DNA from: Opitutaceae bacterium
Lineage (GTDB): Bacteria > Verrucomicrobiota > Verrucomicrobiia > Opitutales > Opitutaceae
NCBI GenBank assembly: GCA_028281165.1
Contig: JANQKI010000062.1
Location: 1 to 60,210 of the forward strand
Direction: 5' to 3'
Length of the DNA stretch: 60,210 bases
Shown in pieces: positions 1 to 60,210 of this stretch (positions are counted from its first letter, which is position 1; every line of letters begins with the position of its first letter). The notes under the pieces are model-generated. The model saw only the letters and a list, made by a program, of their open reading frames with translations, made no database searches and was not told where the DNA came from. The translations under genes and the position numbers were made by a program.

Positions 1-2825
1 CCCAAAATAGATTCCGCGGCTCTTTCCACTTCGCGACGAAGGGATTCCAGGCTTTCCTGCATTTCAGGTTGTATTTCGCGCGCTTGATCAACGAATCCCT
101 GCCGTAGCATCTGCGAGCTTATGTCGAATTTCTCATCGAGGTCGTCTTGACTCTGCTTGCGCAGCATATCGTAGAGCTGGCGGTGGAGCCGTGGCTCGGT
201 TGCTTCCGAGTCTTCCGTTACTTGCCGCAAGTCGCTGAGCAGATTTTCCAAAGATTCGCGTTGTTCTTCAAGTTTCTGAGCAATGCCGTCCCGATCGTCG
301 GAATCATCGAGACGCGGCGCATTTGATTCATCTAGCTGGTTTAGTTCGGACTCGATTTGCTTCTGCCGCTCCGTCAAGTCGCGTATGTTCTTGCGAGCAT
401 CGCGCAGTTGTTCAGCGAATTGGCTGGAGGTATTTTCTCGGAAGTCTTCCTTTAGATCCTCCAAACTTTCATTGGCTCTAGCCCCGGATGCGAGGGCTTG
501 CGAGACTTCGCCTTTTTCAAGCCGTTCCCTCGTTTTCTGCATTTGCTCGCGGGTTTCGTCTAGCTGACGACGAGCGTCGCGGGTTTCTTCATTGGACTGC
601 AGGCGATCCATTCTTTGCCGCGTTTCATCAACATCTGCGAGCATCTCTTGCTGCTCTTCTTCCAAGCGTTTTAGTTCGCGGCGGATCCTTTCTTTCTCCT
701 CCTCATTTTCCGCTGCAGCTAGGGCTGTTTGCAATTCTTGGAGACGTTCGTTGATGTCTTGTTGGCGTCGCGATAGCTCGTTGAGCTTGCTTAGGATTTC
801 CAATTGCTCTCGATCCTCGGGGGAAGGTGCGACTTGGGCCTGGCTTTCCGTCTCGTAGCGATTTTCCTCTTGTTGGAATTCCATTTCGTTGAGCTGCCCC
901 TGATTACGACTGCTTCCGCCACCACCTCCGCCTTGTCCTTGTCCCACATTGTATTCTTTTGGCATCATGCTTAAGAGTGAGCTGTAGGCTCCCTGAGCGG
1001 CTCTGGAAGCGGGGTCGAGCTTGCTATCGGAAATATCGTCGATCACTGTATCCAGATTTTTGATCGTGGTCTCCATGAACTTCTCGGCCTTGTCCGCGGC
1101 TTCTTTGGCTTTATCTTCCTGCAGTTGTCCTTTCAGGCTGGAAAGCTGATTCAGGATTTCCTTCTGCGAGTCGCGCAGAGCTTCCGAGTCTTCCAGGAAA
1201 CTGGAGTCCTCAAGACCTCTCTGCTTCAATTTCCACAGGGCGATGGTGATCTGTCGCTGCTGATCGATCAGCTCTTCTCCCTGCTCGCCGCCTTGACCTT
1301 GCTGCCCTTGGCCGCCTTGCTGTTCACGGAAAATCTCGTCCAATGACCGCACTTCGGCGAAGTACAGATCGCTTGACGTGCGGCGCGGCTCTCCACTTGG
1401 ACTGTAATCTTCCGCCCAAACAAACCATGAGACCAGATCATTGGGAGTTAGCTCTTTTTCTTCTAATTCGAGTACTTGCTGGAAATTGGACTCGATGATC
1501 TCTTCGTCACCATATTTCAATGACACATAATCCGGTTCCTCGGAACCGACGGCAAAGCCAACCCCATAATCGAGAAGCCCGAAATCGTCACTAGCTTTCC
1601 CTTGGAAGTCGATTTCCTCAATAGGCGAGACCCGTTGATCGCCTTTAGGAAAATCTACGGCGAGTTCTGGGCGTTTGTTCCTGAGCGCTTCGATACGAAT
1701 ATCCGGAGGGTTCGCATTGGTACGCTTTTCCTGGTCTTCTAGGCGAAGCGAAAAGCGTAGGGAATCTTTAAGTACAAAAGATGTGGTGAAGCGCGTTCGT
1801 TCGGGATTGGCAGCCTGCAAGTCGATCTCACCCCCATTAGGGTCCACCAGCTTGGCTTGGCTGACTGGCTTGTTGAATTGGAAACTATACTCAAGATGGG
1901 TTCCTTCGACCGCGCTTACGCGACGCGTATCCTCAACGAAACGGTCTTTCCAACCTGTGTAAGACGGGTAGTCAAGTTGGGCGTCGGCCTGAACCAATGC
2001 GGGCAAATCATAGACGGTGATGGCGAAGTCCTCCGTCTTCTTGTTCTCGTACTCGACTTCATAAAGAGTGTCCTGTTGGACGTTTTGCAGCGTGTAAGCG
2101 AATACGGGATCCGAGAGGCTTCTAGCCATAGCGATGCGGCTTTGCGTCCCGTCGCTTTTTGTGGTTACAAGTGTAGCGTCAACTGGCGGCTCACTAGTAA
2201 AACGAGCGGTAATGACAACAGTTGATCCCCGCTCTATTTCCGAGTCGCCTGGAAGAACCGTTACCTTGTCCGAAAAAACGACTTGAGTGATGGGCGAGGT
2301 CTTAACGGGTTCAGTAATGTAGGCCAAACCGAGCAGAATCCCAACAAGCGAGACCATGCCAGCATTGATCCATCGCGCATTGCGAATGGTCTTCTTTCCA
2401 GAGTCTTCCCAAAAGAGGCGGCTTGGATGCTGTAGGGCTTTAGTAATGACACGCTTTTGCAGAAAGTTGAGCGATTGATCCGATTCCATTTGCTCAACAG
2501 CCGTTAGCAGCGTTTCCTTTAGGGAGGGTCGGTCGACCTCGATAAGTTGAGCGGCCTTTTTGTAATCGAGCGGTTTCTTCCGTCTATCTTTAATGTTGAG
2601 ATAGCTTGCGACCAGAATAGATGCTCCGGCTAGGTAAAACGCTAGATTCGCGTAGTCTCCCGCCAAATACCGCCAACCGATCAGGACTGTGACAATGGCA
2701 GCTACGATCAACCATCGTCTCGATCCCTTTTCTAGGAATTCGATATCACGTAGTCGTTTTGCAACGACGAAAAGCTCTCTCCTTAAATCCGACTCGATTG
2801 GCTGTTGTTCATTGCCCTTCTTCAT
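1..2825 (-). CDS. DUF4175-like large membrane/coiled-coil protein (3' end beyond window)
   Basis: The frame is open from an ATG at 2825 to the left edge, giving about 941 visible residues with no stop. Two hydrophobic segments lie near residues 40-75 and one near 135-155. A region of beta-rich, DUF4175-like sequence follows, then a Gln/Gly-rich linker around residue 500 and a second Gly-rich linker around 630. The last 350 residues are almost entirely charged heptad-like helix (Glu, Arg, Gln, Leu), so a long coiled coil is expected. The start codon overlaps the stop of the vWA gene upstream (ATGA), so it is translated as part of the moxR operon. DUF4175-like proteins are typical of Bacteroidota, Planctomycetota and Verrucomicrobiota and sit beside MoxR/vWA genes. 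The molecular role is unknown; an envelope scaffold partner of the vWA proteins is an inference. Not listed among complete reading frames because its end is missing. Confidence 0.8.
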   Translation of the reverse strand, partial: MKKGNEQQPIESDLRRELFVVAKRLRDIEFLEKGSRRWLIVAAIVTVLIGWRYLAGDYANLAFYLAGASILVASYLNIKDRRKKPLDYKKAAQLIEVDRPSLKETLLTAVEQMESDQSLNFLQKRVITKALQHPSRLFWEDSGKKTIRNARWINAGMVSLVGILLGLAYITEPVKTSPITQVVFSDKVTVLPGDSEIERGSTVVITARFTSEPPVDATLVTTKSDGTQSRIAMARSLSDPVFAYTLQNVQQDTLYEVEYENKKTEDFAITVYDLPALVQADAQLDYPSYTGWKDRFVEDTRRVSAVEGTHLEYSFQFNKPVSQAKLVDPNGGEIDLQAANPERTRFTTSFVLKDSLRFSLRLEDQEKRTNANPPDIRIEALRNKRPELAVDFPKGDQRVSPIEEIDFQGKASDDFGLLDYGVGFAVGSEEPDYVSLKYGDEEIIESNFQQVLELEEKELTPNDLVSWFVWAEDYSPSGEPRRTSSDLYFAEVRSLDEIFREQQGGQGQQGQGGEQGEELIDQQRQITIALWKLKQRGLEDSSFLEDSEALRDSQKEILNQLSSLKGQLQEDKAKEAADKAEKFMETTIKNLDTVIDDISDSKLDPASRAAQGAYSSLLSMMPKEYNVGQGQGGGGGGSSRNQGQLNEMEFQQEENRYETESQAQVAPSPEDREQLEILSKLNELSRRQQDINERLQELQTALAAAENEEEKERIRRELKRLEEEQQEMLADVDETRQRMDRLQSNEETRDARRQLDETREQMQKTRERLEKGEVSQALASGARANESLEDLKEDFRENTSSQFAEQLRDARKNIRDLTERQKQIESELNQLDESNAPRLDDSDDRDGIAQKLEEQRESLENLLSDLRQVTEDSEATEPRLHRQLYDMLRKQSQDDLDEKFDISSQMLRQGFVDQAREIQPEMQESLESLRREVERAAESIL

Positions 2826-4891
2826 GCGGCAGCACTCTCCCTTCTCTTTCCTAAATTAATAGCTACGAGGCTTTCCGCAACAAGAAAGCCCACAGTCGCG
2901 AGTATGAGCCACCTCCACAACTTTTGCTGGCTCTCTAATTCGATCGCATTTTTCAGGCGATTGTTTTTCTCCTGGATGTTCGATGCCACGGCTTGCTTAT
3001 TGTTTTCAAGCGGAACGCCGAGCTGGTCCCAGACGTCAACCTCAAGGGGACTCGTATTGCTTTCTTCGCTCGATACATTTAACGCGACCCAGCGTTCGCG
3101 ATTGTCCTCTTTTAGCTGATACAATCCGGGAGCTTGCGGAAGTTGTTCTGCATAGTTTTCCTCCCCAAGTGGCTTCCATTGAACGGCTGAACTTGCTGTT
3201 GTCAGGCCAGGATCGTCAATACTGGCAATACTTGGTCCTGTTTGGCCTCCAACCGAGCGCTCGACCAGTCGCTGCAGCCAAGGAACGAATTTGGAGGAAA
3301 GCACCCATTGGCTGGCTTCTGGCGACCAGTCGCCTCCCCAAACGATCAATCTTCCCTTGCCGATGGCCTTTTCAATCACGGCAGGGGAGTCGTCGTCGAA
3401 TCGAGCGGCAATATTTGCTTCCGAACCGCTTGGCATTTCTAGCGACTGCGCCTTCCAAAAGCGAATTTTACTGAAGTCGCTGTACTTGGGGTCAGCGAAA
3501 AGAGCGAACAGGGGATGTTGAAAATCGATTTGCCCGAAAAGGGCGTAGCTGCCTTCGACTGGTTTCGGTTGCCATGCAGGTTCATCTGCGAGCTTGCGGA
3601 GCGTTTCCCAGTGAGCGTCTTCTTTGAGTAAAAACAGGGCGTAGGCTCCAGCTTCAATGCTTGATTTGATCTTCTCCAACTCATCGGCGAAAAGCTCGCG
3701 ATTTATGACAAGAAACGAATTGTCTTCGATACCAGCTTCTTGTGAATCCTCATGGCCTATCGACAATGATTGAAAATCGACAATGGGATCTTTCCATCCA
3801 GCTATGGCTCTGCTGAGGAAAAAAGCGGCATGGTCAGGCTTTTTTTCGTCTCCAGTACCATAGTATTGGGTACTTATTTTTCTAGGTTGATCCTGGGTGA
3901 AAAACAGAGTGTTGTCGTACTCGGTCGGATCGCCAGAAAGTTCCAGTTTAAATGGACCCTCAGCGTCGACAGGAATGTCTACCAAGAGAAGGCGAGTTTC
4001 ATCTCCATTTAAACGAAGGTCGATACTTTCGCCAAGTCTCGTGTCGTTCAGCGCGTCTTTCAACTGAAGGTTAAGTTTTACTGGTTCGATAAAATAGGTA
4101 CTGCGCAGTCCGATTCTGGCTTTTCTCTCCGCGGTTCCTTGCTTGGCCCAGCCGAGCCATTGCATGCCTGCGTTTCCTTGAACATCCGAATCGATAGTAT
4201 GAAACTTCAGGCGCGTATCCGTAGGCCAATCACGACCCGTCAAGCTAGCCACTCGAGAACCTTTGACGAGATCGGAGATCAGGATGATTTTTCGCTCGCC
4301 AATCTCTCCGTGAAGCTCTGTCAATTCATCGAGCTGCTCCATGGCTGTTTCGATTCCCAGGTCCAGACTCGTCGACTTCCATCCCGGTTTATGATCGGCT
4401 AGTAGCTTGCCGAGCAGGACAGATCGCTCGGAAAACGGAGTCTTGCTCCATTGCTCGTAGCTCAAGACCGTTCGGGCGGAATCGGAAAAAGCGATTATGG
4501 AAAGCTGATCGGCTGGTCCTAGTTTCGAAGCTTCTTCTAGCGTCGCGTCTATAACCTTTTCCCAAATGCCCTCGCGTTGCATACTGGCGCTCTCGTCGAT
4601 GGCGATGGCGACACTTACTGGAGCCGCTCCTTGCGGTAGAATCGGAACGTCTTTACTGAAGTAGGGTCGGGCAAAAGCCAAGGCTAGCAGACCAATTACA
4701 AGGCAACGCAATAATAGTAGCCAAGGATTCTGGATACGGCTTCGCCTTTGCAATCTTGGCGGAGATTCATCGAGAAATTCTGTAACGCTAAAGGCGATAC
4801 GATTTCGAGTAGCTCTTCTGATGAGATGGAACACGATGGGTCCAGCTATCAAGAGAGCTCCTGCGAGAAAGAGTGGAGAGAGAAAACTCAT
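2822..4891 (-). CDS. BatA-like membrane protein with von Willebrand factor A domain
   Basis: This 689-residue protein begins with the BatA N-terminal module: a membrane helix (residues 5-24), a short linker with RRATRNR and a second helix (about 58-75). A vWA domain follows, starting at residue 93, with the MIDAS metal site DESAS at 99-103. The middle part resembles periplasmic beta-sandwich and ThuA/GATase-like sequence, and a last membrane helix lies near residues 660-680 before a basic tail. It belongs to the aerotolerance (Bat)-type family, which acts with MoxR AAA+ ATPases in the cell envelope. Its start overlaps the DUF58 stop by 4 bp, and its stop overlaps the next start (ATGA). These overlaps indicate translational coupling and a shared complex. 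Confidence 0.88.
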   Translation of the reverse strand: MSFLSPLFLAGALLIAGPIVFHLIRRATRNRIAFSVTEFLDESPPRLQRRSRIQNPWLLLLRCLVIGLLALAFARPYFSKDVPILPQGAAPVSVAIAIDESASMQREGIWEKVIDATLEEASKLGPADQLSIIAFSDSARTVLSYEQWSKTPFSERSVLLGKLLADHKPGWKSTSLDLGIETAMEQLDELTELHGEIGERKIILISDLVKGSRVASLTGRDWPTDTRLKFHTIDSDVQGNAGMQWLGWAKQGTAERKARIGLRSTYFIEPVKLNLQLKDALNDTRLGESIDLRLNGDETRLLLVDIPVDAEGPFKLELSGDPTEYDNTLFFTQDQPRKISTQYYGTGDEKKPDHAAFFLSRAIAGWKDPIVDFQSLSIGHEDSQEAGIEDNSFLVINRELFADELEKIKSSIEAGAYALFLLKEDAHWETLRKLADEPAWQPKPVEGSYALFGQIDFQHPLFALFADPKYSDFSKIRFWKAQSLEMPSGSEANIAARFDDDSPAVIEKAIGKGRLIVWGGDWSPEASQWVLSSKFVPWLQRLVERSVGGQTGPSIASIDDPGLTTASSAVQWKPLGEENYAEQLPQAPGLYQLKEDNRERWVALNVSSEESNTSPLEVDVWDQLGVPLENNKQAVASNIQEKNNRLKNAIELESQQKLWRWLILATVGFLVAESLVAINLGKRRESAAA

Positions 4892-5817
4892 CCCGCCTTC
4901 CTCCTCGCCGTCTGAGCGCGTGTGGCTATCCCTCTTTGACGCATCATCTCCAGCAGAGCGAAATCAAGCGGAAGGTCTGTCCTCACGATCTGGTGACGAA
5001 TTCCTAGCTCTTCCAGCGTCTTTTTCAGTTTTTCCTGATGGGCGTTGAATTTGCTCAGATAATTTTGGCGAGCCAGTTCCGGATCGATGTAGATTCGATT
5101 GCCATTTTCCAGATCTTCCCACTCAGCAGCTTGTCCGAATTCCAGGTCGCGTTCGGCGGGATCGAGGATCTGCAAGGCTCTCACGTCGTGTCCAGCCACT
5201 ATGAGCTGGCCCATCTCTTTTTTCCACTCTTCGGGTGGCGAGAGAAAATCGGATACGACAAGAATCAGGCTCCTTTTCGGACTCAGCAAAGCCGTTTGCT
5301 TTAACGCCTCCGCCGGTTTGGTTTCACGCCCCTCGGCCTTGCGATCAAGCATTGCCAGGAGTCGCTTGAAGTGACCTGGTCGCCAACGGGCTGGAAGATA
5401 ATCGCGAATCTTGCTGTCAAATAAAGCGAGCCCAACGACATCTCTTTGTTGCAGAAGGAAATAGCCAAAGGTAGCGGCGAGGGTGCGAGCGTAGTCGGAT
5501 TTCGAGTAGTCTCGCGATCCGAAGCTCATGGACCGGCTTGTATCTAAAACGATGAGACAGCGAAGATTCGTTTCGTCTTCGAACTTTTTGATGTATTCTC
5601 GATCGGTACGAGCCAAGGCTTTCCAATCCAAGTAACGCAGGTCATCGCCCGGGCTGTACTGGCGATATTCGGTGAATTCGACGGAAAATCCCTCCAGTGG
5701 GCTTCGGTGTAAGCCAGCCCAAAGGCCTTCCACCACAACACGAGCTCGCAGCTCCATGTCGCGAATCGCGAGGAGAGCTTGAGGATCGATTCCGGTTTTC
5801 GGCTGAAGGCTCGGCAT
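4888..5817 (-). CDS. DUF58 domain-containing protein (vWA-like)
   Basis: A 309-residue soluble protein with the DUF58 hallmark around residues 40-75: an 'EFTEYRQYSPGDDLRYLDW' type motif followed by an RTDR segment. A vWA-like MIDAS begins at D92 (DTSRS), and a TrpRPGH motif lies near residue 150. DUF58 proteins pair with MoxR AAA+ ATPases and membrane vWA proteins. The gene sits between moxR and the BatA-like gene and overlaps the latter by 4 bp. It probably links the ATPase to the membrane vWA protein, but no enzymatic activity is known for the family. The start at 5817 is the first ATG and precedes the conserved region by a normal length. Confidence 0.9.
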   Translation of the reverse strand: MPSLQPKTGIDPQALLAIRDMELRARVVVEGLWAGLHRSPLEGFSVEFTEYRQYSPGDDLRYLDWKALARTDREYIKKFEDETNLRCLIVLDTSRSMSFGSRDYSKSDYARTLAATFGYFLLQQRDVVGLALFDSKIRDYLPARWRPGHFKRLLAMLDRKAEGRETKPAEALKQTALLSPKRSLILVVSDFLSPPEEWKKEMGQLIVAGHDVRALQILDPAERDLEFGQAAEWEDLENGNRIYIDPELARQNYLSKFNAHQEKLKKTLEELGIRHQIVRTDLPLDFALLEMMRQRGIATRAQTARRKAG

Positions 5818-5831
5818 GTTAGGTCTTTTGT

Positions 5832-5856
5832 CGGCGTGTCTTAGACACGCCGCTAC
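5832..5856. repeat. REP-like hairpin
   Basis: In the 123-bp gap between moxR and the DUF58 gene, CGGCGTGTC and GACACGCCG form a perfect 9-bp stem around a TTA loop (5832-5852). Read on the minus strand, the stem is preceded by GTAG (5853-5856). That is the layout of REP sequences mobilised by RAYT transposases: a 5' tetranucleotide followed by a GC-rich hairpin. No T-run follows, so an intrinsic terminator is less likely. An RNA-processing or mRNA-stability role inside the operon is possible. Only one copy was noticed in the window. Confidence 0.5.
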
Positions 5857-5940
5857 GGATTAGCGCCCGTGCTTCCGCTTGTAGTGGAACGTTTGGGACG
5901 CTCACACCTAAAGCGATAGCATTGAGCGCGTGAGTATTCA

Positions 5941-6936
5941 TTATTTCGCCTCTTTAATGAGCCTTTCAATGACGTCCTCTACGGTAGTGCCTTCAGCTTC
6001 CGCTCGATAGTTTAGCAGTATCCGATGTCTGAGTACGGGAGCAGCTAGCTTGTCGACGTACTCTTTAGTCGCATGAGCTTCGCCATGCCATAGAGCCATG
6101 GCTTTGGCGGAGAGAATCAGACCTTGGGCAGCTCGAGTGCCAGCTCCCCAGCTTATCCATTCGTTAACGAAATCTGGAGCTTGCTCGCCGCCGGGCCTGG
6201 TAGCAGCGGCTACACGTACCGCATAGCGAATCACTTCTTCGGCCACTGGTACCTGTTTAACGAGAGTTTGAAAGCCCAGCACATCTTCGCTGGTGAATAC
6301 AGACTCGATAGGCTCTGCGGTTTTAGAGGTAGTTTGTTGAACAACGGCTACTTCGTCTTCCTCTGGAAGGTAATCGATGAGGACATTGAACAGAAAACGG
6401 TCGAGCTGGGCTTCGGGGAGAGGGTAGGTGCCCTCCATTTCGATTGGGTTTTGCGTAGCGAGAACGAAGAACGGCTCGCTCAGAACATGTCGCTCGCCAG
6501 CCGCTGTCACCTGATGTTCCTGCATAGCTTCGAGCAAGGCCGATTGCGTTTTAGGCGGCGTGCGGTTTATCTCGTCGGCCAACAACATGTTAGTGAAGAT
6601 GGGTCCCCTGACGAAGGACAGTTTCCTGCCTTCTGGCGAATCCGTCAGAATCTCGGTTCCGGTAATATCGGCCGGCATCAAGTCAGGCGTAAACTGTATC
6701 CGCTGAAACTGCAGGTGGAAGATTTGGGCGACCGATTTAACCAAGAGCGTTTTAGCCAATCCCGGCGCCCCCGTTATCAGGCAGTGGCCTCCGGCGATCA
6801 AGGCGAGTAGTATTTGTTCAACTACATTTTTCTGGCCGATGATGACCTTTCCCAGTTCGTGCTCTACTTTCTCTCGCCCTTCCTGCAATCTAGCGAAGGC
6901 CGCTTCCTGTTGTTGGTCTGTCTGAATGAAACTCAT
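5941..6936 (-). CDS. moxR: MoxR family AAA+ ATPase
   Basis: A 331-residue MoxR-type AAA+ ATPase (AAA_3 plus AAA lid). Walker A is GAPGLAKT at residues 56-63. The Walker B/helix region reads 'LLADEINRTPPKTQSALLEA', and the sensor 1 segment contains FVLATQNP, followed by a MoxR-type EGTYPLPEAQLDRF block. MoxR ATPases act as chaperones that load or activate vWA proteins. Here the DUF58 and BatA-like genes follow directly, the canonical partner arrangement. The gap of 117 bp to the DUF4159 gene upstream and an AT-rich leader suggest that it may also have its own promoter. Confidence 0.95.
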   Translation of the reverse strand: MSFIQTDQQQEAAFARLQEGREKVEHELGKVIIGQKNVVEQILLALIAGGHCLITGAPGLAKTLLVKSVAQIFHLQFQRIQFTPDLMPADITGTEILTDSPEGRKLSFVRGPIFTNMLLADEINRTPPKTQSALLEAMQEHQVTAAGERHVLSEPFFVLATQNPIEMEGTYPLPEAQLDRFLFNVLIDYLPEEDEVAVVQQTTSKTAEPIESVFTSEDVLGFQTLVKQVPVAEEVIRYAVRVAAATRPGGEQAPDFVNEWISWGAGTRAAQGLILSAKAMALWHGEAHATKEYVDKLAAPVLRHRILLNYRAEAEGTTVEDVIERLIKEAK

Positions 6937-7004
6937 GGTTTAAAGTAAAAAGTAAGAATTAAAAATTATGAAGTTGAAGGGGTAGTATATTTGTAGTATA
7001 AAAT

Positions 7005-7034
7005 AGAATACGATTATCTGTTTTGCCTTTTCAA
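7005..7034 (-). promoter_or_regulatory. candidate sigma-70 promoter for moxR
   Basis: In the AT-rich 117-bp gap upstream of moxR, the minus strand carries TTGAAA (7034-7029) and TATTCT (7010-7005), separated by 18 bp. TATACT (7000-6995) is an alternative -10 element. The distance to the moxR start is about 70 bp. This is pattern matching only; house promoters of this phylum are poorly defined. Confidence 0.3.
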
Positions 7035-7053
7035 TTCTACTTTTTCGTTTAGG

Positions 7054-7881
7054 CTAGTGCGTCATGGCGTAGAAGATAATGTTGATGCCCATGGGGTAGG
7101 CTTTCTTTTCGGCGAATTCTCTAAAGTACCATTCCGATTCGCCTTCCCGCTCCCAGCCATCGCCGAGGTCTGTATTATGGCATATGATACACATCATGCG
7201 ACCATTGTCGTCGAAGATGGCTTTGTAGTGCACCTCTTGAGCGTCGTAGCGTTCCCAGGTGATTCCTGTCCCTCGATTTTGGATCGCATGGTAGATGCTA
7301 GGGATTTGCGGCTTTTCTTTGAGATCGAAAACGATGTGGAAAATGGGATGCTCGATGGGGAGCTCCTGTGGTTCGCGATCGGGAAAGACGCGTTTGATCT
7401 CGTAGTAGAAATTGCTCCATTCGTTTTCTCCCCAAAAGTCGTCTACCATGAGAAAGCCACCGTTTAGGAGATAGGCGCGAAGGGCTTCGACTTCCGTTTC
7501 TCTGAAAGAAAGCCGGCCGGGCTCCACCATGTAGAGGAAGGGGTAGTTGGACAAATCGTCTTCGTCGAGTACCACCACGGTTGAGTTGGGATCGACCTTT
7601 AGGCTGGTCATCTGCTGCAACCGAAAGGCCAGGTTCAACTCCGCGTCGGGATAATCGGTGGCCCACTTGCCGCCTCTGCCCCATCCCCAGCGTCCGCCTC
7701 TGCCGTAGGATTCGTACTGTACCCGAGCGAAGGTGAAAACGTCGTGCTTGAAAGCTGGGTCGACCTGCCACTCTGGAACCCCAGCTCGGTGGTCGAGAGA
7801 CTGAGCAGAAGAATCTTCGGGAAAGGCCAGAAGAGCCAATAGGATCAAGATTGCGTGGAGATCTGATCTGATCGTATTCAT
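7054..7881 (-). CDS. DUF4159 domain-containing secreted protein
   Basis: A 275-residue protein with an N-terminal signal peptide (hydrophobic residues 9-20, likely cleavage after a SSAQ segment near 27). The rest fits DUF4159: an FTFARVQYES start, a Gly/Trp-rich stretch near residue 60, 'YPDAELNLAFRLQQMT', then LLNGGFLMVDDFWG near 140. It ends in an aromatic-rich segment before the C-terminal FYAMTH. The fold is thought to be related to the glutamine-amidotransferase-like superfamily, and the function is unknown. Its start overlaps the stop of the TPR peptidase gene (ATGA), so the two are coupled. Association with MoxR/DUF58/vWA genes is common in this phylum. Confidence 0.88.
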   Translation of the reverse strand: MNTIRSDLHAILILLALLAFPEDSSAQSLDHRAGVPEWQVDPAFKHDVFTFARVQYESYGRGGRWGWGRGGKWATDYPDAELNLAFRLQQMTSLKVDPNSTVVVLDEDDLSNYPFLYMVEPGRLSFRETEVEALRAYLLNGGFLMVDDFWGENEWSNFYYEIKRVFPDREPQELPIEHPIFHIVFDLKEKPQIPSIYHAIQNRGTGITWERYDAQEVHYKAIFDDNGRMMCIICHNTDLGDGWEREGESEWYFREFAEKKAYPMGINIIFYAMTH

Positions 7882-10463
7882 TGAACAAATACCTCCAGAT
7901 CTATAAGTGATTGGGTGGGTTGGGGTATGGGTTCTTCTTTTTGCAAATCTCGAAGCAGTTGGTAGGCTTGGCGGAACCGAGGCGCTTCTTCCAGGGCCAT
8001 TAGCGTATGTTTTCTCGCCTCTTCGACATTCGAGTTTTCATACTGTCGAGCAACCCGATAGTGGATGGAAGCCAGGTTTGGCGGTTCCAAGGCAAGCAGC
8101 GTTTCTCCAACCTTGATGACCTCTTCGCCGTTCTCAAGGACTTCCTCCGCGTCGAGCAGATTTTGCCAGGGGGTCGGAGCCATGGGATTGATGGCTAGCC
8201 AACGATTGCTCCACTGTTGTACAGCATGCCAGTCCTCCTCGTTTTTAGCGATTTCCAGGAGTCGAACAACGGGGCGCAGGGCGCTACCTTCGTTTTCGGC
8301 AATTTTGGTTAAAGCTAGTTTCTCGAGCTCAGTCTCGCCGAGCTCGCGATAGCATTTGGCTAAATGAATATGAGCATTGGCATCGCCGGGAATGTATCCC
8401 GCCTGAACGGAAAGCGTTTCCAAGGCCTCCTTGGCCTGCTCCCAGCTTTCCTCTTCAATCAATTTTGTAGCGGCTTCCAGCTCTTCAAAGTAGTTGGGTT
8501 TTGGATTCACGCTTTGTAGAATCTGACCCAGCATCCCGTCATCTTTTTTGAATACGTATTTGCCCCCGAGTTGCTTGGCCTCCGCCTTGGCGAAAGTCAC
8601 AAAGTTCTGATTGAGCGTTTTGAGTGGAGCGAAGTGTCTTGCTAGCGCTTCATTCATGAATACGCCGTCTCCAAGATCCTTCAGAGTAGCCTTCATAGCT
8701 TCCATACCATAAGTTTCGACCAGGAAGCGGGTGACGAGAGCTGATTGGTAATAGGCGAATTGAATGTCCTCATCGCTTCGAGCTCTCATAAAAGCAGCGC
8801 TCATTTCACCTATGTGCTGCATGCGATCCTCAAGAATGCGTTCCTTGTAATCGACTGTCATCATCTGCCCCCAAGAGCTATCGTGAAGGCGTTCTTCGTA
8901 GACTGAGATTCCTTCGCTTAGCCAACGCGGCATGCGGTTTTTCGTTATTGATAAGGTGATGACGTGACAAAATTCATGATACATAACCGATTCCCAATTG
9001 GCTCTTTGGGAAGAGGGGCTGTTCATAGTGAAAACAGGTCCGAAGCACACCCCGAGAAACCCTGGGTTGCCTGGCATGCCGAAAGTCCTTACCTGGAAGT
9101 CGCTGGGATCGGGATAGATCTCAACAGTCACCCGATGATCAAGTTCGATGTCGTACTTTTGAGAAAGATGTTCGTAGGCGTCCTGCAGAAGTTCGAGAGC
9201 TCGTTGACCATAAATCGGAGCTTCGTTTGCTGCCATCTTGATGCGGAAACGATCCGTTTCCAGGGTGACGAACTGGTCCATCTTATCGCGAAGGCTGACA
9301 AGATTGTAGGCAGTTATGTCGTAAGGATCGGCATCGTGGGCTTCGGAAGCCAATCGCCAGCCTTCTATATCTCGATCCAATCGCAAGAGGTCTTGGGCAA
9401 GCTGAATTCTGGCCGGCGAAAATTGCGGATCGTTCAGCAATGCCTCTCTTTGAAATGAAGAGCCTTCTGCGAACCGATATTTTTGCGAAAGCTTTTTGCC
9501 GATGAGGTAATCGACGTTCGGATTTCGGGACCAAGACGAGAGAGCTTGGTCTCGGTACAGGTCTCCTTGTTCTTTATCCTCTTTGATATAGGCGATTACT
9601 GCCTTGAGAGCGAAGGCTTCCGGATGCCGATCATTAACCTGCAGGATCTTGTCGAGGTTGAGCTCAGCTTCATCGTATGACTCGGCGTCGATGAGATGAT
9701 CAGCAAGCAATAGCAGTGTAGGAGCGTGGCGATCATTGATGGACAAGGCTTTATCCGCATTGATAGCCAATTGAGTTCTGTCGCCATTGATGAATGACTT
9801 GGCCAGACCAAACCAAAGATCGGGATTTTCGGGGAAGATTTCGACTCCTTCCTGGAATGATCGAGATGCGAGGTTGTAGTCGCCTTTATCCAAAGCGAGT
9901 CGACCTTTGGCTAGAAAGGCACTTGCGGGAGGGTTACGTTCGTTTTGAGCTCGCTTGAAAAAGTTTTCCAGAACGAGACGCGGTTCGATCCCCATCATCA
10001 AAGCGGCTTCCCCGATCGCGACGATCGTATCGGGATCAATTCTGAATCGATTGCGGCTGGAAATGATGTGACTGATTTCTCGAAGCTGCTGTTCGGCATA
10101 TTCGTTATCATCAGCGAAGAGCGCTGCTTTGTGGACTGACAAGCGAAGCCTCATATCGTAAGGCTGTCGATCGACTGCCTCTTTCAATACATTGTAGGCT
10201 TCTTCGTATCGGCCAAGTGTCGTAAGGATCTCTCCCTCAAGCTGCCACCAATCCTTATCCCAGGGAGAATCCTTCCTTCCCGCTATGGCAGCCTGCAGCG
10301 CCTCCTGATATTGACCTGTATAGAACAGCGATCGCGTTTCTCGATAGCTGAGGCGTTTATCGGTCTCTACGTCCTGGGCTCGCGCATAGTTTGCGCCAAT
10401 CAAAAGAACGCTGCTATAATAGAGCAGGACGGTTCTTGAAAGGGATAAAAGCGACCGGAACAC
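7878..10463 (-). CDS. secreted TPR protein with gluzincin (HExxH) metallopeptidase domain
   Basis: An 861-residue protein with a signal peptide (residues 1-29, ending ARAQ). Tetratricopeptide-like helices fill residues 35-380. A peptidase-MA-like gluzincin domain follows, with HEFCH at 496-500 and the third zinc ligand predicted at E517 in 'WLSEGISVYEE'. More TPR-like helices continue to the C-terminus. The zinc site looks intact, so peptidase activity in the periplasm or at the surface is plausible. It is the first gene of the minus-strand run that leads into DUF4159, moxR and the vWA genes, and its stop overlaps the DUF4159 start. The substrate is unknown. No promoter was recognised in the 419-bp region upstream. 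Confidence 0.85.
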   Translation of the reverse strand: MFRSLLSLSRTVLLYYSSVLLIGANYARAQDVETDKRLSYRETRSLFYTGQYQEALQAAIAGRKDSPWDKDWWQLEGEILTTLGRYEEAYNVLKEAVDRQPYDMRLRLSVHKAALFADDNEYAEQQLREISHIISSRNRFRIDPDTIVAIGEAALMMGIEPRLVLENFFKRAQNERNPPASAFLAKGRLALDKGDYNLASRSFQEGVEIFPENPDLWFGLAKSFINGDRTQLAINADKALSINDRHAPTLLLLADHLIDAESYDEAELNLDKILQVNDRHPEAFALKAVIAYIKEDKEQGDLYRDQALSSWSRNPNVDYLIGKKLSQKYRFAEGSSFQREALLNDPQFSPARIQLAQDLLRLDRDIEGWRLASEAHDADPYDITAYNLVSLRDKMDQFVTLETDRFRIKMAANEAPIYGQRALELLQDAYEHLSQKYDIELDHRVTVEIYPDPSDFQVRTFGMPGNPGFLGVCFGPVFTMNSPSSQRANWESVMYHEFCHVITLSITKNRMPRWLSEGISVYEERLHDSSWGQMMTVDYKERILEDRMQHIGEMSAAFMRARSDEDIQFAYYQSALVTRFLVETYGMEAMKATLKDLGDGVFMNEALARHFAPLKTLNQNFVTFAKAEAKQLGGKYVFKKDDGMLGQILQSVNPKPNYFEELEAATKLIEEESWEQAKEALETLSVQAGYIPGDANAHIHLAKCYRELGETELEKLALTKIAENEGSALRPVVRLLEIAKNEEDWHAVQQWSNRWLAINPMAPTPWQNLLDAEEVLENGEEVIKVGETLLALEPPNLASIHYRVARQYENSNVEEARKHTLMALEEAPRFRQAYQLLRDLQKEEPIPQPTQSLIDLEVFVQ

Positions 10464-10882
10464 GACTTAAATTTTAATTCAATAGTTAAAGAAGCAAGTT
10501 GTAATGGTTGAAACGTTCTTAGCAGCAGACGAATGGCGCTTTTTTAGTGTTACAGGATAAAGAAATCCAAGTTCCGCTTGGTTTGATGAAATGGGGTATT
10601 GTTTCAGGATATTAAGATTATGTATCGATTGATAAAATACAATGGAGGCTTGTTTTGTTAGCCGGATTTTCACTGATTTTAGGGTAGTTTTCCTGGTCGG
10701 TCGCCTAATTTTGAGGTTTTGTCCAGCAATGCCTGAATCCCTCTAAAAAGATGTGCCGGACTGACAGATTGTTATTTTGCAGCGGGCCATCTTTGATTGA
10801 ATTTGCTCAGGGGGATCGAAATGATGCTCGTCCCGGAATTTAAAGCTCAGATATTTTCCGCTTTTCACCCTAGATTGATCCC
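10464..10882. other. divergent intergenic region
   Basis: This 419-bp gap lies between the TPR-peptidase gene (minus) and the sulfatase gene (plus) and should hold both promoters. It is AT-rich in its left half. I found no tRNA, convincing terminator, repeat or gene in it. A 64-codon minus-strand frame at 10479-10673 has no recognisable product. Confidence 0.5.
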
Positions 10883-12466
10883 ATGATTCGAAGTCTCTGT
10901 TTGTTACTCATAAGCGTGTGCCTCCCCATGCTAGCTTATGCAAAAGACGCGCCTAGCGCTACGCGTCAGCCCAATATTCTTTTTCTTTTTTGCGACGACT
11001 GGGGTCGCTACGGCGGCATGTACGAGGACGCTGGGCATCCGAGCTATCGAGGCATTGCCAAAACGCCCACTTTGGATCGTCTCGCTCAGCAGGGTGTTGT
11101 TTTCGAGAACGCTTTCATGCCGGTGCCTTCGTGCACGCCTTGCCGAGGATCGATCATAACCGGGCGCTATTTCTGGCGCAATGGTCGGGCAGCTTTTCTG
11201 GGGGGTGGCGACTGGGGCCCAAAACCGGGTTTGTGGGAGTCGATTCCTAAATTCCCCAACATTTTAGAATATCTTGGCTACCACATTGGTTTTACGGGCA
11301 AGATCGGCGTCGATTGGTGGGAATCTGAGGTGAAGATGCGCCAGCCACATCAGCATTATTCAAAGAACGGTCGCCGCTTTATGGAGTTTTCCCAGCATGT
11401 GAGCGGCAAGCCCGACATAGAAGCTGCGAAGCAGGAAATCTACGATGAGGTAGTGGCTAATTTCAGAGACTTCATCAAAGATCGCAAGGACCCGGATCAG
11501 CCTTTCTTCTACTGGTTTGGACCTTATAATGTCCACAGATCTTGGATACGCGGTTCGGGTAAGGAGCTTTGGGGAATCGACCCTGACGATTTCAAGGGGA
11601 AGCTGCCCCCGGCCTGGCCTGATGTTCACGAAATTCGCGAGGACCTTGCCGATTACCTTGGCGAACTGGCTGCGTTTGATGCGATGAGCCAGGCTCTCCT
11701 TGAAGAGCTTCGGGAGATGGGAGAATTGGGCAACACCATGATCGTGGCTACTGGCGACAATGGTATTCCCGGGTTTCCGAGGGCTAAACGTAATTTATAC
11801 GATTTAGGTGTAGCGGCTCCGCTCATCGTCAACTGGAAGGGATTCGTCAAACGGAATCGCCGTGTTACGGATTTCGTGAATTTGATGGATCTCGCTCCCA
11901 CATTTATTGAAGCCGCTGGCGGTACGCCTCCTGCTTCCATGGACGGAGTGAGTCTTATTCCTGTTCTTGGTACGCTTGATAGTGGACAAATTCAGCCAGA
12001 ACGCGATCACGTCATCATCGGTAGGGAACGTCATGTACGGCCGTATCCGATGCGCGGCATTCGTACTAAGGACTATCTCTACATTGTTAATTATCGTCTG
12101 GAAAACCGACCTGATATTCTTGACGGTCCCCCGCCAGCTGAAACCCCGAATGTGGGCGCCCAATCCGATAGTGGTCCGACCAAAACCTTCATGATAGCCC
12201 ACTATGACGACCCTGAGGTATGGCCGCTTTTCAAACAGGCATTCGACCGTCGTCCCGTCGAGGAACTTTACGATCTGCGCAATGACCCATCGCAAATGAA
12301 CAACATCGCCGATCATGTCGAGTATGCGAATATCAAGGCTTCATTGAAGAATCGTCTGATGGCTGTAATGGAAGCCGGCGATGATGATCGTATCCATCCA
12401 GGGGAGACGATTTACGACAAACCGCCTTATATCGAAGCGGATCCTGCTCGACGCGGTAAATGGTAA
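10883..12466 (+). CDS. secreted sulfatase, family S1
   Basis: A 527-residue formylglycine-dependent sulfatase. A signal peptide covers residues 1-20. Calcium ligands appear at D38-D39 in 'FLFCDDWGRYGG'. The maturation motif C-x-P-x-R is present as CTPCR starting at C84, with the S1-typical GS..TGR continuation. A second metal site lies in ATGDNG. The C-terminal half carries the sulfatase subdomain ending in an LYDLRNDPSQMNN motif. The overall layout resembles heparan N-sulfatase-like subfamilies (S1_8 type), but the substrate cannot be read from sequence. It is followed 12 bp later by a GH2 gene, so desulfation and glycan cleavage are probably co-expressed. The cysteine at C84 needs an anaerobic or FGE-type maturase from elsewhere in the genome. 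Confidence 0.92.
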   Translation: MIRSLCLLLISVCLPMLAYAKDAPSATRQPNILFLFCDDWGRYGGMYEDAGHPSYRGIAKTPTLDRLAQQGVVFENAFMPVPSCTPCRGSIITGRYFWRNGRAAFLGGGDWGPKPGLWESIPKFPNILEYLGYHIGFTGKIGVDWWESEVKMRQPHQHYSKNGRRFMEFSQHVSGKPDIEAAKQEIYDEVVANFRDFIKDRKDPDQPFFYWFGPYNVHRSWIRGSGKELWGIDPDDFKGKLPPAWPDVHEIREDLADYLGELAAFDAMSQALLEELREMGELGNTMIVATGDNGIPGFPRAKRNLYDLGVAAPLIVNWKGFVKRNRRVTDFVNLMDLAPTFIEAAGGTPPASMDGVSLIPVLGTLDSGQIQPERDHVIIGRERHVRPYPMRGIRTKDYLYIVNYRLENRPDILDGPPPAETPNVGAQSDSGPTKTFMIAHYDDPEVWPLFKQAFDRRPVEELYDLRNDPSQMNNIADHVEYANIKASLKNRLMAVMEAGDDDRIHPGETIYDKPPYIEADPARRGKW

Positions 12467-12478
12467 TTTTTTGTTCTC

Positions 12479-14359
12479 ATGCTTAAAACGGTTTTTCGTA
12501 TTGCTCTTTTGAATATGGCTCTAATCGGCTTGGCTTGCTCAGCTGAGATTGGATGGTCTCCTGGCGAATTTCGATTGAAGACTCCTTGGACGGATGATGT
12601 TGGTCCTGAAAATGCCTGGCCAGAATACCCTCGGCCTCAATTGCAGAGAGAGCGATGGCTTAACTTGAATGGCGTTTGGCAATACGCGAAAGCCGAGGAA
12701 AACGAGAAGCCTCCTTTCGGTCGCGATTTAGCGGAAAGGATCCTCGTTCCTTATCCGGTGGAATCCCCCTTGTCAGGTATACAACGTTTCGATACGCGTA
12801 TGTGGTACCGTCGACTGTTCGATGTGCCTAGCGACTGGGAAGGCGAACGCGTTCAACTTCATTTTGGAGCCGTGGATTGGGAGGCAATCGTCTATTTGAA
12901 CGGCGAAGCCATTGGTTTGCATCGTGGCGGTCATGACAGCTTTAGTTTCGATGTTACGGATCTGCTGAAGGAAGAGAATAATGAATTGGTCGTGCTGGCC
13001 TCTGATGAGACGACTCGTATCCAAGCGAAGGGAAAGCAGTCGCTAACGCCAAATCGCTATACTTACACCGCTTCGTCTGGGATTTGGCAGACGGTATGGC
13101 TTGAGCCAACAAGCGATGTATTCGTCAAGAACCTACGTGTCGTTTCCGATGTCGATGCTGAGGCAGTCAGATTGGTTGTAAAGGCCAACGATGGCGCGGG
13201 CGCGATGTTTGAGGCGGTTCTTTCCGATGGGAACGATATGGTCGCCAAAGCCTATGGGAATACAGGGAAGGAAGTCGTCTTGCGACTTGAAAATCCGCGT
13301 CTGTGGAGTCCCGACGATCCCTATCTATACGATCTGAAAGTAAGTCTGAAACGACGTGGGAAAGTTGTCGATGCGGTCCAAAGCTATGTAGGCGTTCGAG
13401 ACATCAAGTTGGCTTACCTTGATGGAGAGGTGAGACCCATGCTAAACGGTCGCTTTGTTTTTCAGCATGGTCTTTTGGATCAAGGCTACTGGCCTGATGG
13501 ATTCTACACTGCTCCAACTGATGAGGCTTTTAAATACGACATCCAAAAAGCGAAGGATTTGGGATTCAATTTGCTGCGCAAGCATGTGAAAGTGGAGCCG
13601 GCTCGGTGGTATTATTGGGCAGACAAGCTGGGTGTGCTCGTTTGGCAAGACATGCCGCACCGTGGGGTCGTGAATCCTGAGGATCCTTCGACCTTAGGTC
13701 GAAACATGATTCTCGAAAATCTGGATACGCTCTCTGCTCAGTCTCTAGATGGCAATGAGCAGTTCGAGTTGGAGCTGCGGGAAATGGTTGAGGAACGTTT
13801 TCATTTTCCTTCAATCATCAAATGGATTGTGTTCAACGAAGGGTGGGGGATCTATGATCGTGATCGATTAACCAATATGGTTCGTCAGATCGATCCCTAT
13901 CGTCTCACCAGCACTCAAAGCGGAGGCGAGGACAAGGGTGGATTTTTAGATACGGGATCAGGAGATAGCCGCGATCATCATACTTACGGCTGGGAACCGG
14001 CGCGGCAGGTCCCGAATCCTAACGAGACATCCAACGCTTTCCGTTTGTCGGCAGTGGGCGAATACGGCGGTATCGAAGCCCGGGTTCCAGGGCACATGTG
14101 GGGTGGCTTTACGCTGAACCGAGAACCAGAAGATTTAGACGCGCTTACGGATCTCTACATCGAAATGCAGTCGAAATTCGATCCGCACATTCCCGTTAGG
14201 CTGAGCGCTATTGTTTATACTCAAATTGTGGATACGGAAACGGAAATGAACGGTCTGATTACCTATGATCGCAAAGTCGTAAAAGTCGATGAAGAAAAAG
14301 TGAGAACTGTGAATAGAGCGATGATAAGTTTGGGAGATAAGGAGAATGCTCTTCCCTAG
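12479..14359 (+). CDS. glycoside hydrolase family 2 enzyme
   Basis: A 626-residue secreted GH2 enzyme. It has a signal peptide (1-21), an N-terminal sugar-binding jelly-roll domain ending near residue 200 at SGIWQTVWLEP, an immunoglobulin-like middle domain, and a TIM barrel from about residue 330. The acid/base is predicted at E454 in FNEGWG and the nucleophile at E528 in VGEYGG. Beta-galactosidase-, beta-mannosidase- and beta-glucuronidase-like activities all occur in this family. The lack of the large C-terminal domains of LacZ makes it a short GH2. It starts 12 bp after the sulfatase stop, which points to an operon. A second GH2 of similar layout lies at 19606. Confidence 0.92.
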   Translation: MLKTVFRIALLNMALIGLACSAEIGWSPGEFRLKTPWTDDVGPENAWPEYPRPQLQRERWLNLNGVWQYAKAEENEKPPFGRDLAERILVPYPVESPLSGIQRFDTRMWYRRLFDVPSDWEGERVQLHFGAVDWEAIVYLNGEAIGLHRGGHDSFSFDVTDLLKEENNELVVLASDETTRIQAKGKQSLTPNRYTYTASSGIWQTVWLEPTSDVFVKNLRVVSDVDAEAVRLVVKANDGAGAMFEAVLSDGNDMVAKAYGNTGKEVVLRLENPRLWSPDDPYLYDLKVSLKRRGKVVDAVQSYVGVRDIKLAYLDGEVRPMLNGRFVFQHGLLDQGYWPDGFYTAPTDEAFKYDIQKAKDLGFNLLRKHVKVEPARWYYWADKLGVLVWQDMPHRGVVNPEDPSTLGRNMILENLDTLSAQSLDGNEQFELELREMVEERFHFPSIIKWIVFNEGWGIYDRDRLTNMVRQIDPYRLTSTQSGGEDKGGFLDTGSGDSRDHHTYGWEPARQVPNPNETSNAFRLSAVGEYGGIEARVPGHMWGGFTLNREPEDLDALTDLYIEMQSKFDPHIPVRLSAIVYTQIVDTETEMNGLITYDRKVVKVDEEKVRTVNRAMISLGDKENALP

Positions 14360-14450
14360 GCGAATTTCGAATATTGATTAGACTGCCTATACTATACTGA
14401 TTTCTACGACTTGCTTTTAACGGAAACCGCCCTTTTGCTGCTACGAAACA

Positions 14451-15434
14451 ATGAAAAAGCTTACATTCTACTTTCTCGCCTTTTTTATGAGCATGATGGA
14501 ATTCCACAATGCCTTGGCCGAAAAAGACGAGAATCCTATTTTTGGATACCTCTTCGCTCATATGACGAACGAACGCTACGGGAGGCTTTTCTATGCGTTG
14601 AGCGAGGATGGACTCAATTGGACTGAGCTAAACGACGGCAAGGCGGTAAAAGGGGATGAATATTGGGGCCATGCCGACATTGTCACAGGTCATGATGGCC
14701 GATATTATCTATTGGGAAACGATGCCTATGAAGACGGTTCTCACGGCCAGGAAATTACGATCTGGGTGTCAGACGACCTGATCAATTGGGAATTGTTCAA
14801 GCAATTGGCTCCCGACGTGTCACCCATCATGAAAGGGGCATTGAATAACAGAGGCGCCCCTAAGCTCTATTTCGACAAGCCAATTAAGACGTATTATCTT
14901 TCCTGGCACACTTCAAACAAGCGTCGAACTGAGGAGAACCGCGAACAATATTGGGCTCATCAGCGGACTTTTTACGTGACTTCAAAGGATTTGAAAAAGT
15001 TCAGCGAACCTAAGCGACTCTTCACTTGGAATCGTCCGACTCTGGATGTTATTATTCGGCGAGAAGGCGAAATGCTGTATGCGTTTGTCAAGGACGAGCG
15101 GGTTCCTTCTCCATTCTATCCTACTGGAAAATCGATTCTGATGACACGCGCGACAAGCATCGAGGGTCCGTGGGCGGATCCTTTCAATCGGATTTCTCCC
15201 AGCTATCGCGAAGCGCCTACTCTTATTCCTAAAAAAGATGGAAAGGGGTACTATCTGTTTTACGAGCACTACACTGGCGTTGGCTACGAAGTCTCTTCGG
15301 CCGAGACCTTGGCTGGCCCCTGGTATAATTTATGGAATCGGCAATATAGCGTTCCTGCCAACGCTCGACACGGCTCTATGATAGCTTTGGACGAAGAAGA
15401 GTTTATGCGTATAAAAGCTGCCTTTGCCAAGTAA
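14451..15434 (+). CDS. GH43-like five-bladed beta-propeller glycosidase, secreted
   Basis: A 327-residue protein with a signal peptide (1-23, ending ALA). Repeated blade motifs of the type 'S.DGLNW', 'VSDDLINWELF', 'SKDLKKFSEP' and 'SAETLAGPWYN' are typical of five-bladed propeller glycosidases of clan GH-F and relatives (GH43, GH117-like). A GHADIV segment near residue 75 could hold the catalytic aspartate, but I cannot assign the full catalytic triad. It is transcribed after the GH2 gene with a 91-bp gap and is probably part of the same glycan locus. It might be a binding protein rather than an active enzyme. Confidence 0.65.
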   Translation: MKKLTFYFLAFFMSMMEFHNALAEKDENPIFGYLFAHMTNERYGRLFYALSEDGLNWTELNDGKAVKGDEYWGHADIVTGHDGRYYLLGNDAYEDGSHGQEITIWVSDDLINWELFKQLAPDVSPIMKGALNNRGAPKLYFDKPIKTYYLSWHTSNKRRTEENREQYWAHQRTFYVTSKDLKKFSEPKRLFTWNRPTLDVIIRREGEMLYAFVKDERVPSPFYPTGKSILMTRATSIEGPWADPFNRISPSYREAPTLIPKKDGKGYYLFYEHYTGVGYEVSSAETLAGPWYNLWNRQYSVPANARHGSMIALDEEEFMRIKAAFAK

Positions 15435-15441
15435 GCTGTAT

Positions 15442-17637
15442 TCAGTCTTTAACGTCAGAATGCTCAACTGCTCGACACAGGACGAATCCTTTATTTAGCC
15501 CGCTTTCAGGCTTCCATTCCGAACGACAAGCTCCGTGGGCCGTGCCTAAGGCTCCCACGCTTATGTTGAGAGATAGAAGAAAGCTTTCGCTTTTTGGATC
15601 GATATTTAGAGTTGGCAAATCAATAGCGCCGAAGGTCGCGTAGCCCTGCTTGGTCACCGTTGTTTCGAATTTGTGCTGAGGCACGGGATTCCCTAAGTGA
15701 TCGAGCAGAGTTTGACCGCCATTCTGGGGCGTTAGTAACAAACGATTAGATCCGCTTCCAGGACCTCTCTTTCCAACACGAAAATCTAGGCAGGATGCTT
15801 CCCAAGGCTGGTGTATGTTATGGGAGATTTTCGTGTCATTGACTTTCAGGTACACGTAGAGTCGGTCTGCGCAGATAGCTAAGTTTCCTGTGGCGAGTTG
15901 CTCGCCATGTCCGTACAATTCGATAAAAGTGCCGCAGTGACGGAGGCTGGTGAGCTCTGAAGTCGTTTCATCTTTCAGCAGCGGGACATCAAACAAGCCC
16001 TGCCTTATGCGTTCGAATGGCTGGCCAACCAGTCGTCTATCTTTCGATGTAGCAAAAAGGGTGAGCTCTGTATCCTTTAGCGTTTCAGGTAAAGTGAAGA
16101 GCTGCGAGATTTGTTTTCGCGCTTCTACAGATACAGGGATCGGTTCAAGTTTTGCCAAGTCCTTCGTCTTCTCAGAGAGTTTTATTTCAATTTTGCTCTC
16201 GAATTTTTCATCTAACTGATTGTCAACAAGTAGTTCGTAGCGCGTATCCTCTCCTAAATCAGGTTGAACGATGCTGGCGAAGACTTTATCGCCCACTTCT
16301 GCCAAAGACCTTCCTGTTCCCTTTTTCGCGGGCGAGTAATCAGGCAAGTATCCTAATTTTTGATGCGCTTCAATGAGCTCGTCGCACATTTCCCAAATCT
16401 TGTCGAGAGTCAAGGTGGCCGCAGTGTGAGGATCAGTCATGACGGCATGATAAATATGCTCTCGCTTGAGGGTTAGAGCCGCTTTTACGGTGAGTTCCTG
16501 CACGTTTATGTTAGTGCGGCAGATTGCCGCTAGCTGAGGCGGCAGTTCGCCGATATGCGTGGGTTGGAGACCATTGCCATCGACCAAAACCGGAAGCTCA
16601 ACACAGCAGCGGTGAGGAAGATTCGTGATCAAATCCCTGTTCGGCACATTGCCATAAATGACGCGCTTTCGGTTGGTCTCCATAGAGTGGATAATGTATG
16701 AGCCGTATTCATGAGATTGTGACTGTACGACAATATCGCCATCAGGTCCTAATAAATCTGCCTCGGTTTTCTCCCATGTCGAAAGCGTCGCCTCGCAGCG
16801 GCGGAGATATTCATCTATAGGAATCTCGTATTTGCTAATCATCTCATCACCGTGGTGGATGAAATAAGGCACATACTCGCTTTGATGTTCCGATGATTCG
16901 GTGACGAAATACCCAAGACGCCGCATCATCTCGAATCGCACTTTTTCCTGTGCGAACTTAGGGTCGTCGAGCAGTTTGAATAAGATGGGATAGGCGTCTT
17001 GGCCTCTACATTTGAATTCGAGAAAGAAAGCCTGATGATTAATGCCCGCTACCTTGTAGGTAACATCCTCGTATTTAAGACCAGCGAAGTTGGCTAACAT
17101 GCTGCTAGTTCCCTGCACACTGTGGCACAAGCCTACCATGGGAATGCCGATTGTATGATCGACGGCCATGCAAAGCATCGCCATGGGATTCGTGTAGTTG
17201 ATGAACAAGCACTCGGGCTCTGCGACTTCCTTGATGTCTTGAGCTATCTCTAGAATTTTTGGGATCGTTCTCAGACCTCTAAACACGCCTCCTACTCCGA
17301 GGGTATCTGCGATGGTTTGCTTGAGCCCGTATTTCTTTGGAATTTCGAAATCGACAACCGTAGCTGGCTTGTAGCCGCCGACTTGGATCGCGCAGATAAC
17401 GTATTTTGCTCCTCGAATCGCCTCCCTGCGATCGGTCGTGGCTTCGCAGATGGCTTTCACGCCCAGTTTTGAGATTATCTTTTGCGTCATGACTTCGGCA
17501 ACTCGAAGTCTCGTCGCATCGATATCCATCAACCTGATACAACAGTCGCTCAGCTCTGGAAATTGAAGGATGTCGGAGATAAGTTTTTTAGCAAAGACGA
17601 CGGAGCCTGCTCCGATAAAGGCGATTTTAGGGCGCAT
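15442..17637 (-). CDS. melA: MelA-type GH4 alpha-galactosidase with extra C-terminal binding-like domain
   Basis: Residues 1 to about 440 are a complete GH4 enzyme, an NAD- and Mn-dependent glycosidase. The dinucleotide site is FIGAGS near residue 8. The metal-binding cysteine lies in LCHSVQGT and the histidine in AGINHQAF. 'ESSEHQSEYVPYF' and 'INVQ' blocks match alpha-galactosidase MelA rather than 6-phospho-glycosidases. GH4 proteins usually end at 430-480 residues, whereas this one has 731. The extra part contains a linker domain (about 440-560) and a beta-rich module (about 565-725) that resembles CBM9/DOMON-like carbohydrate-binding domains. No signal peptide is seen, so it should be cytoplasmic. 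It is divergent from an AraC-family gene, like melA and melR of enterobacteria. Its stop lies 8 bp from the convergent GH43-like gene. Confidence 0.88.
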   Translation of the reverse strand: MRPKIAFIGAGSVVFAKKLISDILQFPELSDCCIRLMDIDATRLRVAEVMTQKIISKLGVKAICEATTDRREAIRGAKYVICAIQVGGYKPATVVDFEIPKKYGLKQTIADTLGVGGVFRGLRTIPKILEIAQDIKEVAEPECLFINYTNPMAMLCMAVDHTIGIPMVGLCHSVQGTSSMLANFAGLKYEDVTYKVAGINHQAFFLEFKCRGQDAYPILFKLLDDPKFAQEKVRFEMMRRLGYFVTESSEHQSEYVPYFIHHGDEMISKYEIPIDEYLRRCEATLSTWEKTEADLLGPDGDIVVQSQSHEYGSYIIHSMETNRKRVIYGNVPNRDLITNLPHRCCVELPVLVDGNGLQPTHIGELPPQLAAICRTNINVQELTVKAALTLKREHIYHAVMTDPHTAATLTLDKIWEMCDELIEAHQKLGYLPDYSPAKKGTGRSLAEVGDKVFASIVQPDLGEDTRYELLVDNQLDEKFESKIEIKLSEKTKDLAKLEPIPVSVEARKQISQLFTLPETLKDTELTLFATSKDRRLVGQPFERIRQGLFDVPLLKDETTSELTSLRHCGTFIELYGHGEQLATGNLAICADRLYVYLKVNDTKISHNIHQPWEASCLDFRVGKRGPGSGSNRLLLTPQNGGQTLLDHLGNPVPQHKFETTVTKQGYATFGAIDLPTLNIDPKSESFLLSLNISVGALGTAHGACRSEWKPESGLNKGFVLCRAVEHSDVKD

Positions 17638-17641
17638 GGGA

Positions 17642-17691
17642 GAAATATCGCTTGTCTTTTAAGCAAAACCAAAGTTGAAAAATGCGATATT
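17642..17691. promoter_or_regulatory. candidate regulator site between melA-like and araC-like genes
   Basis: In the 100-bp divergent gap, AATATCGC (17644-17651) and GCGATATT (17684-17691) are exact inverted repeats with centres 40 bp apart. The decamer GAAATATCGC (17642-17651) also occurs at 46703-46712, next to the other AraC-family gene of this window. Binding by the AraC protein is inferred from position only. Confidence 0.35.
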
Positions 17692-17737
17692 CAGCCTGCT
17701 TTTTGTGATGTAGCGCTTCTTTCGGGACAGATTATCC

Positions 17738-18544
17738 ATGAATCCTCTATTTAGTATCTTTGTCGTCAATCGTGAGAGCTACCGTTCGCCGAATTATATT
17801 TGGAAGAATGCAAATCGTGATCCTGAGGACCTTTGGGTAATTCAGCGTACTTTGAAAGGCCGAGCGTTTCACGTCAACACTTCGGGTATTCGCAGTTTTA
17901 TTTATCCAGGACAGGCCATGCTGTTTCGTCATGACGATGGATCGATCTATGGCTACGCTGAGGGAGACAAAGAAGTTTACGAGATGGAGTTCATCTCGAT
18001 GCGCGGTGATATAGCCGACGCGATTTGCGGGCAGCTTATTAAAGAGTATGGAGCGATTATAAATCTGGATCCTGCGGGCGAAGCTTCGGCTCAGTTTGCT
18101 GTCATCATGAAGATGTTTAAGGAGCGCTCCTTTCGCGACGCGGTTGAGGCATCGGAACATGTTTACAGGTTGCTTTTGGCGGCTTACCGGGAGCAAGGAA
18201 ATCTGAGGATGGACAATGACCCGGTTGCTTATTGCCACTCGCAAATCGAGAACCTTAATTTTCGACCTATTAGCATTAAATCGCTTGCTGGCGAATTGGG
18301 TATCAGCCGCGAACACCTCACCCGCCTGTACAAGGCTCGATTCGGACGCAGTCCAGGTTCTCGTTTGAGGCAGTTACGTATTTCGCGAGCCCAAACGATT
18401 CTCGCCTCGACGACTCTCAGTATCGAAGAGGTCTCACTGGCGTGTGGCTTTTCCAGCGCCAACAGTTTCTACAGAGCCTTTCGTCGGATGACGGGGCATA
18501 GTCCCCTTGCTTACAGAAGGCGTTTTTCTCGGCACATGTCCTAA
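17738..18544 (+). CDS. AraC family transcriptional regulator
   Basis: A 268-residue regulator with an AraC-type cupin-like sensing half (about 1-150) and a C-terminal double helix-turn-helix of about 100 residues. The DNA-binding half shows the family pattern: 'SLAGELGISREHLTRLYK' then RISRAQTILASTTLSIEEV and 'GFSSANSFYRAFRRMTG'. It is divergent from the melA-like gene with a 100-bp gap and probably controls it, as MelR does in enterobacteria. The inducer is unknown. The ATG at 17738 is used because it begins the conserved sensing half and follows an open divergent promoter region. A small hairpin near 18598-18616 (AGCAGC/GCTGCT) may end transcription, but it lacks a T-run. Confidence 0.92.
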   Translation: MNPLFSIFVVNRESYRSPNYIWKNANRDPEDLWVIQRTLKGRAFHVNTSGIRSFIYPGQAMLFRHDDGSIYGYAEGDKEVYEMEFISMRGDIADAICGQLIKEYGAIINLDPAGEASAQFAVIMKMFKERSFRDAVEASEHVYRLLLAAYREQGNLRMDNDPVAYCHSQIENLNFRPISIKSLAGELGISREHLTRLYKARFGRSPGSRLRQLRISRAQTILASTTLSIEEVSLACGFSSANSFYRAFRRMTGHSPLAYRRRFSRHMS

Positions 18545-18775
18545 CCTCCTCAGCATTGGCCGTTTAGCGATTTTAGGGTTTTCGTTTATTGGGATTCAGC
18601 AGCCTTAGGCGCTGCTTACATTTTCGCGGTTCCAAGATACCCCAGGCGAGAATAATGAATTCCCTGTTTTAGGAGGTAAGACCTGTCTCTAATTGACTCT
18701 TTTTTTAATAGGTGTTCGCATTTTTTTAACGAATGGAGTAGTTTGTCTCTTCGTTCGCAATCCCATTATCTATTC

Positions 18776-19522
18776 ATGAGCATCTACTTGTATGGTTATA
18801 CATTGTCCGACGCGGCCCACGACTTTGAGGAGCTGACGGGCGTCGATGACAGGAATTTGTTTCTCGTTTCCTATGGCGAGATTTCCGCTATTGTTAGCAG
18901 CTATGACCACGAAAAATTGCTCGTGCGCGGTAAGGACATTTTCGCCCATCAGCAGATCTTGAGGCACCTGATGGACGAGGCGAGTATCGTGCCACTTCAG
19001 TTCGGGCTTACTCTGAAGGACCTAAGCGCCGTCGAAAATGTATTGCGTAAGAATCGAGATCATATCCTCGCCGAGCTTCATCGCATATACCGGAAAGTAG
19101 AGATGGAAATTGTGATGAAGTTTGATGTGGATGACCTTTTCGAACACATCGTGTCTAAGTATCCTTTCTTACGCGAGGAAAAGGCCAAGGTTCTCAATGG
19201 TAGATTGCTTTACTACCTTGGAGATCGGGCTTTGAAGTGCGAAAAATTTCAATCCGTCCTTAAAAAGGAAAAAGAGATCTATGCATCGAAGGTGGAAGAA
19301 ATCGTTTCTCCTTGGTGCGCGGAATTTCACAAAAGCAAAGTGCCGGTTGGCGAACTGGAGGTGGCAACTTTCAACTGTCTGGTGAACCGGGAGCGTATGA
19401 AGGTATTCGAACGTTCAATATATGAAGCAGGCGAGCGCCTTTCGCCGGATTTCCATTTCACGTATAATGGACCTTGGGCGCCGCAGAATTTCTGCAACGT
19501 TTCGAAAATACATTACGCCTAA
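18776..19522 (+). CDS. GvpL/GvpF family protein (orphan gas-vesicle-type gene)
   Basis: A protein of about 248 residues that fits GvpL/GvpF along its whole length. The N-terminus 'MSIYLYGYTLSD' is followed by AIVSSY, a conserved AHQQILRHLMDEASIVPLQFG segment (19 residues shown in part: IVPLQFGLTL), and the family-defining C-terminal FTYNGPWAPQNF. GvpF and GvpL are minor gas vesicle proteins in bacteria and archaea that bind GvpA at assembly. No gvpA, gvpN, gvpK or gvpJ is nearby, so its role here is open. The upstream TTG at 18743 would add 11 residues of unlike sequence, so the ATG at 18776 is preferred. The flanking genes are an AraC regulator and a GH2 enzyme. Acquisition from another genome or a cytoplasmic scaffold role are both possible. 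Confidence 0.85.
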   Translation: MSIYLYGYTLSDAAHDFEELTGVDDRNLFLVSYGEISAIVSSYDHEKLLVRGKDIFAHQQILRHLMDEASIVPLQFGLTLKDLSAVENVLRKNRDHILAELHRIYRKVEMEIVMKFDVDDLFEHIVSKYPFLREEKAKVLNGRLLYYLGDRALKCEKFQSVLKKEKEIYASKVEEIVSPWCAEFHKSKVPVGELEVATFNCLVNRERMKVFERSIYEAGERLSPDFHFTYNGPWAPQNFCNVSKIHYA

Positions 19523-19605
19523 ATTAGGTGTCCGGCCGCTTTTTGTTGGCGGATCAGCTGCTGATCGGTTCTTGAGCTCTCTTGCTGAATCGATAGGATT
19601 GTTGG

Positions 19606-21513
19606 ATGATTTCTTGTATTTGCCGAACTTGGACGTTTACTGTCATCCCTTTTGTTATCGCATGCAGCATGAACGCTGAAAAATGGAAGCCAGTTGAAGC
19701 CCCTTTGATGTCTCCTTGGGCTGCCGAAGTCGATCCGAATGCTCCACTTCCTGAATACCCGAGGCCAACCATGGTACGGGATAACTGGATGAGCTTAAAT
19801 GGCCTTTGGGAGTTCGGAGAAATGGAACCAGGAGCCTCCGTTCCAGGCAAAGGCGACTTGTCGGAACAAATTCTAGTGCCTTTCGCTTGGGAATCCGCTC
19901 TTTCTGGCGTTCGAAAGCAACTTGAGTCGAATCGCGCCTGGTATTTTCGTCTGTTTGAAACGCCTAGATCATGGAAGGGTCAGAATGTGCTAGTTCATTT
20001 CGGAGCCGTCGATTGGGAAGCCAAGGTTTTCATCAACGGTCATTTTGCAGGCGAGCATAGAGGGGGTTTCGATTCCTTTCATTTCGATGTGACGCCGTAC
20101 CTCAAAGATTCGGGGAAGCAGGAAATCGCGGTTGCCGTTTATGATCCGACGAATTCCGAAGGCATTGCGGTCGGCAAGCAGAACGCTTCCAAATTTGCCG
20201 ACCCCTCGCGTTATACGTACAGTCCGGTTTCGGGAATCTGGCAAACGGTTTGGCTCGAGCCTGTTCCCGCTACACGTATTGAGAGCTTCAGGACGGTTAC
20301 GGATATTGATCGCGAAATCGTAACGGTAACGGTAGACCCCAACTTGCGAATCGAAGGACTGACTGCGGAGATTATCGTCTCTTCAGAAGGCAAGGAGATT
20401 TCACGCGACGAGACAGGGTTCGAAGATCTGGAAATGATCGCTAGAGCGGAAGTGCCTAATGCTAGGCTCTGGTGGACGGAAGACCCTTTTCTCTACGACC
20501 TGGAGATCGTATTGAAAAATGAAGGACAGGTTGTCGACCGTGTCGGAAGTTACTTTGGAATGCGAACAATCGCCATTGCCGATCACTATCAGGGCAAGTT
20601 AGGACCTTTCAAAAAAATCGAACTGAATAATCGCTTCATCTTCCACATGGGCCCTCTCGATCAAGGCTATTGGCCGGATGGCTTGTATACGGCTCCGACT
20701 GATGAAGCTTTGCGATGGGAAATCGAGCAGATGAAAGCCTGGGGCTTCAACATGGTGCGCAAGCACATTAAGATTGAGCCTGAGCGTTGGTTCTATTGGT
20801 GCGACAAGCTTGGTCTTCTGGTTTATCAGGACATGCCTAGCACTTTCAAGAAGCGGACTGAATTGGAAAAATCTCAATTCGAGATCGAGCTGCAGCAGAT
20901 GGTTAAGACTAACTGGAACCATCCCTCGATCGTTAATTGGATTGTCTTTAACGAGCACTGGGGCGCTTACGATGTTCCTCGACTGACGAATATGGTTATG
21001 GAACTTGATCCCACGCGTCTTGTGACCGGAAATAGCGGAATTGACGCTGGGCGGCCAAATCTTGATTATGAAGTAGGTCATATTAAGGACAATCACCACT
21101 ATCGGCCTCCCACCGCCCCATACGTTACCGAAAAAAGAGCTGCTGTGAATGGGGAGTATGGAGCGATTGGATACCTCGTAGACGGCCATGTTTGGGATCC
21201 CGACGGACCGTGGGTGCATTACAACTACGAAGGGATTGACGCGGCTACCGCAGAGTATGTGAAATTCGTCGAGCAGCTTCTCAGGTTTAAAAATGAGGAT
21301 GCTCTCTCTGGAGCCGTTTATACGCAATTAACGGATTTGGAAAACGAGATGAATGGGCTCTACACCTATGATAGAAAAGTGATCAAGCTTCATAAGGATC
21401 AGATCACTAAAGCTAATCTTTCGCTTTGGGAAGACGACCTTCGTCTTAGCGGCAGTCGTGACTCTTCTTCTAGCGAAGAGGCTCTTGATGGAGGTCCGGA
21501 CGTAATCGAATAG
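19606..21513 (+). CDS. glycoside hydrolase family 2 enzyme
   Basis: A 635-residue GH2 enzyme related to the one at 12479. A signal peptide is likely (1-24, hydrophobic FTVIPFVIACS). The jelly-roll domain carries the family markers 'MSLNGLWEFGEMEPG', 'VHFGAVDWEAKVFING' and 'SGIWQTVWLEP'. The acid/base is predicted at E450 (FNEHWG) and the nucleophile at E517 (NGEYGA). The active-site loops differ from the first copy (FNEGWG and VGEYGG), so the two may act on different linkages or sugars. The gene lies 83 bp after the GvpL/F-like gene. Its last 25 residues are acidic and Ser-rich and look disordered. Confidence 0.9.
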   Translation: MISCICRTWTFTVIPFVIACSMNAEKWKPVEAPLMSPWAAEVDPNAPLPEYPRPTMVRDNWMSLNGLWEFGEMEPGASVPGKGDLSEQILVPFAWESALSGVRKQLESNRAWYFRLFETPRSWKGQNVLVHFGAVDWEAKVFINGHFAGEHRGGFDSFHFDVTPYLKDSGKQEIAVAVYDPTNSEGIAVGKQNASKFADPSRYTYSPVSGIWQTVWLEPVPATRIESFRTVTDIDREIVTVTVDPNLRIEGLTAEIIVSSEGKEISRDETGFEDLEMIARAEVPNARLWWTEDPFLYDLEIVLKNEGQVVDRVGSYFGMRTIAIADHYQGKLGPFKKIELNNRFIFHMGPLDQGYWPDGLYTAPTDEALRWEIEQMKAWGFNMVRKHIKIEPERWFYWCDKLGLLVYQDMPSTFKKRTELEKSQFEIELQQMVKTNWNHPSIVNWIVFNEHWGAYDVPRLTNMVMELDPTRLVTGNSGIDAGRPNLDYEVGHIKDNHHYRPPTAPYVTEKRAAVNGEYGAIGYLVDGHVWDPDGPWVHYNYEGIDAATAEYVKFVEQLLRFKNEDALSGAVYTQLTDLENEMNGLYTYDRKVIKLHKDQITKANLSLWEDDLRLSGSRDSSSSEEALDGGPDVIE

Positions 21514-21540
21514 AGCTACTGGATTCGTATCCGAAATAAA

Positions 21541-22428
21541 TTACGAAGCGATCGCTTCGTCCGTGTCGCGCCACCTTCGGTGATACCAGAAGTATTGTTC
21601 TGGATGCGCGAGCACCGCTTGACCGATGGCTTTGTTGTAGCAGTGGGTTACCTCTGTCTTGAGAGAATCATTACAAGGGCATTCGGGAATTTCGATAGGC
21701 TTGACCATTACCTTATGACGCCCCCTATCCGTTCTATGGCCGTTCATCAAGAAGACAGGCGGGTTGCGCTTGGCAACGAAGGAGCCGGGTAGAGCGAGGG
21801 TAGGGGTGTTCTTCCCCAAAAAAGGAGACATGATTCCAGTTCGGCCAGCATGCTGGTCGGCTACCATTACTACACATGCTCCCTCTTCGAGACATTTCAC
21901 TATTTTCCGAATGGCGCTTCGACCCTTGGGAATGAGTGTGACCGAATCTCCCGGAATGGAGTGGATGAACTTGTCCACTTTCGGATTGTGCTGCTTGCCG
22001 ACTAGCAAGGCGATGGGGATTTTTTCCGCGGCTAAAGCAGTGAAGTAAAGAGCCCAAGCTCCTAAATGTCCGGTTAGTACGAGAGCTCCTCTTTTATGAT
22101 CAAGGGCTTTTCGCAATTCTTCGGTTCCTTCGAGTGAGACAATTTCATCTAGGCGGTGGCGATCTTTTCCATCGAATCTAATGAACTCGACCATGGTGCG
22201 GCCAAAGTTACGAGCCGACTTGGCTCCAATTTTTTTCAAATGACGATACTCCGCTTTGGGCATGGCTTGCTTTAAGTTGCTTATAACGATTTGCCGACGA
22301 ATTCTCAGAGTCCAACCAAGCTGGCCAATCACTGCTCCACTAAAAAGAGCGAGACGGCGGGGCATGATTCTCATCAAGCTCGCTAAGCAAAGGAGAGAGC
22401 AGTATTCTTGGTTGTGAGTAAGTCGCAC
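21541..22428 (-). CDS. LpxL/HtrB-like lipid A lauroyl-type acyltransferase homologue
   Basis: A 295-residue member of the LpxL/HtrB (lysophospholipid/lipid A acyltransferase) family. An N-terminal hydrophobic segment and 'VISNLKQAMPKAEYRHLKK' match the membrane-associated part. 'GRTMVEFIRF' and 'ALVLTGHLGAWAL' follow, and 'VVMVADQHAGRTGIMSPFLG' (20 residues) matches the DQ..GR.G..F.G block. The usual catalytic pair is H-x4-D/E (HFGNWE in LpxL), but this protein has HLGAWA, with alanine at the acidic position. It may therefore have altered or lost transfer activity, or use another residue. The family makes the late acylation of lipid A at the inner membrane. It stands alone and is convergent with the GH2 gene. 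Confidence 0.85.
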   Translation of the reverse strand: MRLTHNQEYCSLLCLASLMRIMPRRLALFSGAVIGQLGWTLRIRRQIVISNLKQAMPKAEYRHLKKIGAKSARNFGRTMVEFIRFDGKDRHRLDEIVSLEGTEELRKALDHKRGALVLTGHLGAWALYFTALAAEKIPIALLVGKQHNPKVDKFIHSIPGDSVTLIPKGRSAIRKIVKCLEEGACVVMVADQHAGRTGIMSPFLGKNTPTLALPGSFVAKRNPPVFLMNGHRTDRGRHKVMVKPIEIPECPCNDSLKTEVTHCYNKAIGQAVLAHPEQYFWYHRRWRDTDEAIAS

Positions 22429-23005
22429 GACTTTCTCTATTTAGGCAAATTTGAGGTGGAGGTGTGTGTGTTTAGCTCCTGCTTCAGCAGGTTGCCTTTT
22501 AGGTCAGACGAAACTAGATTGGAGAATTTGTATGAATGCCGCTCTAAAAGATTTGTCGAGAGCGAACGGTTCAAAATTGCCTCGTCTTCGATTCTTAACG
22601 TTTATTTAGGAATCTCTGATACGCCTTGCTAGTACTTGATTTATTATGAATTAAGGGTAATTACATTTCGAGCTTTCCAATTCATCCAGGCTTATTTCTT
22701 GTTTCTTTAAGTGTCTGAGACTGCCGTCCAAAGTTCGGTCCTTCAAAATGGAATAAGAATTTGTATCCAGTTTTTCGTTATATTATGAATTGTATTTCTC
22801 GCATGAGGCCAATCGACTTAGCCTTTTGCATAATGATGAAGTCTTGACTCTGCTATTGTTTTCCTGCGTTTTCATTTCTGGTTCAGAAAGGGAGCCTCTA
22901 AGTCCGCAGAAAGGATCGAATCCGCCTTTCGTTTCTATATAAAACCTTCTAATCCCACCCTTGGAATTGCGGACGTCGGGTACTATACGGAAAGGAAGGC
23001 ATTCA
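22429..23005. other. AT-rich intergenic region
   Basis: This 577-bp divergent gap lies between the LpxL-like gene and the methyltransferase gene. It contains a short hairpin CCTGCTTCAGCAGG near 22474-22487 and a GAAAGG/CCTTTC hairpin near 22908-22930. Short frames here have no recognisable product. I saw no tRNA, repeat family or clear promoter. The last part, with an AAAGGAAGG Shine-Dalgarno at 22991-22999, serves the methyltransferase. Confidence 0.45.
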
Positions 23006-24088
23006 ATGCTAGAAACAACCAAAAAGCTGCCGCCCAAAGCGAATCTGCGGCACTTGAAAATTCAGGCCCGGGATCTATATCGAGAGGTTCAGCAAGGGAG
23101 TCCGGAGGCGGTCAAGAGATTCAAGGCTAGCTTGCCTAAGCATTCGCTCTCTTCTCAAGATGAGATTGTTAATGCTAAGTCTATTCGTCAGGACGCTTTA
23201 ATGGTAGTCGCTCGCGAGTACGGTTTTAAAACCTGGGCAGGTATTAAGGAATATGTCGAATTGCAGGAAAAGCAGAGAAATCGTATTGATAAAATGGATG
23301 TGGAATATCTTCAAAAAGTTCAATACCGAGATGATTCGAATCTAAATGCTCGCATTGAAATCCATAGTCGTTTCACGCCACCAGAATACAACATGTGGCA
23401 AATCCTATGGAATTATTTCGATTTAAAAAGCGGGAATAAAGTGTTGGATGCTGGTTGTGGCAATGGTCGGTTTTGGGGCTCGGTTTGGGCTAACATTCCT
23501 CCGAACGTCAGCCTTACATTATTGGATACGAGTCCTGGGCTTCTAGAGATTGCGAATAACAATCTCAAAGATACTTCTTTGAACTTCGATACGGTCAAGG
23601 GGTGTCTTGGAGCTCTGGAGTTCGCGGATGCGTCATTCGATGTAGTCAGCTGTCAATACGTCATGCATTTGGTGGAGAACGTCCAATCTGCAGTTCGAGA
23701 TCTTCATCGAGTGTTAAAGCCTGCAGGCTATGCTGTTATCACTTGTATTGAAAAACGGAATATGGGGAGGATTGGTCAAGTAGCGGATCTTGTTTATCCA
23801 AAGCTCCGTATGGAAGAATATTTTGTTTCGTTGAGCGTTGCTGACCAAGTCGTTGAAGAGGCGAAGTTGGTATTCTCGGATGTGGTAGTCGAAGATTATG
23901 ACTGTACGATGAAAGTGGATGATCTCGATATGCTTCTTGGCTACGCTCGATCTTCAGCGCGACTGCAAACGCTCGATCTTCCTGCCAACTTCTGGGAAGA
24001 TTTCGAGCGGCTGGTCCAAGATGAGATCGACGAAAAGGGGTATTTTTCTATCCGCAAGCATGCCAAGATTCTGAAATGCTTTAAGTGA
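23006..24088 (+). CDS. class I SAM-dependent methyltransferase with N-terminal helical leader domain
   Basis: The C-terminal two thirds is a Methyltransf_11-type domain: the SAM-binding motif I reads VLDAGCGNGRF, motif II region 'LTLLDTSPGLLEIANNN', and FDVVSCQYVMHLVEN follows. The first 85 residues resemble the helical leader often placed before ankyrin-repeat or other domains in bacteria (LRHLKIQARDLYREVQQGSPEA ... VVAREYGFKTWAGIKEYV, only fragments shown). The ATG at 23006 is chosen because GGAAGG lies about 7 bp upstream; the longer TTG start at 22961 would read through that site. The substrate is unknown. The gene stands alone and faces a convergent small secreted protein. Confidence 0.8.
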   Translation: MLETTKKLPPKANLRHLKIQARDLYREVQQGSPEAVKRFKASLPKHSLSSQDEIVNAKSIRQDALMVVAREYGFKTWAGIKEYVELQEKQRNRIDKMDVEYLQKVQYRDDSNLNARIEIHSRFTPPEYNMWQILWNYFDLKSGNKVLDAGCGNGRFWGSVWANIPPNVSLTLLDTSPGLLEIANNNLKDTSLNFDTVKGCLGALEFADASFDVVSCQYVMHLVENVQSAVRDLHRVLKPAGYAVITCIEKRNMGRIGQVADLVYPKLRMEEYFVSLSVADQVVEEAKLVFSDVVVEDYDCTMKVDDLDMLLGYARSSARLQTLDLPANFWEDFERLVQDEIDEKGYFSIRKHAKILKCFK

Positions 24089-24162
24089 TCTTGGTTACGG
24101 GAGCGCTTGGTTTGCCGGGCGCTTTCCTCTAAACGATGACAGATAATTCTCTGAAAGCGTAT

Positions 24163-24699
24163 CTAGTTTTTAGAGACAGTTTGATTCGTCACTTCTGGAA
24201 GCGTGATGCGATCTGACAAGCCTTCGTAGATCGACTGCAAGTCCTTCAGGTCTCCGATCACCGATCCATCGAAAAGGTACCATCTTCCGCCGCTGTAAGG
24301 TTTTGAGGCGACCAAATAGCCATCCGATTTTACCTGTCTGTCGAAGCCGTCGATCAGCAGCTTTGTTTTTAGAAACACGACGAGCTCAGACTTGGCCGCA
24401 TGCGCTTGTGTGGGCTGTTCTACGGTGTAGCTCTTTATAGTGAATCCTTGCGTTGCCAGCTGGTCCATAGCGTTCAAGGTCGCCTGCATCACTGCATCTC
24501 TCCCTCCGTTACGTTCAATGAGAGTTGGGTGCATGGCATCCACACTTACCTCGTAATTCCCTTGAACGATGGCGTTGAGCATACGCTTGGCGATAGTGTG
24601 AATTTCAATAGCCGTAGAACGCTCAATGGGCTCGGCAACAAGTTGCGAGGCGAGAGCCAAGGCGGCTAGGGCAAGCGAAAATCGGATGGCCATAAGCAT
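24163..24699 (-). CDS. secreted protein of unknown function
   Basis: A 178-residue protein with a clear signal peptide (hydrophobic residues 5-20, cleavage likely after VAEP or LVA near 22). The mature part is about 155 residues of alternating helix and strand, with MLNAIVQGNYEVSVDAMHP and a WYLFDGS segment. This layout resembles SnoaL/NTF2-like or DUF4878-like lumazine-fold modules, but I cannot name a family with confidence. It is divergent from a Gfo/Idh/MocA gene with a 75-bp gap. Confidence 0.7.
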   Translation of the reverse strand: MLMAIRFSLALAALALASQLVAEPIERSTAIEIHTIAKRMLNAIVQGNYEVSVDAMHPTLIERNGGRDAVMQATLNAMDQLATQGFTIKSYTVEQPTQAHAAKSELVVFLKTKLLIDGFDRQVKSDGYLVASKPYSGGRWYLFDGSVIGDLKDLQSIYEGLSDRITLPEVTNQTVSKN

Positions 24700-24774
24700 T
24701 TATTCCATGGACCTCATTCGAAAGCAAATGATTCCTTTTCTTCTCGAGCCGCTTTGTCTAATGCTAACCTTATT

Positions 24775-25821
24775 ATGAGCGCTGAATCGAATTTAAAGAT
24801 TGGGGTTATTGGGGCAGGCACCAATACAAAGCTTAAGCACATTCCAGGTTTTCAAGCCATTGAAAGTGTTAGCGTTGATGTTATTTGCAATCGTAGTGAG
24901 GAGTCTTCCAGAAAAGCGGCTGAGGAGTTTAATGTTCCCCGCATTGCGAGCCATTGGGAGGAGGTAATAGCCGACCCTGAAATTGATGCGATCTGCATTG
25001 GGACCTGGCCTTATTTACACGCTCCGATAACGATTGCAGCCCTTCAGGCTGGGAAACACGTCCTCACCGAAGCTCGTATGGCGATGGATGCAAGTCAGGC
25101 TAGAGAAATGCTGGAGGCGTCAGCATCGAAGCCCGATTTCGTGGCTCAAATCGTTCCCTCTCCGTTTACTTTGTTTTGGGATCAAACCATTAAGGATATG
25201 CTACAAGAGGGGGCGCTAGGCGAACTGCGCGAGGCGGTCTTCAACAAGACGCTTCCAGGAAACGCCAATTCGAGTACTCCGCTTAGCTGGCGCCAGAATA
25301 TTGAATACAGCGGCAACAATACGATCATGCTGGGGATTTACTATGAAGTCGTGCAACGTTGGCTGCGACGTGACCCTAAACGCGTTCTGGCCAGTGGCAA
25401 TATTTTCACCGCCAGTCGTATGGATCCGGAGAAAGGAAGGGAAGTGGAGGTCAAGATTCCGGATACAATACATTGTCTAGCGGAATACGACGACGGCTTA
25501 CGCTTTTTGGGATATATGAGTGGCGTTACCCACGGAGTCAATTGGGATGGCTATCTGATCAACGGAAGCGAGGGTACGTTGCGTTTGGATTTAGTTGAGC
25601 GAAAGCTTTTCTATACTCGCTTTGGAAGTGCCGAAGAGGAAGTCGAGGTAGCTGCGGAGAAGCAAGCCGATTGGCGTGTGGAAGCCGATTTTGTAGAAAG
25701 TATCCGTAGTGGGAAGCCCGTTACACTAACCTCTTTTGAGGATGGCCTTGCCTATATGAAGTTTACCGATGCCGCTATCGAATCGTATCGATCGGGTGGC
25801 GTTTGGGTAGACTTAGGCTAG
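24775..25821 (+). CDS. Gfo/Idh/MocA family oxidoreductase
   Basis: About 348 residues. The N-terminal Rossmann domain has the NAD(P)-binding motif 'IGVIGAGTNTKLKHIPGF' and the family's IAAL.AGKHVL-type segment 'AALQAGKHVLTEARMAM'. In most members the catalytic Glu-Lys-Pro follows 'GKHVL.EKP'; here it reads TEARMA, so the lysine is replaced and the reaction may differ. The C-terminal alpha/beta domain spans about 130-348. The TTG at 24754 is possible, but the ATG at 24775 directly precedes the Rossmann strand and is preferred. The substrate is unknown; sugar or inositol oxidation is usual for the family. Its stop overlaps the convergent pyrE stop within one CTAG. Confidence 0.88.
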   Translation: MSAESNLKIGVIGAGTNTKLKHIPGFQAIESVSVDVICNRSEESSRKAAEEFNVPRIASHWEEVIADPEIDAICIGTWPYLHAPITIAALQAGKHVLTEARMAMDASQAREMLEASASKPDFVAQIVPSPFTLFWDQTIKDMLQEGALGELREAVFNKTLPGNANSSTPLSWRQNIEYSGNNTIMLGIYYEVVQRWLRRDPKRVLASGNIFTASRMDPEKGREVEVKIPDTIHCLAEYDDGLRFLGYMSGVTHGVNWDGYLINGSEGTLRLDLVERKLFYTRFGSAEEEVEVAAEKQADWRVEADFVESIRSGKPVTLTSFEDGLAYMKFTDAAIESYRSGGVWVDLG

Positions 25822-26387
25822 CTTCCCGGCTTGATTGCCGGGATGTCCTTGAGATGGTCTGGCAACGCATCCGGCTCGTAGGTTGGAAAGCCGAGCTCTA
25901 AAAGGGGATACAGTGGAGCTTCGAATGAAGCATTGCCCTGGCTGCGATCAACTAAGACCGCAATTCCAGCGACTGTCCCTCCATTCGATTTGACGATCTC
26001 CACCGCTTCGTTCACACGACCACCACGAGTGATAACGTCTTCGACAATCAGAACTTTCTCGCCTTCCGCTATTTTAAAACCGCGTCGCAGAACCAGTTTA
26101 TCATTTTCCTTTTCAGCGAAAATGTAGCGAGCCCCCAACTGGCGTGCGGCTTCCTGACCAACGACGAGTCCGCCCATCGCAGGAGCGAGAACGGTTTCGA
26201 AATCCAAGCCTTCGAGTTTTGGTATGAGCAGTTCGATAAGCCGCGTGACCTCGTCCATGTATTGGCAAACCTGAGCGCATTGAAAGAAGTATTCGCTGCG
26301 TAGTCCTGACCGTAGGATGAAGTGACCTTGCAAAAGGGCCTTGGTTCTTTTGAAGATATCGAGCACCTCGTCTTGAGTGGATTGCAT
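25818..26387 (-). CDS. pyrE: orotate phosphoribosyltransferase
   Basis: A 189-residue PyrE, which transfers phosphoribose from PRPP to orotate in pyrimidine synthesis. The PRPP-binding motif VLIVEDVITRGG is intact near residues 110-125, and 'YFFQCAQVCQYMDE' and 'PAMGGLVVGQEAARQLGARY' (20 residues) are typical of the family. The N-terminus 'MQSTQDEVLDIFKRTKALLQ' fits the usual length. The gene is transcribed alone and is convergent with the oxidoreductase gene. The 244-bp region upstream has no recognised promoter or leader peptide. Confidence 0.95.
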   Translation of the reverse strand: MQSTQDEVLDIFKRTKALLQGHFILRSGLRSEYFFQCAQVCQYMDEVTRLIELLIPKLEGLDFETVLAPAMGGLVVGQEAARQLGARYIFAEKENDKLVLRRGFKIAEGEKVLIVEDVITRGGRVNEAVEIVKSNGGTVAGIAVLVDRSQGNASFEAPLYPLLELGFPTYEPDALPDHLKDIPAIKPGS

Positions 26388-26572
26388 ATGGGATGGACGT
26401 TGCGCTTGCTCGAACTGGATTTCCAGTTAATTCCTGCGATCTTCATCCTCTGGTTGAAGCCAATCCCCGACGGCGTGATGGCAGTTGAGTTTGGTTTTCC
26501 CACTCTTGCTATTCCTTGCTTTGGTGGAACAACCCAGTCATTCTTAGGTTCAAATGGAAAAGGTCGATAAAT

Positions 26573-26596
26573 GAGGTAGGCAATCTTCACTACCTC
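26573..26596. other. short hairpin upstream of small membrane protein gene
   Basis: GAGGTAG (26573-26579) and CTACCTC (26590-26596) form a 7-bp stem with a 10-nt loop in the gap between pyrE and the small membrane protein gene. No T-run follows. It may be an mRNA leader hairpin or an operator; nothing else supports either. Confidence 0.25.
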
Positions 26597-26631
26597 GCTT
26601 ATTTGACCCTAAAATTATCGAACTACTTCAA

Positions 26632-27000
26632 ATGGAAACCGAATCAGGAATAATGACGGGAAATTGGCTTTGGGGCGCCCTTTGGGTCTTTTATGCCTAC
26701 GTCTACGCTATCTATTTCGGCCATGTTCGGGATCGTTTCAAACCCGACTCGAAGTTCGTGAACCTACCTGGGTCTCCTGAACGGCTTTCAGCCAAACGAG
26801 TGTGGTGCTTTCGCTTTGCCGGTTTTATGGTGATTCCCACTTTCTTGGAAGCTATCCGCCCGAGTCTTTTCACTAGCGCGACTATTTCTCTCCTTCCCTG
26901 CGTTTTTGGCCTCTGGGTAATGCATGCCATTTGGCGAGAAGTGATGCGTTCGCAGATGCCAAAGTCGGCCCTGATTAAACAGGAACATAAGGGACTCTAG
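26632..27000 (+). CDS. small integral membrane protein, unknown
   Basis: A 122-residue protein with about three hydrophobic segments: residues 10-28 (WLWGALWVFYAYVYAIYF), 62-78 and 82-100. A charged loop lies between the first two. No family is recognised. An ATG at 26632 starts it; a second at 26653 (MTGNWLWG) is an equally good start. A strong hairpin at 27073-27100 follows and would end transcription. The gene is not linked to an obvious operon. Confidence 0.6.
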   Translation: METESGIMTGNWLWGALWVFYAYVYAIYFGHVRDRFKPDSKFVNLPGSPERLSAKRVWCFRFAGFMVIPTFLEAIRPSLFTSATISLLPCVFGLWVMHAIWREVMRSQMPKSALIKQEHKGL

Positions 27001-27072
27001 CTTTTGTGGGCTCTTAGCGGTTGATCTTTCAAATCCGCAACTCTCATCCTTTGATCGGATCTTAAAAAATAA

Positions 27073-27100
27073 GGCCGATCGCGTTTAAAACGGATCGGCC
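27073..27100. terminator. bidirectional terminator-like hairpin
   Basis: GGCCGATC (27073-27080) pairs with GATCGGCC (27093-27100) across a 12-nt loop that itself can close with a CG pair. It sits between the convergent stops at 27000 and 27121. AAAAAAT lies on the left and CTTAATT on the right, so it could serve both strands, although the plus-strand T-run is weak. Confidence 0.6.
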
Positions 27101-27120
27101 CTTAATTCACCTGTCTAGGA

Positions 27121-27774
27121 CTAGTCGACTGGGCTGAAGCCCAGCCGCACGTCGGATTTGAGAACAATTACCTGCATTTCCGCGTACTCCTCGGAAATGT
27201 TAACTCGAAGCTTAAGGCAGTTGTACTTCGAGAACTTGGAAAAGATTATATCGTAGCCTTTGTTTTCTATAACGCGCATTGAATCGTCCCCACAAGGTCC
27301 CCTCATCTCGAAAAGAAAGGCGACGCCCGATGGATGGCTGTTTATGCTGACGTTCACTTCCTCAACGTCGCGACAGAACTTCGAGATCAATGTGAAATCC
27401 TCGGCCAACTGAACTAGGTAAAGCGAGGCCTGGCTGTCCATGTTGGCCTCGTTGTCTTCCTCTTTGAGTCGCGACTCCACTTCGTAGGGAATCTTCAATC
27501 CGTGCAGGCGTTCACGAGCCCAGCCTTTGACTGCCTTTGAGCAGGTGGTTTTGGTCAAGTTCTCGCCATCCACATACTTTGCGTTGGCCTGATGGAATTG
27601 TTTTAGGCTGGCAGAAGCTAATTTGATCTCGGTTTCTGCCTGGTCATCCGAACCCAGCAGAGTTGAAAGCTGTTCGATGGTCTCTCCGAGACCTATCTTA
27701 TTATCGCCCGGTTCAGAGGTCAGCAGGGCTCCTTGTCCTGACGATAGCCCCAGTCTTGGTTTCTTTTTTTCCAT
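27121..27774 (-). CDS. soluble protein of unknown function
   Basis: A 217-residue, acidic, soluble protein without signal peptide or membrane helices. The N-terminal 40 residues look disordered. A helical part (about 45-115) and a mixed alpha/beta part (about 115-215) follow, with FLFEMRGPCGDDSMRVIENK near residue 160 as the most distinctive stretch. No family is recognised. The length, codon use and a terminator hairpin at its end support it as a real gene. It is transcribed alone. Confidence 0.6.
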   Translation of the reverse strand: MEKKKPRLGLSSGQGALLTSEPGDNKIGLGETIEQLSTLLGSDDQAETEIKLASASLKQFHQANAKYVDGENLTKTTCSKAVKGWARERLHGLKIPYEVESRLKEEDNEANMDSQASLYLVQLAEDFTLISKFCRDVEEVNVSINSHPSGVAFLFEMRGPCGDDSMRVIENKGYDIIFSKFSKYNCLKLRVNISEEYAEMQVIVLKSDVRLGFSPVD

Positions 27775-28305
27775 ATTCAGGCTGTAATGATAGTTGTTGG
27801 TTCCTTTTCTTATGTTGTTTCTCGCTTAAAGTTATCTGATCGAATGTCTTGGAATTATGGATATGAATAATGGAATGGCGCGGTTCGGTAGCGCACTGCT
27901 TCGAGCCAAATCTATTTTAGGCCATAAGGCGGCCTTTCCGCTAGGACCAGAGGACGAAAAAAACGAAAAAAAAGCTCTGTATGCGAAAATCGACTACGAA
28001 AGGATGAGCTTGATGCCTCAATGGAATAGAGGCTTTTGCTCACGATTATGGGTAAGGTTGGCCTTGCTTTAGCGAGTTCACTACTCCCTTCCCTTGAGCG
28101 TGCTCTTGGATTGCTCCCTTAACCAGGCATCCGTTTCTTCCGGAATCAGCTAATTGAGAGCTTTGTGGGGGCAATCCGAGTCAAATCGGAGATATTTGAT
28201 TATCAGCTAGCGACACCTGGATTCGCTGCCATCCCATCTTATTGTGCTGGTCAGAGTCCTCTTGGTGTCATAGACACTGGCTTTTATTTTCAGTTTTCCC
28301 GACTT
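27775..28305. other. intergenic region
   Basis: This 531-bp gap lies between the divergent unknown gene and the oxidoreductase gene. A 71-codon frame at 27857-28072 has no recognisable product and low-complexity basic content. The upstream extension of the oxidoreductase frame to a GTG at 28165 is not supported by family length. I saw no RNA gene or repeat. Confidence 0.4.
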
Positions 28306-29421
28306 ATGAGTACCTCAGATGGAATGACTTACGATCCCGCTGGCGCCTCGAAGCAAGTTGTCGAGCCCGGTGAATTTGTCTTCTCGGTCGCAAGACTGGA
28401 TCATGCCCACATAAATGGAATGACCGGGGCCCTTAAGCGAGCAGGCGGTGTGTTGAAGAGCGTTTACGATATAGAACCTGAGAGGGCCAAGGTGTTCAAG
28501 GAGGCCAACCCTGAAGTTGAGATTGTGGATACGCTCGAACGGATTCTGGAAGACGATTCAGTTCACTGCGTCGCAGGCGCGGCAATTCCCAACGAGCGGG
28601 CTGAGATGGGGATGAGCGTTATGGAAGCAGGCAAAGATTACTTTACCGATAAGAGCCCCTTTACCACCCTTGAACAACTCTCCGCCGTACGACAAAAAGT
28701 CGCCGATACAAATCGCAAGTACATGGTCTATTTTAGCGAGCGGCTTCATAACGCCCCCACCTATCAAGCTGGAGAGATGGCGCGGAACGGAGTGATTGGG
28801 GATGTTTTGCAAGTTTTGGTGATGGCTCCTCATCGCCTAAGCAAGCCGAATCGCCCGGAGTGGTTTTTCGACAAGGAAAAGTATGGTGGCATCCTTACCG
28901 ATATCGGGAGTCACCAGTTCGAGCAAATGCTTTATATTTCTGGAGCTAGCGATGCGGAAATAAACTTCGCCAGAGTAGATAATTTTGCGAATGCGGATAG
29001 ACCAGGACTAGAGGATTTTGGCGAGGCGTCATTAAAAGTGGATACAGGAGCCTCATGTTATTGTCGCATCGACTGGTTTACGCCAGATGCTTCACGCATC
29101 TGGGGCGATGGGCGACTTTTTATTCTTGGGGCAAAGGGCTATATGGAAGTCAGAAAATACTTGGATGTAGGCCGACCCGAAAACTCAGCGAGCATCACGC
29201 TTGTGACGCATAACGAAGAAACAGTGATTCCGTTCGAAGGTCCGCAGCACTTTCCTTTTTTTGGCGATCTTATTCTCGATATCCTCAACCGTACTGAAAA
29301 TGCTATGACACAGGAGCACGTTTTCAAGGCGGCTGAGCTTTCCATGAAGGCTCAGGAGATAGCGGATGCCGCTCGAGGAGAAAGTTCAGATCGATCTTCT
29401 GAGAGAGTATCCAACAATTGA
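28306..29421 (+). CDS. Gfo/Idh/MocA family oxidoreductase
   Basis: About 371 residues. A Rossmann-type N-terminal half shows 'KSVYDIEPERAKVFKEANPE' and the catalytic-type segment MEAGKDYFTDKSPFTTLEQL, in which the DKSP lysine matches the EKP lysine of the family. The C-terminal half has the substrate-side motif 'GGILTDIGSHQFEQMLY' with the conserved D-x-x-x-H. The frame extends up to a GTG at 28165, but the ATG at 28306 gives normal family length. The first nucleotide-binding glycine loop is less clear than in the homologue at 24775. Substrate unknown. A REP pair begins one base after the stop codon. Confidence 0.85.
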   Translation: MSTSDGMTYDPAGASKQVVEPGEFVFSVARLDHAHINGMTGALKRAGGVLKSVYDIEPERAKVFKEANPEVEIVDTLERILEDDSVHCVAGAAIPNERAEMGMSVMEAGKDYFTDKSPFTTLEQLSAVRQKVADTNRKYMVYFSERLHNAPTYQAGEMARNGVIGDVLQVLVMAPHRLSKPNRPEWFFDKEKYGGILTDIGSHQFEQMLYISGASDAEINFARVDNFANADRPGLEDFGEASLKVDTGASCYCRIDWFTPDASRIWGDGRLFILGAKGYMEVRKYLDVGRPENSASITLVTHNEETVIPFEGPQHFPFFGDLILDILNRTENAMTQEHVFKAAELSMKAQEIADAARGESSDRSSERVSNN

Positions 29422-29502
29422 TGTAGGAGCGGCTTTATGCCGCGATAATACTTCCACATCTTTTTTGAATGACTTTCATCGCGGCATAAAGCCGCTCCTA
29501 CA
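29422..29502. repeat. perfect inverted REP pair (REPIN-like)
   Basis: The 25-bp arm at 29422-29446 is repeated as an exact inverted copy at 29478-29502, with 31 bp between. Each arm contains GTAG followed by a small hairpin (GCGGC, loop TTTAT, GCCGC). Two REPs in opposite orientation with a 5' GTAG are the structure of REPINs, which are moved by RAYT (REP-associated tyrosine) transposases. It begins directly after the stop of the oxidoreductase gene, the usual extragenic location. Confidence 0.85.
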
Positions 29503-29592
29503 GGCAAAGACGTCCATCAAGTCTCATCTTTTGGACACTCTCTGAAATAATTACAGCGTGACTCTTCCCCTGATTCGTGGGAAACCGTTGGT

Positions 29593-30384
29593 GTGGTTTA
29601 CTACGATGCCCATTGCCATTTGCAGGACGAAAGGTTGCGGCCTTTCATCGATGAAACCTTGGCGGGCTACGAAGAGCTTTCAGTAAAACGGGCGGTTGTT
29701 AATGGAACTTGCGAGGCCGATTGGTCTTTGGTAACGGACCTGGCAAACCAGTCTCAGCTGATAAAGCCTTCTTTTGGACTACACCCCTGGTTTGTCAAAG
29801 ATCGTAGCGATAATTGGAAAGAGGCGCTCGTCTCCCACCTGGCAAATGAAGAAGCCGCAATTGGAGAGATCGGTCTTGATCGATGGATTGAAGGCTATGA
29901 CATCGATGCTCAGAAAGAGATCTTCCTGTGGCAACTACGATTGGCAGCCGAGGGGAATCGGCCAGTTTCGATCCACTGCCTAAAAGCCTGGGGATTGCTC
30001 TACGATCTTTTTAAAAAGGAGTCTCTTCCACAGCGAGGCTTTCTGCTTCATTCGTACGGTGGTCCTGCTGAAATGGTTAAGCCATTAGCGAAGTTGGGAG
30101 CCTGTTTTTCGTTTTCAGGCTATTTCGCTCTGGATCGAAAAGAAAAAGCTCGCGAAGTCTTTCTTCAGGTTCCGACGGATCGATTTCTGGTCGAGACGGA
30201 TGCCCCTGATATGCTTGGTCCTAATCAGTGCATGTATAAGGAAATACATGACGCTGAAGAAAACCAAATCAGTCATCCATTGAACATTGTTCGGATTTAC
30301 TCCTTTGCGGCCGAAATGTTCGGGCTATCGGAGGAACGATTTGCTACTGTTGTGGCCGAGAATTTCCACCGTTTCTTCGATTGA
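29593..30384 (+). CDS. TatD family metal-dependent hydrolase
   Basis: A 263-residue TatD-type hydrolase (nuclease/deoxyribonuclease-like TIM barrel). Metal ligands are visible: DAHCH at residues 5-9, the glutamate in GEIGLD, IHC near 127, LHSY near 152 and the aspartate in VETDAP. All the core ligands are therefore present. The start is a GTG at 29593, directly ahead of the first strand. A second-half segment (QCMYKEIHDAEENQISHP) is longer than in classical TatD. The substrate is unknown. A 95-bp gap separates it from the next gene. Confidence 0.9.
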   Translation: MVYYDAHCHLQDERLRPFIDETLAGYEELSVKRAVVNGTCEADWSLVTDLANQSQLIKPSFGLHPWFVKDRSDNWKEALVSHLANEEAAIGEIGLDRWIEGYDIDAQKEIFLWQLRLAAEGNRPVSIHCLKAWGLLYDLFKKESLPQRGFLLHSYGGPAEMVKPLAKLGACFSFSGYFALDRKEKAREVFLQVPTDRFLVETDAPDMLGPNQCMYKEIHDAEENQISHPLNIVRIYSFAAEMFGLSEERFATVVAENFHRFFD

Positions 30385-30479
30385 TGGGTTTGGGATCGGT
30401 ATTAGATTCTTTAAATTCCCTCTATCCTTCGCCAAACAGTAACACAGGGGTAACATAATTTTTGTAGCTTGTGAGCTTA

Positions 30480-31982
30480 ATGAGAACAGAGCCTACACTT
30501 TTTGCATTAGTTTGCTGGTTATTGTCTCCTTGGCTCTCTTTGGCCCAGGATGCTGAAACCCGCCGTGTGGCTTTGGCCGAACTATTGGAAGAAGGGATCT
30601 ATCTACAGGAGGCGAAAGGGGATCTTGAGGGAGCTATGGCCGTGTATAGGAAGTTGCAGGCGCAGAGCGAAGTGGACCGTCAGTTTGCGGCCGAGGCGCA
30701 GTATAGATTAGCTACCTGTTATTTGGAAAAAGGCGAGAGACTGGCGGCTGTAGAATCCTTCGAGAAACTAGTGAACCTCTATGCCGACCAAGCGAAATGG
30801 GTCGAGGCGGCCCTTGAATACTTGCCCAAAGAATTTGAGCCGAACTATATTCCCTGGAGTCCTGGGGAAAGAACTGTGCTTAAGTGGCGGATGCCTACGG
30901 GCGCGCCTATAGGACAAATGGTCTACACGGTCGAAGAGGGAGAACGTGAGGGCGTCGCCTTTTGGAAGTTTAGCGGTCATGGCTATATTTCCCAGCGATT
31001 GCATCTCGTCACAGAAGTCGAAAAAATCAGTCTAGAGCCGCTTCACTCCCATTTTTATCAAACTTTGAGTGGCATGTTCTATTCGCAGTTCAAGGATGGT
31101 GAAATAATCACACTCGATACTCGGGATGACACGGAGAAGAAAGTGGTAACCGAAGGGCGAGTATATGATTTTCTGCAATTTCTTTTTATGCTGAGACAGA
31201 TCTCTCCCGAGATTGGAGGCAGGATTGAGCTTCCGGTTTACAGTCCGACTGAGAAAATTTCCCGTTTAGTTCCCATTGAAGTAATAGGAAATGAAATTTT
31301 GGATACTAAAATAGGTCAATTGGAAGCCTATAAAATAAAGTCGAAATACGAAGGAATAGAAGCTACGTATTGGATATCCAATGATGAGAAACGTCGATTG
31401 CTGAAGGTCCAAATGGGCGGTCTCGAAGGAAGCATTGTTCGATTCGAGAAGATAAACTACGGTCAATTCAAGGTCTATCACGGCGAGAATAGCCTCTACT
31501 CTATCGAGTATCCGGAATCTTGGGATATAATGAATTCATTCGTTTTGCAAAAGACCGACATTGATCGTATTTTCTTTCTAGATCCGAAAACTCCCGACGA
31601 GAGTTATCTATATTCGAGACGCATAGATACTCATAATTTCGAAGAAGAGTTAAGCCTCGATGAGGATATCGCTATGGATCAGATTGCTGATTCCATTCTA
31701 TCAATCTATGGAAAAAGAATTTCCAGTTTCGAACTTCTCGGCGATGGAATCGAGAGTCTAACAATCGATGATCGTCCTGCTCGTTTGTTTCTGGCGAAAG
31801 GCGAAGATAATGGGGAAAAAATCAAATTCATGAGAGGAGTGATCTCCCATAACGATATGCTCTTTCACTTCTCCTGTCGCAAACGAGAGGCGGATTTCGA
31901 TGAATCCATTGACGTTTACCGACAGATATTCAATTCCATTAGATTTAGGCAGGAGGATATTGCCGTGAAGGGAGAAAGCTGA
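30480..31982 (+). CDS. secreted TPR-DUF3108-PsbP-like protein (first paralogue)
   Basis: About 500 residues. A signal peptide covers the first 23 residues (TLFALVCWLLSPWLSLAQ). TPR-like helices run to about residue 115, with LLEEGIYLQEAKGDLEGAM. A DUF3108-like beta domain follows, ending in the typical 'YWISNDEKRRLLKVQMG'. The C-terminal 160 residues start with YSIEYPESWDI and resemble a PsbP/DUF1795-like fold. I place the start at the ATG 30480, since the GTG at 30471 adds only three residues. A close paralogue follows after 3 bp, then a histidine kinase and a response regulator. A periplasmic sensing or accessory role for that two-component system is inferred from context only. Confidence 0.75.
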   Translation: MRTEPTLFALVCWLLSPWLSLAQDAETRRVALAELLEEGIYLQEAKGDLEGAMAVYRKLQAQSEVDRQFAAEAQYRLATCYLEKGERLAAVESFEKLVNLYADQAKWVEAALEYLPKEFEPNYIPWSPGERTVLKWRMPTGAPIGQMVYTVEEGEREGVAFWKFSGHGYISQRLHLVTEVEKISLEPLHSHFYQTLSGMFYSQFKDGEIITLDTRDDTEKKVVTEGRVYDFLQFLFMLRQISPEIGGRIELPVYSPTEKISRLVPIEVIGNEILDTKIGQLEAYKIKSKYEGIEATYWISNDEKRRLLKVQMGGLEGSIVRFEKINYGQFKVYHGENSLYSIEYPESWDIMNSFVLQKTDIDRIFFLDPKTPDESYLYSRRIDTHNFEEELSLDEDIAMDQIADSILSIYGKRISSFELLGDGIESLTIDDRPARLFLAKGEDNGEKIKFMRGVISHNDMLFHFSCRKREADFDESIDVYRQIFNSIRFRQEDIAVKGES

Positions 31983-31985
31983 GAT

Positions 31986-33647
31986 ATGACTAGAACCTAT
32001 CCCAACCCTTGTCTTGGCGCCGCTGAGAGCAGTTTTGGTTCAGAGCAAGGCGTGCTTGAAAAGCGAATACCTATCGGTATTTGTTTTCAAACAGAACGCA
32101 GCTCTGGGCCAAAAGAGCCTCAGCCCCAAAGGGTTTCTCGCGCAACGGCGTTCAAGACAAGGGTTGGGATAGGTTCTAACCTGAAAAGAAGCGCCCGATT
32201 CGTTTCCCTTTGTTTTCTGATTTGCAATATTCTCAGTTCTGAAAATGTGTATTCACAAATTAATGCAGATATTGTCTCAATGGACGATGCGCTTGAAGAA
32301 GCAGTCTATCTTCAGGAAGCGAAAGGAGATCTAGATGGAGCGATCGTTTTATTCAATCGGATTGTTGAAAGCGATAAAGCTGCTCGTCCGCTTGCGGCGG
32401 AAGCTCAGTTTAGACTAGCTGTTTGCTTGTTGGAGTCGGGCTTGGAAAATCGGGCTATGAAGACTCTCGAAACGCTTGTCGATCAGTTCCCCGATCAAAC
32501 TGTGTGGGTTGAAGCTGCCCTAAAGCGTTTGCCGCGAGAATTCGAGCCAACGATTGTTCCTTGGAAGGATGGGGAGCGGCTCGCGTTCGAGGTGCGTAAT
32601 TCGAACAACAATATCGTTGGTGTATCCACATTTGTGATCCGCGCTTCAGACGATGGGGAAAATGCGACTTGGAATGCATTCCATTCCGAAGTTATTGACA
32701 GCGTGGTTTTTCACGCATTTGTGGCCTTTGATCAGCTTTCCTTCAAGCCAACAAAAGGAGCGATGTCTCACAGTATTTTGGGCAAGGCAAAGAGCGAATA
32801 TCGTGACCAGGAAATAGTCGCTTCCTATGAAGGGCACGATGGGGAGAGATCATATTCCTTTGAGGGAAAGGTGTTGGATAACGAGCAAGCAATCTATTTT
32901 CTTAGGCAGCTGCCAATCGAGGTTGGTTTCAAAACGGAATTCAGAGTTTTTGTCGCCCTGTCTGGAGTCGTTGCCACCATCGGGGCGGAAATCAAGAGTG
33001 TTGAAAAACTGGATACAATATTTGGTGAAATCGAGACCTATCGTGTTGCGCTGAATGTCATGGGATCCATTCAGACCTACTGGATTTCTGCGGACGCCTT
33101 AAGGAGATTCGTTAAAATGGAGATAAGCGGAATGGTTGCCATCCTTTCAAATTCCCAGTTGCTGGATGAAAACGGTATGGCTCACTTCACAAACGAGGAA
33201 CTAGGCTATTCGATCGGCTATCCTGGCGCCTGGACATTTGTAGAGAGGTCGAACCCGGGAAAGGGCAATCTTCAACGGATTAACTTTGGATGGCCGCAAA
33301 AGCAAATTTCATGCGGTTTGGTCGTCAGATCGGCCAAAAACACTGGTGAAAATCTTGCTACTGAAGTTGAAAAGCTGGCCCAAGAATCCCTTGAGCAGAA
33401 CTTAAGGGCTCTCCATAATTGTCAGTTGATAGAAGGCACTTGGCAGGAACTGATGCTAGGAGAGGTTCCGGCTCGCAGTTTTTCCGCCAAGCATGAGTCG
33501 AGGGGGGGGGCAAGGAAATATTATAGAGGAGTGGCTTACGATGGCGAACGCGTCTTTATTTTTACAGGGCGCTCTAAGCCAGAGGATTTCGATGTTTTCG
33601 AGCGAGAGTGCGCTAGGATCTTCAAGTCGATCCGGATGCATCTTTAG
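31986..33647 (+). CDS. secreted TPR-DUF3108-PsbP-like protein (second paralogue), with in-frame element insertion at the N-terminus
   Basis: The frame is 553 codons, but residues 3-64 derive from an inserted palindromic element (31991-32178). Without those 62 codons the protein starts MTNLKRSARF and runs directly into a signal peptide (FVSLCFLICNILS, ending VYSQ). The mature part has the same TPR, DUF3108-like and PsbP-like layout as the gene before it, including ALEEAVYLQEAKGDLDGAI. In the present sequence the signal peptide would begin near residue 66, which should impair export unless an internal start is used. A run of nine G at 33502-33510 lies in the last domain. The gene is 3 bp after its paralogue and 3 bp before the kinase. 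Confidence 0.75.
   Translation: MTRTYPNPCLGAAESSFGSEQGVLEKRIPIGICFQTERSSGPKEPQPQRVSRATAFKTRVGIGSNLKRSARFVSLCFLICNILSSENVYSQINADIVSMDDALEEAVYLQEAKGDLDGAIVLFNRIVESDKAARPLAAEAQFRLAVCLLESGLENRAMKTLETLVDQFPDQTVWVEAALKRLPREFEPTIVPWKDGERLAFEVRNSNNNIVGVSTFVIRASDDGENATWNAFHSEVIDSVVFHAFVAFDQLSFKPTKGAMSHSILGKAKSEYRDQEIVASYEGHDGERSYSFEGKVLDNEQAIYFLRQLPIEVGFKTEFRVFVALSGVVATIGAEIKSVEKLDTIFGEIETYRVALNVMGSIQTYWISADALRRFVKMEISGMVAILSNSQLLDENGMAHFTNEELGYSIGYPGAWTFVERSNPGKGNLQRINFGWPQKQISCGLVVRSAKNTGENLATEVEKLAQESLEQNLRALHNCQLIEGTWQELMLGEVPARSFSAKHESRGGARKYYRGVAYDGERVFIFTGRSKPEDFDVFERECARIFKSIRMHL
31991..32178. mobile_element. TA-flanked palindromic MITE-like element
   Basis: The arms TAGAACCTATCCC... at 31991-32016 and their exact inverted copy at 32153-32178 are 26 bp long including TA at both ends. 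The interior also pairs loosely. Element plus one TA is 186 bp, exactly 62 codons. No transposase frame is present. TA target duplication is the signature of the IS630/Tc1-mariner superfamily, so a MITE of that group is the best reading. Confidence 0.8.
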
Positions 33648-33650
33648 GCT

Positions 33651-35486
33651 ATGGGTTTCCTGGGAAATTCGTATTCAGAGGGATTTGGCCAGAGAAACAT
33701 CTGGATAACGCTTTCATTGCTTACCGCTGCGGTGCTTGCGCCAACCGTATGTGTTCTCTGGCTTGTGCAAAAGGCGGCTCGGAATGAACGACTTGCTGTG
33801 ATTAGCCTCCTCGAAGAAACAAGAGCTAACCAGGTCGCGTTAGGGATTGAGCGTGTGCAAAATTATGTCAGGGACTTGACGGACTCCAGTCGATCTCTGA
33901 CCTTGGACACACCACCTTCCGTCAGCTTTTTCAAGCTAGTCGAAGCTGGCTTTGCTGAAAGCGTCATTGTTAGAGACCAGGATAAAAACCTTCTCTATCC
34001 AAATTTAGGTTCAAGTATTCAAAATTTGGGTTCAAATAACGAAACTGCCGATGCAAGCAGGATTTTGAATGAGATACGAGCCCTCATTAAGGCTGGCGAA
34101 ATTGAAGAGCCCTTGCGAAAGATTGGCGCTATCCTTAATGATGAAAAGCAGTATGGCGCATACATTCTGCCAGACGGCCGTCATGCTATCCCGATGATGG
34201 CTATGATAGTTGTCGAGTTGACCGAAATGCTGGAAAATGGTCTTTCAGGGCAAGTAGAAGATCTTGGCAGAATCGTAAAAAACTACTCGATACGAATACC
34301 GTCATCTCAGAGACGCTTCTTTTTGAGAAAGTATTTGTCGCATCAAGAGGATTCGTTGGCTAGCAAGCTCCTTTACGCCGAAACCATTGCGATACAGTGG
34401 CAAGGTGGTAATCAAGAAAACAATACAGATAAATCGAAAGGGAATTTTATTCTTCTACCTGTCGATTCGAGTTTGAACCTCGATTTGCTGATTAGCCGTG
34501 AAACTTTCCAAACCAGGGTAAATGATCATCTTTCAGCCGGCATATCTACCGATGATGGAAAAACGCGATTGATTGTTCTTAGGAGCGATGCGGTTGTTGA
34601 AAAGGGCGTGGAATTGATAGCTAAAGATATGGGAGGCGTTCTAAGCGGTTGGAAGGTATCTCTATTCGCTGATTCAGCTAGAGCTTTGGAGGACGTCAAT
34701 TCGCACGTTATCTTATACGTTTGGGTTGGTTTGCTTGTTATCGCCATTTCCTTATCTTTGATGATTGTCGTGATCGCGCTGATACGGAAACAGTCAAGCG
34801 TGGCGCAGCTAAAGAATGATTTGGTGGCCACCGTTTCTCACGAGCTCAAGACGCCTGTCGCTTCCATTCGATTGCTGGTTGACACGCTGCTCGACGAAAA
34901 GAAAGACGATTCAAACCGAACTAAGGAATACTTGGAGCTTATTTCTAAGGAGAACAAGCGTTTGGGCGGATTGATTGAGAACTTTCTTTCTTTTTCGCGA
35001 ATGGAGAGAAACAAAAACAGTTTCATGCTTCAGCCCTCTTCCGTGAACGACCTTGTTTCAGAGACCGTTGCGACCTTTCAAGATCGATTTGCGAATCGGA
35101 AATTGGATCTGTCCGTCGATGTGGAGGAGGGGATTAGCCCCGTCAAGGCCGACGCGGAGGCCTTGCAGACGGCTTTGGGGAATTTGCTCGAGAACGCCTA
35201 CAAGTATAGTGGGGATGAAAAGCGAATTTCCCTAAAGGCTCGAAATGGGAATGGAAGCGTTGCCTTTGAAGTGAAGGATAATGGAATTGGCATCGCTAAA
35301 AAGGACCAAAGGAAGGTCTTCCATCGTTTCTACCAAGGAAATCGAAAACTGTCCGGCCACGTGGGCGGTGTTGGTCTTGGACTTAGTATCGTGTCGTTTA
35401 TAGTATCCAAGCATAAAGGACGGATAGAGTTGGAAAGCGAGGAGGGGGAGGGCAGCTTATTTAGGCTGATTATTCCAAATGCATAG
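33651..35486 (+). CDS. sensor histidine kinase
   Basis: A 611-residue membrane kinase. A first membrane helix lies at about residues 18-40, a large periplasmic sensor region of about 310 residues follows, and a second helix lies at about 353-380. The cytoplasmic part has a HisKA domain with the phospho-accepting H397 in 'ATVSHELKTPVASIRLL', then an HATPase_c domain with the N box 'LGNLLENAYKYSG', the G1 box 'VKDNGIGI' and the G2 box GGVGLGLSIV. No HAMP domain is clear. It starts 3 bp after the second TPR-DUF3108 protein and overlaps the response regulator by 8 bp. This strongly suggests that those secreted proteins serve the same pathway. Confidence 0.94.
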   Translation: MGFLGNSYSEGFGQRNIWITLSLLTAAVLAPTVCVLWLVQKAARNERLAVISLLEETRANQVALGIERVQNYVRDLTDSSRSLTLDTPPSVSFFKLVEAGFAESVIVRDQDKNLLYPNLGSSIQNLGSNNETADASRILNEIRALIKAGEIEEPLRKIGAILNDEKQYGAYILPDGRHAIPMMAMIVVELTEMLENGLSGQVEDLGRIVKNYSIRIPSSQRRFFLRKYLSHQEDSLASKLLYAETIAIQWQGGNQENNTDKSKGNFILLPVDSSLNLDLLISRETFQTRVNDHLSAGISTDDGKTRLIVLRSDAVVEKGVELIAKDMGGVLSGWKVSLFADSARALEDVNSHVILYVWVGLLVIAISLSLMIVVIALIRKQSSVAQLKNDLVATVSHELKTPVASIRLLVDTLLDEKKDDSNRTKEYLELISKENKRLGGLIENFLSFSRMERNKNSFMLQPSSVNDLVSETVATFQDRFANRKLDLSVDVEEGISPVKADAEALQTALGNLLENAYKYSGDEKRISLKARNGNGSVAFEVKDNGIGIAKKDQRKVFHRFYQGNRKLSGHVGGVGLGLSIVSFIVSKHKGRIELESEEGEGSLFRLIIPNA

Positions 35487-36153
35487 AATTCTGATAATCG
35501 AAGACGATCCAGCTCTGCAAAGGGGTCTGAAGGATAATTTTGTCGATGAGGGGTATGAAGTTCAAGCGGCTGGCGACGGAGCAGAAGGGTTGGATTATGC
35601 CTTGGAGCATGGAGCAGACCTGATTCTGCTCGATATCATGTTGCCCAAGATAAATGGATACGAAATCTGTCGTTCCGTTCGTCTTGAAGGTTACGACATG
35701 CCTATCATTATGCTAACGGCAAAGGGCCAGGAGAGCGACATTATTCGAGGCTTGGAGATGGGCGCTGACGATTATGTTACCAAACCTTTCAGCATTCGCG
35801 AACTCATCGCTCGAGTAAAAGCCTTCCTAAGACGTCATAAATCGACGGATACGGAGCAATTTCAATTCGGCAGCTGCACGCTCGATCGCCAGTCTTGTTG
35901 CTGTTTTAAGGATGGCAAAGACTTGGGATTAACGAACAAGGAATATGGCCTTCTTGAATATTTCCTTCTCAACGCGGGGAAAGCGCTCACTCGGACGAGC
36001 ATAATGAATCATGTCTGGGGCAACAGCATTATGGTTACTCAGCGAAGTGTGGATCGTTGCGTCACAACCCTTCGTTCAAAAGTCGAAGAGACTCCATCGA
36101 GGCCCGAGTATATCAAAACGATTCGCGATGTGGGCTATCGCTTTGAGCTATAG
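35479..36153 (+). CDS. OmpR/PhoB family response regulator
   Basis: A 224-residue response regulator. The receiver domain (1-115) has the acidic pocket EDD at 8-10, the phosphorylated D52 in LLDIMLP, T near LTAKG and K in VTKPF. The winged-helix domain (about 128-224) has 'LTNKEYGLLEYFLLNAGKAL' (20 residues) and YIKTIRDVGYRF, both typical. It overlaps the kinase by 8 bp, so it is its cognate partner. Its targets are unknown; regulation of its own operon is a common possibility. It is convergent with the DUF3500 gene, with an 8-bp gap. Confidence 0.96.
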   Translation: MHRILIIEDDPALQRGLKDNFVDEGYEVQAAGDGAEGLDYALEHGADLILLDIMLPKINGYEICRSVRLEGYDMPIIMLTAKGQESDIIRGLEMGADDYVTKPFSIRELIARVKAFLRRHKSTDTEQFQFGSCTLDRQSCCCFKDGKDLGLTNKEYGLLEYFLLNAGKALTRTSIMNHVWGNSIMVTQRSVDRCVTTLRSKVEETPSRPEYIKTIRDVGYRFEL

Positions 36154-36161
36154 TCCCGAAT

Positions 36162-37169
36162 TTAGTGTGGATATTGGGCGTAGTGCTTTTGTAGAAGATC
36201 CTCTCCGAAATCTCGATCGAAGTCTCGCCAAACACAATGGATATGCGTCCCTCGATCTCGATTATCGTATTCGATAATGAATGACGGCGATTGGATGCGA
36301 TAGTAATGGTTTGAGCCTGCTTTTGCTTCTCCGGCAAAGCCGAAAGTGATCTTTTCCAATCCGCTTGCTTCGATTCTGCCTTTGTGAACTTCAGCAATGG
36401 ATGAAGCCAAATTTTCCACGTACTCGTCGATCAATGCTTGAAGAACCGACATCTCCTCCTCGTTCATTTCGGAGGCTGCCAGACCTAATGGCTTCTGAAG
36501 ATTTGTCTTTTCAGTTCTAAGCGGCAGGAAGTTCGGCTTTGGCCTGGGGATTCTAGCCTCCTCTTGCTTGGCTGCGTCTAGCATTTTGAATAAACGAAAC
36601 CCGAGGCTTTGCTCTTTTTCCAAAGGTTCAGTTCCTCCGCTTATGGATGGATGTGAAAGTGGCTGCGCTCCCAGAAAGGCAGGCGTATTCGCAATAACCT
36701 TACCATCTGAAATAGTGAAATTCATCGATACATGATGACCTTGAATACGCCATCCCCAGTCTCTACCTTCCGCTGGATCTCCGAAAATCAAAATGTAGTG
36801 ATGGGGCGAATTCCAAGGATTGTACTTCTCCAGTCGGCGAGTGACTTCGACCTTGGTGAAGCCTTTCTCGCTTAAGCCAGTCCTTAGTAATGCATTCGCT
36901 TTTTCCAATCTTCGACCAGAAAGACGGGCTACATCGACCCCCGAATATCGGCCAGGCCAGAAATCCCATTTCTTTCGCTCTCTATCTTCAAAACCTCTTC
37001 TAATGGCAGCTTTTTCTTTTCCATTTAAGCTCTCTAAAAGCTCAACCGCTGCGGTCTTCATCTCGCCAGCAAGAATTTCAAATTTCTCTTCGTGGTGGCT
37101 GTGGCTTTGGACGACAGAAGGCATCATTAGTACAGCGGCGATTAGATACAGACAGGTTTTGGTGATCAT
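36162..37169 (-). CDS. DUF3500 secreted protein
   Basis: A 335-residue protein with a signal peptide (1-22) followed by an SHSHHEE segment that could bind metal. The family signature 'GRDWGWRIQGHHVSMNFTI' (19 residues) is present near residues 135-155, and the C-terminus has YNRIQSPSFIIEYDNR-type strands (seen as HYYRIQSPSFIIEYDN). DUF3500 proteins are of unknown function and occur widely in secreted form in Planctomycetota, Verrucomicrobiota and Bacteroidota. It stands alone, convergent with the response regulator. The 259-bp region upstream has no recognised motif. Confidence 0.85.
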   Translation of the reverse strand: MITKTCLYLIAAVLMMPSVVQSHSHHEEKFEILAGEMKTAAVELLESLNGKEKAAIRRGFEDRERKKWDFWPGRYSGVDVARLSGRRLEKANALLRTGLSEKGFTKVEVTRRLEKYNPWNSPHHYILIFGDPAEGRDWGWRIQGHHVSMNFTISDGKVIANTPAFLGAQPLSHPSISGGTEPLEKEQSLGFRLFKMLDAAKQEEARIPRPKPNFLPLRTEKTNLQKPLGLAASEMNEEEMSVLQALIDEYVENLASSIAEVHKGRIEASGLEKITFGFAGEAKAGSNHYYRIQSPSFIIEYDNRDRGTHIHCVWRDFDRDFGEDLLQKHYAQYPH

Positions 37170-37428
37170 CGTTGGGAGATCCTGTTCTAAAAGTTAATGA
37201 AGATGCGGTTTGCTCGGGCAATGGCCAATGTTTTTCGCCTCGGGGCTCTAACTGGCGATGAGGCGGTATATTGGCGGGTTTTTTAGGGATATTGTCCCAA
37301 GTGTTTTTCAAATCATTGAGTAGAGGCCATCAAGGGGTGAGTAGTATCCTTCCTTGAAAATCTTTTAAGCCTGCCGATGTAGAAGAAGACGAATCGGGTT
37401 CTCCGGTTCCAAGGTAACCATTTTACAG

Positions 37429-38376
37429 ATGATGCATGCTAGGATAAAACTGCTTTCAAACAAGCTTGGCTTGATCTGGATCGCGTTGTCTTTGAGCGCA
37501 GCGCTTTACGCTTCCGACTTCAGCGCGGAAACTAAACCTTGGGAGATTGATGCGGGTATCGAACGTAATCGCCTTCCTGGTCTGGAGGAGAAACGCCGCG
37601 ATGCAAAATTGCGTCTCGTTGATTTTGAGTCGTACAAGTCTGGACGTTCTTATGCCGTCACCGCTTTGTGGGCACAATCCGACAAGGGAGAGAAATGGAA
37701 TTTTGAAAGCGGAGTGAATATTTCAGAATTCAAAGCGAGTCATGAGAAGAATGTGAGCAAAGGTTTTGCCATCACTGAGGTCGAAGTCGATCGGGTTGGA
37801 GCGTCTTTGCAATTTGCTGGAGCCTGGGTGAAGTCGAAAGTTCAGCAGCCGACTGTGTTCCACTACGGAATGGACGATTTGCTTTTCTCTAATCGCTACG
37901 GCGAGATGGCAGACCGCGGTTATCGTCTGATCGATTTCGAGGCCTACGAAGCGCAGGGTTCCATGCTTTATGCTGCAATCTGGACGCGCAATGAGGAAGG
38001 TCTTCCGGTGCGGTTTTATCGCGGTTTGGATTTCATGAAGTTTCAAAGCATTTCTCAAAGTTTAGAGAAGAGTGGATTTCGTATTTTCGATGTGGAGGGT
38101 TATGAAACAGAGGATGGCATGCGTTTTGCCGGCCAGTGGGTTAAGCTAACCGAAAGCCAAGACGCCTTTTTCGCCTTCAATATGCTTGCTGCCGAGTTCT
38201 ATGAAAAGAATTCCGAATACGAGGAGCAAGGCTTCCGTATGGTGGATTTCGAGGCCTACTCGATGAAGGCTGACCTGCGCTACGCTGGCGCCTGGGTTAA
38301 GGACGATGTGATTCGTGAAGAGCCGGAGAAAGATCGCGATGCTTTCCTCGATGCTTTTCGCGATAAGGAAGGATAA
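37429..38376 (+). CDS. secreted bacterial tandem-repeat (BTRD1-like) protein
   Basis: A 315-residue protein with a signal peptide (about 1-29). It is built from about five copies of a 45-55 residue repeat with the consensus 'G(F/Y)R(L/I/M).DFE(A/S)Y......YA..W'. Examples are LRLVDFESYKSGRSYAVTALW, GYRLIDFEAYEAQG and 'GFRMVDFEAYSMKADLRYAG' (20 residues). The pattern matches bacterial tandem repeat domain 1 (polyglycine hydrolase-like repeats). No enzymatic residues are recognised, and a binding or surface role is likely. It is convergent with the MBL-fold gene; stops are 7 bp apart. Confidence 0.75.
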   Translation: MMHARIKLLSNKLGLIWIALSLSAALYASDFSAETKPWEIDAGIERNRLPGLEEKRRDAKLRLVDFESYKSGRSYAVTALWAQSDKGEKWNFESGVNISEFKASHEKNVSKGFAITEVEVDRVGASLQFAGAWVKSKVQQPTVFHYGMDDLLFSNRYGEMADRGYRLIDFEAYEAQGSMLYAAIWTRNEEGLPVRFYRGLDFMKFQSISQSLEKSGFRIFDVEGYETEDGMRFAGQWVKLTESQDAFFAFNMLAAEFYEKNSEYEEQGFRMVDFEAYSMKADLRYAGAWVKDDVIREEPEKDRDAFLDAFRDKEG

Positions 38377-38382
38377 GGTTTT

Positions 38383-39744
38383 TCAGATTTCAATCGTCTT
38401 CAGTGGTTGCGGATCAACTACATTCAGGTGTTGATCCGCGACTGAAAGCGCATCTTGAAACCAGGCCCTCGCTCCGGGGTCGCCATGTGTGAGAACCACG
38501 TTTTTCGGCTTGGCGTCAAGGGCGAATTCCAGCAGCTCTTCACGATCGGCGTGACCGCTTAATTCGAACCTCTCTATTTGAGCTCTAACTGGGGTTTGGT
38601 AATCGTAGGCTTCGAAAACGAACGTTTCTCCAGGATTGGTTTCAAGCAGTTTTCCGCCTGGCGTATCCGGATCGCAATAACCAACAAAGCATATGGCGTT
38701 TCTTTGCTGGGATAGAAGACTAGCTGCCATGGCGTAGGACGGCGTATGCTCTACCATCATACCGCTGCTCAAAACGTAGATCCCTTGTTCTGGCGGTTCG
38801 CGGCCTGGTTTTAAATTTCGTGGCGGGCGTTTGAGTCGAAGCTCTTTGATAACCTTGCGCGAAAAGTTCACTTGTCCGACGCGTTTAGCGATTTGGTCCA
38901 TGTAGTCCGCCAGATCCAATCCGAGCCCAGCTCCGAAAATGCGGCAAGAGGGAAGATCTCCCGCTTTGATAGCATCATTAATGATTGTAAGCGTTTCTTG
39001 CATACGGCCCAACGCGAAGACGGGAATTAAGACGGACCCTCCTCTTTCTAGAGTGTGACGGATAGTCGCTAGCAGCCGTTCTATTTCCTCCGCTCTTGAC
39101 TTGCCTTCCGGCCTTTGCGTTTCGCCACGTGTGGTTTCGATGACAATCGTATCGAACACTTTCTCTTCAGGAAACCTAGCCCCGGGAAGAATGCGTTGAT
39201 CGTCAAACAACACGTCGCCAGTAAAGAAGAAGTTCCTTCCATTATGCTCGATTTCGAATCCTCCTGCCCCGGCCACATGTCCAGCCGCGTGCAGGATAAT
39301 CTCGAGTTCGTCATTCCCTTCGTAAAGGTTTAGTCGCTTGTTGTAGGGCAGAACTTCGAATCGGTCGCTAATTAAATCAACATCATCGTGGTCAAAAAGT
39401 GGATACTCTTTTATGTTATGCTCCTTTTTCTGACGCTTCATTACATTGCACGAATTGTGCAGCATTCGAGCCACTAGCATGTGGCTAGCGTGACTCATGA
39501 ATACCCGGGCGTCTGGATGCCTCCTAAGCAGAATCGGCAGGGACCCAATATGATCTAGATGGCAGTGAGTAATGATCACGAAATGGACGATTTTATCGTC
39601 AAGCTGCGAAAAATCGGGCATGGCTTCGATGCCCGCCAGCTTTGGGTGTAGACCAGAATCTACGACGAAGTTGAAGGCTCCTAGCTCTATGAATAAGGCG
39701 TTCGAGCCAATGCCGCCCTCTCTGTTCAAATCGGTTATACGCAT
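38383..39744 (-). CDS. MBL-fold / beta-CASP metallo-hydrolase (RNA exonuclease-like)
   Basis: About 453 residues. The metallo-beta-lactamase signature is ITHCHLDHIG (HxHxDH) near residue 60, with a third histidine in AAGHVAGAGG and an aspartate in FFTGDVLFD. A beta-CASP segment follows: 'RGGSVLIPVFALGRMQET', 'VLSSGMM' and the C-terminal SGHADREELLEF and VVLTHGD motifs. These match the CPSF/RNase J-like clade that acts on RNA. The frame continues to 39939, but the extra 65 codons come from an inserted palindromic element, so the ATG at 39744 is chosen. Homologues also start here, with MRITDLNREGGIGSNA. The element ends 15 bp upstream. Confidence 0.9.
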   Translation of the reverse strand: MRITDLNREGGIGSNALFIELGAFNFVVDSGLHPKLAGIEAMPDFSQLDDKIVHFVIITHCHLDHIGSLPILLRRHPDARVFMSHASHMLVARMLHNSCNVMKRQKKEHNIKEYPLFDHDDVDLISDRFEVLPYNKRLNLYEGNDELEIILHAAGHVAGAGGFEIEHNGRNFFFTGDVLFDDQRILPGARFPEEKVFDTIVIETTRGETQRPEGKSRAEEIERLLATIRHTLERGGSVLIPVFALGRMQETLTIINDAIKAGDLPSCRIFGAGLGLDLADYMDQIAKRVGQVNFSRKVIKELRLKRPPRNLKPGREPPEQGIYVLSSGMMVEHTPSYAMAASLLSQQRNAICFVGYCDPDTPGGKLLETNPGETFVFEAYDYQTPVRAQIERFELSGHADREELLEFALDAKPKNVVLTHGDPGARAWFQDALSVADQHLNVVDPQPLKTIEI

Positions 39745-39758
39745 CAAGCTGCAAATAA

Positions 39759-40025
39759 TACCACATGCAAAAAAGATTTGATGAAGTGGTGCAGATTGAA
39801 ACGAGAGCAGCGCAAGACGGCGAATCGCTTGCGACACCAGTGTCGTATGCGATTCGCTAACGCCGCGACCTCCCGTTTCAGTCGCATCCCTTCCAGGGAC
39901 GGGGGCCAGAGGGGCCACAGTGGCGTTGTTTGTCCCCACCGGGCTTCAGCCCGCTCGGGTACAAGCCGTCTGGCTGTGACCCCTCTGGCCCTCCGCCACT
40001 TCATCAAATCTTTTTGCATGTGGTA
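39759..40025. mobile_element. TA-flanked palindromic MITE-like element
   Basis: The arm ATACCACATGC...GAAGTGG at 39758-39789 (32 nt) recurs inverted at 39996-40026 (31 nt); the only difference is one A in an A-run. TA lies at both outer ends. Inside are two further imperfect hairpins: about 39795-39880 and about 39895-39990. The inner one pairs GGGCCAGAGGGG.CACAG with its complement. No transposase is encoded. It lies between the MBL gene and the GNAT gene, where the MBL promoter should be. Confidence 0.8.
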
Positions 40026-40063
40026 TAAAAGGCCAACAAAAGAGGCTCTATTCGACAGCTTCG

Positions 40064-40516
40064 TCAAGCGTCATTCCAGCCTTGTTTAGATGATTTCTCG
40101 ATTGGAAACTCCAATTCGAGGCAGTAGTCTCTAAATCCCAATGCCCGCCAGAAGGCAATGCCCGCTTCGTTATTTGCTAATACTTCGACGGTCAGCCGTT
40201 TTTCGCTCGAACGGAATGAGTCCAAGCAGTGTTGAGCCATGCTTTTCCCAAATCCACGTCTGCGCTGATCCCGAGCTACGAATAGCTGTCGCAAATAGAT
40301 TTTGTCACTATCTTCTCGATACAATAAGTAACCTACATCCTTTTCTGCATGATCGAAAACCAGACATTTGTAGCTGCCGTTAAGCCAATCTTTCATTCGG
40401 CTTTTCAGCTCCTCTTCGCTCATTGGATTGCGATGACCTTCATCCTCGATGAGCTGATGATTCCACTTGGCTAGGAGCTCCAGCTCACTCTCTCCAGCTG
40501 ATCTACACCGTAACAT
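40064..40516 (-). CDS. GNAT family N-acetyltransferase
   Basis: A 150-residue GNAT. The acetyl-CoA-binding motif A reads LFVARDQRRRGFGKSM, with R-R-G-x-G at about residues 86-90, and the late 'ANNEAGIAFWRALGF' motif is also typical. The substrate is unknown. The TcdA gene lies 17 bp upstream, so they may be co-transcribed. The stop lies 38 bp from the palindromic element. Confidence 0.88.
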   Translation of the reverse strand: MLRCRSAGESELELLAKWNHQLIEDEGHRNPMSEEELKSRMKDWLNGSYKCLVFDHAEKDVGYLLYREDSDKIYLRQLFVARDQRRRGFGKSMAQHCLDSFRSSEKRLTVEVLANNEAGIAFWRALGFRDYCLELEFPIEKSSKQGWNDA

Positions 40517-40532
40517 TATGAAGAATGGTTCC

Positions 40533-41327
40533 CTAAGTCGTATCCGAATTAGCGATGCGTTTTACGATTTCCGACGCCATGAAAAACCCGAAGGTCCCGG
40601 TGATATGAGTGGCGGCTCCATAGCCGCTTGAGCAATCTAGTCTGCGACTGCCACTCATTTCATCTATATCGCAAATTTCTGGATACACAGCTTTCTCTGG
40701 CGAGAAAACGCAGTCTACTTTGAATTTCGTATCGGGATTCTTGGGGAAGCCGTATTCAGAGCGTAGAGTCTTTCTTACTCTCTGCAGTAGCTTGTCGTTG
40801 TGAGATTTGGAGAGGTCCGCGATTTGAATTTGAGTTGGATCGATGCGACCACCAGCTCCCCCTGAAGTAATGATCGGGGTCTCGCGTTTTTCGCAAGCTG
40901 CGATTAATGCTACTTTGTGTTTAACGCTATCAATGGCGTCTGCCACGAAATCGTATTCACGATCCAGTACGTCTTCTATTGTTTGCTCCGTAAGGAAAAG
41001 ATGTTTTCTCCGAACCTCGCAATCGGGATTTATCCTTTCGCATCGCTTAGCCATAGCCTCGATCTTCGCTTCTCCGATCGATCCCTCTAGAGCGTGGATT
41101 TGCCGATTTATGTTGCTTTCGCACACATCATCGAGATCGACAAGCGTCATCCCGCCTAAACCAGATCTGGCCAGAGCCTCGGCTACCCATGAACCAACGC
41201 CCCCAATGCCCACTACGCAAATATGGGCCGCTTTCAAGCGATCCATAGCTTGAGGGCCGTACAAGCGTCCAATGCCGCCGAAACGAAACTCGTAGTTGGC
41301 TTTAGTATCTAGCATGAGCGAACACAT
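40533..41327 (-). CDS. tcdA: tRNA threonylcarbamoyladenosine dehydratase (ThiF/E1-like)
   Basis: A 264-residue TcdA (CsdL), which cyclises t6A to ct6A at tRNA position 37 in an ATP-dependent reaction. The N-terminus carries RFGGIGRLYG followed by the ATP-binding Rossmann motif GIGGVGSWVAEALARSG. 'LVDLDDVCESNINRQ' and 'YDFVADAIDSVKHK' complete the E1-like core. The catalytic or structural cysteines of the family are in the C-terminal part (IDEMSGSRRLDCSSGYGAATHITG, fragments only). The first ATG is at 41327; the next, at 41315, is also plausible. Confidence 0.93.
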   Translation of the reverse strand: MCSLMLDTKANYEFRFGGIGRLYGPQAMDRLKAAHICVVGIGGVGSWVAEALARSGLGGMTLVDLDDVCESNINRQIHALEGSIGEAKIEAMAKRCERINPDCEVRRKHLFLTEQTIEDVLDREYDFVADAIDSVKHKVALIAACEKRETPIITSGGAGGRIDPTQIQIADLSKSHNDKLLQRVRKTLRSEYGFPKNPDTKFKVDCVFSPEKAVYPEICDIDEMSGSRRLDCSSGYGAATHITGTFGFFMASEIVKRIANSDTT

Positions 41328-41383
41328 TTAATCGAAGATCGACGCGTAGCTTGCAAGGCTAAGAACGAGGCTATGGGGACAGA

Positions 41384-41481
41384 CGTCCGTCATGGACGCT
41401 TTTTAAAGCTGGTGTTTTTGTGGGAAGCTCGCTTGCCCATTCGAGAATCTCAGGGCCATGAGCTTTGTCGAATGGCGAGCT
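41384..41481. repeat. two small palindromes upstream of tcdA
   Basis: A hairpin CGTCC-GTCAT-GGACG at 41384-41398 is followed by CTTTTT. Then an interrupted inverted repeat pairs AGCTCGC..CCATTCGA (41426-41444, with four extra bases) with TCGAATGGCGAGCT (41468-41481). No plus-strand gene ends here, so a terminator is unlikely; these look like remnants of repeat families. Confidence 0.4.
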
Positions 41482-41518
41482 AATAGGATTCTAGGCTAAT
41501 TATTTAACAGCGTACGCC

Positions 41519-41680
41519 TAGTGTCCTGTTAGCTAAGTTCGTATCAATATTCAGATGTCCGCAAACGCGCGTCCGGAGGCCACACGCCACCATTTTCTTG
41601 GTAATCAAGAGGTGGAACGCGGCCTCCGGACGCGTTTGCTTGGTTGCAGTTCTGTAAAGAACTTACCTAACAGGACACTA
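41519..41680. mobile_element. TA-flanked palindromic MITE-like element
   Basis: The ends GTGTCCTGTTAGCTAAGTTC (41521-41540) and the inverted copy at 41659-41678 differ at one base, and TA flanks both sides. An inner inverted repeat pairs GCAAACGCG..TCCGGAGGCC (41561-41581, two extra bases) with 41621-41639. A small central hairpin follows at 41588-41615. The whole element can fold into one long cruciform. No transposase. The right end provides the stop codon of the AHSA1-like gene. Confidence 0.85.
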
Positions 41681-42121
41681 GAAGATCTCCACCAAATGAT
41701 CCAAGCAGACGTTCCAGCCTTGTGTGTGCGGTTCCACTACTGATTCGGGCAGTTCGTGCTTCAGAATCAGTTCGGTGCCTTCATCATGGTCTTTCAGATC
41801 AATGGTGACGGTACTGTGATCGACGAAGCCTTCTGAAACCCAAGTGAAAACAAGTCGACTGGGAGGATCTATTTCCTTGTAAACGCCGTGTGGAGCATAG
41901 TCACTGCAGCCTTCTTTTTTCCCATCGCCTGCTCCAAACATTTCGATGACGTATTCACCTCCTGGTTTCAAATCATTAGTCACTTTAGCGTAGCCTTCCG
42001 GCATGCCGTAGAACCAATCGTACATTTTCTCTGGTTGTGTTAAAGCATCGAATACATCGTTGCGATTCGCTTTTATGATTCTTGTGATTTCCAAGACGGC
42101 TATAGTCTTTTGCTCGCTCAT
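41678..42121 (-). CDS. SRPBCC/AHSA1 family protein
   Basis: A 147-residue START-like SRPBCC protein. It has the usual opening 'EITRIIKANRNDVFDALTQPE', seen here in part, then YDWFYG, 'GGEYVIEMFGAGDGK' and PPSRLVFTW, and near the end HTQGWNVCLDHLVEIF. Its start overlaps the ArsR stop (ATGA), the common ArsR-AHSA1 pair. The stop TAG at 41678-41680 consists of the target TA and the terminal base of the palindromic element, so the native C-terminus has probably been shortened or replaced. Ligand unknown. Confidence 0.85.
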   Translation of the reverse strand: MSEQKTIAVLEITRIIKANRNDVFDALTQPEKMYDWFYGMPEGYAKVTNDLKPGGEYVIEMFGAGDGKKEGCSDYAPHGVYKEIDPPSRLVFTWVSEGFVDHSTVTIDLKDHDEGTELILKHELPESVVEPHTQGWNVCLDHLVEIF

Positions 42122-42468
42122 GTGTTTTTAGATTTTCCGGTGTTTAGGTTGTTGAAATATTCTTCCAAGCTGTCCAAGCGCTTTGACCAGTAGCTAGCCA
42201 ACTGATCGATGACTTTTTCGGCCTGGCGTAGTGGATCGGTCTGCAAATGAAATCGATGCGTTTTCCCATCGCGAATTCGCTTTAAGAGGCGAGCTTCTTC
42301 GAGAACACGCAGGTGTTTGGAGACGGCGGGGGCGGAAATATCGAAAGGCTTGGCGAGCTCTCCAACAGTGGCATCTCGCTTTGAAACATGCTTCAAGATG
42401 GCCCTTCGCGTGGGATCGGCCAAGGCGTGAAAAACGCGGTTCAGCTCCAATTCTTTAGAATTAGCCAT
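42118..42468 (-). CDS. ArsR-type HTH regulator
   Basis: A 116-residue winged-helix regulator: 'HALADPTRRAILKHVSKR', then GELAKPFDISAPAVSKHLRVLEEA (recognition helix region) and RDGKTHRFHL in the wing. There is no Cys pair of the metal-sensing ELCVCDL type, so it is more like the SdpR-type group that pairs with AHSA1 proteins. It overlaps the AHSA1-like gene by 4 bp and probably regulates its own operon. AT-rich DNA with a TTGGTTAATTG-type run at 42518-42532 lies upstream. Confidence 0.93.
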   Translation of the reverse strand: MANSKELELNRVFHALADPTRRAILKHVSKRDATVGELAKPFDISAPAVSKHLRVLEEARLLKRIRDGKTHRFHLQTDPLRQAEKVIDQLASYWSKRLDSLEEYFNNLNTGKSKNT

Positions 42469-42637
42469 AGGGTTAATTGATATTTTCCCAGATCATGATC
42501 TGTCAACTTAAATTTAACCAATTGGTTAATTGATGTTGACTAGCCCTCGTCTAAAGGCGATTTCGAGCGATTTTGAGAGTGGGGCGCTTCGGGGTTGACT
42601 CCCCTTATGAGGATTCTCTTCTTGTGGCTCTAATCGT

Positions 42638-43660
42638 ATGGATGAAATAATTACGTCGTTCCTAAGCGATCTGCCTTTGCTGGTCATCTTTATTATCATT
42701 GCGGCAGGTCTCTACATTCTCAGCCTTGGCGCGAATATTCTGGTTGATGATGCGGTTGCTCTCTCCACGAGGCTTGGGGTGAGCAAGGCAATGATCGGAG
42801 CCACCATTGTGAGCTTGGGCACAACGACTCCTGAAGCCGCGGTATCCGTCATGTCCGCGTTAAGCGGTAATCCCGGTTTGGCTCTAGGCAATGCGGTGGG
42901 GTCGATTATTTGCGATACTGGTCTGATTATGGGTCTTGCCGTTCTTATTGGGAAAGTGCCTTTGGAGCGTACTTTGATGAATCGCCAGGCGAGACTGCAG
43001 ATTTCAGCTGGATTCCTCTTGGTGATAGCTTGTCTGCCGTTCTCCAACCTCAGCTCAGTGTTTGACGAAGGAGGAAGGCTGACTCAAGTCGCAGGCATCA
43101 TTTTCGTTTTGCTCTTAGTGGGATATCTCTGGATTTCGGCTGTTTGGGCCAAAAATGGAACGGGCGAGTTTGAAGCGCATGAAGTTAAGGATGATCGATC
43201 CGTTTTCGCCATGCTAGTTCGCCTGATCTTCGCTCTCGCTCTCATTATAGGTTCCTCTCACATCACCATCGATTCGGTAGAAATTGCGGCTACACGTATC
43301 GGTGTCCCTGACTCCATTATTGCAGCGACTCTTGTGGCCTTTGGCACTTCATTGCCAGAATTGGTGACGGTCGTAACCTCTGTTCGACGAGGTCATGGCG
43401 AATTAGCCATCGGAAATGTGATTGGGGCGGATATCCTGAACGTTCTTTTCGTCGCTGGCGTTTCGGCCGCCGTGACTAAGGGAGGGCTTACTGCTGGCGG
43501 TCACTTTTTCACTCAGCTTTTTCCGGCCATGCTTATCATGCTAGTGGTGTTGCGTATCGGCATTCAGGTCGGCAAGGATCAGCTGCCAAAAGCTACGGGA
43601 TACGTGCTGCTTGCCTGCTACGCGGTCTACTTGATTCAAAACGTCCTGCTGCTTAACTAG
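42638..43660 (+). CDS. calcium/sodium antiporter family (CaCA) protein
   Basis: A 340-residue membrane protein with the two inverted alpha repeats of the CaCA (YrbG-type) family. Repeat 1 has GATIVSLGTTTPEAAVSVMS and GNAVGSIICDTGL; repeat 2 has AATLVAFGTSLPELVTVVTS and GNVIGADILNVLFV. Ten to eleven membrane segments are expected. The two acidic residues in TPEA and LPEL are present, so cation exchange should be intact. Calcium/sodium exchange is the family norm, but selectivity is not certain. It stands alone, convergent with the TonB-receptor gene (4-bp gap). Confidence 0.92.
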   Translation: MDEIITSFLSDLPLLVIFIIIAAGLYILSLGANILVDDAVALSTRLGVSKAMIGATIVSLGTTTPEAAVSVMSALSGNPGLALGNAVGSIICDTGLIMGLAVLIGKVPLERTLMNRQARLQISAGFLLVIACLPFSNLSSVFDEGGRLTQVAGIIFVLLLVGYLWISAVWAKNGTGEFEAHEVKDDRSVFAMLVRLIFALALIIGSSHITIDSVEIAATRIGVPDSIIAATLVAFGTSLPELVTVVTSVRRGHGELAIGNVIGADILNVLFVAGVSAAVTKGGLTAGGHFFTQLFPAMLIMLVVLRIGIQVGKDQLPKATGYVLLACYAVYLIQNVLLLN

Positions 43661-43664
43661 AATC

Positions 43665-45779
43665 TTATTTGACGAAGTTCCAAGTAAGCCAGGCTCCTCG
43701 CGGGGCGCCGATCGTTCGCAGACCGTTGCTGGCGACTCCTGTGTTAACCTCTTCGTCAAAGAGATTCTCTATTCTGATGCCAATATAATGCTGGTCCGAA
43801 ATGGCGTAGCGAGCTCCGATATCAAACGTCATGAAACTATCGATACGTCTTGTATTTCGCGTGTCTTCGTATTCCTTCGAAGCTATGGATAGGCTGGTCC
43901 AAAGATCGAGATCTTCGTTTGGCAGCCAGGAAAACGTCGCATTCAGACGGTGAGCAGGAGCGTGGGGCAGCTCATTGCCGTTTATGCCCAACCCTATCTC
44001 CGCAGATTCTATTTCGGAGTCCGAATACAAGTAGGTGAGTTCGCCTCTTGTTGCGCCATTGAAATCCCTTCGCCATCTGGCTTCCAATCCCGAGATGCGG
44101 CTTTCTTCCAGGTTGCGGCGCTGACTGCAGGAGCCTCCATTTGGGACGAAGCCGCACAGGGCATTGAATCCTGATTCATTTGAAAGAAAGGCGTTCGCGA
44201 TAATATCATCGATTTCGTAATGAAAAATGGATACGATGTAAGATTGTTCTTCTCCAGGACTGGAGGACCAGCTTAGTTCAAGGCCATTGAAGCGCTCCGA
44301 TGATAACTCGGGATTGGCTTCCGTTATGTCATTGCGGACTCGGAAAGGGCGGTACAATTCATTGAGAGTAGGGGCGCGAAATCCGCTCAATCCCTTGAGT
44401 CTGATTGTCGAATTGTCATCGAAATAATGATACCAGGCCAGCGCTATCGAAAGTTCGTCATCGGTTGTATCGGAAAGTTGATCAAAGCGAATGCGTGTAT
44501 CGGTTTCGAGATCGAACTCTTCTCGGCTACCTTGGTTTTGGTCTACGCGGTCGAATCTAAGCGAGGCTGAAATGCCGTTTGCTTCTGAAATTTCCTGTCT
44601 AAATGTAGCGAACAGTCCACTGAAGGCTTGCTCGCCTCCGGCATTCCGTGATCGGGTGAAACCGGTTCCCAAATTTCGAAAGAGCTCGTTAACTTCTCCA
44701 TCCGCAATCCGATGGTCGGCTCCTATTAGCAGAAATCCTTTTGATTCGAGTGTCTTCAAATAGCTGATACTAAACCCCGCTGAATCAGCGGGAACATCGA
44801 ATTGATTCAGAGCAGGTCTTTCACTGGCTCGTTGGGCATCTACTGCCGTGAAAACATTGGCGAAATCGCGTTCCTGGCTGTAGACCGTGAAATTCATATG
44901 GCTGCCTTCATTCCCCAAGTCTTTTCTGGCTACGAAGGAAACATCGAAAGCGTCGGTATCGTTTGCTGCGAGCGGGGTTCCATTTGAGCGCTCCTCCTCG
45001 AAGGCATCCAAAGAGAAAGCGAAGTGCCAGTCATTGGCCGCGTTCCAGCGTATGCGTCCACGCAAGGCGCTCGATTCCGAATTGGCGGCTTGGTCGATAG
45101 GACCTCGTTGACTAGCCTGCACTGTATCGAAACCGTCAGTACTAAAGAATTTGCCTCCTAGATCGAGCATTGCTTGATCTCCCAGGTCTTGACTGGCCGA
45201 AAAGGAAAGAGAGTAGGTGTCACGAGAACCCGCTTGAAGGGTAGCTCGATAGCGTGGCCTTAAGTTGCGCATGGAATTCAAGGAGATAACGCCTCCCGAA
45301 CCGAAATTGCCCCAGGCTTCGCCGCCTCCTGAAGCGTTGATGTTTATGTTTTCCAGCATGTCTTCGTGATAACGGTGCCAATACACCCAGCCTCCAAAAG
45401 GATCGTTTTGCGGAACGCCGTCGAGCAGCAGGAGCGCTCTTGAAGTGGCGTTGGCTCCTAGATGTCTGAGACGGATCCCCTGCGTCGTTGGATGAGCTGA
45501 ACTGCTGGCCGTGCGTCGAAAAGCCGAGTATCCAGAATAGCGCGACATCAATTCGCTGATATCGTTTCCATTTGACAGGTGGATGCCAAATGAATTGGGC
45601 GGCACAGCGTTGTAGCTGCCTAGTTCGTTCTCCGTATCGAAAGCAGGTAGCTCGCGTGTCGCGCTTATGCGAACTGGATCAAGATCATACGTTTCGTCCG
45701 TTTCCTTGCTCCAAGTCTGCGCTATGATGAGAGTGGAGCAGAGGATAGCAGTTAAAACTTTTAAATTTCGAAAAGCCAT
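43665..45779 (-). CDS. TonB-dependent outer-membrane receptor
   Basis: A 704-residue receptor with a signal peptide (1-24), a TonB-box-like YDLDPVRISATRE near residue 30, a plug domain (about 60-160) with 'LHLGANATSRALLLLDGVPQ' type sequence, and a 22-strand barrel to the end. The C-terminus ends WNFVK instead of the usual aromatic residue, and the FDEEVNTG and GRLG-like TBDT boxes are recognisable. A Cys pair in an extracellular loop near residue 560 may form a disulfide. The ligand is unknown. No cobalamin or other riboswitch was seen in the 48 bp between it and the AraC gene. That gene lies in the same direction and may regulate it. Confidence 0.9.
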   Translation of the reverse strand: MAFRNLKVLTAILCSTLIIAQTWSKETDETYDLDPVRISATRELPAFDTENELGSYNAVPPNSFGIHLSNGNDISELMSRYSGYSAFRRTASSSAHPTTQGIRLRHLGANATSRALLLLDGVPQNDPFGGWVYWHRYHEDMLENININASGGGEAWGNFGSGGVISLNSMRNLRPRYRATLQAGSRDTYSLSFSASQDLGDQAMLDLGGKFFSTDGFDTVQASQRGPIDQAANSESSALRGRIRWNAANDWHFAFSLDAFEEERSNGTPLAANDTDAFDVSFVARKDLGNEGSHMNFTVYSQERDFANVFTAVDAQRASERPALNQFDVPADSAGFSISYLKTLESKGFLLIGADHRIADGEVNELFRNLGTGFTRSRNAGGEQAFSGLFATFRQEISEANGISASLRFDRVDQNQGSREEFDLETDTRIRFDQLSDTTDDELSIALAWYHYFDDNSTIRLKGLSGFRAPTLNELYRPFRVRNDITEANPELSSERFNGLELSWSSSPGEEQSYIVSIFHYEIDDIIANAFLSNESGFNALCGFVPNGGSCSQRRNLEESRISGLEARWRRDFNGATRGELTYLYSDSEIESAEIGLGINGNELPHAPAHRLNATFSWLPNEDLDLWTSLSIASKEYEDTRNTRRIDSFMTFDIGARYAISDQHYIGIRIENLFDEEVNTGVASNGLRTIGAPRGAWLTWNFVK

Positions 45780-45827
45780 GGTCTAGACTATGTGAAATTT
45801 CGGATACAAAAATCTCGCTCTTATCTT

Positions 45828-46697
45828 TCAACTGTCGGATGGAGCGAAATGCTTTTTCCATTCAGTCGGACTGAAGCCTGTATGTTTGCGAAAGAAGCGT
45901 GTGAAGTAATTCTGGCTGCTAAAACCGGCCAAGGTTGCGGCATCCGCGATAGAAACGTTTTGCCTCTTCAAGTAGCGAATGGCTTCACTCAAACGATGGC
46001 GATTGCGTAGTTCTTTTGGGCTCATGCCAGTTTGAGCTTTCACGCGTCGATACAGCTGATAGCGGGAGAGGCCTTGGTTTTCGGCCCATCCTTGCTTGTC
46101 GACGGGAAGACTCGGGTTTTTGTAAATCGTTTCCATAAGACTCGTTTCCTTGGCGCTGCTCGCTTGAGAAGCCTCCTGTCCGATTAGGTCGATGGTTTGA
46201 GCCTGTTGCAGCAATGGCAGCAAGATTTCCATGGTGTCTGCCACATTTTGCCAGGGGCTTGGCTCGCGGTCTTGATACATTTCCAGGAGGGCTTGCATCT
46301 TTTTCAATGAGGGCTCGATTGCCCCACCACTCAGAACATATGTGTTCTTTTTGCAGCTGGAGCGGAAAAAGATCTCAGTGGAAGGGCCTTGAATCATTGC
46401 ATAGATGAATCTCCATGGTCTGTCGCCTGATTGAAAATAGTAGCGATGATCGCTTGGAATGTAGGTAAGGAATGACGACCCGGGGCCTAGTTCGATTCCT
46501 TTGCGGCTGACAATATCAATATACCCCCTGCCTTCCAGGGTTACTTGCCAAAGAATGCTCCCTGCGTGTTTCCGTTTCAGTCCATTCCAATTGTACTTGG
46601 GGGTAGCGACTTGGTCTTCGCTTATGGCTAGCCAGTTGATGGGAAAACTCGCTCCTTTGGGGGGCACGTAGAATATATTCCTGTAGCTTTCCGACAT
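45828..46697 (-). CDS. AraC family transcriptional regulator
   Basis: A 289-residue regulator: an N-terminal cupin-like half with 'LGPGSSFLTYIPSDHRYYF' and 'ILWQVTLEGRGYI', and a C-terminal AraC double HTH. The second half contains 'LSRYQLYRRVKAQTGMSPKE', 'RHRLSEAIRYLKRQNVSIAD' and GFSSQNYFTRFFRKHTG. It is divergent from the aldose 1-epimerase/symporter genes and upstream, in the same direction, of the TonB receptor gene. A sugar inducer is likely but unproven. A perfect 12-bp palindrome lies about 14 bp upstream of its start. Confidence 0.93.
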   Translation of the reverse strand: MSESYRNIFYVPPKGASFPINWLAISEDQVATPKYNWNGLKRKHAGSILWQVTLEGRGYIDIVSRKGIELGPGSSFLTYIPSDHRYYFQSGDRPWRFIYAMIQGPSTEIFFRSSCKKNTYVLSGGAIEPSLKKMQALLEMYQDREPSPWQNVADTMEILLPLLQQAQTIDLIGQEASQASSAKETSLMETIYKNPSLPVDKQGWAENQGLSRYQLYRRVKAQTGMSPKELRNRHRLSEAIRYLKRQNVSIADAATLAGFSSQNYFTRFFRKHTGFSPTEWKKHFAPSDS

Positions 46698-46702
46698 TAC
46701 CT

Positions 46703-46722
46703 GAAATATCGCACAATTGTGC
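46703..46722. promoter_or_regulatory. palindromic operator candidate
   Basis: GCACAATTGTGC at 46711-46722 is a perfect 12-bp palindrome just upstream of the AraC-family start. It overlaps the decamer GAAATATCGC (46703-46712), which is also found beside the other AraC gene at 17642. Its position in a divergent promoter region fits an operator or activator site. Confidence 0.4.
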
Positions 46723-46863
46723 TAACCTGTCTAGCTTCAATCAGATAGCGGCTATTTCAATAGTAGCTATACTTCAATGCCATTCTTCCCAAGAAATTAC
46801 CTTGCGCAACAAAGGGTCAATTCTAGCCTTTTGGCCAACCGAAACCCTATTCTATCCTTACTT

Positions 46864-48012
46864 ATGAAAATCACCCAAACGCTCTCGGCTCTGTTAGCCA
46901 TATTCATTGCGACAATATGTTCTGCAGCTGAGCCTACCGTTACTCTGCGTTCTTTCGGCGAAACCAAAGATGGAGAGAAAGTAACGCTCTACACCTTGAC
47001 AAACAAGAACGGCTTGAAGGCCGAGATAGCCGATTATGGAGGAACCGTGACGCGACTCATTACACCGGATAGGAATGGAAACTTCGGCGATATCGCTCTC
47101 GGCTTCGATAACATCTCCGACTACGAGACGAAGTCCCCTTACTTTGGCTGTCTAATAGGCCGCTATGGCAATCGTATCGCTGGCGGAAAATTCACGCTCG
47201 ACGGTAAGAGCTATTCACTAGCTACCAACAACGAGCCGGCAGGAATTCCCTGTAATTTGCACGGAGGGAATGTTGGTTTCGACAAAAAAATGTGGAAGGC
47301 TTCTCCAGCAATCAAAAAGGGCCAGGCGGCGCTAAAGCTAGTTCTTACGAGTCCTGATGGTGATGAAGGCTTTCCCGGCGAGTTGAAGGTTACGGTCTGG
47401 TATGTCCTCACGAATGATGATGAGCTGAAAATCCAATACAAGGCGACCACCGATAAGGCTACCCCGGTCAATCTAACCAATCATCTTTATTTCAATCTCA
47501 AGGGCGAGGGAATTGGAGATATCAATGGCCATGTGCTTACCTTTCATGCATCTAAGTACACTCCGGTAGATGCTGGTCTGATCCCTACTGGCGAGCTCGC
47601 TCCCGTGGCGGGTACTCCTTTCGATTTCACAAAGCCCCGCGCGATTGGCGAGCGGAACAATGCCGACCATGAGCAAATTAAGTTTGGTGGCGGCTATGAC
47701 CACAATTGGGTTTTAGATAAGACATACGGAGAAATGGGTTTGGCGGCTGAAGTTTACGAGCCCGTATCAGGACGCGTTATGGAAGTCTGGACCGAAGAAC
47801 CAGGCTTGCAGTTCTATGGAGGCAATTTTCTCGAAGTGGATGGAGTAGAGCGGATCGGTAAAAGCGGCGTAGCCTACAAGCATCGCACCGGCTTTTGCTT
47901 GGAAACGCAGCATTATCCCGATTCCCCCAATCAGGATTCGTTTCCCAGCACGATTCTCAGGCCAGGCGAAACGTACGCCACGACCACCATCTACAGATTC
48001 AAGAGTCGTTAG
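46864..48012 (+). CDS. aldose 1-epimerase (mutarotase), secreted
   Basis: About 382 residues. A signal peptide precedes the mature enzyme (MKITQTLSALLAIFIATICS). The GalM family features are present: 'AEIADYGGTVTRLITPDRNG' (20 residues), GRYGNRI, LHGG and the catalytic histidine region LTNHLYFNL. The C-terminal glutamate lies in LETQHYPDSPN. GalM interconverts the anomers of galactose and related sugars; a periplasmic copy fits uptake of free hexose. The frame opens at 46777, but the ATG at 46864 starts the signal peptide and is preferred. The SGLT-type symporter follows 92 bp later. Confidence 0.93.
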   Translation: MKITQTLSALLAIFIATICSAAEPTVTLRSFGETKDGEKVTLYTLTNKNGLKAEIADYGGTVTRLITPDRNGNFGDIALGFDNISDYETKSPYFGCLIGRYGNRIAGGKFTLDGKSYSLATNNEPAGIPCNLHGGNVGFDKKMWKASPAIKKGQAALKLVLTSPDGDEGFPGELKVTVWYVLTNDDELKIQYKATTDKATPVNLTNHLYFNLKGEGIGDINGHVLTFHASKYTPVDAGLIPTGELAPVAGTPFDFTKPRAIGERNNADHEQIKFGGGYDHNWVLDKTYGEMGLAAEVYEPVSGRVMEVWTEEPGLQFYGGNFLEVDGVERIGKSGVAYKHRTGFCLETQHYPDSPNQDSFPSTILRPGETYATTTIYRFKSR

Positions 48013-48104
48013 ACTGATTCTTTTTCTAAAGCGTATCGATATTACTGATACGGTACCTTGTAATCTCTTCCTTGCAACTCAATATCCCTTAGCCCTACGT
48101 AACT

Positions 48105-50066
48105 ATGGCAATTCTCGATCTCTTCCTCTTCGTCTTCTTTGTAATCGGTGTTATCGGTCTCGGCATTTGGCAAAGTAGAAAGGAGGAACTGAAGAGCGAG
48201 CACGGAGCCAGCGATTATTTTCTAGCTGGACGTGGTTTGACCTGGTGGCTGGTTGGCTTTTCCTTGATCGCGGCAAACATCTCTACCGAACAATTTGTCG
48301 GCATGTCGGGAAAGTCGGCCGATTGGCTGGGCATGGCCATTGCCAGCTACGAGTGGATGGCGGCGGTAACCCTAGTAGTAGTAGCATTTGTATTCGTTCC
48401 TAAACTACTTAAGTGCGGTATCTACACAATTCCCGAGTTTCTCGAGTATCGCTACGGCTCTTTCTCGCGAACGGTCATGGCTCTTGCCACTTTGATCATT
48501 CTCGTTGGCGTCCCTACCGCTTCCGTCATCTTTTCCGGAGCCAAGGTCGTAAGCGTGGCCTTTGTCGATGTGCCTATTCTAGGCAGCCTCACTGCCATGT
48601 GTTGGGTTATTGGAATCCTTGCCGCGGTCTACGTCTTCGTGGGTGGTTTGAAAGCTTGCGCCTGGACCGATCTTGTTTGGGGTTCGTCCTTGATACTCGG
48701 CGGAGCTATCATTGCCGTTCTGGCTTTCAATCTTCTCGGCTCCATGGACGCCGATGACCTCATTAAGACCAAGGTCGCTACTTCCGATGCTACGGTGGCC
48801 GAGCTTGAAGACGCTGGAGCTTGGGAGCGATTCAAATTGCTAAATAAAGGCGAAGCTCAGGATGGACCTAACGGGAGTGGCGGAAAACTCCATATGGTGC
48901 GCTCCAAACAGGATCCGGAAATCCCTTGGACCGCTCTCATATTGGGACTTTGGATACCAAACTTTTTCTACTGGGGGCTGAATCAATACATCATGCAGCG
49001 AACGCTCGGATCGAAGTCTCTTGCTGAAGGACAAAAAGGAGTCGTTTTCGCGGCGGGTCTAAAATTGATTATCCCTTTCGTTGTAGTGATTCCAGGGATA
49101 CTGGCTTACAATCTCTTTAGTGGAGACTTGCATGATGAGGCAATGCGCAAGAACGAATCTATTCTGCAGCAGTTCGAAGCCAAAGAGAATCTGGCTTTTC
49201 CGTTCACCGTAGAGTTCGCTGAGACCCAGCCTGTCAAGGCCGCTGCTATCCTTGCCCATAACGTTACTCTAGGTGGCGAGACACCCAGTTTAGATCCATC
49301 TTCAGGGACCGAGGGCCTTTTCTCCGCTAATCAAATGGCTATTGAAGCCGCTTCGGCGATAGGCATTGACTCGGCTACAGAGCTCGTTGGCTACGACTAT
49401 GATGCGGCATTTGGAACCCTGTTGAGAAATCTGCTCCAGCCAGGAATCCGATGGTTTGTTTTCGCCGCGATAACGGGGGCGGTCATTAGTTCTTTGGCTT
49501 CGATGCTTAATTCGGCTTCCACCATCGCTACGATGGATATTTATTATAAGATCAAACCCGAATCGACTCAGCCGCAGTTGGTCGTGGCCGGTCGCATGTT
49601 TGTCGTCATCTTTGTTCTGGTTGCCTCGATTATCGCTCCTTCGTTAGGGTCGCCCGCTTTTGGGGGCATTTTCACTTTCATTCAGGAGTTTCAGGGCTTC
49701 ATCAGTCCGGGCATTCTAGCGGTCTTTATTTTCGGGTTCCTGGTTCATAAAGCTCCACGATATCTTGGTTGGCTGGGCATTCTTTCCAACGTGTTTCTCT
49801 ACGGTTTCTTCAAATGGATAGGTGGGCCTTTCCTCACTTCGCGTGGTCTTTGGTTCTCCCCGGAAATGGCGTTTCTCGATCGTATGGGTCTTTGTCTCAT
49901 TATTGTGCTGATCATCTGTACGGTCGCTACGAAGCTGCATCCTTTGAAAGAACCTGTCGATATGCCGGTTAACAAGAATTTCGACATGACGCCATCGAAA
50001 AGCGCCAAGATTGGCGGTGTCGTCGTTTGTGTGGCCACGCTTGCCCTCTATGTCATTTTCTGGTGA
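48105..50066 (+). CDS. sodium/solute symporter, SGLT-like (SSS family)
   Basis: A 653-residue membrane protein of the solute:sodium symporter family with about 13-14 helices. 'DYFLAGRGLTWWLVGFSLIA' (20 residues) followed by ISTEQFVGMSG is the SSS signature of sugar carriers. TAMCWVIGILAAVYVFVGGLKA, and VISSLASMLNSASTIATMDI near residue 465, are the conserved core helices. Two long loops, about 215-270 and 340-430, are larger than in minimal SSS transporters. It follows the aldose 1-epimerase gene, so galactose or glucose is a likely substrate. A stable hairpin lies at 50202-50226, about 135 bp beyond its stop. Confidence 0.92.
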   Translation: MAILDLFLFVFFVIGVIGLGIWQSRKEELKSEHGASDYFLAGRGLTWWLVGFSLIAANISTEQFVGMSGKSADWLGMAIASYEWMAAVTLVVVAFVFVPKLLKCGIYTIPEFLEYRYGSFSRTVMALATLIILVGVPTASVIFSGAKVVSVAFVDVPILGSLTAMCWVIGILAAVYVFVGGLKACAWTDLVWGSSLILGGAIIAVLAFNLLGSMDADDLIKTKVATSDATVAELEDAGAWERFKLLNKGEAQDGPNGSGGKLHMVRSKQDPEIPWTALILGLWIPNFFYWGLNQYIMQRTLGSKSLAEGQKGVVFAAGLKLIIPFVVVIPGILAYNLFSGDLHDEAMRKNESILQQFEAKENLAFPFTVEFAETQPVKAAAILAHNVTLGGETPSLDPSSGTEGLFSANQMAIEAASAIGIDSATELVGYDYDAAFGTLLRNLLQPGIRWFVFAAITGAVISSLASMLNSASTIATMDIYYKIKPESTQPQLVVAGRMFVVIFVLVASIIAPSLGSPAFGGIFTFIQEFQGFISPGILAVFIFGFLVHKAPRYLGWLGILSNVFLYGFFKWIGGPFLTSRGLWFSPEMAFLDRMGLCLIIVLIICTVATKLHPLKEPVDMPVNKNFDMTPSKSAKIGGVVVCVATLALYVIFW

Positions 50067-50162
50067 TCCGATTTGAAATAGCCTGACTCAATTATATCCA
50101 ACTCCAGGATACGGGGTTACTAAATTTAGTGGATTTCCTTTGGTAGTAGACCGATCAGACAG

Positions 50163-50190
50163 TTGGTAAAACTATCAGGCGCGCTATAAA
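50163..50190 (+). promoter_or_regulatory. candidate promoter for the ECF sigma operon
   Basis: TTGGTA (50163-50168) and TATAAA (50185-50190) are separated by 16 bp, with the start of transcription expected near 50197 and the sigma gene start at 50276. The hairpin at 50202-50226 would then sit at the 5' end of the mRNA. The -35 match is partial. Confidence 0.3.
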
Positions 50191-50201
50191 AAATCCTTAT
50201 G

Positions 50202-50226
50202 TCTGCCGGACGGTTCGTCTGGCAGA
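50202..50226 (+). terminator. stable hairpin, terminator or leader structure
   Basis: TCTGCCGGACG (50202-50212) pairs with CGTCTGGCAGA (50216-50226) through 11 pairs including one G-T, with a GTT loop. TTTAATT follows. It can end the symporter transcript, or form a leader hairpin just after the candidate promoter of the sigma gene. Confidence 0.5.
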
Positions 50227-50275
50227 TTTAATTGGCCTTGCAAATCTAGTCGCTTCTGGAGATCCTATTCATCGA

Positions 50276-50809
50276 ATGCCCCCTGAGAATCCAGAGCAAG
50301 CGACCTGGTTTTCGACATATGTGCTGCCCCATGAACCCGCGCTTCGGGCCTGGCTTAATAGCCGGTTTCCCGATGCTGACAATGTCGACGACATTATTCA
50401 GGATGCTTATCTCCGTGTTTTGAAAATGCGTGAGTCGAGCGCGATCAGGTCGCCTAAAGCCTTTCTCTTTCGCACAGCTCGTAATCTTTCCATCGATCAC
50501 CTCAAGAGTCATAAGGTATCTCGAAAAATTCCTTTCGAAGAATCAGAGGTCTCATCCGTCATAGATCTGGTAACGGAGACACCGGAAACTGCTTCCCGCA
50601 ATCAGGAGCTAGAAATTCTGAAAGCGGCGATTCAGTCGCTTCCGGATCGCTGTCGCCAAGTGATCACCTTGCATGAAGTTTACGGAATGTCTCAGAAAGA
50701 AGTAGCCGAGAAATTGGGAATCTCCGCCAGTACCGTGTCCGATCAGGTTGCGATTGGGATTCGCAAATGCACTGATTTCTTTCGCCGTTACCGAAAGGAG
50801 GTGGACTAG
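50276..50809 (+). CDS. ECF RNA polymerase sigma factor, FecI-like
   Basis: A 177-residue group IV sigma factor. Region 2 has VDDIIQDAYLRVLKMRES and AFLFRTARNLSIDHLKSH; region 4 has SLPDRCRQVITLHEVYGMSQKEVAEKLGISASTVSDQV (shown only as key pieces: LPDRCRQV, HEVYGMSQKEVA, SASTVSDQ). These match FecI-like sigma factors. The FecR-like gene starts 4 bp after its stop and a large TonB receptor with STN domain follows, the classical cell-surface signalling set. The ATG at 50276 is the first in frame. Confidence 0.93.
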   Translation: MPPENPEQATWFSTYVLPHEPALRAWLNSRFPDADNVDDIIQDAYLRVLKMRESSAIRSPKAFLFRTARNLSIDHLKSHKVSRKIPFEESEVSSVIDLVTETPETASRNQELEILKAAIQSLPDRCRQVITLHEVYGMSQKEVAEKLGISASTVSDQVAIGIRKCTDFFRRYRKEVD

Positions 50810-50813
50810 GGCT

Positions 50814-51866
50814 ATGAGTAGGGATGAGATTTCCGAGTCTGATATCAGTCAACTGGCTGCCGAGTGGCTAGCTCGTTCAAGCGCTGGCTTGAACTCAAGC
50901 GAGCGGATCGAATACGAATGTTGGCTGGCTAGCGACGAGCGGCATAGGCACTGGACTGAAACCCATCAGGAAACGCGTCAAAAATTGAGCGGCCTTTCCT
51001 CGCTCATCCCCGACCGAAACTCCGAGCCTGATCCCGATCTCTTCGCTCTTCCCGAATCCGAAGCGAATCGAAAGAAGTGGTTTGTTCCGGCTTCGATAAT
51101 CGGATTTGCCGCCAGTTTTCTTGTATTGTTTTTATTTATACAGAAACCTCAGATTGGAAATTTCTTCCCTGCAGACGATTATGAAAAGTCTTTCGTGGCG
51201 ATCGATTTCGATCGGCAATTCCTAGCTGATGGAACCCTGGTCGAATTGAAGAAAGGCTCTGCTGTTGAAGCGCGTTTCGATTCTCAACGTCGAGAGATCA
51301 ATCTGATTAAAGGCGAAGCTCATTTCAGTGTAACCAAAGACCGACTACGGCCTTTTATTGTCCATGCGGGAGGAGCCTCCTTTAGGGCGATTGGCACTGC
51401 CTTCAACGTACGATTGTCTTCGGAGGAAGTGGAACTACTGGTTACCGAAGGAGTGGTGGGAGTCGAAGAGGCGTCTATAGAGGCTGACCTAGAAACCCGG
51501 CCATCTGTCCAAGAGCCTTTCTCGAATCGTTTCCAAGCCAACCAAAAAGCCACCTTCTCGAAGTCCTCTGGAACGCCATTGGCTAGTGTGGCAACGGTGA
51601 CCAATGCAGAGGTTGATCTGGCTTTGCAATGGAAGCACGAGGTTCTGGACTTCGACGCGACTCCCTTGTTTGAAGCGGTTGAGGCGTTCAACCTGCGAAA
51701 TCGAGATCAAATCGAAATTCGAGACCGAACACTCGGCGCAGAGCTTATCGACGGGGCCTTTCGTTCGGACAATTTAGCGGGCTTCGTAAAGGCTTTGGAG
51801 GTCTCCGCAAATATCAATGTGGAGAAAACTCGCAGTGGAACCTATAGGTTGCGTTTAAGAGATTAA
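50814..51866 (+). CDS. FecR-type anti-sigma factor with C-terminal STN-like module
   Basis: About 350 residues. The first 80 are the cytoplasmic anti-sigma part (DUF4880-type), with 'AAEWLARSSAGLNSSERIEY' (20 residues) and WLASDERHRHWTE. A membrane helix lies at about residues 88-104 (ASIIGFAASFLVLFLFI). The FecR domain follows with 'AIDFDRQFLADGTLVELKKG', 'KGEAHFSV', RPFIVHAGGASFRAIGTAFNV (in part) and VTEGVVGV. The last 80 residues resemble the FecR C-terminal/STN fold. The ATG at 50814 follows AGGAGG at about 11 bp; a longer frame to 50748 overlaps the sigma gene and is not preferred. It transmits the receptor signal to the sigma factor. Confidence 0.9.
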   Translation: MSRDEISESDISQLAAEWLARSSAGLNSSERIEYECWLASDERHRHWTETHQETRQKLSGLSSLIPDRNSEPDPDLFALPESEANRKKWFVPASIIGFAASFLVLFLFIQKPQIGNFFPADDYEKSFVAIDFDRQFLADGTLVELKKGSAVEARFDSQRREINLIKGEAHFSVTKDRLRPFIVHAGGASFRAIGTAFNVRLSSEEVELLVTEGVVGVEEASIEADLETRPSVQEPFSNRFQANQKATFSKSSGTPLASVATVTNAEVDLALQWKHEVLDFDATPLFEAVEAFNLRNRDQIEIRDRTLGAELIDGAFRSDNLAGFVKALEVSANINVEKTRSGTYRLRLRD

Positions 51867-51978
51867 TCCAGCTGCCCTTATTTCAGTTCTTCGATTTTCT
51901 TCTCAAAAACGAATTTCTTTACGTAATTACCACTCACTCAGTCGTCAGGGGACGAACACTTCGCCCCTATGCCCTTTA

Positions 51979-54900
51979 ATGCCCCTTCGACCATACGCCA
52001 TTCACTCCCTTGTGGAGAGATGTTTTCGTTTGGCATGCATGTCGGTATCGGGAGCGTTGTTGAGCTGCCTTGCATTTTCCACCGAGGAAGATGCGAGTCT
52101 GCAGTTCTATTCCATTCCGGAAGGGAAGGCTCACAAGACGCTCAAGATGGTCGCTTTGCAGAGCAAGGTGGATCTCGTGGCCATGCGGAAAATGACCCGC
52201 GGTGTCAGCACTCCTCCTCTCGAAGGCCATTTCGAAGTCAAGGAAGCGTTCGCTCGCTTGCTGGAAGGATCGCCGATTGAAGTCGTCTATCAATCGGAAA
52301 TCAATGCCTACACAGTTGTCGAGCGTCCGCATGAGTCTTCCGTTTCGGAACCTAGCAACGAACAAACTAATACCGAAACGAATCAAGATATGATCGAACT
52401 ACGACGACTGTTTAAGCAGCTAAGCTTAAGCGCGGCGGCCGCTGGTATTGCCAGTAGCCCACAAATTAATGCCCAGGACGATAGTGAAGACGAAGTCTTC
52501 GAACTTAGTCCTTTTACGGTTGATGCTTCCGAGGAATCAGGCTACGTGGCGACCACCACGCTTGCCGGAACTCGATTGAAGACGAATTTGCGCGACGTCG
52601 GCGCTGCTGTGTCCGTGATGACCGCGGAAATGTTTGAAGATACTGGAGCCACCGATGCTCAGACTATCCTTTCATACGGATTGGGGACCGAGGTTGCGGG
52701 CGTGCACGGCAATTTCGTAGGCGGCAGCGATATCGTCGGCGGCCAACAAGCCGACGAAGAAGCCACCCGTGTCAATCCTCAGCAAAGCCAGCGCGTGCGC
52801 GGACTGGCCAGAGCGCAATTAACCCGTAGCTATTTCGAAACCGACATCGGATTCGACAGTTACAATACGGAGCGTATCACCATTAACCGCGGACCGAACT
52901 CCCTTCTTTTCGGTATCGGTAGCGCTGGAGGAGTGATAGACAATAGCTTGGCCCAAGCTTCATTAGGTAGCGATTTCGGCGAGTTCAGCGTTCGTATCGG
53001 CGAACGAAGCAGCCATCGCGAAACCCTGGACTACAATAAAGTCCTGGTCGATGGCCGTTTGGCGGTCCGCGTAGCGGCGATGTATGAGAACACCGAATTC
53101 AAGCAGCGTCCAGCATATGAGGAAGAAAATCGCTTTTATGTAGCCTTGAATGCGGTTCTGTTAGAGAATGAAAATTCCGATTTCTTCGACGCGACGACTT
53201 TGAGAGTAAATTTCGAGGATGGATCGGCCACTGCGAATCCGCCCGTAGTTACGCCTCCGGGAGATTCAATCTCCAGCTGGTTTTCACTTCCTAGCACGGC
53301 TACGCAAGCGGCTAGCGGATCCACTTTGCCTTCTTGGATGAGCGACGGAACCTTCGTCCCCAAATTCACGGTGGATAGCCGCGGACTGGACGAGAATGGT
53401 GTCGCTCGTGGCATTACTGAAGGAGATATCAAGGGCGCGACTTCTGCTCCTTACTTCATCCAGCTAGCGTTGCACTACCCCGATCACACTTCCGGCGGAG
53501 GACCAAGCATTCAAGGAACGCAATACGCTGGCGGCGTGGGCCGGACTCTTTATCATATCGCTTCTGGAGGCGAACGAGGCCGCTGGGACTACCAAGTCAC
53601 TTCGTCCTACTTTCATGAGCCCTACTTCGCGGGATTTCGCACGCCTTCGATTCCCACCCATGTACTCGACAATCGCAATCTGCTGATTTCAGGCGATTCC
53701 GGTCGTGTGGAGCGAGACTTCGATGCTTCTAACTTCGTTCTCGAACAAACCCTTCTCGGTGGGCGCGCGGGTATCGAAATCGCCTTCGACAAGCAGACCT
53801 ATGAAACATGGCGCAACCTTCCTTTCGAATCGGGAGGAGGCTCTCAGATCGGTCGTGGCGATATCTTCGTCGACGTGCAGGAACGTCTCTCCAATGACAT
53901 ACCGAATCCGAATCTCGGACGTCTAATGATGGTAGCTGATTCTCGCGATAGTGGCGGGAATCCAGCAGGCTTTAGGGAAGACAAAGTCGAGCGCGAATCA
54001 ACTAGGGCGACTGCTTTCTATGATCTCGATTTTACGGAAAACGATGGCTGGTCCCGCTGGCTCGGCCGACATGTCATTACCGGAGTGCTCAGCACGCAAG
54101 AACGGGATTCCTTGACCAAGAACTATGGCGCCTATTGGGAATCTGCGAACGGCGAGATCGATCTGACAAGTAACGAATACCATTTCGGTGGCGTCAACGG
54201 AGTGAACCAGTTCCGCTTGCAATCGGTTACACAGGTCTACATTGGCGACAGCTTGCTCGATCCCTCGATTCAGTCTTTCGACGACATCCGCATTACCCAG
54301 CCGATCAACGTCGATCTACCGGATGCTGGCGACACTTACTATATGTTCACCTATGACCGAATTAATGGCGAACACTATGAAGGCAATTTCACGCTTCGCA
54401 ACAATCTGCAAGATAGGACCGAGGGTACCGATCGCAATCTTCGCGAGATCGACACCGAGGTACTCAGTATTCAAAGCTACCTCTTTGGTGGTGACATCGT
54501 AGGTCTCCTTGGTTGGAGAACGGATGAGCAGACCAGCACGCCTAGTGTGGGCTTGACTAACTTCACTCGTCTGCCGAATGGAGACAATGATGGCGCAACC
54601 AATCTGCAGCTCGGCGATGCGCTCGAACCGGAGTCAGGCAACACTTTCACGTGGAGTGTTGTCGCCCACCTGCCGCAACGATTCGAGCTTCCAGGCGGCA
54701 TTGATCTGAGCGCTCACTACAACAGTTCTGAAAACTTTAATCCTGTGGGAGCGCGTTCAAGTTTGCTCGGCGAAGCCCTCCCATCGCCAAGTGGCCTGAC
54801 AGAAGAGTATGGCTTCACGGTTGGGGCGCTCGAAGGCAAGTTCTCTGCCCGCTTCAACTGGTACAAGACGAGTATTGACCATGATACTGCCGACCTTTCT

Positions 54901-55830
54901 GGTGACGCTGCAAATCCGATCAACACTATCCATAACATGCTGGACCGCTGGGGTAAGACCCTGCAGTCGGGCTGGACGGTTGATGAGGCGCTAGCGGTCA
55001 CCGGTCCCGAGGCTGTCGGATTATATAGCTCCCATGACCAGGTTATTAATGAAATCATTTCCTTCGTACCACCGGAGTATCAAGCGGTCTACAACCTGCG
55101 ACTCGACGAGTTCTTCGACGCGGATTACGATTTGGAGTTTCTCAATAATCCGACCCCGACACGCTCTTTCAAATCCGAGGGATTCGAGATGGATGTCGTT
55201 GGAAATCTGACGCAGAATTGGCGTGTGTTCATGAACGCCGCTAAGCAGGAAACCGTTGAATCCAACATCGGCAGGGAGCAGCTCGAACTCTCTAACTATA
55301 TCGGAGAGCAAGTCCGCGCTTCTCCTTTGCGCAACATTATCAATGACCCGATTCTTGATGATGGAGTCACTCACGAAACGAAATACGTCAATAGCTTGGC
55401 GGTTCCTCTGCTGGCCGGAACGCTCAAAGAAGGCACCACCTCTCTCGAGCTTCGCGAGTGGCGGGTTAATCTCGGCACCAACTACAGCTTTACCGAAGGT
55501 CGCTTTAAAGGAGTCGGCATCGGTGGCGCCGTGCGTTGGCAAAGCGAGGCGGCCCTCGGGTATCCCAATGAGTTGAACGAAAACGGTGTTCCCGTTCCCA
55601 TTCTCAGCCAGCCGTTCTTCGGGCCGGAAGAGTTTAATGGCGATATCTGGCTGAGCTATGGCAAGAAGATCCGCGACGGTAAAATCGATTGGAAGGCGCA
55701 GATAAATTTCCGCAATGCCTTCGGGGACAACGAAAATATCCCTGTCACGGTCAATCCGGACGGTCAGGTGGCTATCTTCCGTAATCCTTTACCAAGGGAA
55801 GTTTTCCTGACGAATACGTTTAGGTTCTAG
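51979..55830 (+). CDS. large TonB-dependent receptor with STN signalling domain
   Basis: A 1283-residue outer-membrane receptor. An N-terminal signal peptide (about 1-33) precedes an STN domain (about 40-115), with YSIPEGKAHKTLKMVALQSK and 'LEGHFEVKEAFARLLEGSPI' (20 residues each). A second hydrophobic, signal-like stretch (LSLSAAAAGIASSPQINAQ, about 150-168) follows. Then FELSPFTVDASEESGYVATT starts the plug region typical of Opitutae receptors. The barrel ends NTFRF with the terminal phenylalanine. It follows the sigma and FecR genes, so substrate binding probably triggers their signalling. The ligand is not clear; this receptor type is often for glycans or siderophores. Confidence 0.93.
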   Translation: MPLRPYAIHSLVERCFRLACMSVSGALLSCLAFSTEEDASLQFYSIPEGKAHKTLKMVALQSKVDLVAMRKMTRGVSTPPLEGHFEVKEAFARLLEGSPIEVVYQSEINAYTVVERPHESSVSEPSNEQTNTETNQDMIELRRLFKQLSLSAAAAGIASSPQINAQDDSEDEVFELSPFTVDASEESGYVATTTLAGTRLKTNLRDVGAAVSVMTAEMFEDTGATDAQTILSYGLGTEVAGVHGNFVGGSDIVGGQQADEEATRVNPQQSQRVRGLARAQLTRSYFETDIGFDSYNTERITINRGPNSLLFGIGSAGGVIDNSLAQASLGSDFGEFSVRIGERSSHRETLDYNKVLVDGRLAVRVAAMYENTEFKQRPAYEEENRFYVALNAVLLENENSDFFDATTLRVNFEDGSATANPPVVTPPGDSISSWFSLPSTATQAASGSTLPSWMSDGTFVPKFTVDSRGLDENGVARGITEGDIKGATSAPYFIQLALHYPDHTSGGGPSIQGTQYAGGVGRTLYHIASGGERGRWDYQVTSSYFHEPYFAGFRTPSIPTHVLDNRNLLISGDSGRVERDFDASNFVLEQTLLGGRAGIEIAFDKQTYETWRNLPFESGGGSQIGRGDIFVDVQERLSNDIPNPNLGRLMMVADSRDSGGNPAGFREDKVERESTRATAFYDLDFTENDGWSRWLGRHVITGVLSTQERDSLTKNYGAYWESANGEIDLTSNEYHFGGVNGVNQFRLQSVTQVYIGDSLLDPSIQSFDDIRITQPINVDLPDAGDTYYMFTYDRINGEHYEGNFTLRNNLQDRTEGTDRNLREIDTEVLSIQSYLFGGDIVGLLGWRTDEQTSTPSVGLTNFTRLPNGDNDGATNLQLGDALEPESGNTFTWSVVAHLPQRFELPGGIDLSAHYNSSENFNPVGARSSLLGEALPSPSGLTEEYGFTVGALEGKFSARFNWYKTSIDHDTADLSGDAANPINTIHNMLDRWGKTLQSGWTVDEALAVTGPEAVGLYSSHDQVINEIISFVPPEYQAVYNLRLDEFFDADYDLEFLNNPTPTRSFKSEGFEMDVVGNLTQNWRVFMNAAKQETVESNIGREQLELSNYIGEQVRASPLRNIINDPILDDGVTHETKYVNSLAVPLLAGTLKEGTTSLELREWRVNLGTNYSFTEGRFKGVGIGGAVRWQSEAALGYPNELNENGVPVPILSQPFFGPEEFNGDIWLSYGKKIRDGKIDWKAQINFRNAFGDNENIPVTVNPDGQVAIFRNPLPREVFLTNTFRF

Positions 55831-55851
55831 ACCTCGTCCTTTTTTCTCTGA

Positions 55852-55882
55852 GAGCCAAGCTGGTATAGCTTGGCTCTTTTTT
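55852..55882 (+). terminator. intrinsic terminator after TonB receptor gene
   Basis: GAGCCAAGCT (55852-55861) pairs perfectly with AGCTTGGCTC (55867-55876) across a 5-nt loop and is followed by six T. It lies 22 bp after the receptor stop and is the clearest terminator of the window. Confidence 0.92.
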
Positions 55883-55946
55883 CGTTTGCCCTGAATCGTG
55901 TAAGTAAAGATTCAATACTCGGTGTTAACTGATACTATCCGGAAAA

Positions 55947-56441
55947 TTGAATCAGAATCCTCTCAAGCTTGTTGTATTCGATCTGGATTTTACCCTTTGG
56001 AATGCGGGAGATGTCTGGTGCGACTGTCTGACTCCGCCTTTTCGTGTCGAGTCGGGAGACGTTCGGGATGCTAGAGGGGCAGCCATTCGTCTGTATCCGG
56101 ATGTCTTAGACATTTTAGACAGGTTGGATACATTGGATATCCAAATGGCCTTGGCTTCACGAACTAAGGAACCCGATTGGGCTAACGAACTTTTAGAACT
56201 TTTGTCCGTTCGGCATCGCTTTTCCTTCGCCGAGATATATCCTTCCTCCAAAATCCATCATTTCGAGAGACTGAGAACCTCTAGCGGGGCAGCGTTTGAA
56301 GAAATGCTCTTTTTCGATGACGAGGAACGAAATGTAATTGAGGTTGGCCAGTTGGGTGTTGCTACCTACTACGTTTCTCAGGGAATGAGTAAAGGCTTGT
56401 TTAAAAAAGGGTTGGAGCGATTCGGACTTACCCTTCCATAA
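55947..56441 (+). CDS. HAD superfamily phosphatase, MDP-1 type
   Basis: A 164-residue protein of the magnesium-dependent phosphatase-1 family. HAD motif I is VVFDLDFTLW with nucleophile and acid DxDxT; motif II is ALASRTKEPDW with the conserved Ser/Thr; motif IV is MLFFDDEERN. The family lacks a cap domain, as here. MDP-1 can act on sugar phosphates or protein phosphotyrosine, and fructosamine-6-phosphate is a known substrate of the eukaryotic enzyme. The start is a TTG at 55947 with GGAAAA upstream. It precedes a sodium/solute symporter gene by 68 bp. Confidence 0.88.
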   Translation: MNQNPLKLVVFDLDFTLWNAGDVWCDCLTPPFRVESGDVRDARGAAIRLYPDVLDILDRLDTLDIQMALASRTKEPDWANELLELLSVRHRFSFAEIYPSSKIHHFERLRTSSGAAFEEMLFFDDEERNVIEVGQLGVATYYVSQGMSKGLFKKGLERFGLTLP

Positions 56442-56509
56442 GCTTTTTTTGTCTTAATTAGTACTCACTGATCCTTGACGAGGGATAAAGCCTACTTACT
56501 TTTCCGTCG

Positions 56510-58057
56510 GTGGGCCTGTCGCTAATCGATTACATTGTCGTCTTCCTCTATCTGGCTGGTATTGCAGCGATTGGTTTAACCATCTCGCTTCGCGGGCAAA
56601 AGACGACTTCCAAGTACTTTGTCGCCGACAAACAAATACCGACTTGGGCTGTAGCTTTCACTTTGATGGCTACTTTGATTAGTAGCAACACATTGGTGGC
56701 TCATCCGGCGATTGTATTCAAATCGAGCATGATTCTAGTGCCCGGATTTTTGCTCATCCCATTTGTCCTCGTATTCGTGGCTATTGTAGTGGTTCCGTTC
56801 TATCGTCGGGTTATTGGCATGAGCGCCTACGAGTACATTGGGAAGCGTTTCGGACTGGGGGGTCGGATCTTCACTTCGTTCGGTTTTATTCTGGATAGGA
56901 CATTCGATATTGGAGTGACTCTGGTCACGACGGGGATTGTGGTCTCGGTCATGACGGGTTGGGACATTCGGTGGGTTCTGGCTGGAGTGGGTCTGTTTAC
57001 CGTTGTGTACACATGCATTGGCGGCATACAGGCCGTTGTTTGGACAGATGTTGCTCAAGGCATCGTGCTGATTGGCGGAGGTCTCTTAATTCTTGGTATG
57101 CTTCTCTTCTCGCCCGAAGCAGGACCCCCAGGGGCCGTTGTGGCCGAAGCTTGGAGGGCGGGTAAATTCAGTTTTGGAAATCCTGAGCTTTCTTGGCGGA
57201 GCCTTTTCAATCAAGAGGAGCGAACGGTTTGGATGTTCCTGGCGGCTATGGGTATTCTGTGGACGAGGCGATACGTCTGCGACCAGAACATGGTACAGCG
57301 CTATTTGATCGCTAAAACCGACGCTGAAGCTCGCAAGGGAACTCTCATTGGGGCGGCCCTTTCAGTGCCGATATTGCTTGGTTTTAATTTAATTGGAGCC
57401 TGCTTGTATGGATTTTATGCTCTTACGGATGCTCAAGCTCCCGAGATAGTCGATTACCTCCTGCCATACTTCGTTTTGGAATTTCTACCCGCCGGAATCG
57501 TGGGGCTTCTGGTTGCCGCTATTCTCGCCGCTTCCATGTCCTCTCTCAGTTCCGATCTCAATAGCATAGCGACCGTGTTGACGCGCGACTATTTTCAACG
57601 CTTTCTGCCCAATCTCGCCGACAGTGTTCACCTAAAGATTGGGCGTTTGATGGTTTTAGTATCGGGTTCGATCTCTGTCGTCATTGGTTTGATTATCGCT
57701 CCAACCGAGATAAGCGAACCGCTAGCTACTAAAGCCTTAACCATAGCGACGATAATCACTACGGGAACTCTGGGCCTCTTCGCTCTTGGGTTCCTGTCAC
57801 GCAAAGCTACTCGAACCGGATGCTACACGGGTATCGCCTGTACCTTGATTTTCATGTCTTGGGCTCTCTTAACTTCCTCGGGTCACCCATGGTTCGATTG
57901 GTTTCCTATAAGGTATACCATGAACACCATTCTCATCGGCATTTTCGGACAATTTGTCATGTTTGGAACCGGTTGGATTGCTAGCGTATTTCTAGGTGGA
58001 TACAGACCCGAGGACATCGATTCGCTGATCTATAAGCGAAGCCGCGAGGCGAGTTAG
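56510..58057 (+). CDS. sodium/solute symporter (SSS family)
   Basis: A 515-residue symporter with 13 expected helices. The opening 'YIVVFLYLAGIAAIGL' and the SSS block KYFVADKQIPTWAVAFTLMA followed by TLISSNTLV are typical. The core QAVVWTDVAQG segment and AAILAASMSSLSSDLNSIAT (20 residues) are conserved. Its start codon is a GTG at 56510. It is only distantly like the SGLT-type symporter at 48105, so a different solute is likely. The gene lies after the MDP-1 type phosphatase and before a secreted beta-propeller protein. Confidence 0.92.
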   Translation: MGLSLIDYIVVFLYLAGIAAIGLTISLRGQKTTSKYFVADKQIPTWAVAFTLMATLISSNTLVAHPAIVFKSSMILVPGFLLIPFVLVFVAIVVVPFYRRVIGMSAYEYIGKRFGLGGRIFTSFGFILDRTFDIGVTLVTTGIVVSVMTGWDIRWVLAGVGLFTVVYTCIGGIQAVVWTDVAQGIVLIGGGLLILGMLLFSPEAGPPGAVVAEAWRAGKFSFGNPELSWRSLFNQEERTVWMFLAAMGILWTRRYVCDQNMVQRYLIAKTDAEARKGTLIGAALSVPILLGFNLIGACLYGFYALTDAQAPEIVDYLLPYFVLEFLPAGIVGLLVAAILAASMSSLSSDLNSIATVLTRDYFQRFLPNLADSVHLKIGRLMVLVSGSISVVIGLIIAPTEISEPLATKALTIATIITTGTLGLFALGFLSRKATRTGCYTGIACTLIFMSWALLTSSGHPWFDWFPIRYTMNTILIGIFGQFVMFGTGWIASVFLGGYRPEDIDSLIYKRSREAS

Positions 58058-58085
58058 CCATTTAGCGTTCCCGATCAGCAGTTAG

Positions 58086-58100
58086 AAACCTTCGGTTTTT
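58086..58100 (+). terminator. weak terminator-like hairpin
   Basis: AAACC, a TTC loop and GGTTT form a 5-bp stem followed by two more T at 58099-58100, about 30 bp after the symporter stop. The stem is short, so this is only a suggestion. Confidence 0.35.
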
Positions 58101-58272
58101 CGCCATCCCTCCAATGGCTAAAGGGGCGAATCTTCTCCGCGTGAAACTTTGAGCCAAAGGGAGGCGTATCTCTTATCAAACGGGGAGCAACTATCTATGG
58201 TCGCTTCTTCTTAACTGAACTTGTCGTTGTCTTACCTGTCTTTTAAATGAATTCCAACCAAGGCTGATTGTG

Positions 58273-60210
58273 ATGTGTCTCCTGCCGACTATAGCCCGAG
58301 TTTCCTTCTTTTCCTTCGCTCTTTCGCTAGCCGTGGCTGCAGTGGCTGAGACGCCGATCTTCCTCCAGCCCAAGCCGGCTGTAGAGCTCTCCTGGAGTAT
58401 GGAAGAAGAGACGGCTGCGATCGAAATCTCATCTGATGGAGAGACCTGGGAAGCGATATCTCCGACTCGGACCGATGGCAACTTGGCCTATTGGATTACC
58501 ACTGTAGAGAAAGCTCCGGTGCTCGCTCGCAAGACGCTTGGCAACTCGGGGGCTGAAAGAGGAGGGCATCTTGTTGTCGATCTTGATGAAGGAGTGCGTC
58601 AGGTGAAAATCGAGGTGTTCGATGATAAGACGCAGCTATGGAAGCCGCGTGTGCTTGCCAATCTGGAAGGCAAGGCGGGGACGTTACCATTTTCGCTTAA
58701 TGGCGATTTCAACCTTTCGAACATCCGCGTCTCAATCAGCGAGCAAGCCATCTTCGATTTCACCTTCACTTCCATCGCTCACGAATTTGGAAGTCAAGTC
58801 GTCTCCAAAAATCGCCTACAAACACCAGGCTTTGGAGCTTTTGATTTCGCTGGCGAGAGGGATAGCTCGGATCAAACCGTAGAAGAATCCGATATCTGGC
58901 GAATCCATGGAGACCGCCTCTTTTTCTTCAATCATTTGCGTGGCCTGCAGGTTGTTGATTTAAGCGATTCCGGGAGTCCGGAGATTTCTCATTTTCTCAG
59001 GCTGCCTGCTGTTGGGCAGCAGATGTATGTTCCTCATGAGAATCTGGCCATCTTGCTAGCCAGCCAGGGTTATGCCCAGCGATCTGAAGTTCTGGCCGTT
59101 TCTATTGAAGGCGAAAATATTGAAGCTGTCAGTGTAGTTGAGATTGAAGGACATATTTTCGATAGTCGGATGATTGGAGATCGTCTTTACACGGCGGCTT
59201 ACAGCTACGAACAAGTGGACGAAGAGGATTACAGTTATTTCGTTTGGGATGATAAACTGCTGATCAGCGCCCTTGATTTTTCAGATCCAGCGAATCCCGA
59301 AAAGCTGGAAGAGATCGAGTTGCCTGACGCTTCAGCCGTGCTTACCGCTACTCCCGAATATTTGATCGTAGCATCCAGAAATTGGAGGCGTCTTCAAAAT
59401 CAGCGGTCCGATGTTTTCCTATTTTCTCTTACCGATCCTGAATCGCCTCTCAAGCCTATCCAAACGTTTCATACGGAAGGCATTATTTTAGATAAGTTCA
59501 AAATGAGCGTTCATGAAGGAGTCATCACCTGCATATCAGAGTCCAATGCCTTCCGGCCTCTCGGTCAGCGCTCCACTATTCTTGAAACGTTTACTATCCA
59601 GCCTTCCGATAATATTGAGCTTCCCGAGGATGAAAATTGGCTGCCTCCAGATTTTTCCGAGCTAGGGGACGAAGTTCCGGATCCGAATCGTTTGGGGCGG
59701 ATTTCCCTAGGGGAAGGAGAGCGGCTCTTTGCGACTCGGATCGTTGGTGATCGGGCCTATATCGTTACCTTCCTGCAAATCGATCCGCTCTGGGTGGTCG
59801 ATTTGTCCGATCCCGCTAATCCGACGATCACGGGCGAGTTGGAAATTCCTGGTTGGTCTACCTATTTGCAGCCGCTTGGCGATGAGCTTTTCGCGGTAGG
59901 TGTGGAGGATCGGCGCGTCAGTATCTCGCTCTTTGATGTTGCCGATCCTTCGAATCCCTTTTTGAGCGACCGTGTCTTCTTGGGCGAGGAGGGGAGTTAT
60001 TCCTGGAGCGAGGCCAATTACGACGAAAAAGCGGTAACCATTCTGCCTGAGGAGAACCTGGCTCTTATACCATTTTTTGAATACAAAACTGGAAGCTTCA
60101 ATCAAATCGCTCGTATTCAGCTTATTGATTTCGAATCTGGCAAGCTTTCCTTGCGAGGCGTGATCGAGAGCGATTACAACTTCCGAAGAGCCTCTCTCGT
60201 TTCCGACGAA
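58273..60210 (+). CDS. secreted Beta_propel-family protein (3' end beyond window)
   Basis: The frame is open from an ATG at 58273 to the right edge, giving 646 visible codons. A signal peptide covers residues 1-25 (SFFSFALSLAVAAVAET). Residues 26-210 form a beta-rich N-terminal part. From about residue 215 repeated blades carry 'DSGSPEISHFLRLP'-like, 'DFSDPANPEKLEEIELP' and LFDVADPSNPFLSD segments. The segment 'FLQIDPLWVVDLSDPANP' then GELEIPGWSTYLQPLGDELF is the signature of the Beta_propel family (secreted beta-propeller proteins). No catalytic residues are known for the family; it is probably periplasmic or surface-bound. Confidence 0.85.
   Translation, partial: MCLLPTIARVSFFSFALSLAVAAVAETPIFLQPKPAVELSWSMEEETAAIEISSDGETWEAISPTRTDGNLAYWITTVEKAPVLARKTLGNSGAERGGHLVVDLDEGVRQVKIEVFDDKTQLWKPRVLANLEGKAGTLPFSLNGDFNLSNIRVSISEQAIFDFTFTSIAHEFGSQVVSKNRLQTPGFGAFDFAGERDSSDQTVEESDIWRIHGDRLFFFNHLRGLQVVDLSDSGSPEISHFLRLPAVGQQMYVPHENLAILLASQGYAQRSEVLAVSIEGENIEAVSVVEIEGHIFDSRMIGDRLYTAAYSYEQVDEEDYSYFVWDDKLLISALDFSDPANPEKLEEIELPDASAVLTATPEYLIVASRNWRRLQNQRSDVFLFSLTDPESPLKPIQTFHTEGIILDKFKMSVHEGVITCISESNAFRPLGQRSTILETFTIQPSDNIELPEDENWLPPDFSELGDEVPDPNRLGRISLGEGERLFATRIVGDRAYIVTFLQIDPLWVVDLSDPANPTITGELEIPGWSTYLQPLGDELFAVGVEDRRVSISLFDVADPSNPFLSDRVFLGEEGSYSWSEANYDEKAVTILPEENLALIPFFEYKTGSFNQIARIQLIDFESGKLSLRGVIESDYNFRRASLVSDE

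Follow-up and report, generated by a model that had tools for sequence, protein, structure and literature searches.

What becomes of a gene for a secreted protein when a mobile element settles between its start codon and its signal peptide? The question is raised by a gene at 31986–33647 (plus strand) of a 60,210-nt stretch of an Opitutaceae bacterium genome (contig JANQKI010000062.1; this whole stretch is called the window here), which has 553 codons and encodes a TPR-type protein with a signal-like sequence. The first-pass annotation had described a MITE-like element with a TA target duplication, inserted in frame at codons 2–3 of this gene: 188 bp long, bounded by TA and with inverted ends that match perfectly over 26 bp, directly after ATGAC. 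An inverted-repeat search agrees: the element occupies 31991–32178 (plus strand, both TAs included), starting 5 bases inside the ORF, and its 26-nt arms at 31991–32016 (beginning with TAG) and 32153–32178 (closing with CTA) are 100% complementary across a spacer of 136 nt and are the only inverted pair reported within 31800–32500. With the TA duplicated, the net insertion is 186 bp, or 62 codons; this is the multiple of three that had been noted, and the 553-aa frame runs uninterrupted through the element. Removing the element in silico gives ATG ACT AAC CTG AAA AGA (MTNLKR), again as annotated.

The annotation had suggested looking for the same locus without the element in related genomes, and for further copies of the arm. 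Among 57 genomes searched, the bacterium's own (G000) included, one other of the same genus was found (G001). Its orthologue of the affected gene (490 codons) lies between the same neighbours in a DNA alignment (the upstream paralogue and the next downstream gene) and reads ATGACTAGTCTGAAAAGAAGC (MTSLKR) at the orthologous place, without the element or its 62 codons, with a downstream DNA identity of 82%. The G001 sequence GAAATGACTAGTCTGAAAAGAAGC is an exact empty site for the window arrangement, in which GATATGAC is followed by the element from TA to TA and then by ACCTGAAAAGAAGC; the alignment therefore shows that the TA was duplicated and 186 bp were added. In this sister species the target reads CTAG, with the duplicated TA at its centre. 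The arm occurs more than once: a 15-bp end gave 36 matches (at most two mismatches) in the own genome versus nine for a reversed-pattern control, and 26 versus 17 in G001, where the control is high. In blastn searches, the 188-bp query matched 23 times in the own genome (several of these being fragments of one copy or due to the palindrome of the element itself), five times in G001 and, at that sensitivity, not once in the other 55 genomes. With an exact empty site in the G001 orthologue and ends that are repeated at many loci, this stretch is a real mobile insertion, and it has the features of a MITE: short, multi-copy, with terminal inverted repeats and a target-site duplication, and without a transposase gene. 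The window, a single contig, comes from an assembly of 325 contigs, in which an artefact or chimera at the inverted repeat might be suspected; against the clean empty site with its TA duplication, the presence of the family at many loci of both assemblies and the independent in-frame cases described below, such an origin is hardly credible.

An empty site is likewise seen in G000 (C219) for a G001 copy (C15); the G001 locus corresponding to the C290 copy is not a clean empty site, and most other copies have no junction-spanning match in G001. One element with different ends (TAATACCATTTCTCC) is present as a single copy in G000 (C106; L097:1475-1747), and its G001 match is continuous over the empty site (C23:77454-77793).

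The long copies of the family are mostly 275–279 bp, both TAs included. The window copy lacks a hairpin arm of ∼90 bp that the long relatives bear at approximately 32130–32139 (plus strand; copies compared by eye), and, judged from the copies compared, it is an internally deleted form of a non-autonomous family of ∼278 bp. What it keeps is the conserved core arm (32017–32136, plus strand; our covariance model R1), with GAGCAAGGCG...AACGCAGCTC at 32043–32104. The 188 nt of the element are predicted to fold at −114 kcal/mol. Nine long copies (one truncated by a contig end) align to one predicted structure of 113 pairs, with 96.0% of cells paired and 46 of the 113 pairs changed on both sides, as compared with 16.0 after shuffling (none of 500 shuffles reached 46) and 9–15 with slid partners; in the more uniform set of 32 copies from g70 (three genomes of the order; 93% identity), just 6 of 94 pairs have two-sided changes. 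One inner arm resembles the other in inverted order, and the core model matches both strands in the C315 copy of G000 (L010:1452-1728). The outer arms of that copy share 18 of 34 bases with the window and 30 of 34 with each other, which looks like arm exchange or template switching. Three places in another genome (L117, L122 and L127 in G138) have ends near TAGAGCTGGTTTCAAAAG and are seemingly shorter than L109, as if without the second arm; possibly they lost it by separate internal deletions, comparable to that of the window copy.

A known RNA family was considered and rejected, with no element match at the Rfam 15 gathering score in the loci examined: there were no matches in the window, L005, L007 or L048, and in five further loci (L104, L105, L108, L109 and L110) the only match above gathering was a tRNA in L108, outside the element. 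Two sub-gathering matches were found in L109, one of them overlapping the element edge.

The annotation had further stated that the insertion adds 62 residues ahead of the signal peptide, which holds for a signal-like sequence recognised by hydropathy and by eye. The original signal-like region, NLKRSARFVSLCFLICNILSSENVYSQ, is at 32178–32258 (plus strand; hydropathy and comparison with G001), with a hydrophobic core at about 32193–32237. From this position the annotation had inferred that export is blocked or rerouted, the signal being buried and the protein staying cytoplasmic or anchored in the membrane. It is true that 62 residues preceding a signal are unusual, and that the signal would become internal. 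We nevertheless judge an export block unsupported, because the original core is the best hydrophobic N-terminal segment and the insert is less hydrophobic and carries a net charge of +4; the K/R residues preceding the core are also retained, and two more independent cases recur (below). An export block is thus unlikely. The reading we prefer, at about an even chance of being right, is that a non-autonomous element entered codons 2–3 and that the 62 residues are likely removed with the signal peptide, leaving the mature protein unchanged. In this reading, an element with predicted hairpin arms inserted at a TA in codons 2–3 of a predicted secreted-protein gene; the extension would be translated from the old ATG and, given its positive net charge and its lower hydrophobicity relative to the signal core, would stay cytoplasmic, while the kept signal would still be used and cleaved and the 62 residues discarded with it.

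Two other genes are affected in the same way. In the own genome (contig C81), a full-length copy is read in frame from a start codon 17 bp upstream, in an ORF of 387 codons whose product reads MKTLKT, 91 element-encoded residues and then RLIVSTISLFLLPWSFAS. Some sources call homologues of this protein alpha/beta hydrolase or PHB depolymerase, and all of the 120 listed except P0001 and P0002 cover 58–75% of the query, as expected if they are without the insert (N-termini were read for six). P0001, which is 97% identical to the C81 protein, retains the insert: there are 12 differences over 387 residues and none in the 91 that are element-encoded. In G001 (contig C11), a full-length copy (g1C11) is read in frame from a start codon 20 bp upstream, in an ORF of 366 codons whose product reads MKLKILN, 92 residues from the opposite strand of the element and then TLLISLGVLASAYSQ; the G000 homologue reads MKIKILN followed by TLLLSMAVTVSLAQ, and the empty site is exact at the DNA level. 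Compared with its G000 homologue (L331, C315), this TPR gene (L048:1348-2445) has no thioredoxin-like part at the C-terminal end, and ∼1 kb appears to be missing downstream. The gene may be decaying, and the missing thioredoxin part counts against full function.

All three insertions lie just ahead of a retained signal-like core (hydropathy and eye), in unrelated proteins, and we predict that all three added stretches, each less hydrophobic than the core behind it, are removed with the signal peptide. The added stretches have net charges of +4 (window), +8 (C81) and +12 (g1C11), and the best hydropathy windows fall on the original signal cores, some of them including a few edge residues of the insert in C81 and g1C11; the hydropathy maxima inside these two inserts (1.18 and 0.94) are not negligible. 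An in-frame gene insertion is seen in three of 16 copies of the window's own type (12 in the own genome, three in G001 and one in G460). Such leader sites, defined as in phase and before a signal-like core, make up ∼1.7% of the gene-sparing TA sites in the window, so that three in 16 has a P of about 0.002, a crude value from one window with the affected gene included. The repeated independent cases and the unchanged P0001 insert fit a tolerated position rather than knock-outs.

A tolerated position has to be weighed against silencing, the main rival: a hairpin 5 nt into the gene would block initiation, giving a near knock-out in which the extension is mostly irrelevant. The stable fold speaks for it, as the equilibrium fold leaves no base free from +7 to +20 in the window allele (mean unpaired 0.00, versus 0.49 in G001); −20 to −1 has a mean unpaired value of 0.37 versus 0.57, and the Shine-Dalgarno-like AGGTGAG of G001 is AGCTGAG in the window (by eye). 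However, +1 to +6, which holds the start codon, is less paired than its G001 counterpart (0.77 versus 0.45 unpaired), and knock-outs would not be expected to give three insertions that all stay open and in frame at equivalent positions, or an insert left unchanged in the diverged relative P0001. In addition, the TGA of the upstream paralogue (30471–31982, plus strand; DUF3108 and TPR, with a signal peptide at its start by eye) ends 3 nt ahead of the ATG of the affected gene, and coupled translation could open the hairpin. Silencing is therefore possible and rather doubtful; the hairpin probably lowers translation somewhat.

The open frame itself might be what is selected, as in the protein-coding palindromes (RPE) of Rickettsia, with the element adding a peptide to its hosts. 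One frame is indeed open in the window copy, C1, C81, C231 and g1C11, and all five have net insertions divisible by three. But all six frames are closed in 33 of 37 g70 copies, other copies in the own genome carry stops in the frame concerned, and g1C11 reads the opposite strand, all of which makes selection for one open frame very improbable. A coding role across the wider family is rejected on the same 33 g70 copies; because of them, we regard the open frame seen in the own family as a probable by-product, one that renders the leader position survivable.

Where the other copies lie bears on the preferred reading, in which the surviving copies would be those that spare the gene product: intergenic, inside stop codons or ahead of signal peptides. 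In six of the 16 own-type copies, the terminal TAG of the element serves as the stop for an ORF of 100 codons or more (6.2% expected), and the same holds for 10 of the 37 g70 copies (5.7% expected); combined, this is 16 of 53 copies as compared with about 6%, the expectation being computed from TA sites that spare genes. Binomial values are 3e-4 (own-type) and 3e-5 (g70), both rough since copies were not randomly sampled and genes were called by ORF length. At 17 stop-codon edges, the empty site also has TAA or TAG at that point in 15 and does not in one, and the remaining edge is at a contig end; most of these copies thus re-create the stop codon that they entered. ORFs broken after at least 100 codons were counted (breaks nearer the gene start fall outside this count) in one of the 16 own-type and two of the 37 g70 copies. 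The counts omit six G076 copies, whose coordinates are offset by two bases, and a putative G460 frame running through on the opposite strand. Three ORFs were not taken as genes: those that cross C1 (114 codons) and C231 (183 codons), and one that ends in C315 (180 codons). The site bias could come from the loss of damaging insertions, but a preference of the mobile machinery for such target sites would also give it. In G001 (C55; L050:1455-1644), a single element is found at the overlapping stops of two convergent genes, where the TAG at each end keeps both.

As for what moves the element, paired ends in G000, G001 and G076 are only ∼90–320 bp apart (by eye; 10 pairs measured), and no autonomous IS with the same ends was seen in these three genomes, of which G000 and G001 are drafts. 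A search for PF13358 in G000 was negative, as were searches for PF01609 in G000 and G001 (controls positive in three and nine of 14 genomes). Solo ends on three G000 contigs (C178, C243 and C270) and one of G001 (C72) look like remnants, and no transposase was recognised by eye in the ORFs beside them.

The core is found more widely than the ends. R1, built from 12 sequences, finds it in 10 of 177 genomes of the order, the own included (20 candidates scored per genome); the three g70 genomes are among these ten, with 17–18 matches each. Positions 3–20 of the ends agree at 10–12 of 18 among the window, C315 and g70, and at 2–9 of 18 between families (L097, G138, L129, L130, L200 and the rest), with ends found by a script that returned inner pairs rather than element ends for L163 and L184, and no pair of 15/20 for L105, L108, L110, L111 and L112, where the ends were read by eye. 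On this comparison, the predicted core is common to elements with unrelated ends in some genomes. The motif GAGCAAGGCG...AACGCNGCTC is retained in many elements; in exact form it has 38 matches in five of 387 genomes of the phylum (G000 three, G460 two, G076 20, G417 12 and G340 one), as compared with one for a reversed control. R1 matches neither the single G340 place nor the 10 listed of the 12 G417 places, which are therefore not counted as confirmed. The twelve G417 matches (L276-L299), nearly identical among the ten listed, are perhaps a separate single-arm repeat.

In a collection of species representatives, at least 116 stretches carry the motif, and R1 matched 48 of the 80 listed (E ≤1, E-values that are optimistic here as the loci were preselected by motif). 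Twelve of the 48 lie outside Opitutales records (e.g. Methylomicrobium, Marinobacter, Duganella and Planctomycetota; 22–49 bits), and in ten of these 12, 10–14 of 14 flanking bases are paired, a count that separates weakly: genuine g70 copies have 3–14 of 14, many with a one-base offset. We take a cross-phylum spread of the core as a lead. Eight pattern matches in viral contigs, none with an R1 match at E ≤1, were judged chance; the plasmid records searched gave no match, and a literature search with the core letters gave nothing relevant among the matches listed. In Duganella (L160 near 3001, minus strand), the GAGCAAGGCG...AACGCNGCTC hairpin occurs as three tandem, slightly different repeats. 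A tentative reading, which we consider rather unlikely, is a so far unnamed superfamily over several phyla that keeps a base-paired core (GAGC-AAGGCG...AACGC-N-GCTC, often as two mirrored arms) while swapping its ends. It would be moved by something that recognises the fold, other than an ordinary PF01609- or PF13358-type transposase, into gene-sparing sites, namely stop codons rewritten as TAG and a discarded leader before signal peptides. We rated this reading slightly lower because R1 missed the G340 place and the G417 places listed.

In-frame MITE fusions are already known, by the published descriptions of RPE, RU and QMITE. RPE in Rickettsia and RU-1/RU-2 in enterobacteria are described as small palindromic repeats fused in frame to protein genes (PMC10969869, PMC2759123, PMC2229807), a likeness to the present element; in contrast to these descriptions, we find no conserved frame or peptide across families, the insert precedes the signal core instead of lying inside it, in three independent cases, and other copies are mostly intergenic or in stop codons. 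The Correia/NEMIS element of Neisseria is described as a MITE with TA ends and duplication, a 24-bp TIR (26 bp here) and long and short forms, the short form without an internal piece having open frames and occurring in genes (PMC2229807). Compared by description only, it has in common with our family the TA ends and duplication and the internally shortened forms, whereas here full-length copies (91–92 codons) are also in frame and the conserved core is common to elements with unrelated ends. The pneumococcal RUP, for which IS630-Spn1 is the presumed mobiliser (PMC2229807), likewise shares (by description only) the TA target, the TIR and the lack of its own transposase, while here the own genome has no PF13358 (IS630-type) match and no long element with the same ends was seen. 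Insertions of QMITE2 in Coxiella are reported in frame or at gene 3′ ends, one of the latter having lengthened a gene (PMC5896051); such insertions are common to both, but in our set the stop stays at its original codon for 15 of 17 stop-codon edges (it does not at one, and one is not evaluable). A literature search by title, incomplete in coverage, found no leader or stop-codon insertion of such elements.

If the preferred reading is right, mobile DNA exploits two gene-neutral grounds within coding sequence: one is the stop codon, the other the leader ahead of a signal peptide, where any addition would be discarded at export. For annotation this would mean that the first 60–90 residues of some predicted secreted proteins are transposon-derived, here from an element family with strong covariation that is absent from Rfam 15 at the gathering score.

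The affected gene, open over its 553 codons, has a dN/dS of 0.175 against G001, which mostly reflects time before the insertion. It is followed in the window (33651–36153) by genes for a histidine kinase and then a response regulator, recognised by eye, which possibly form one operon with the paralogue pair.
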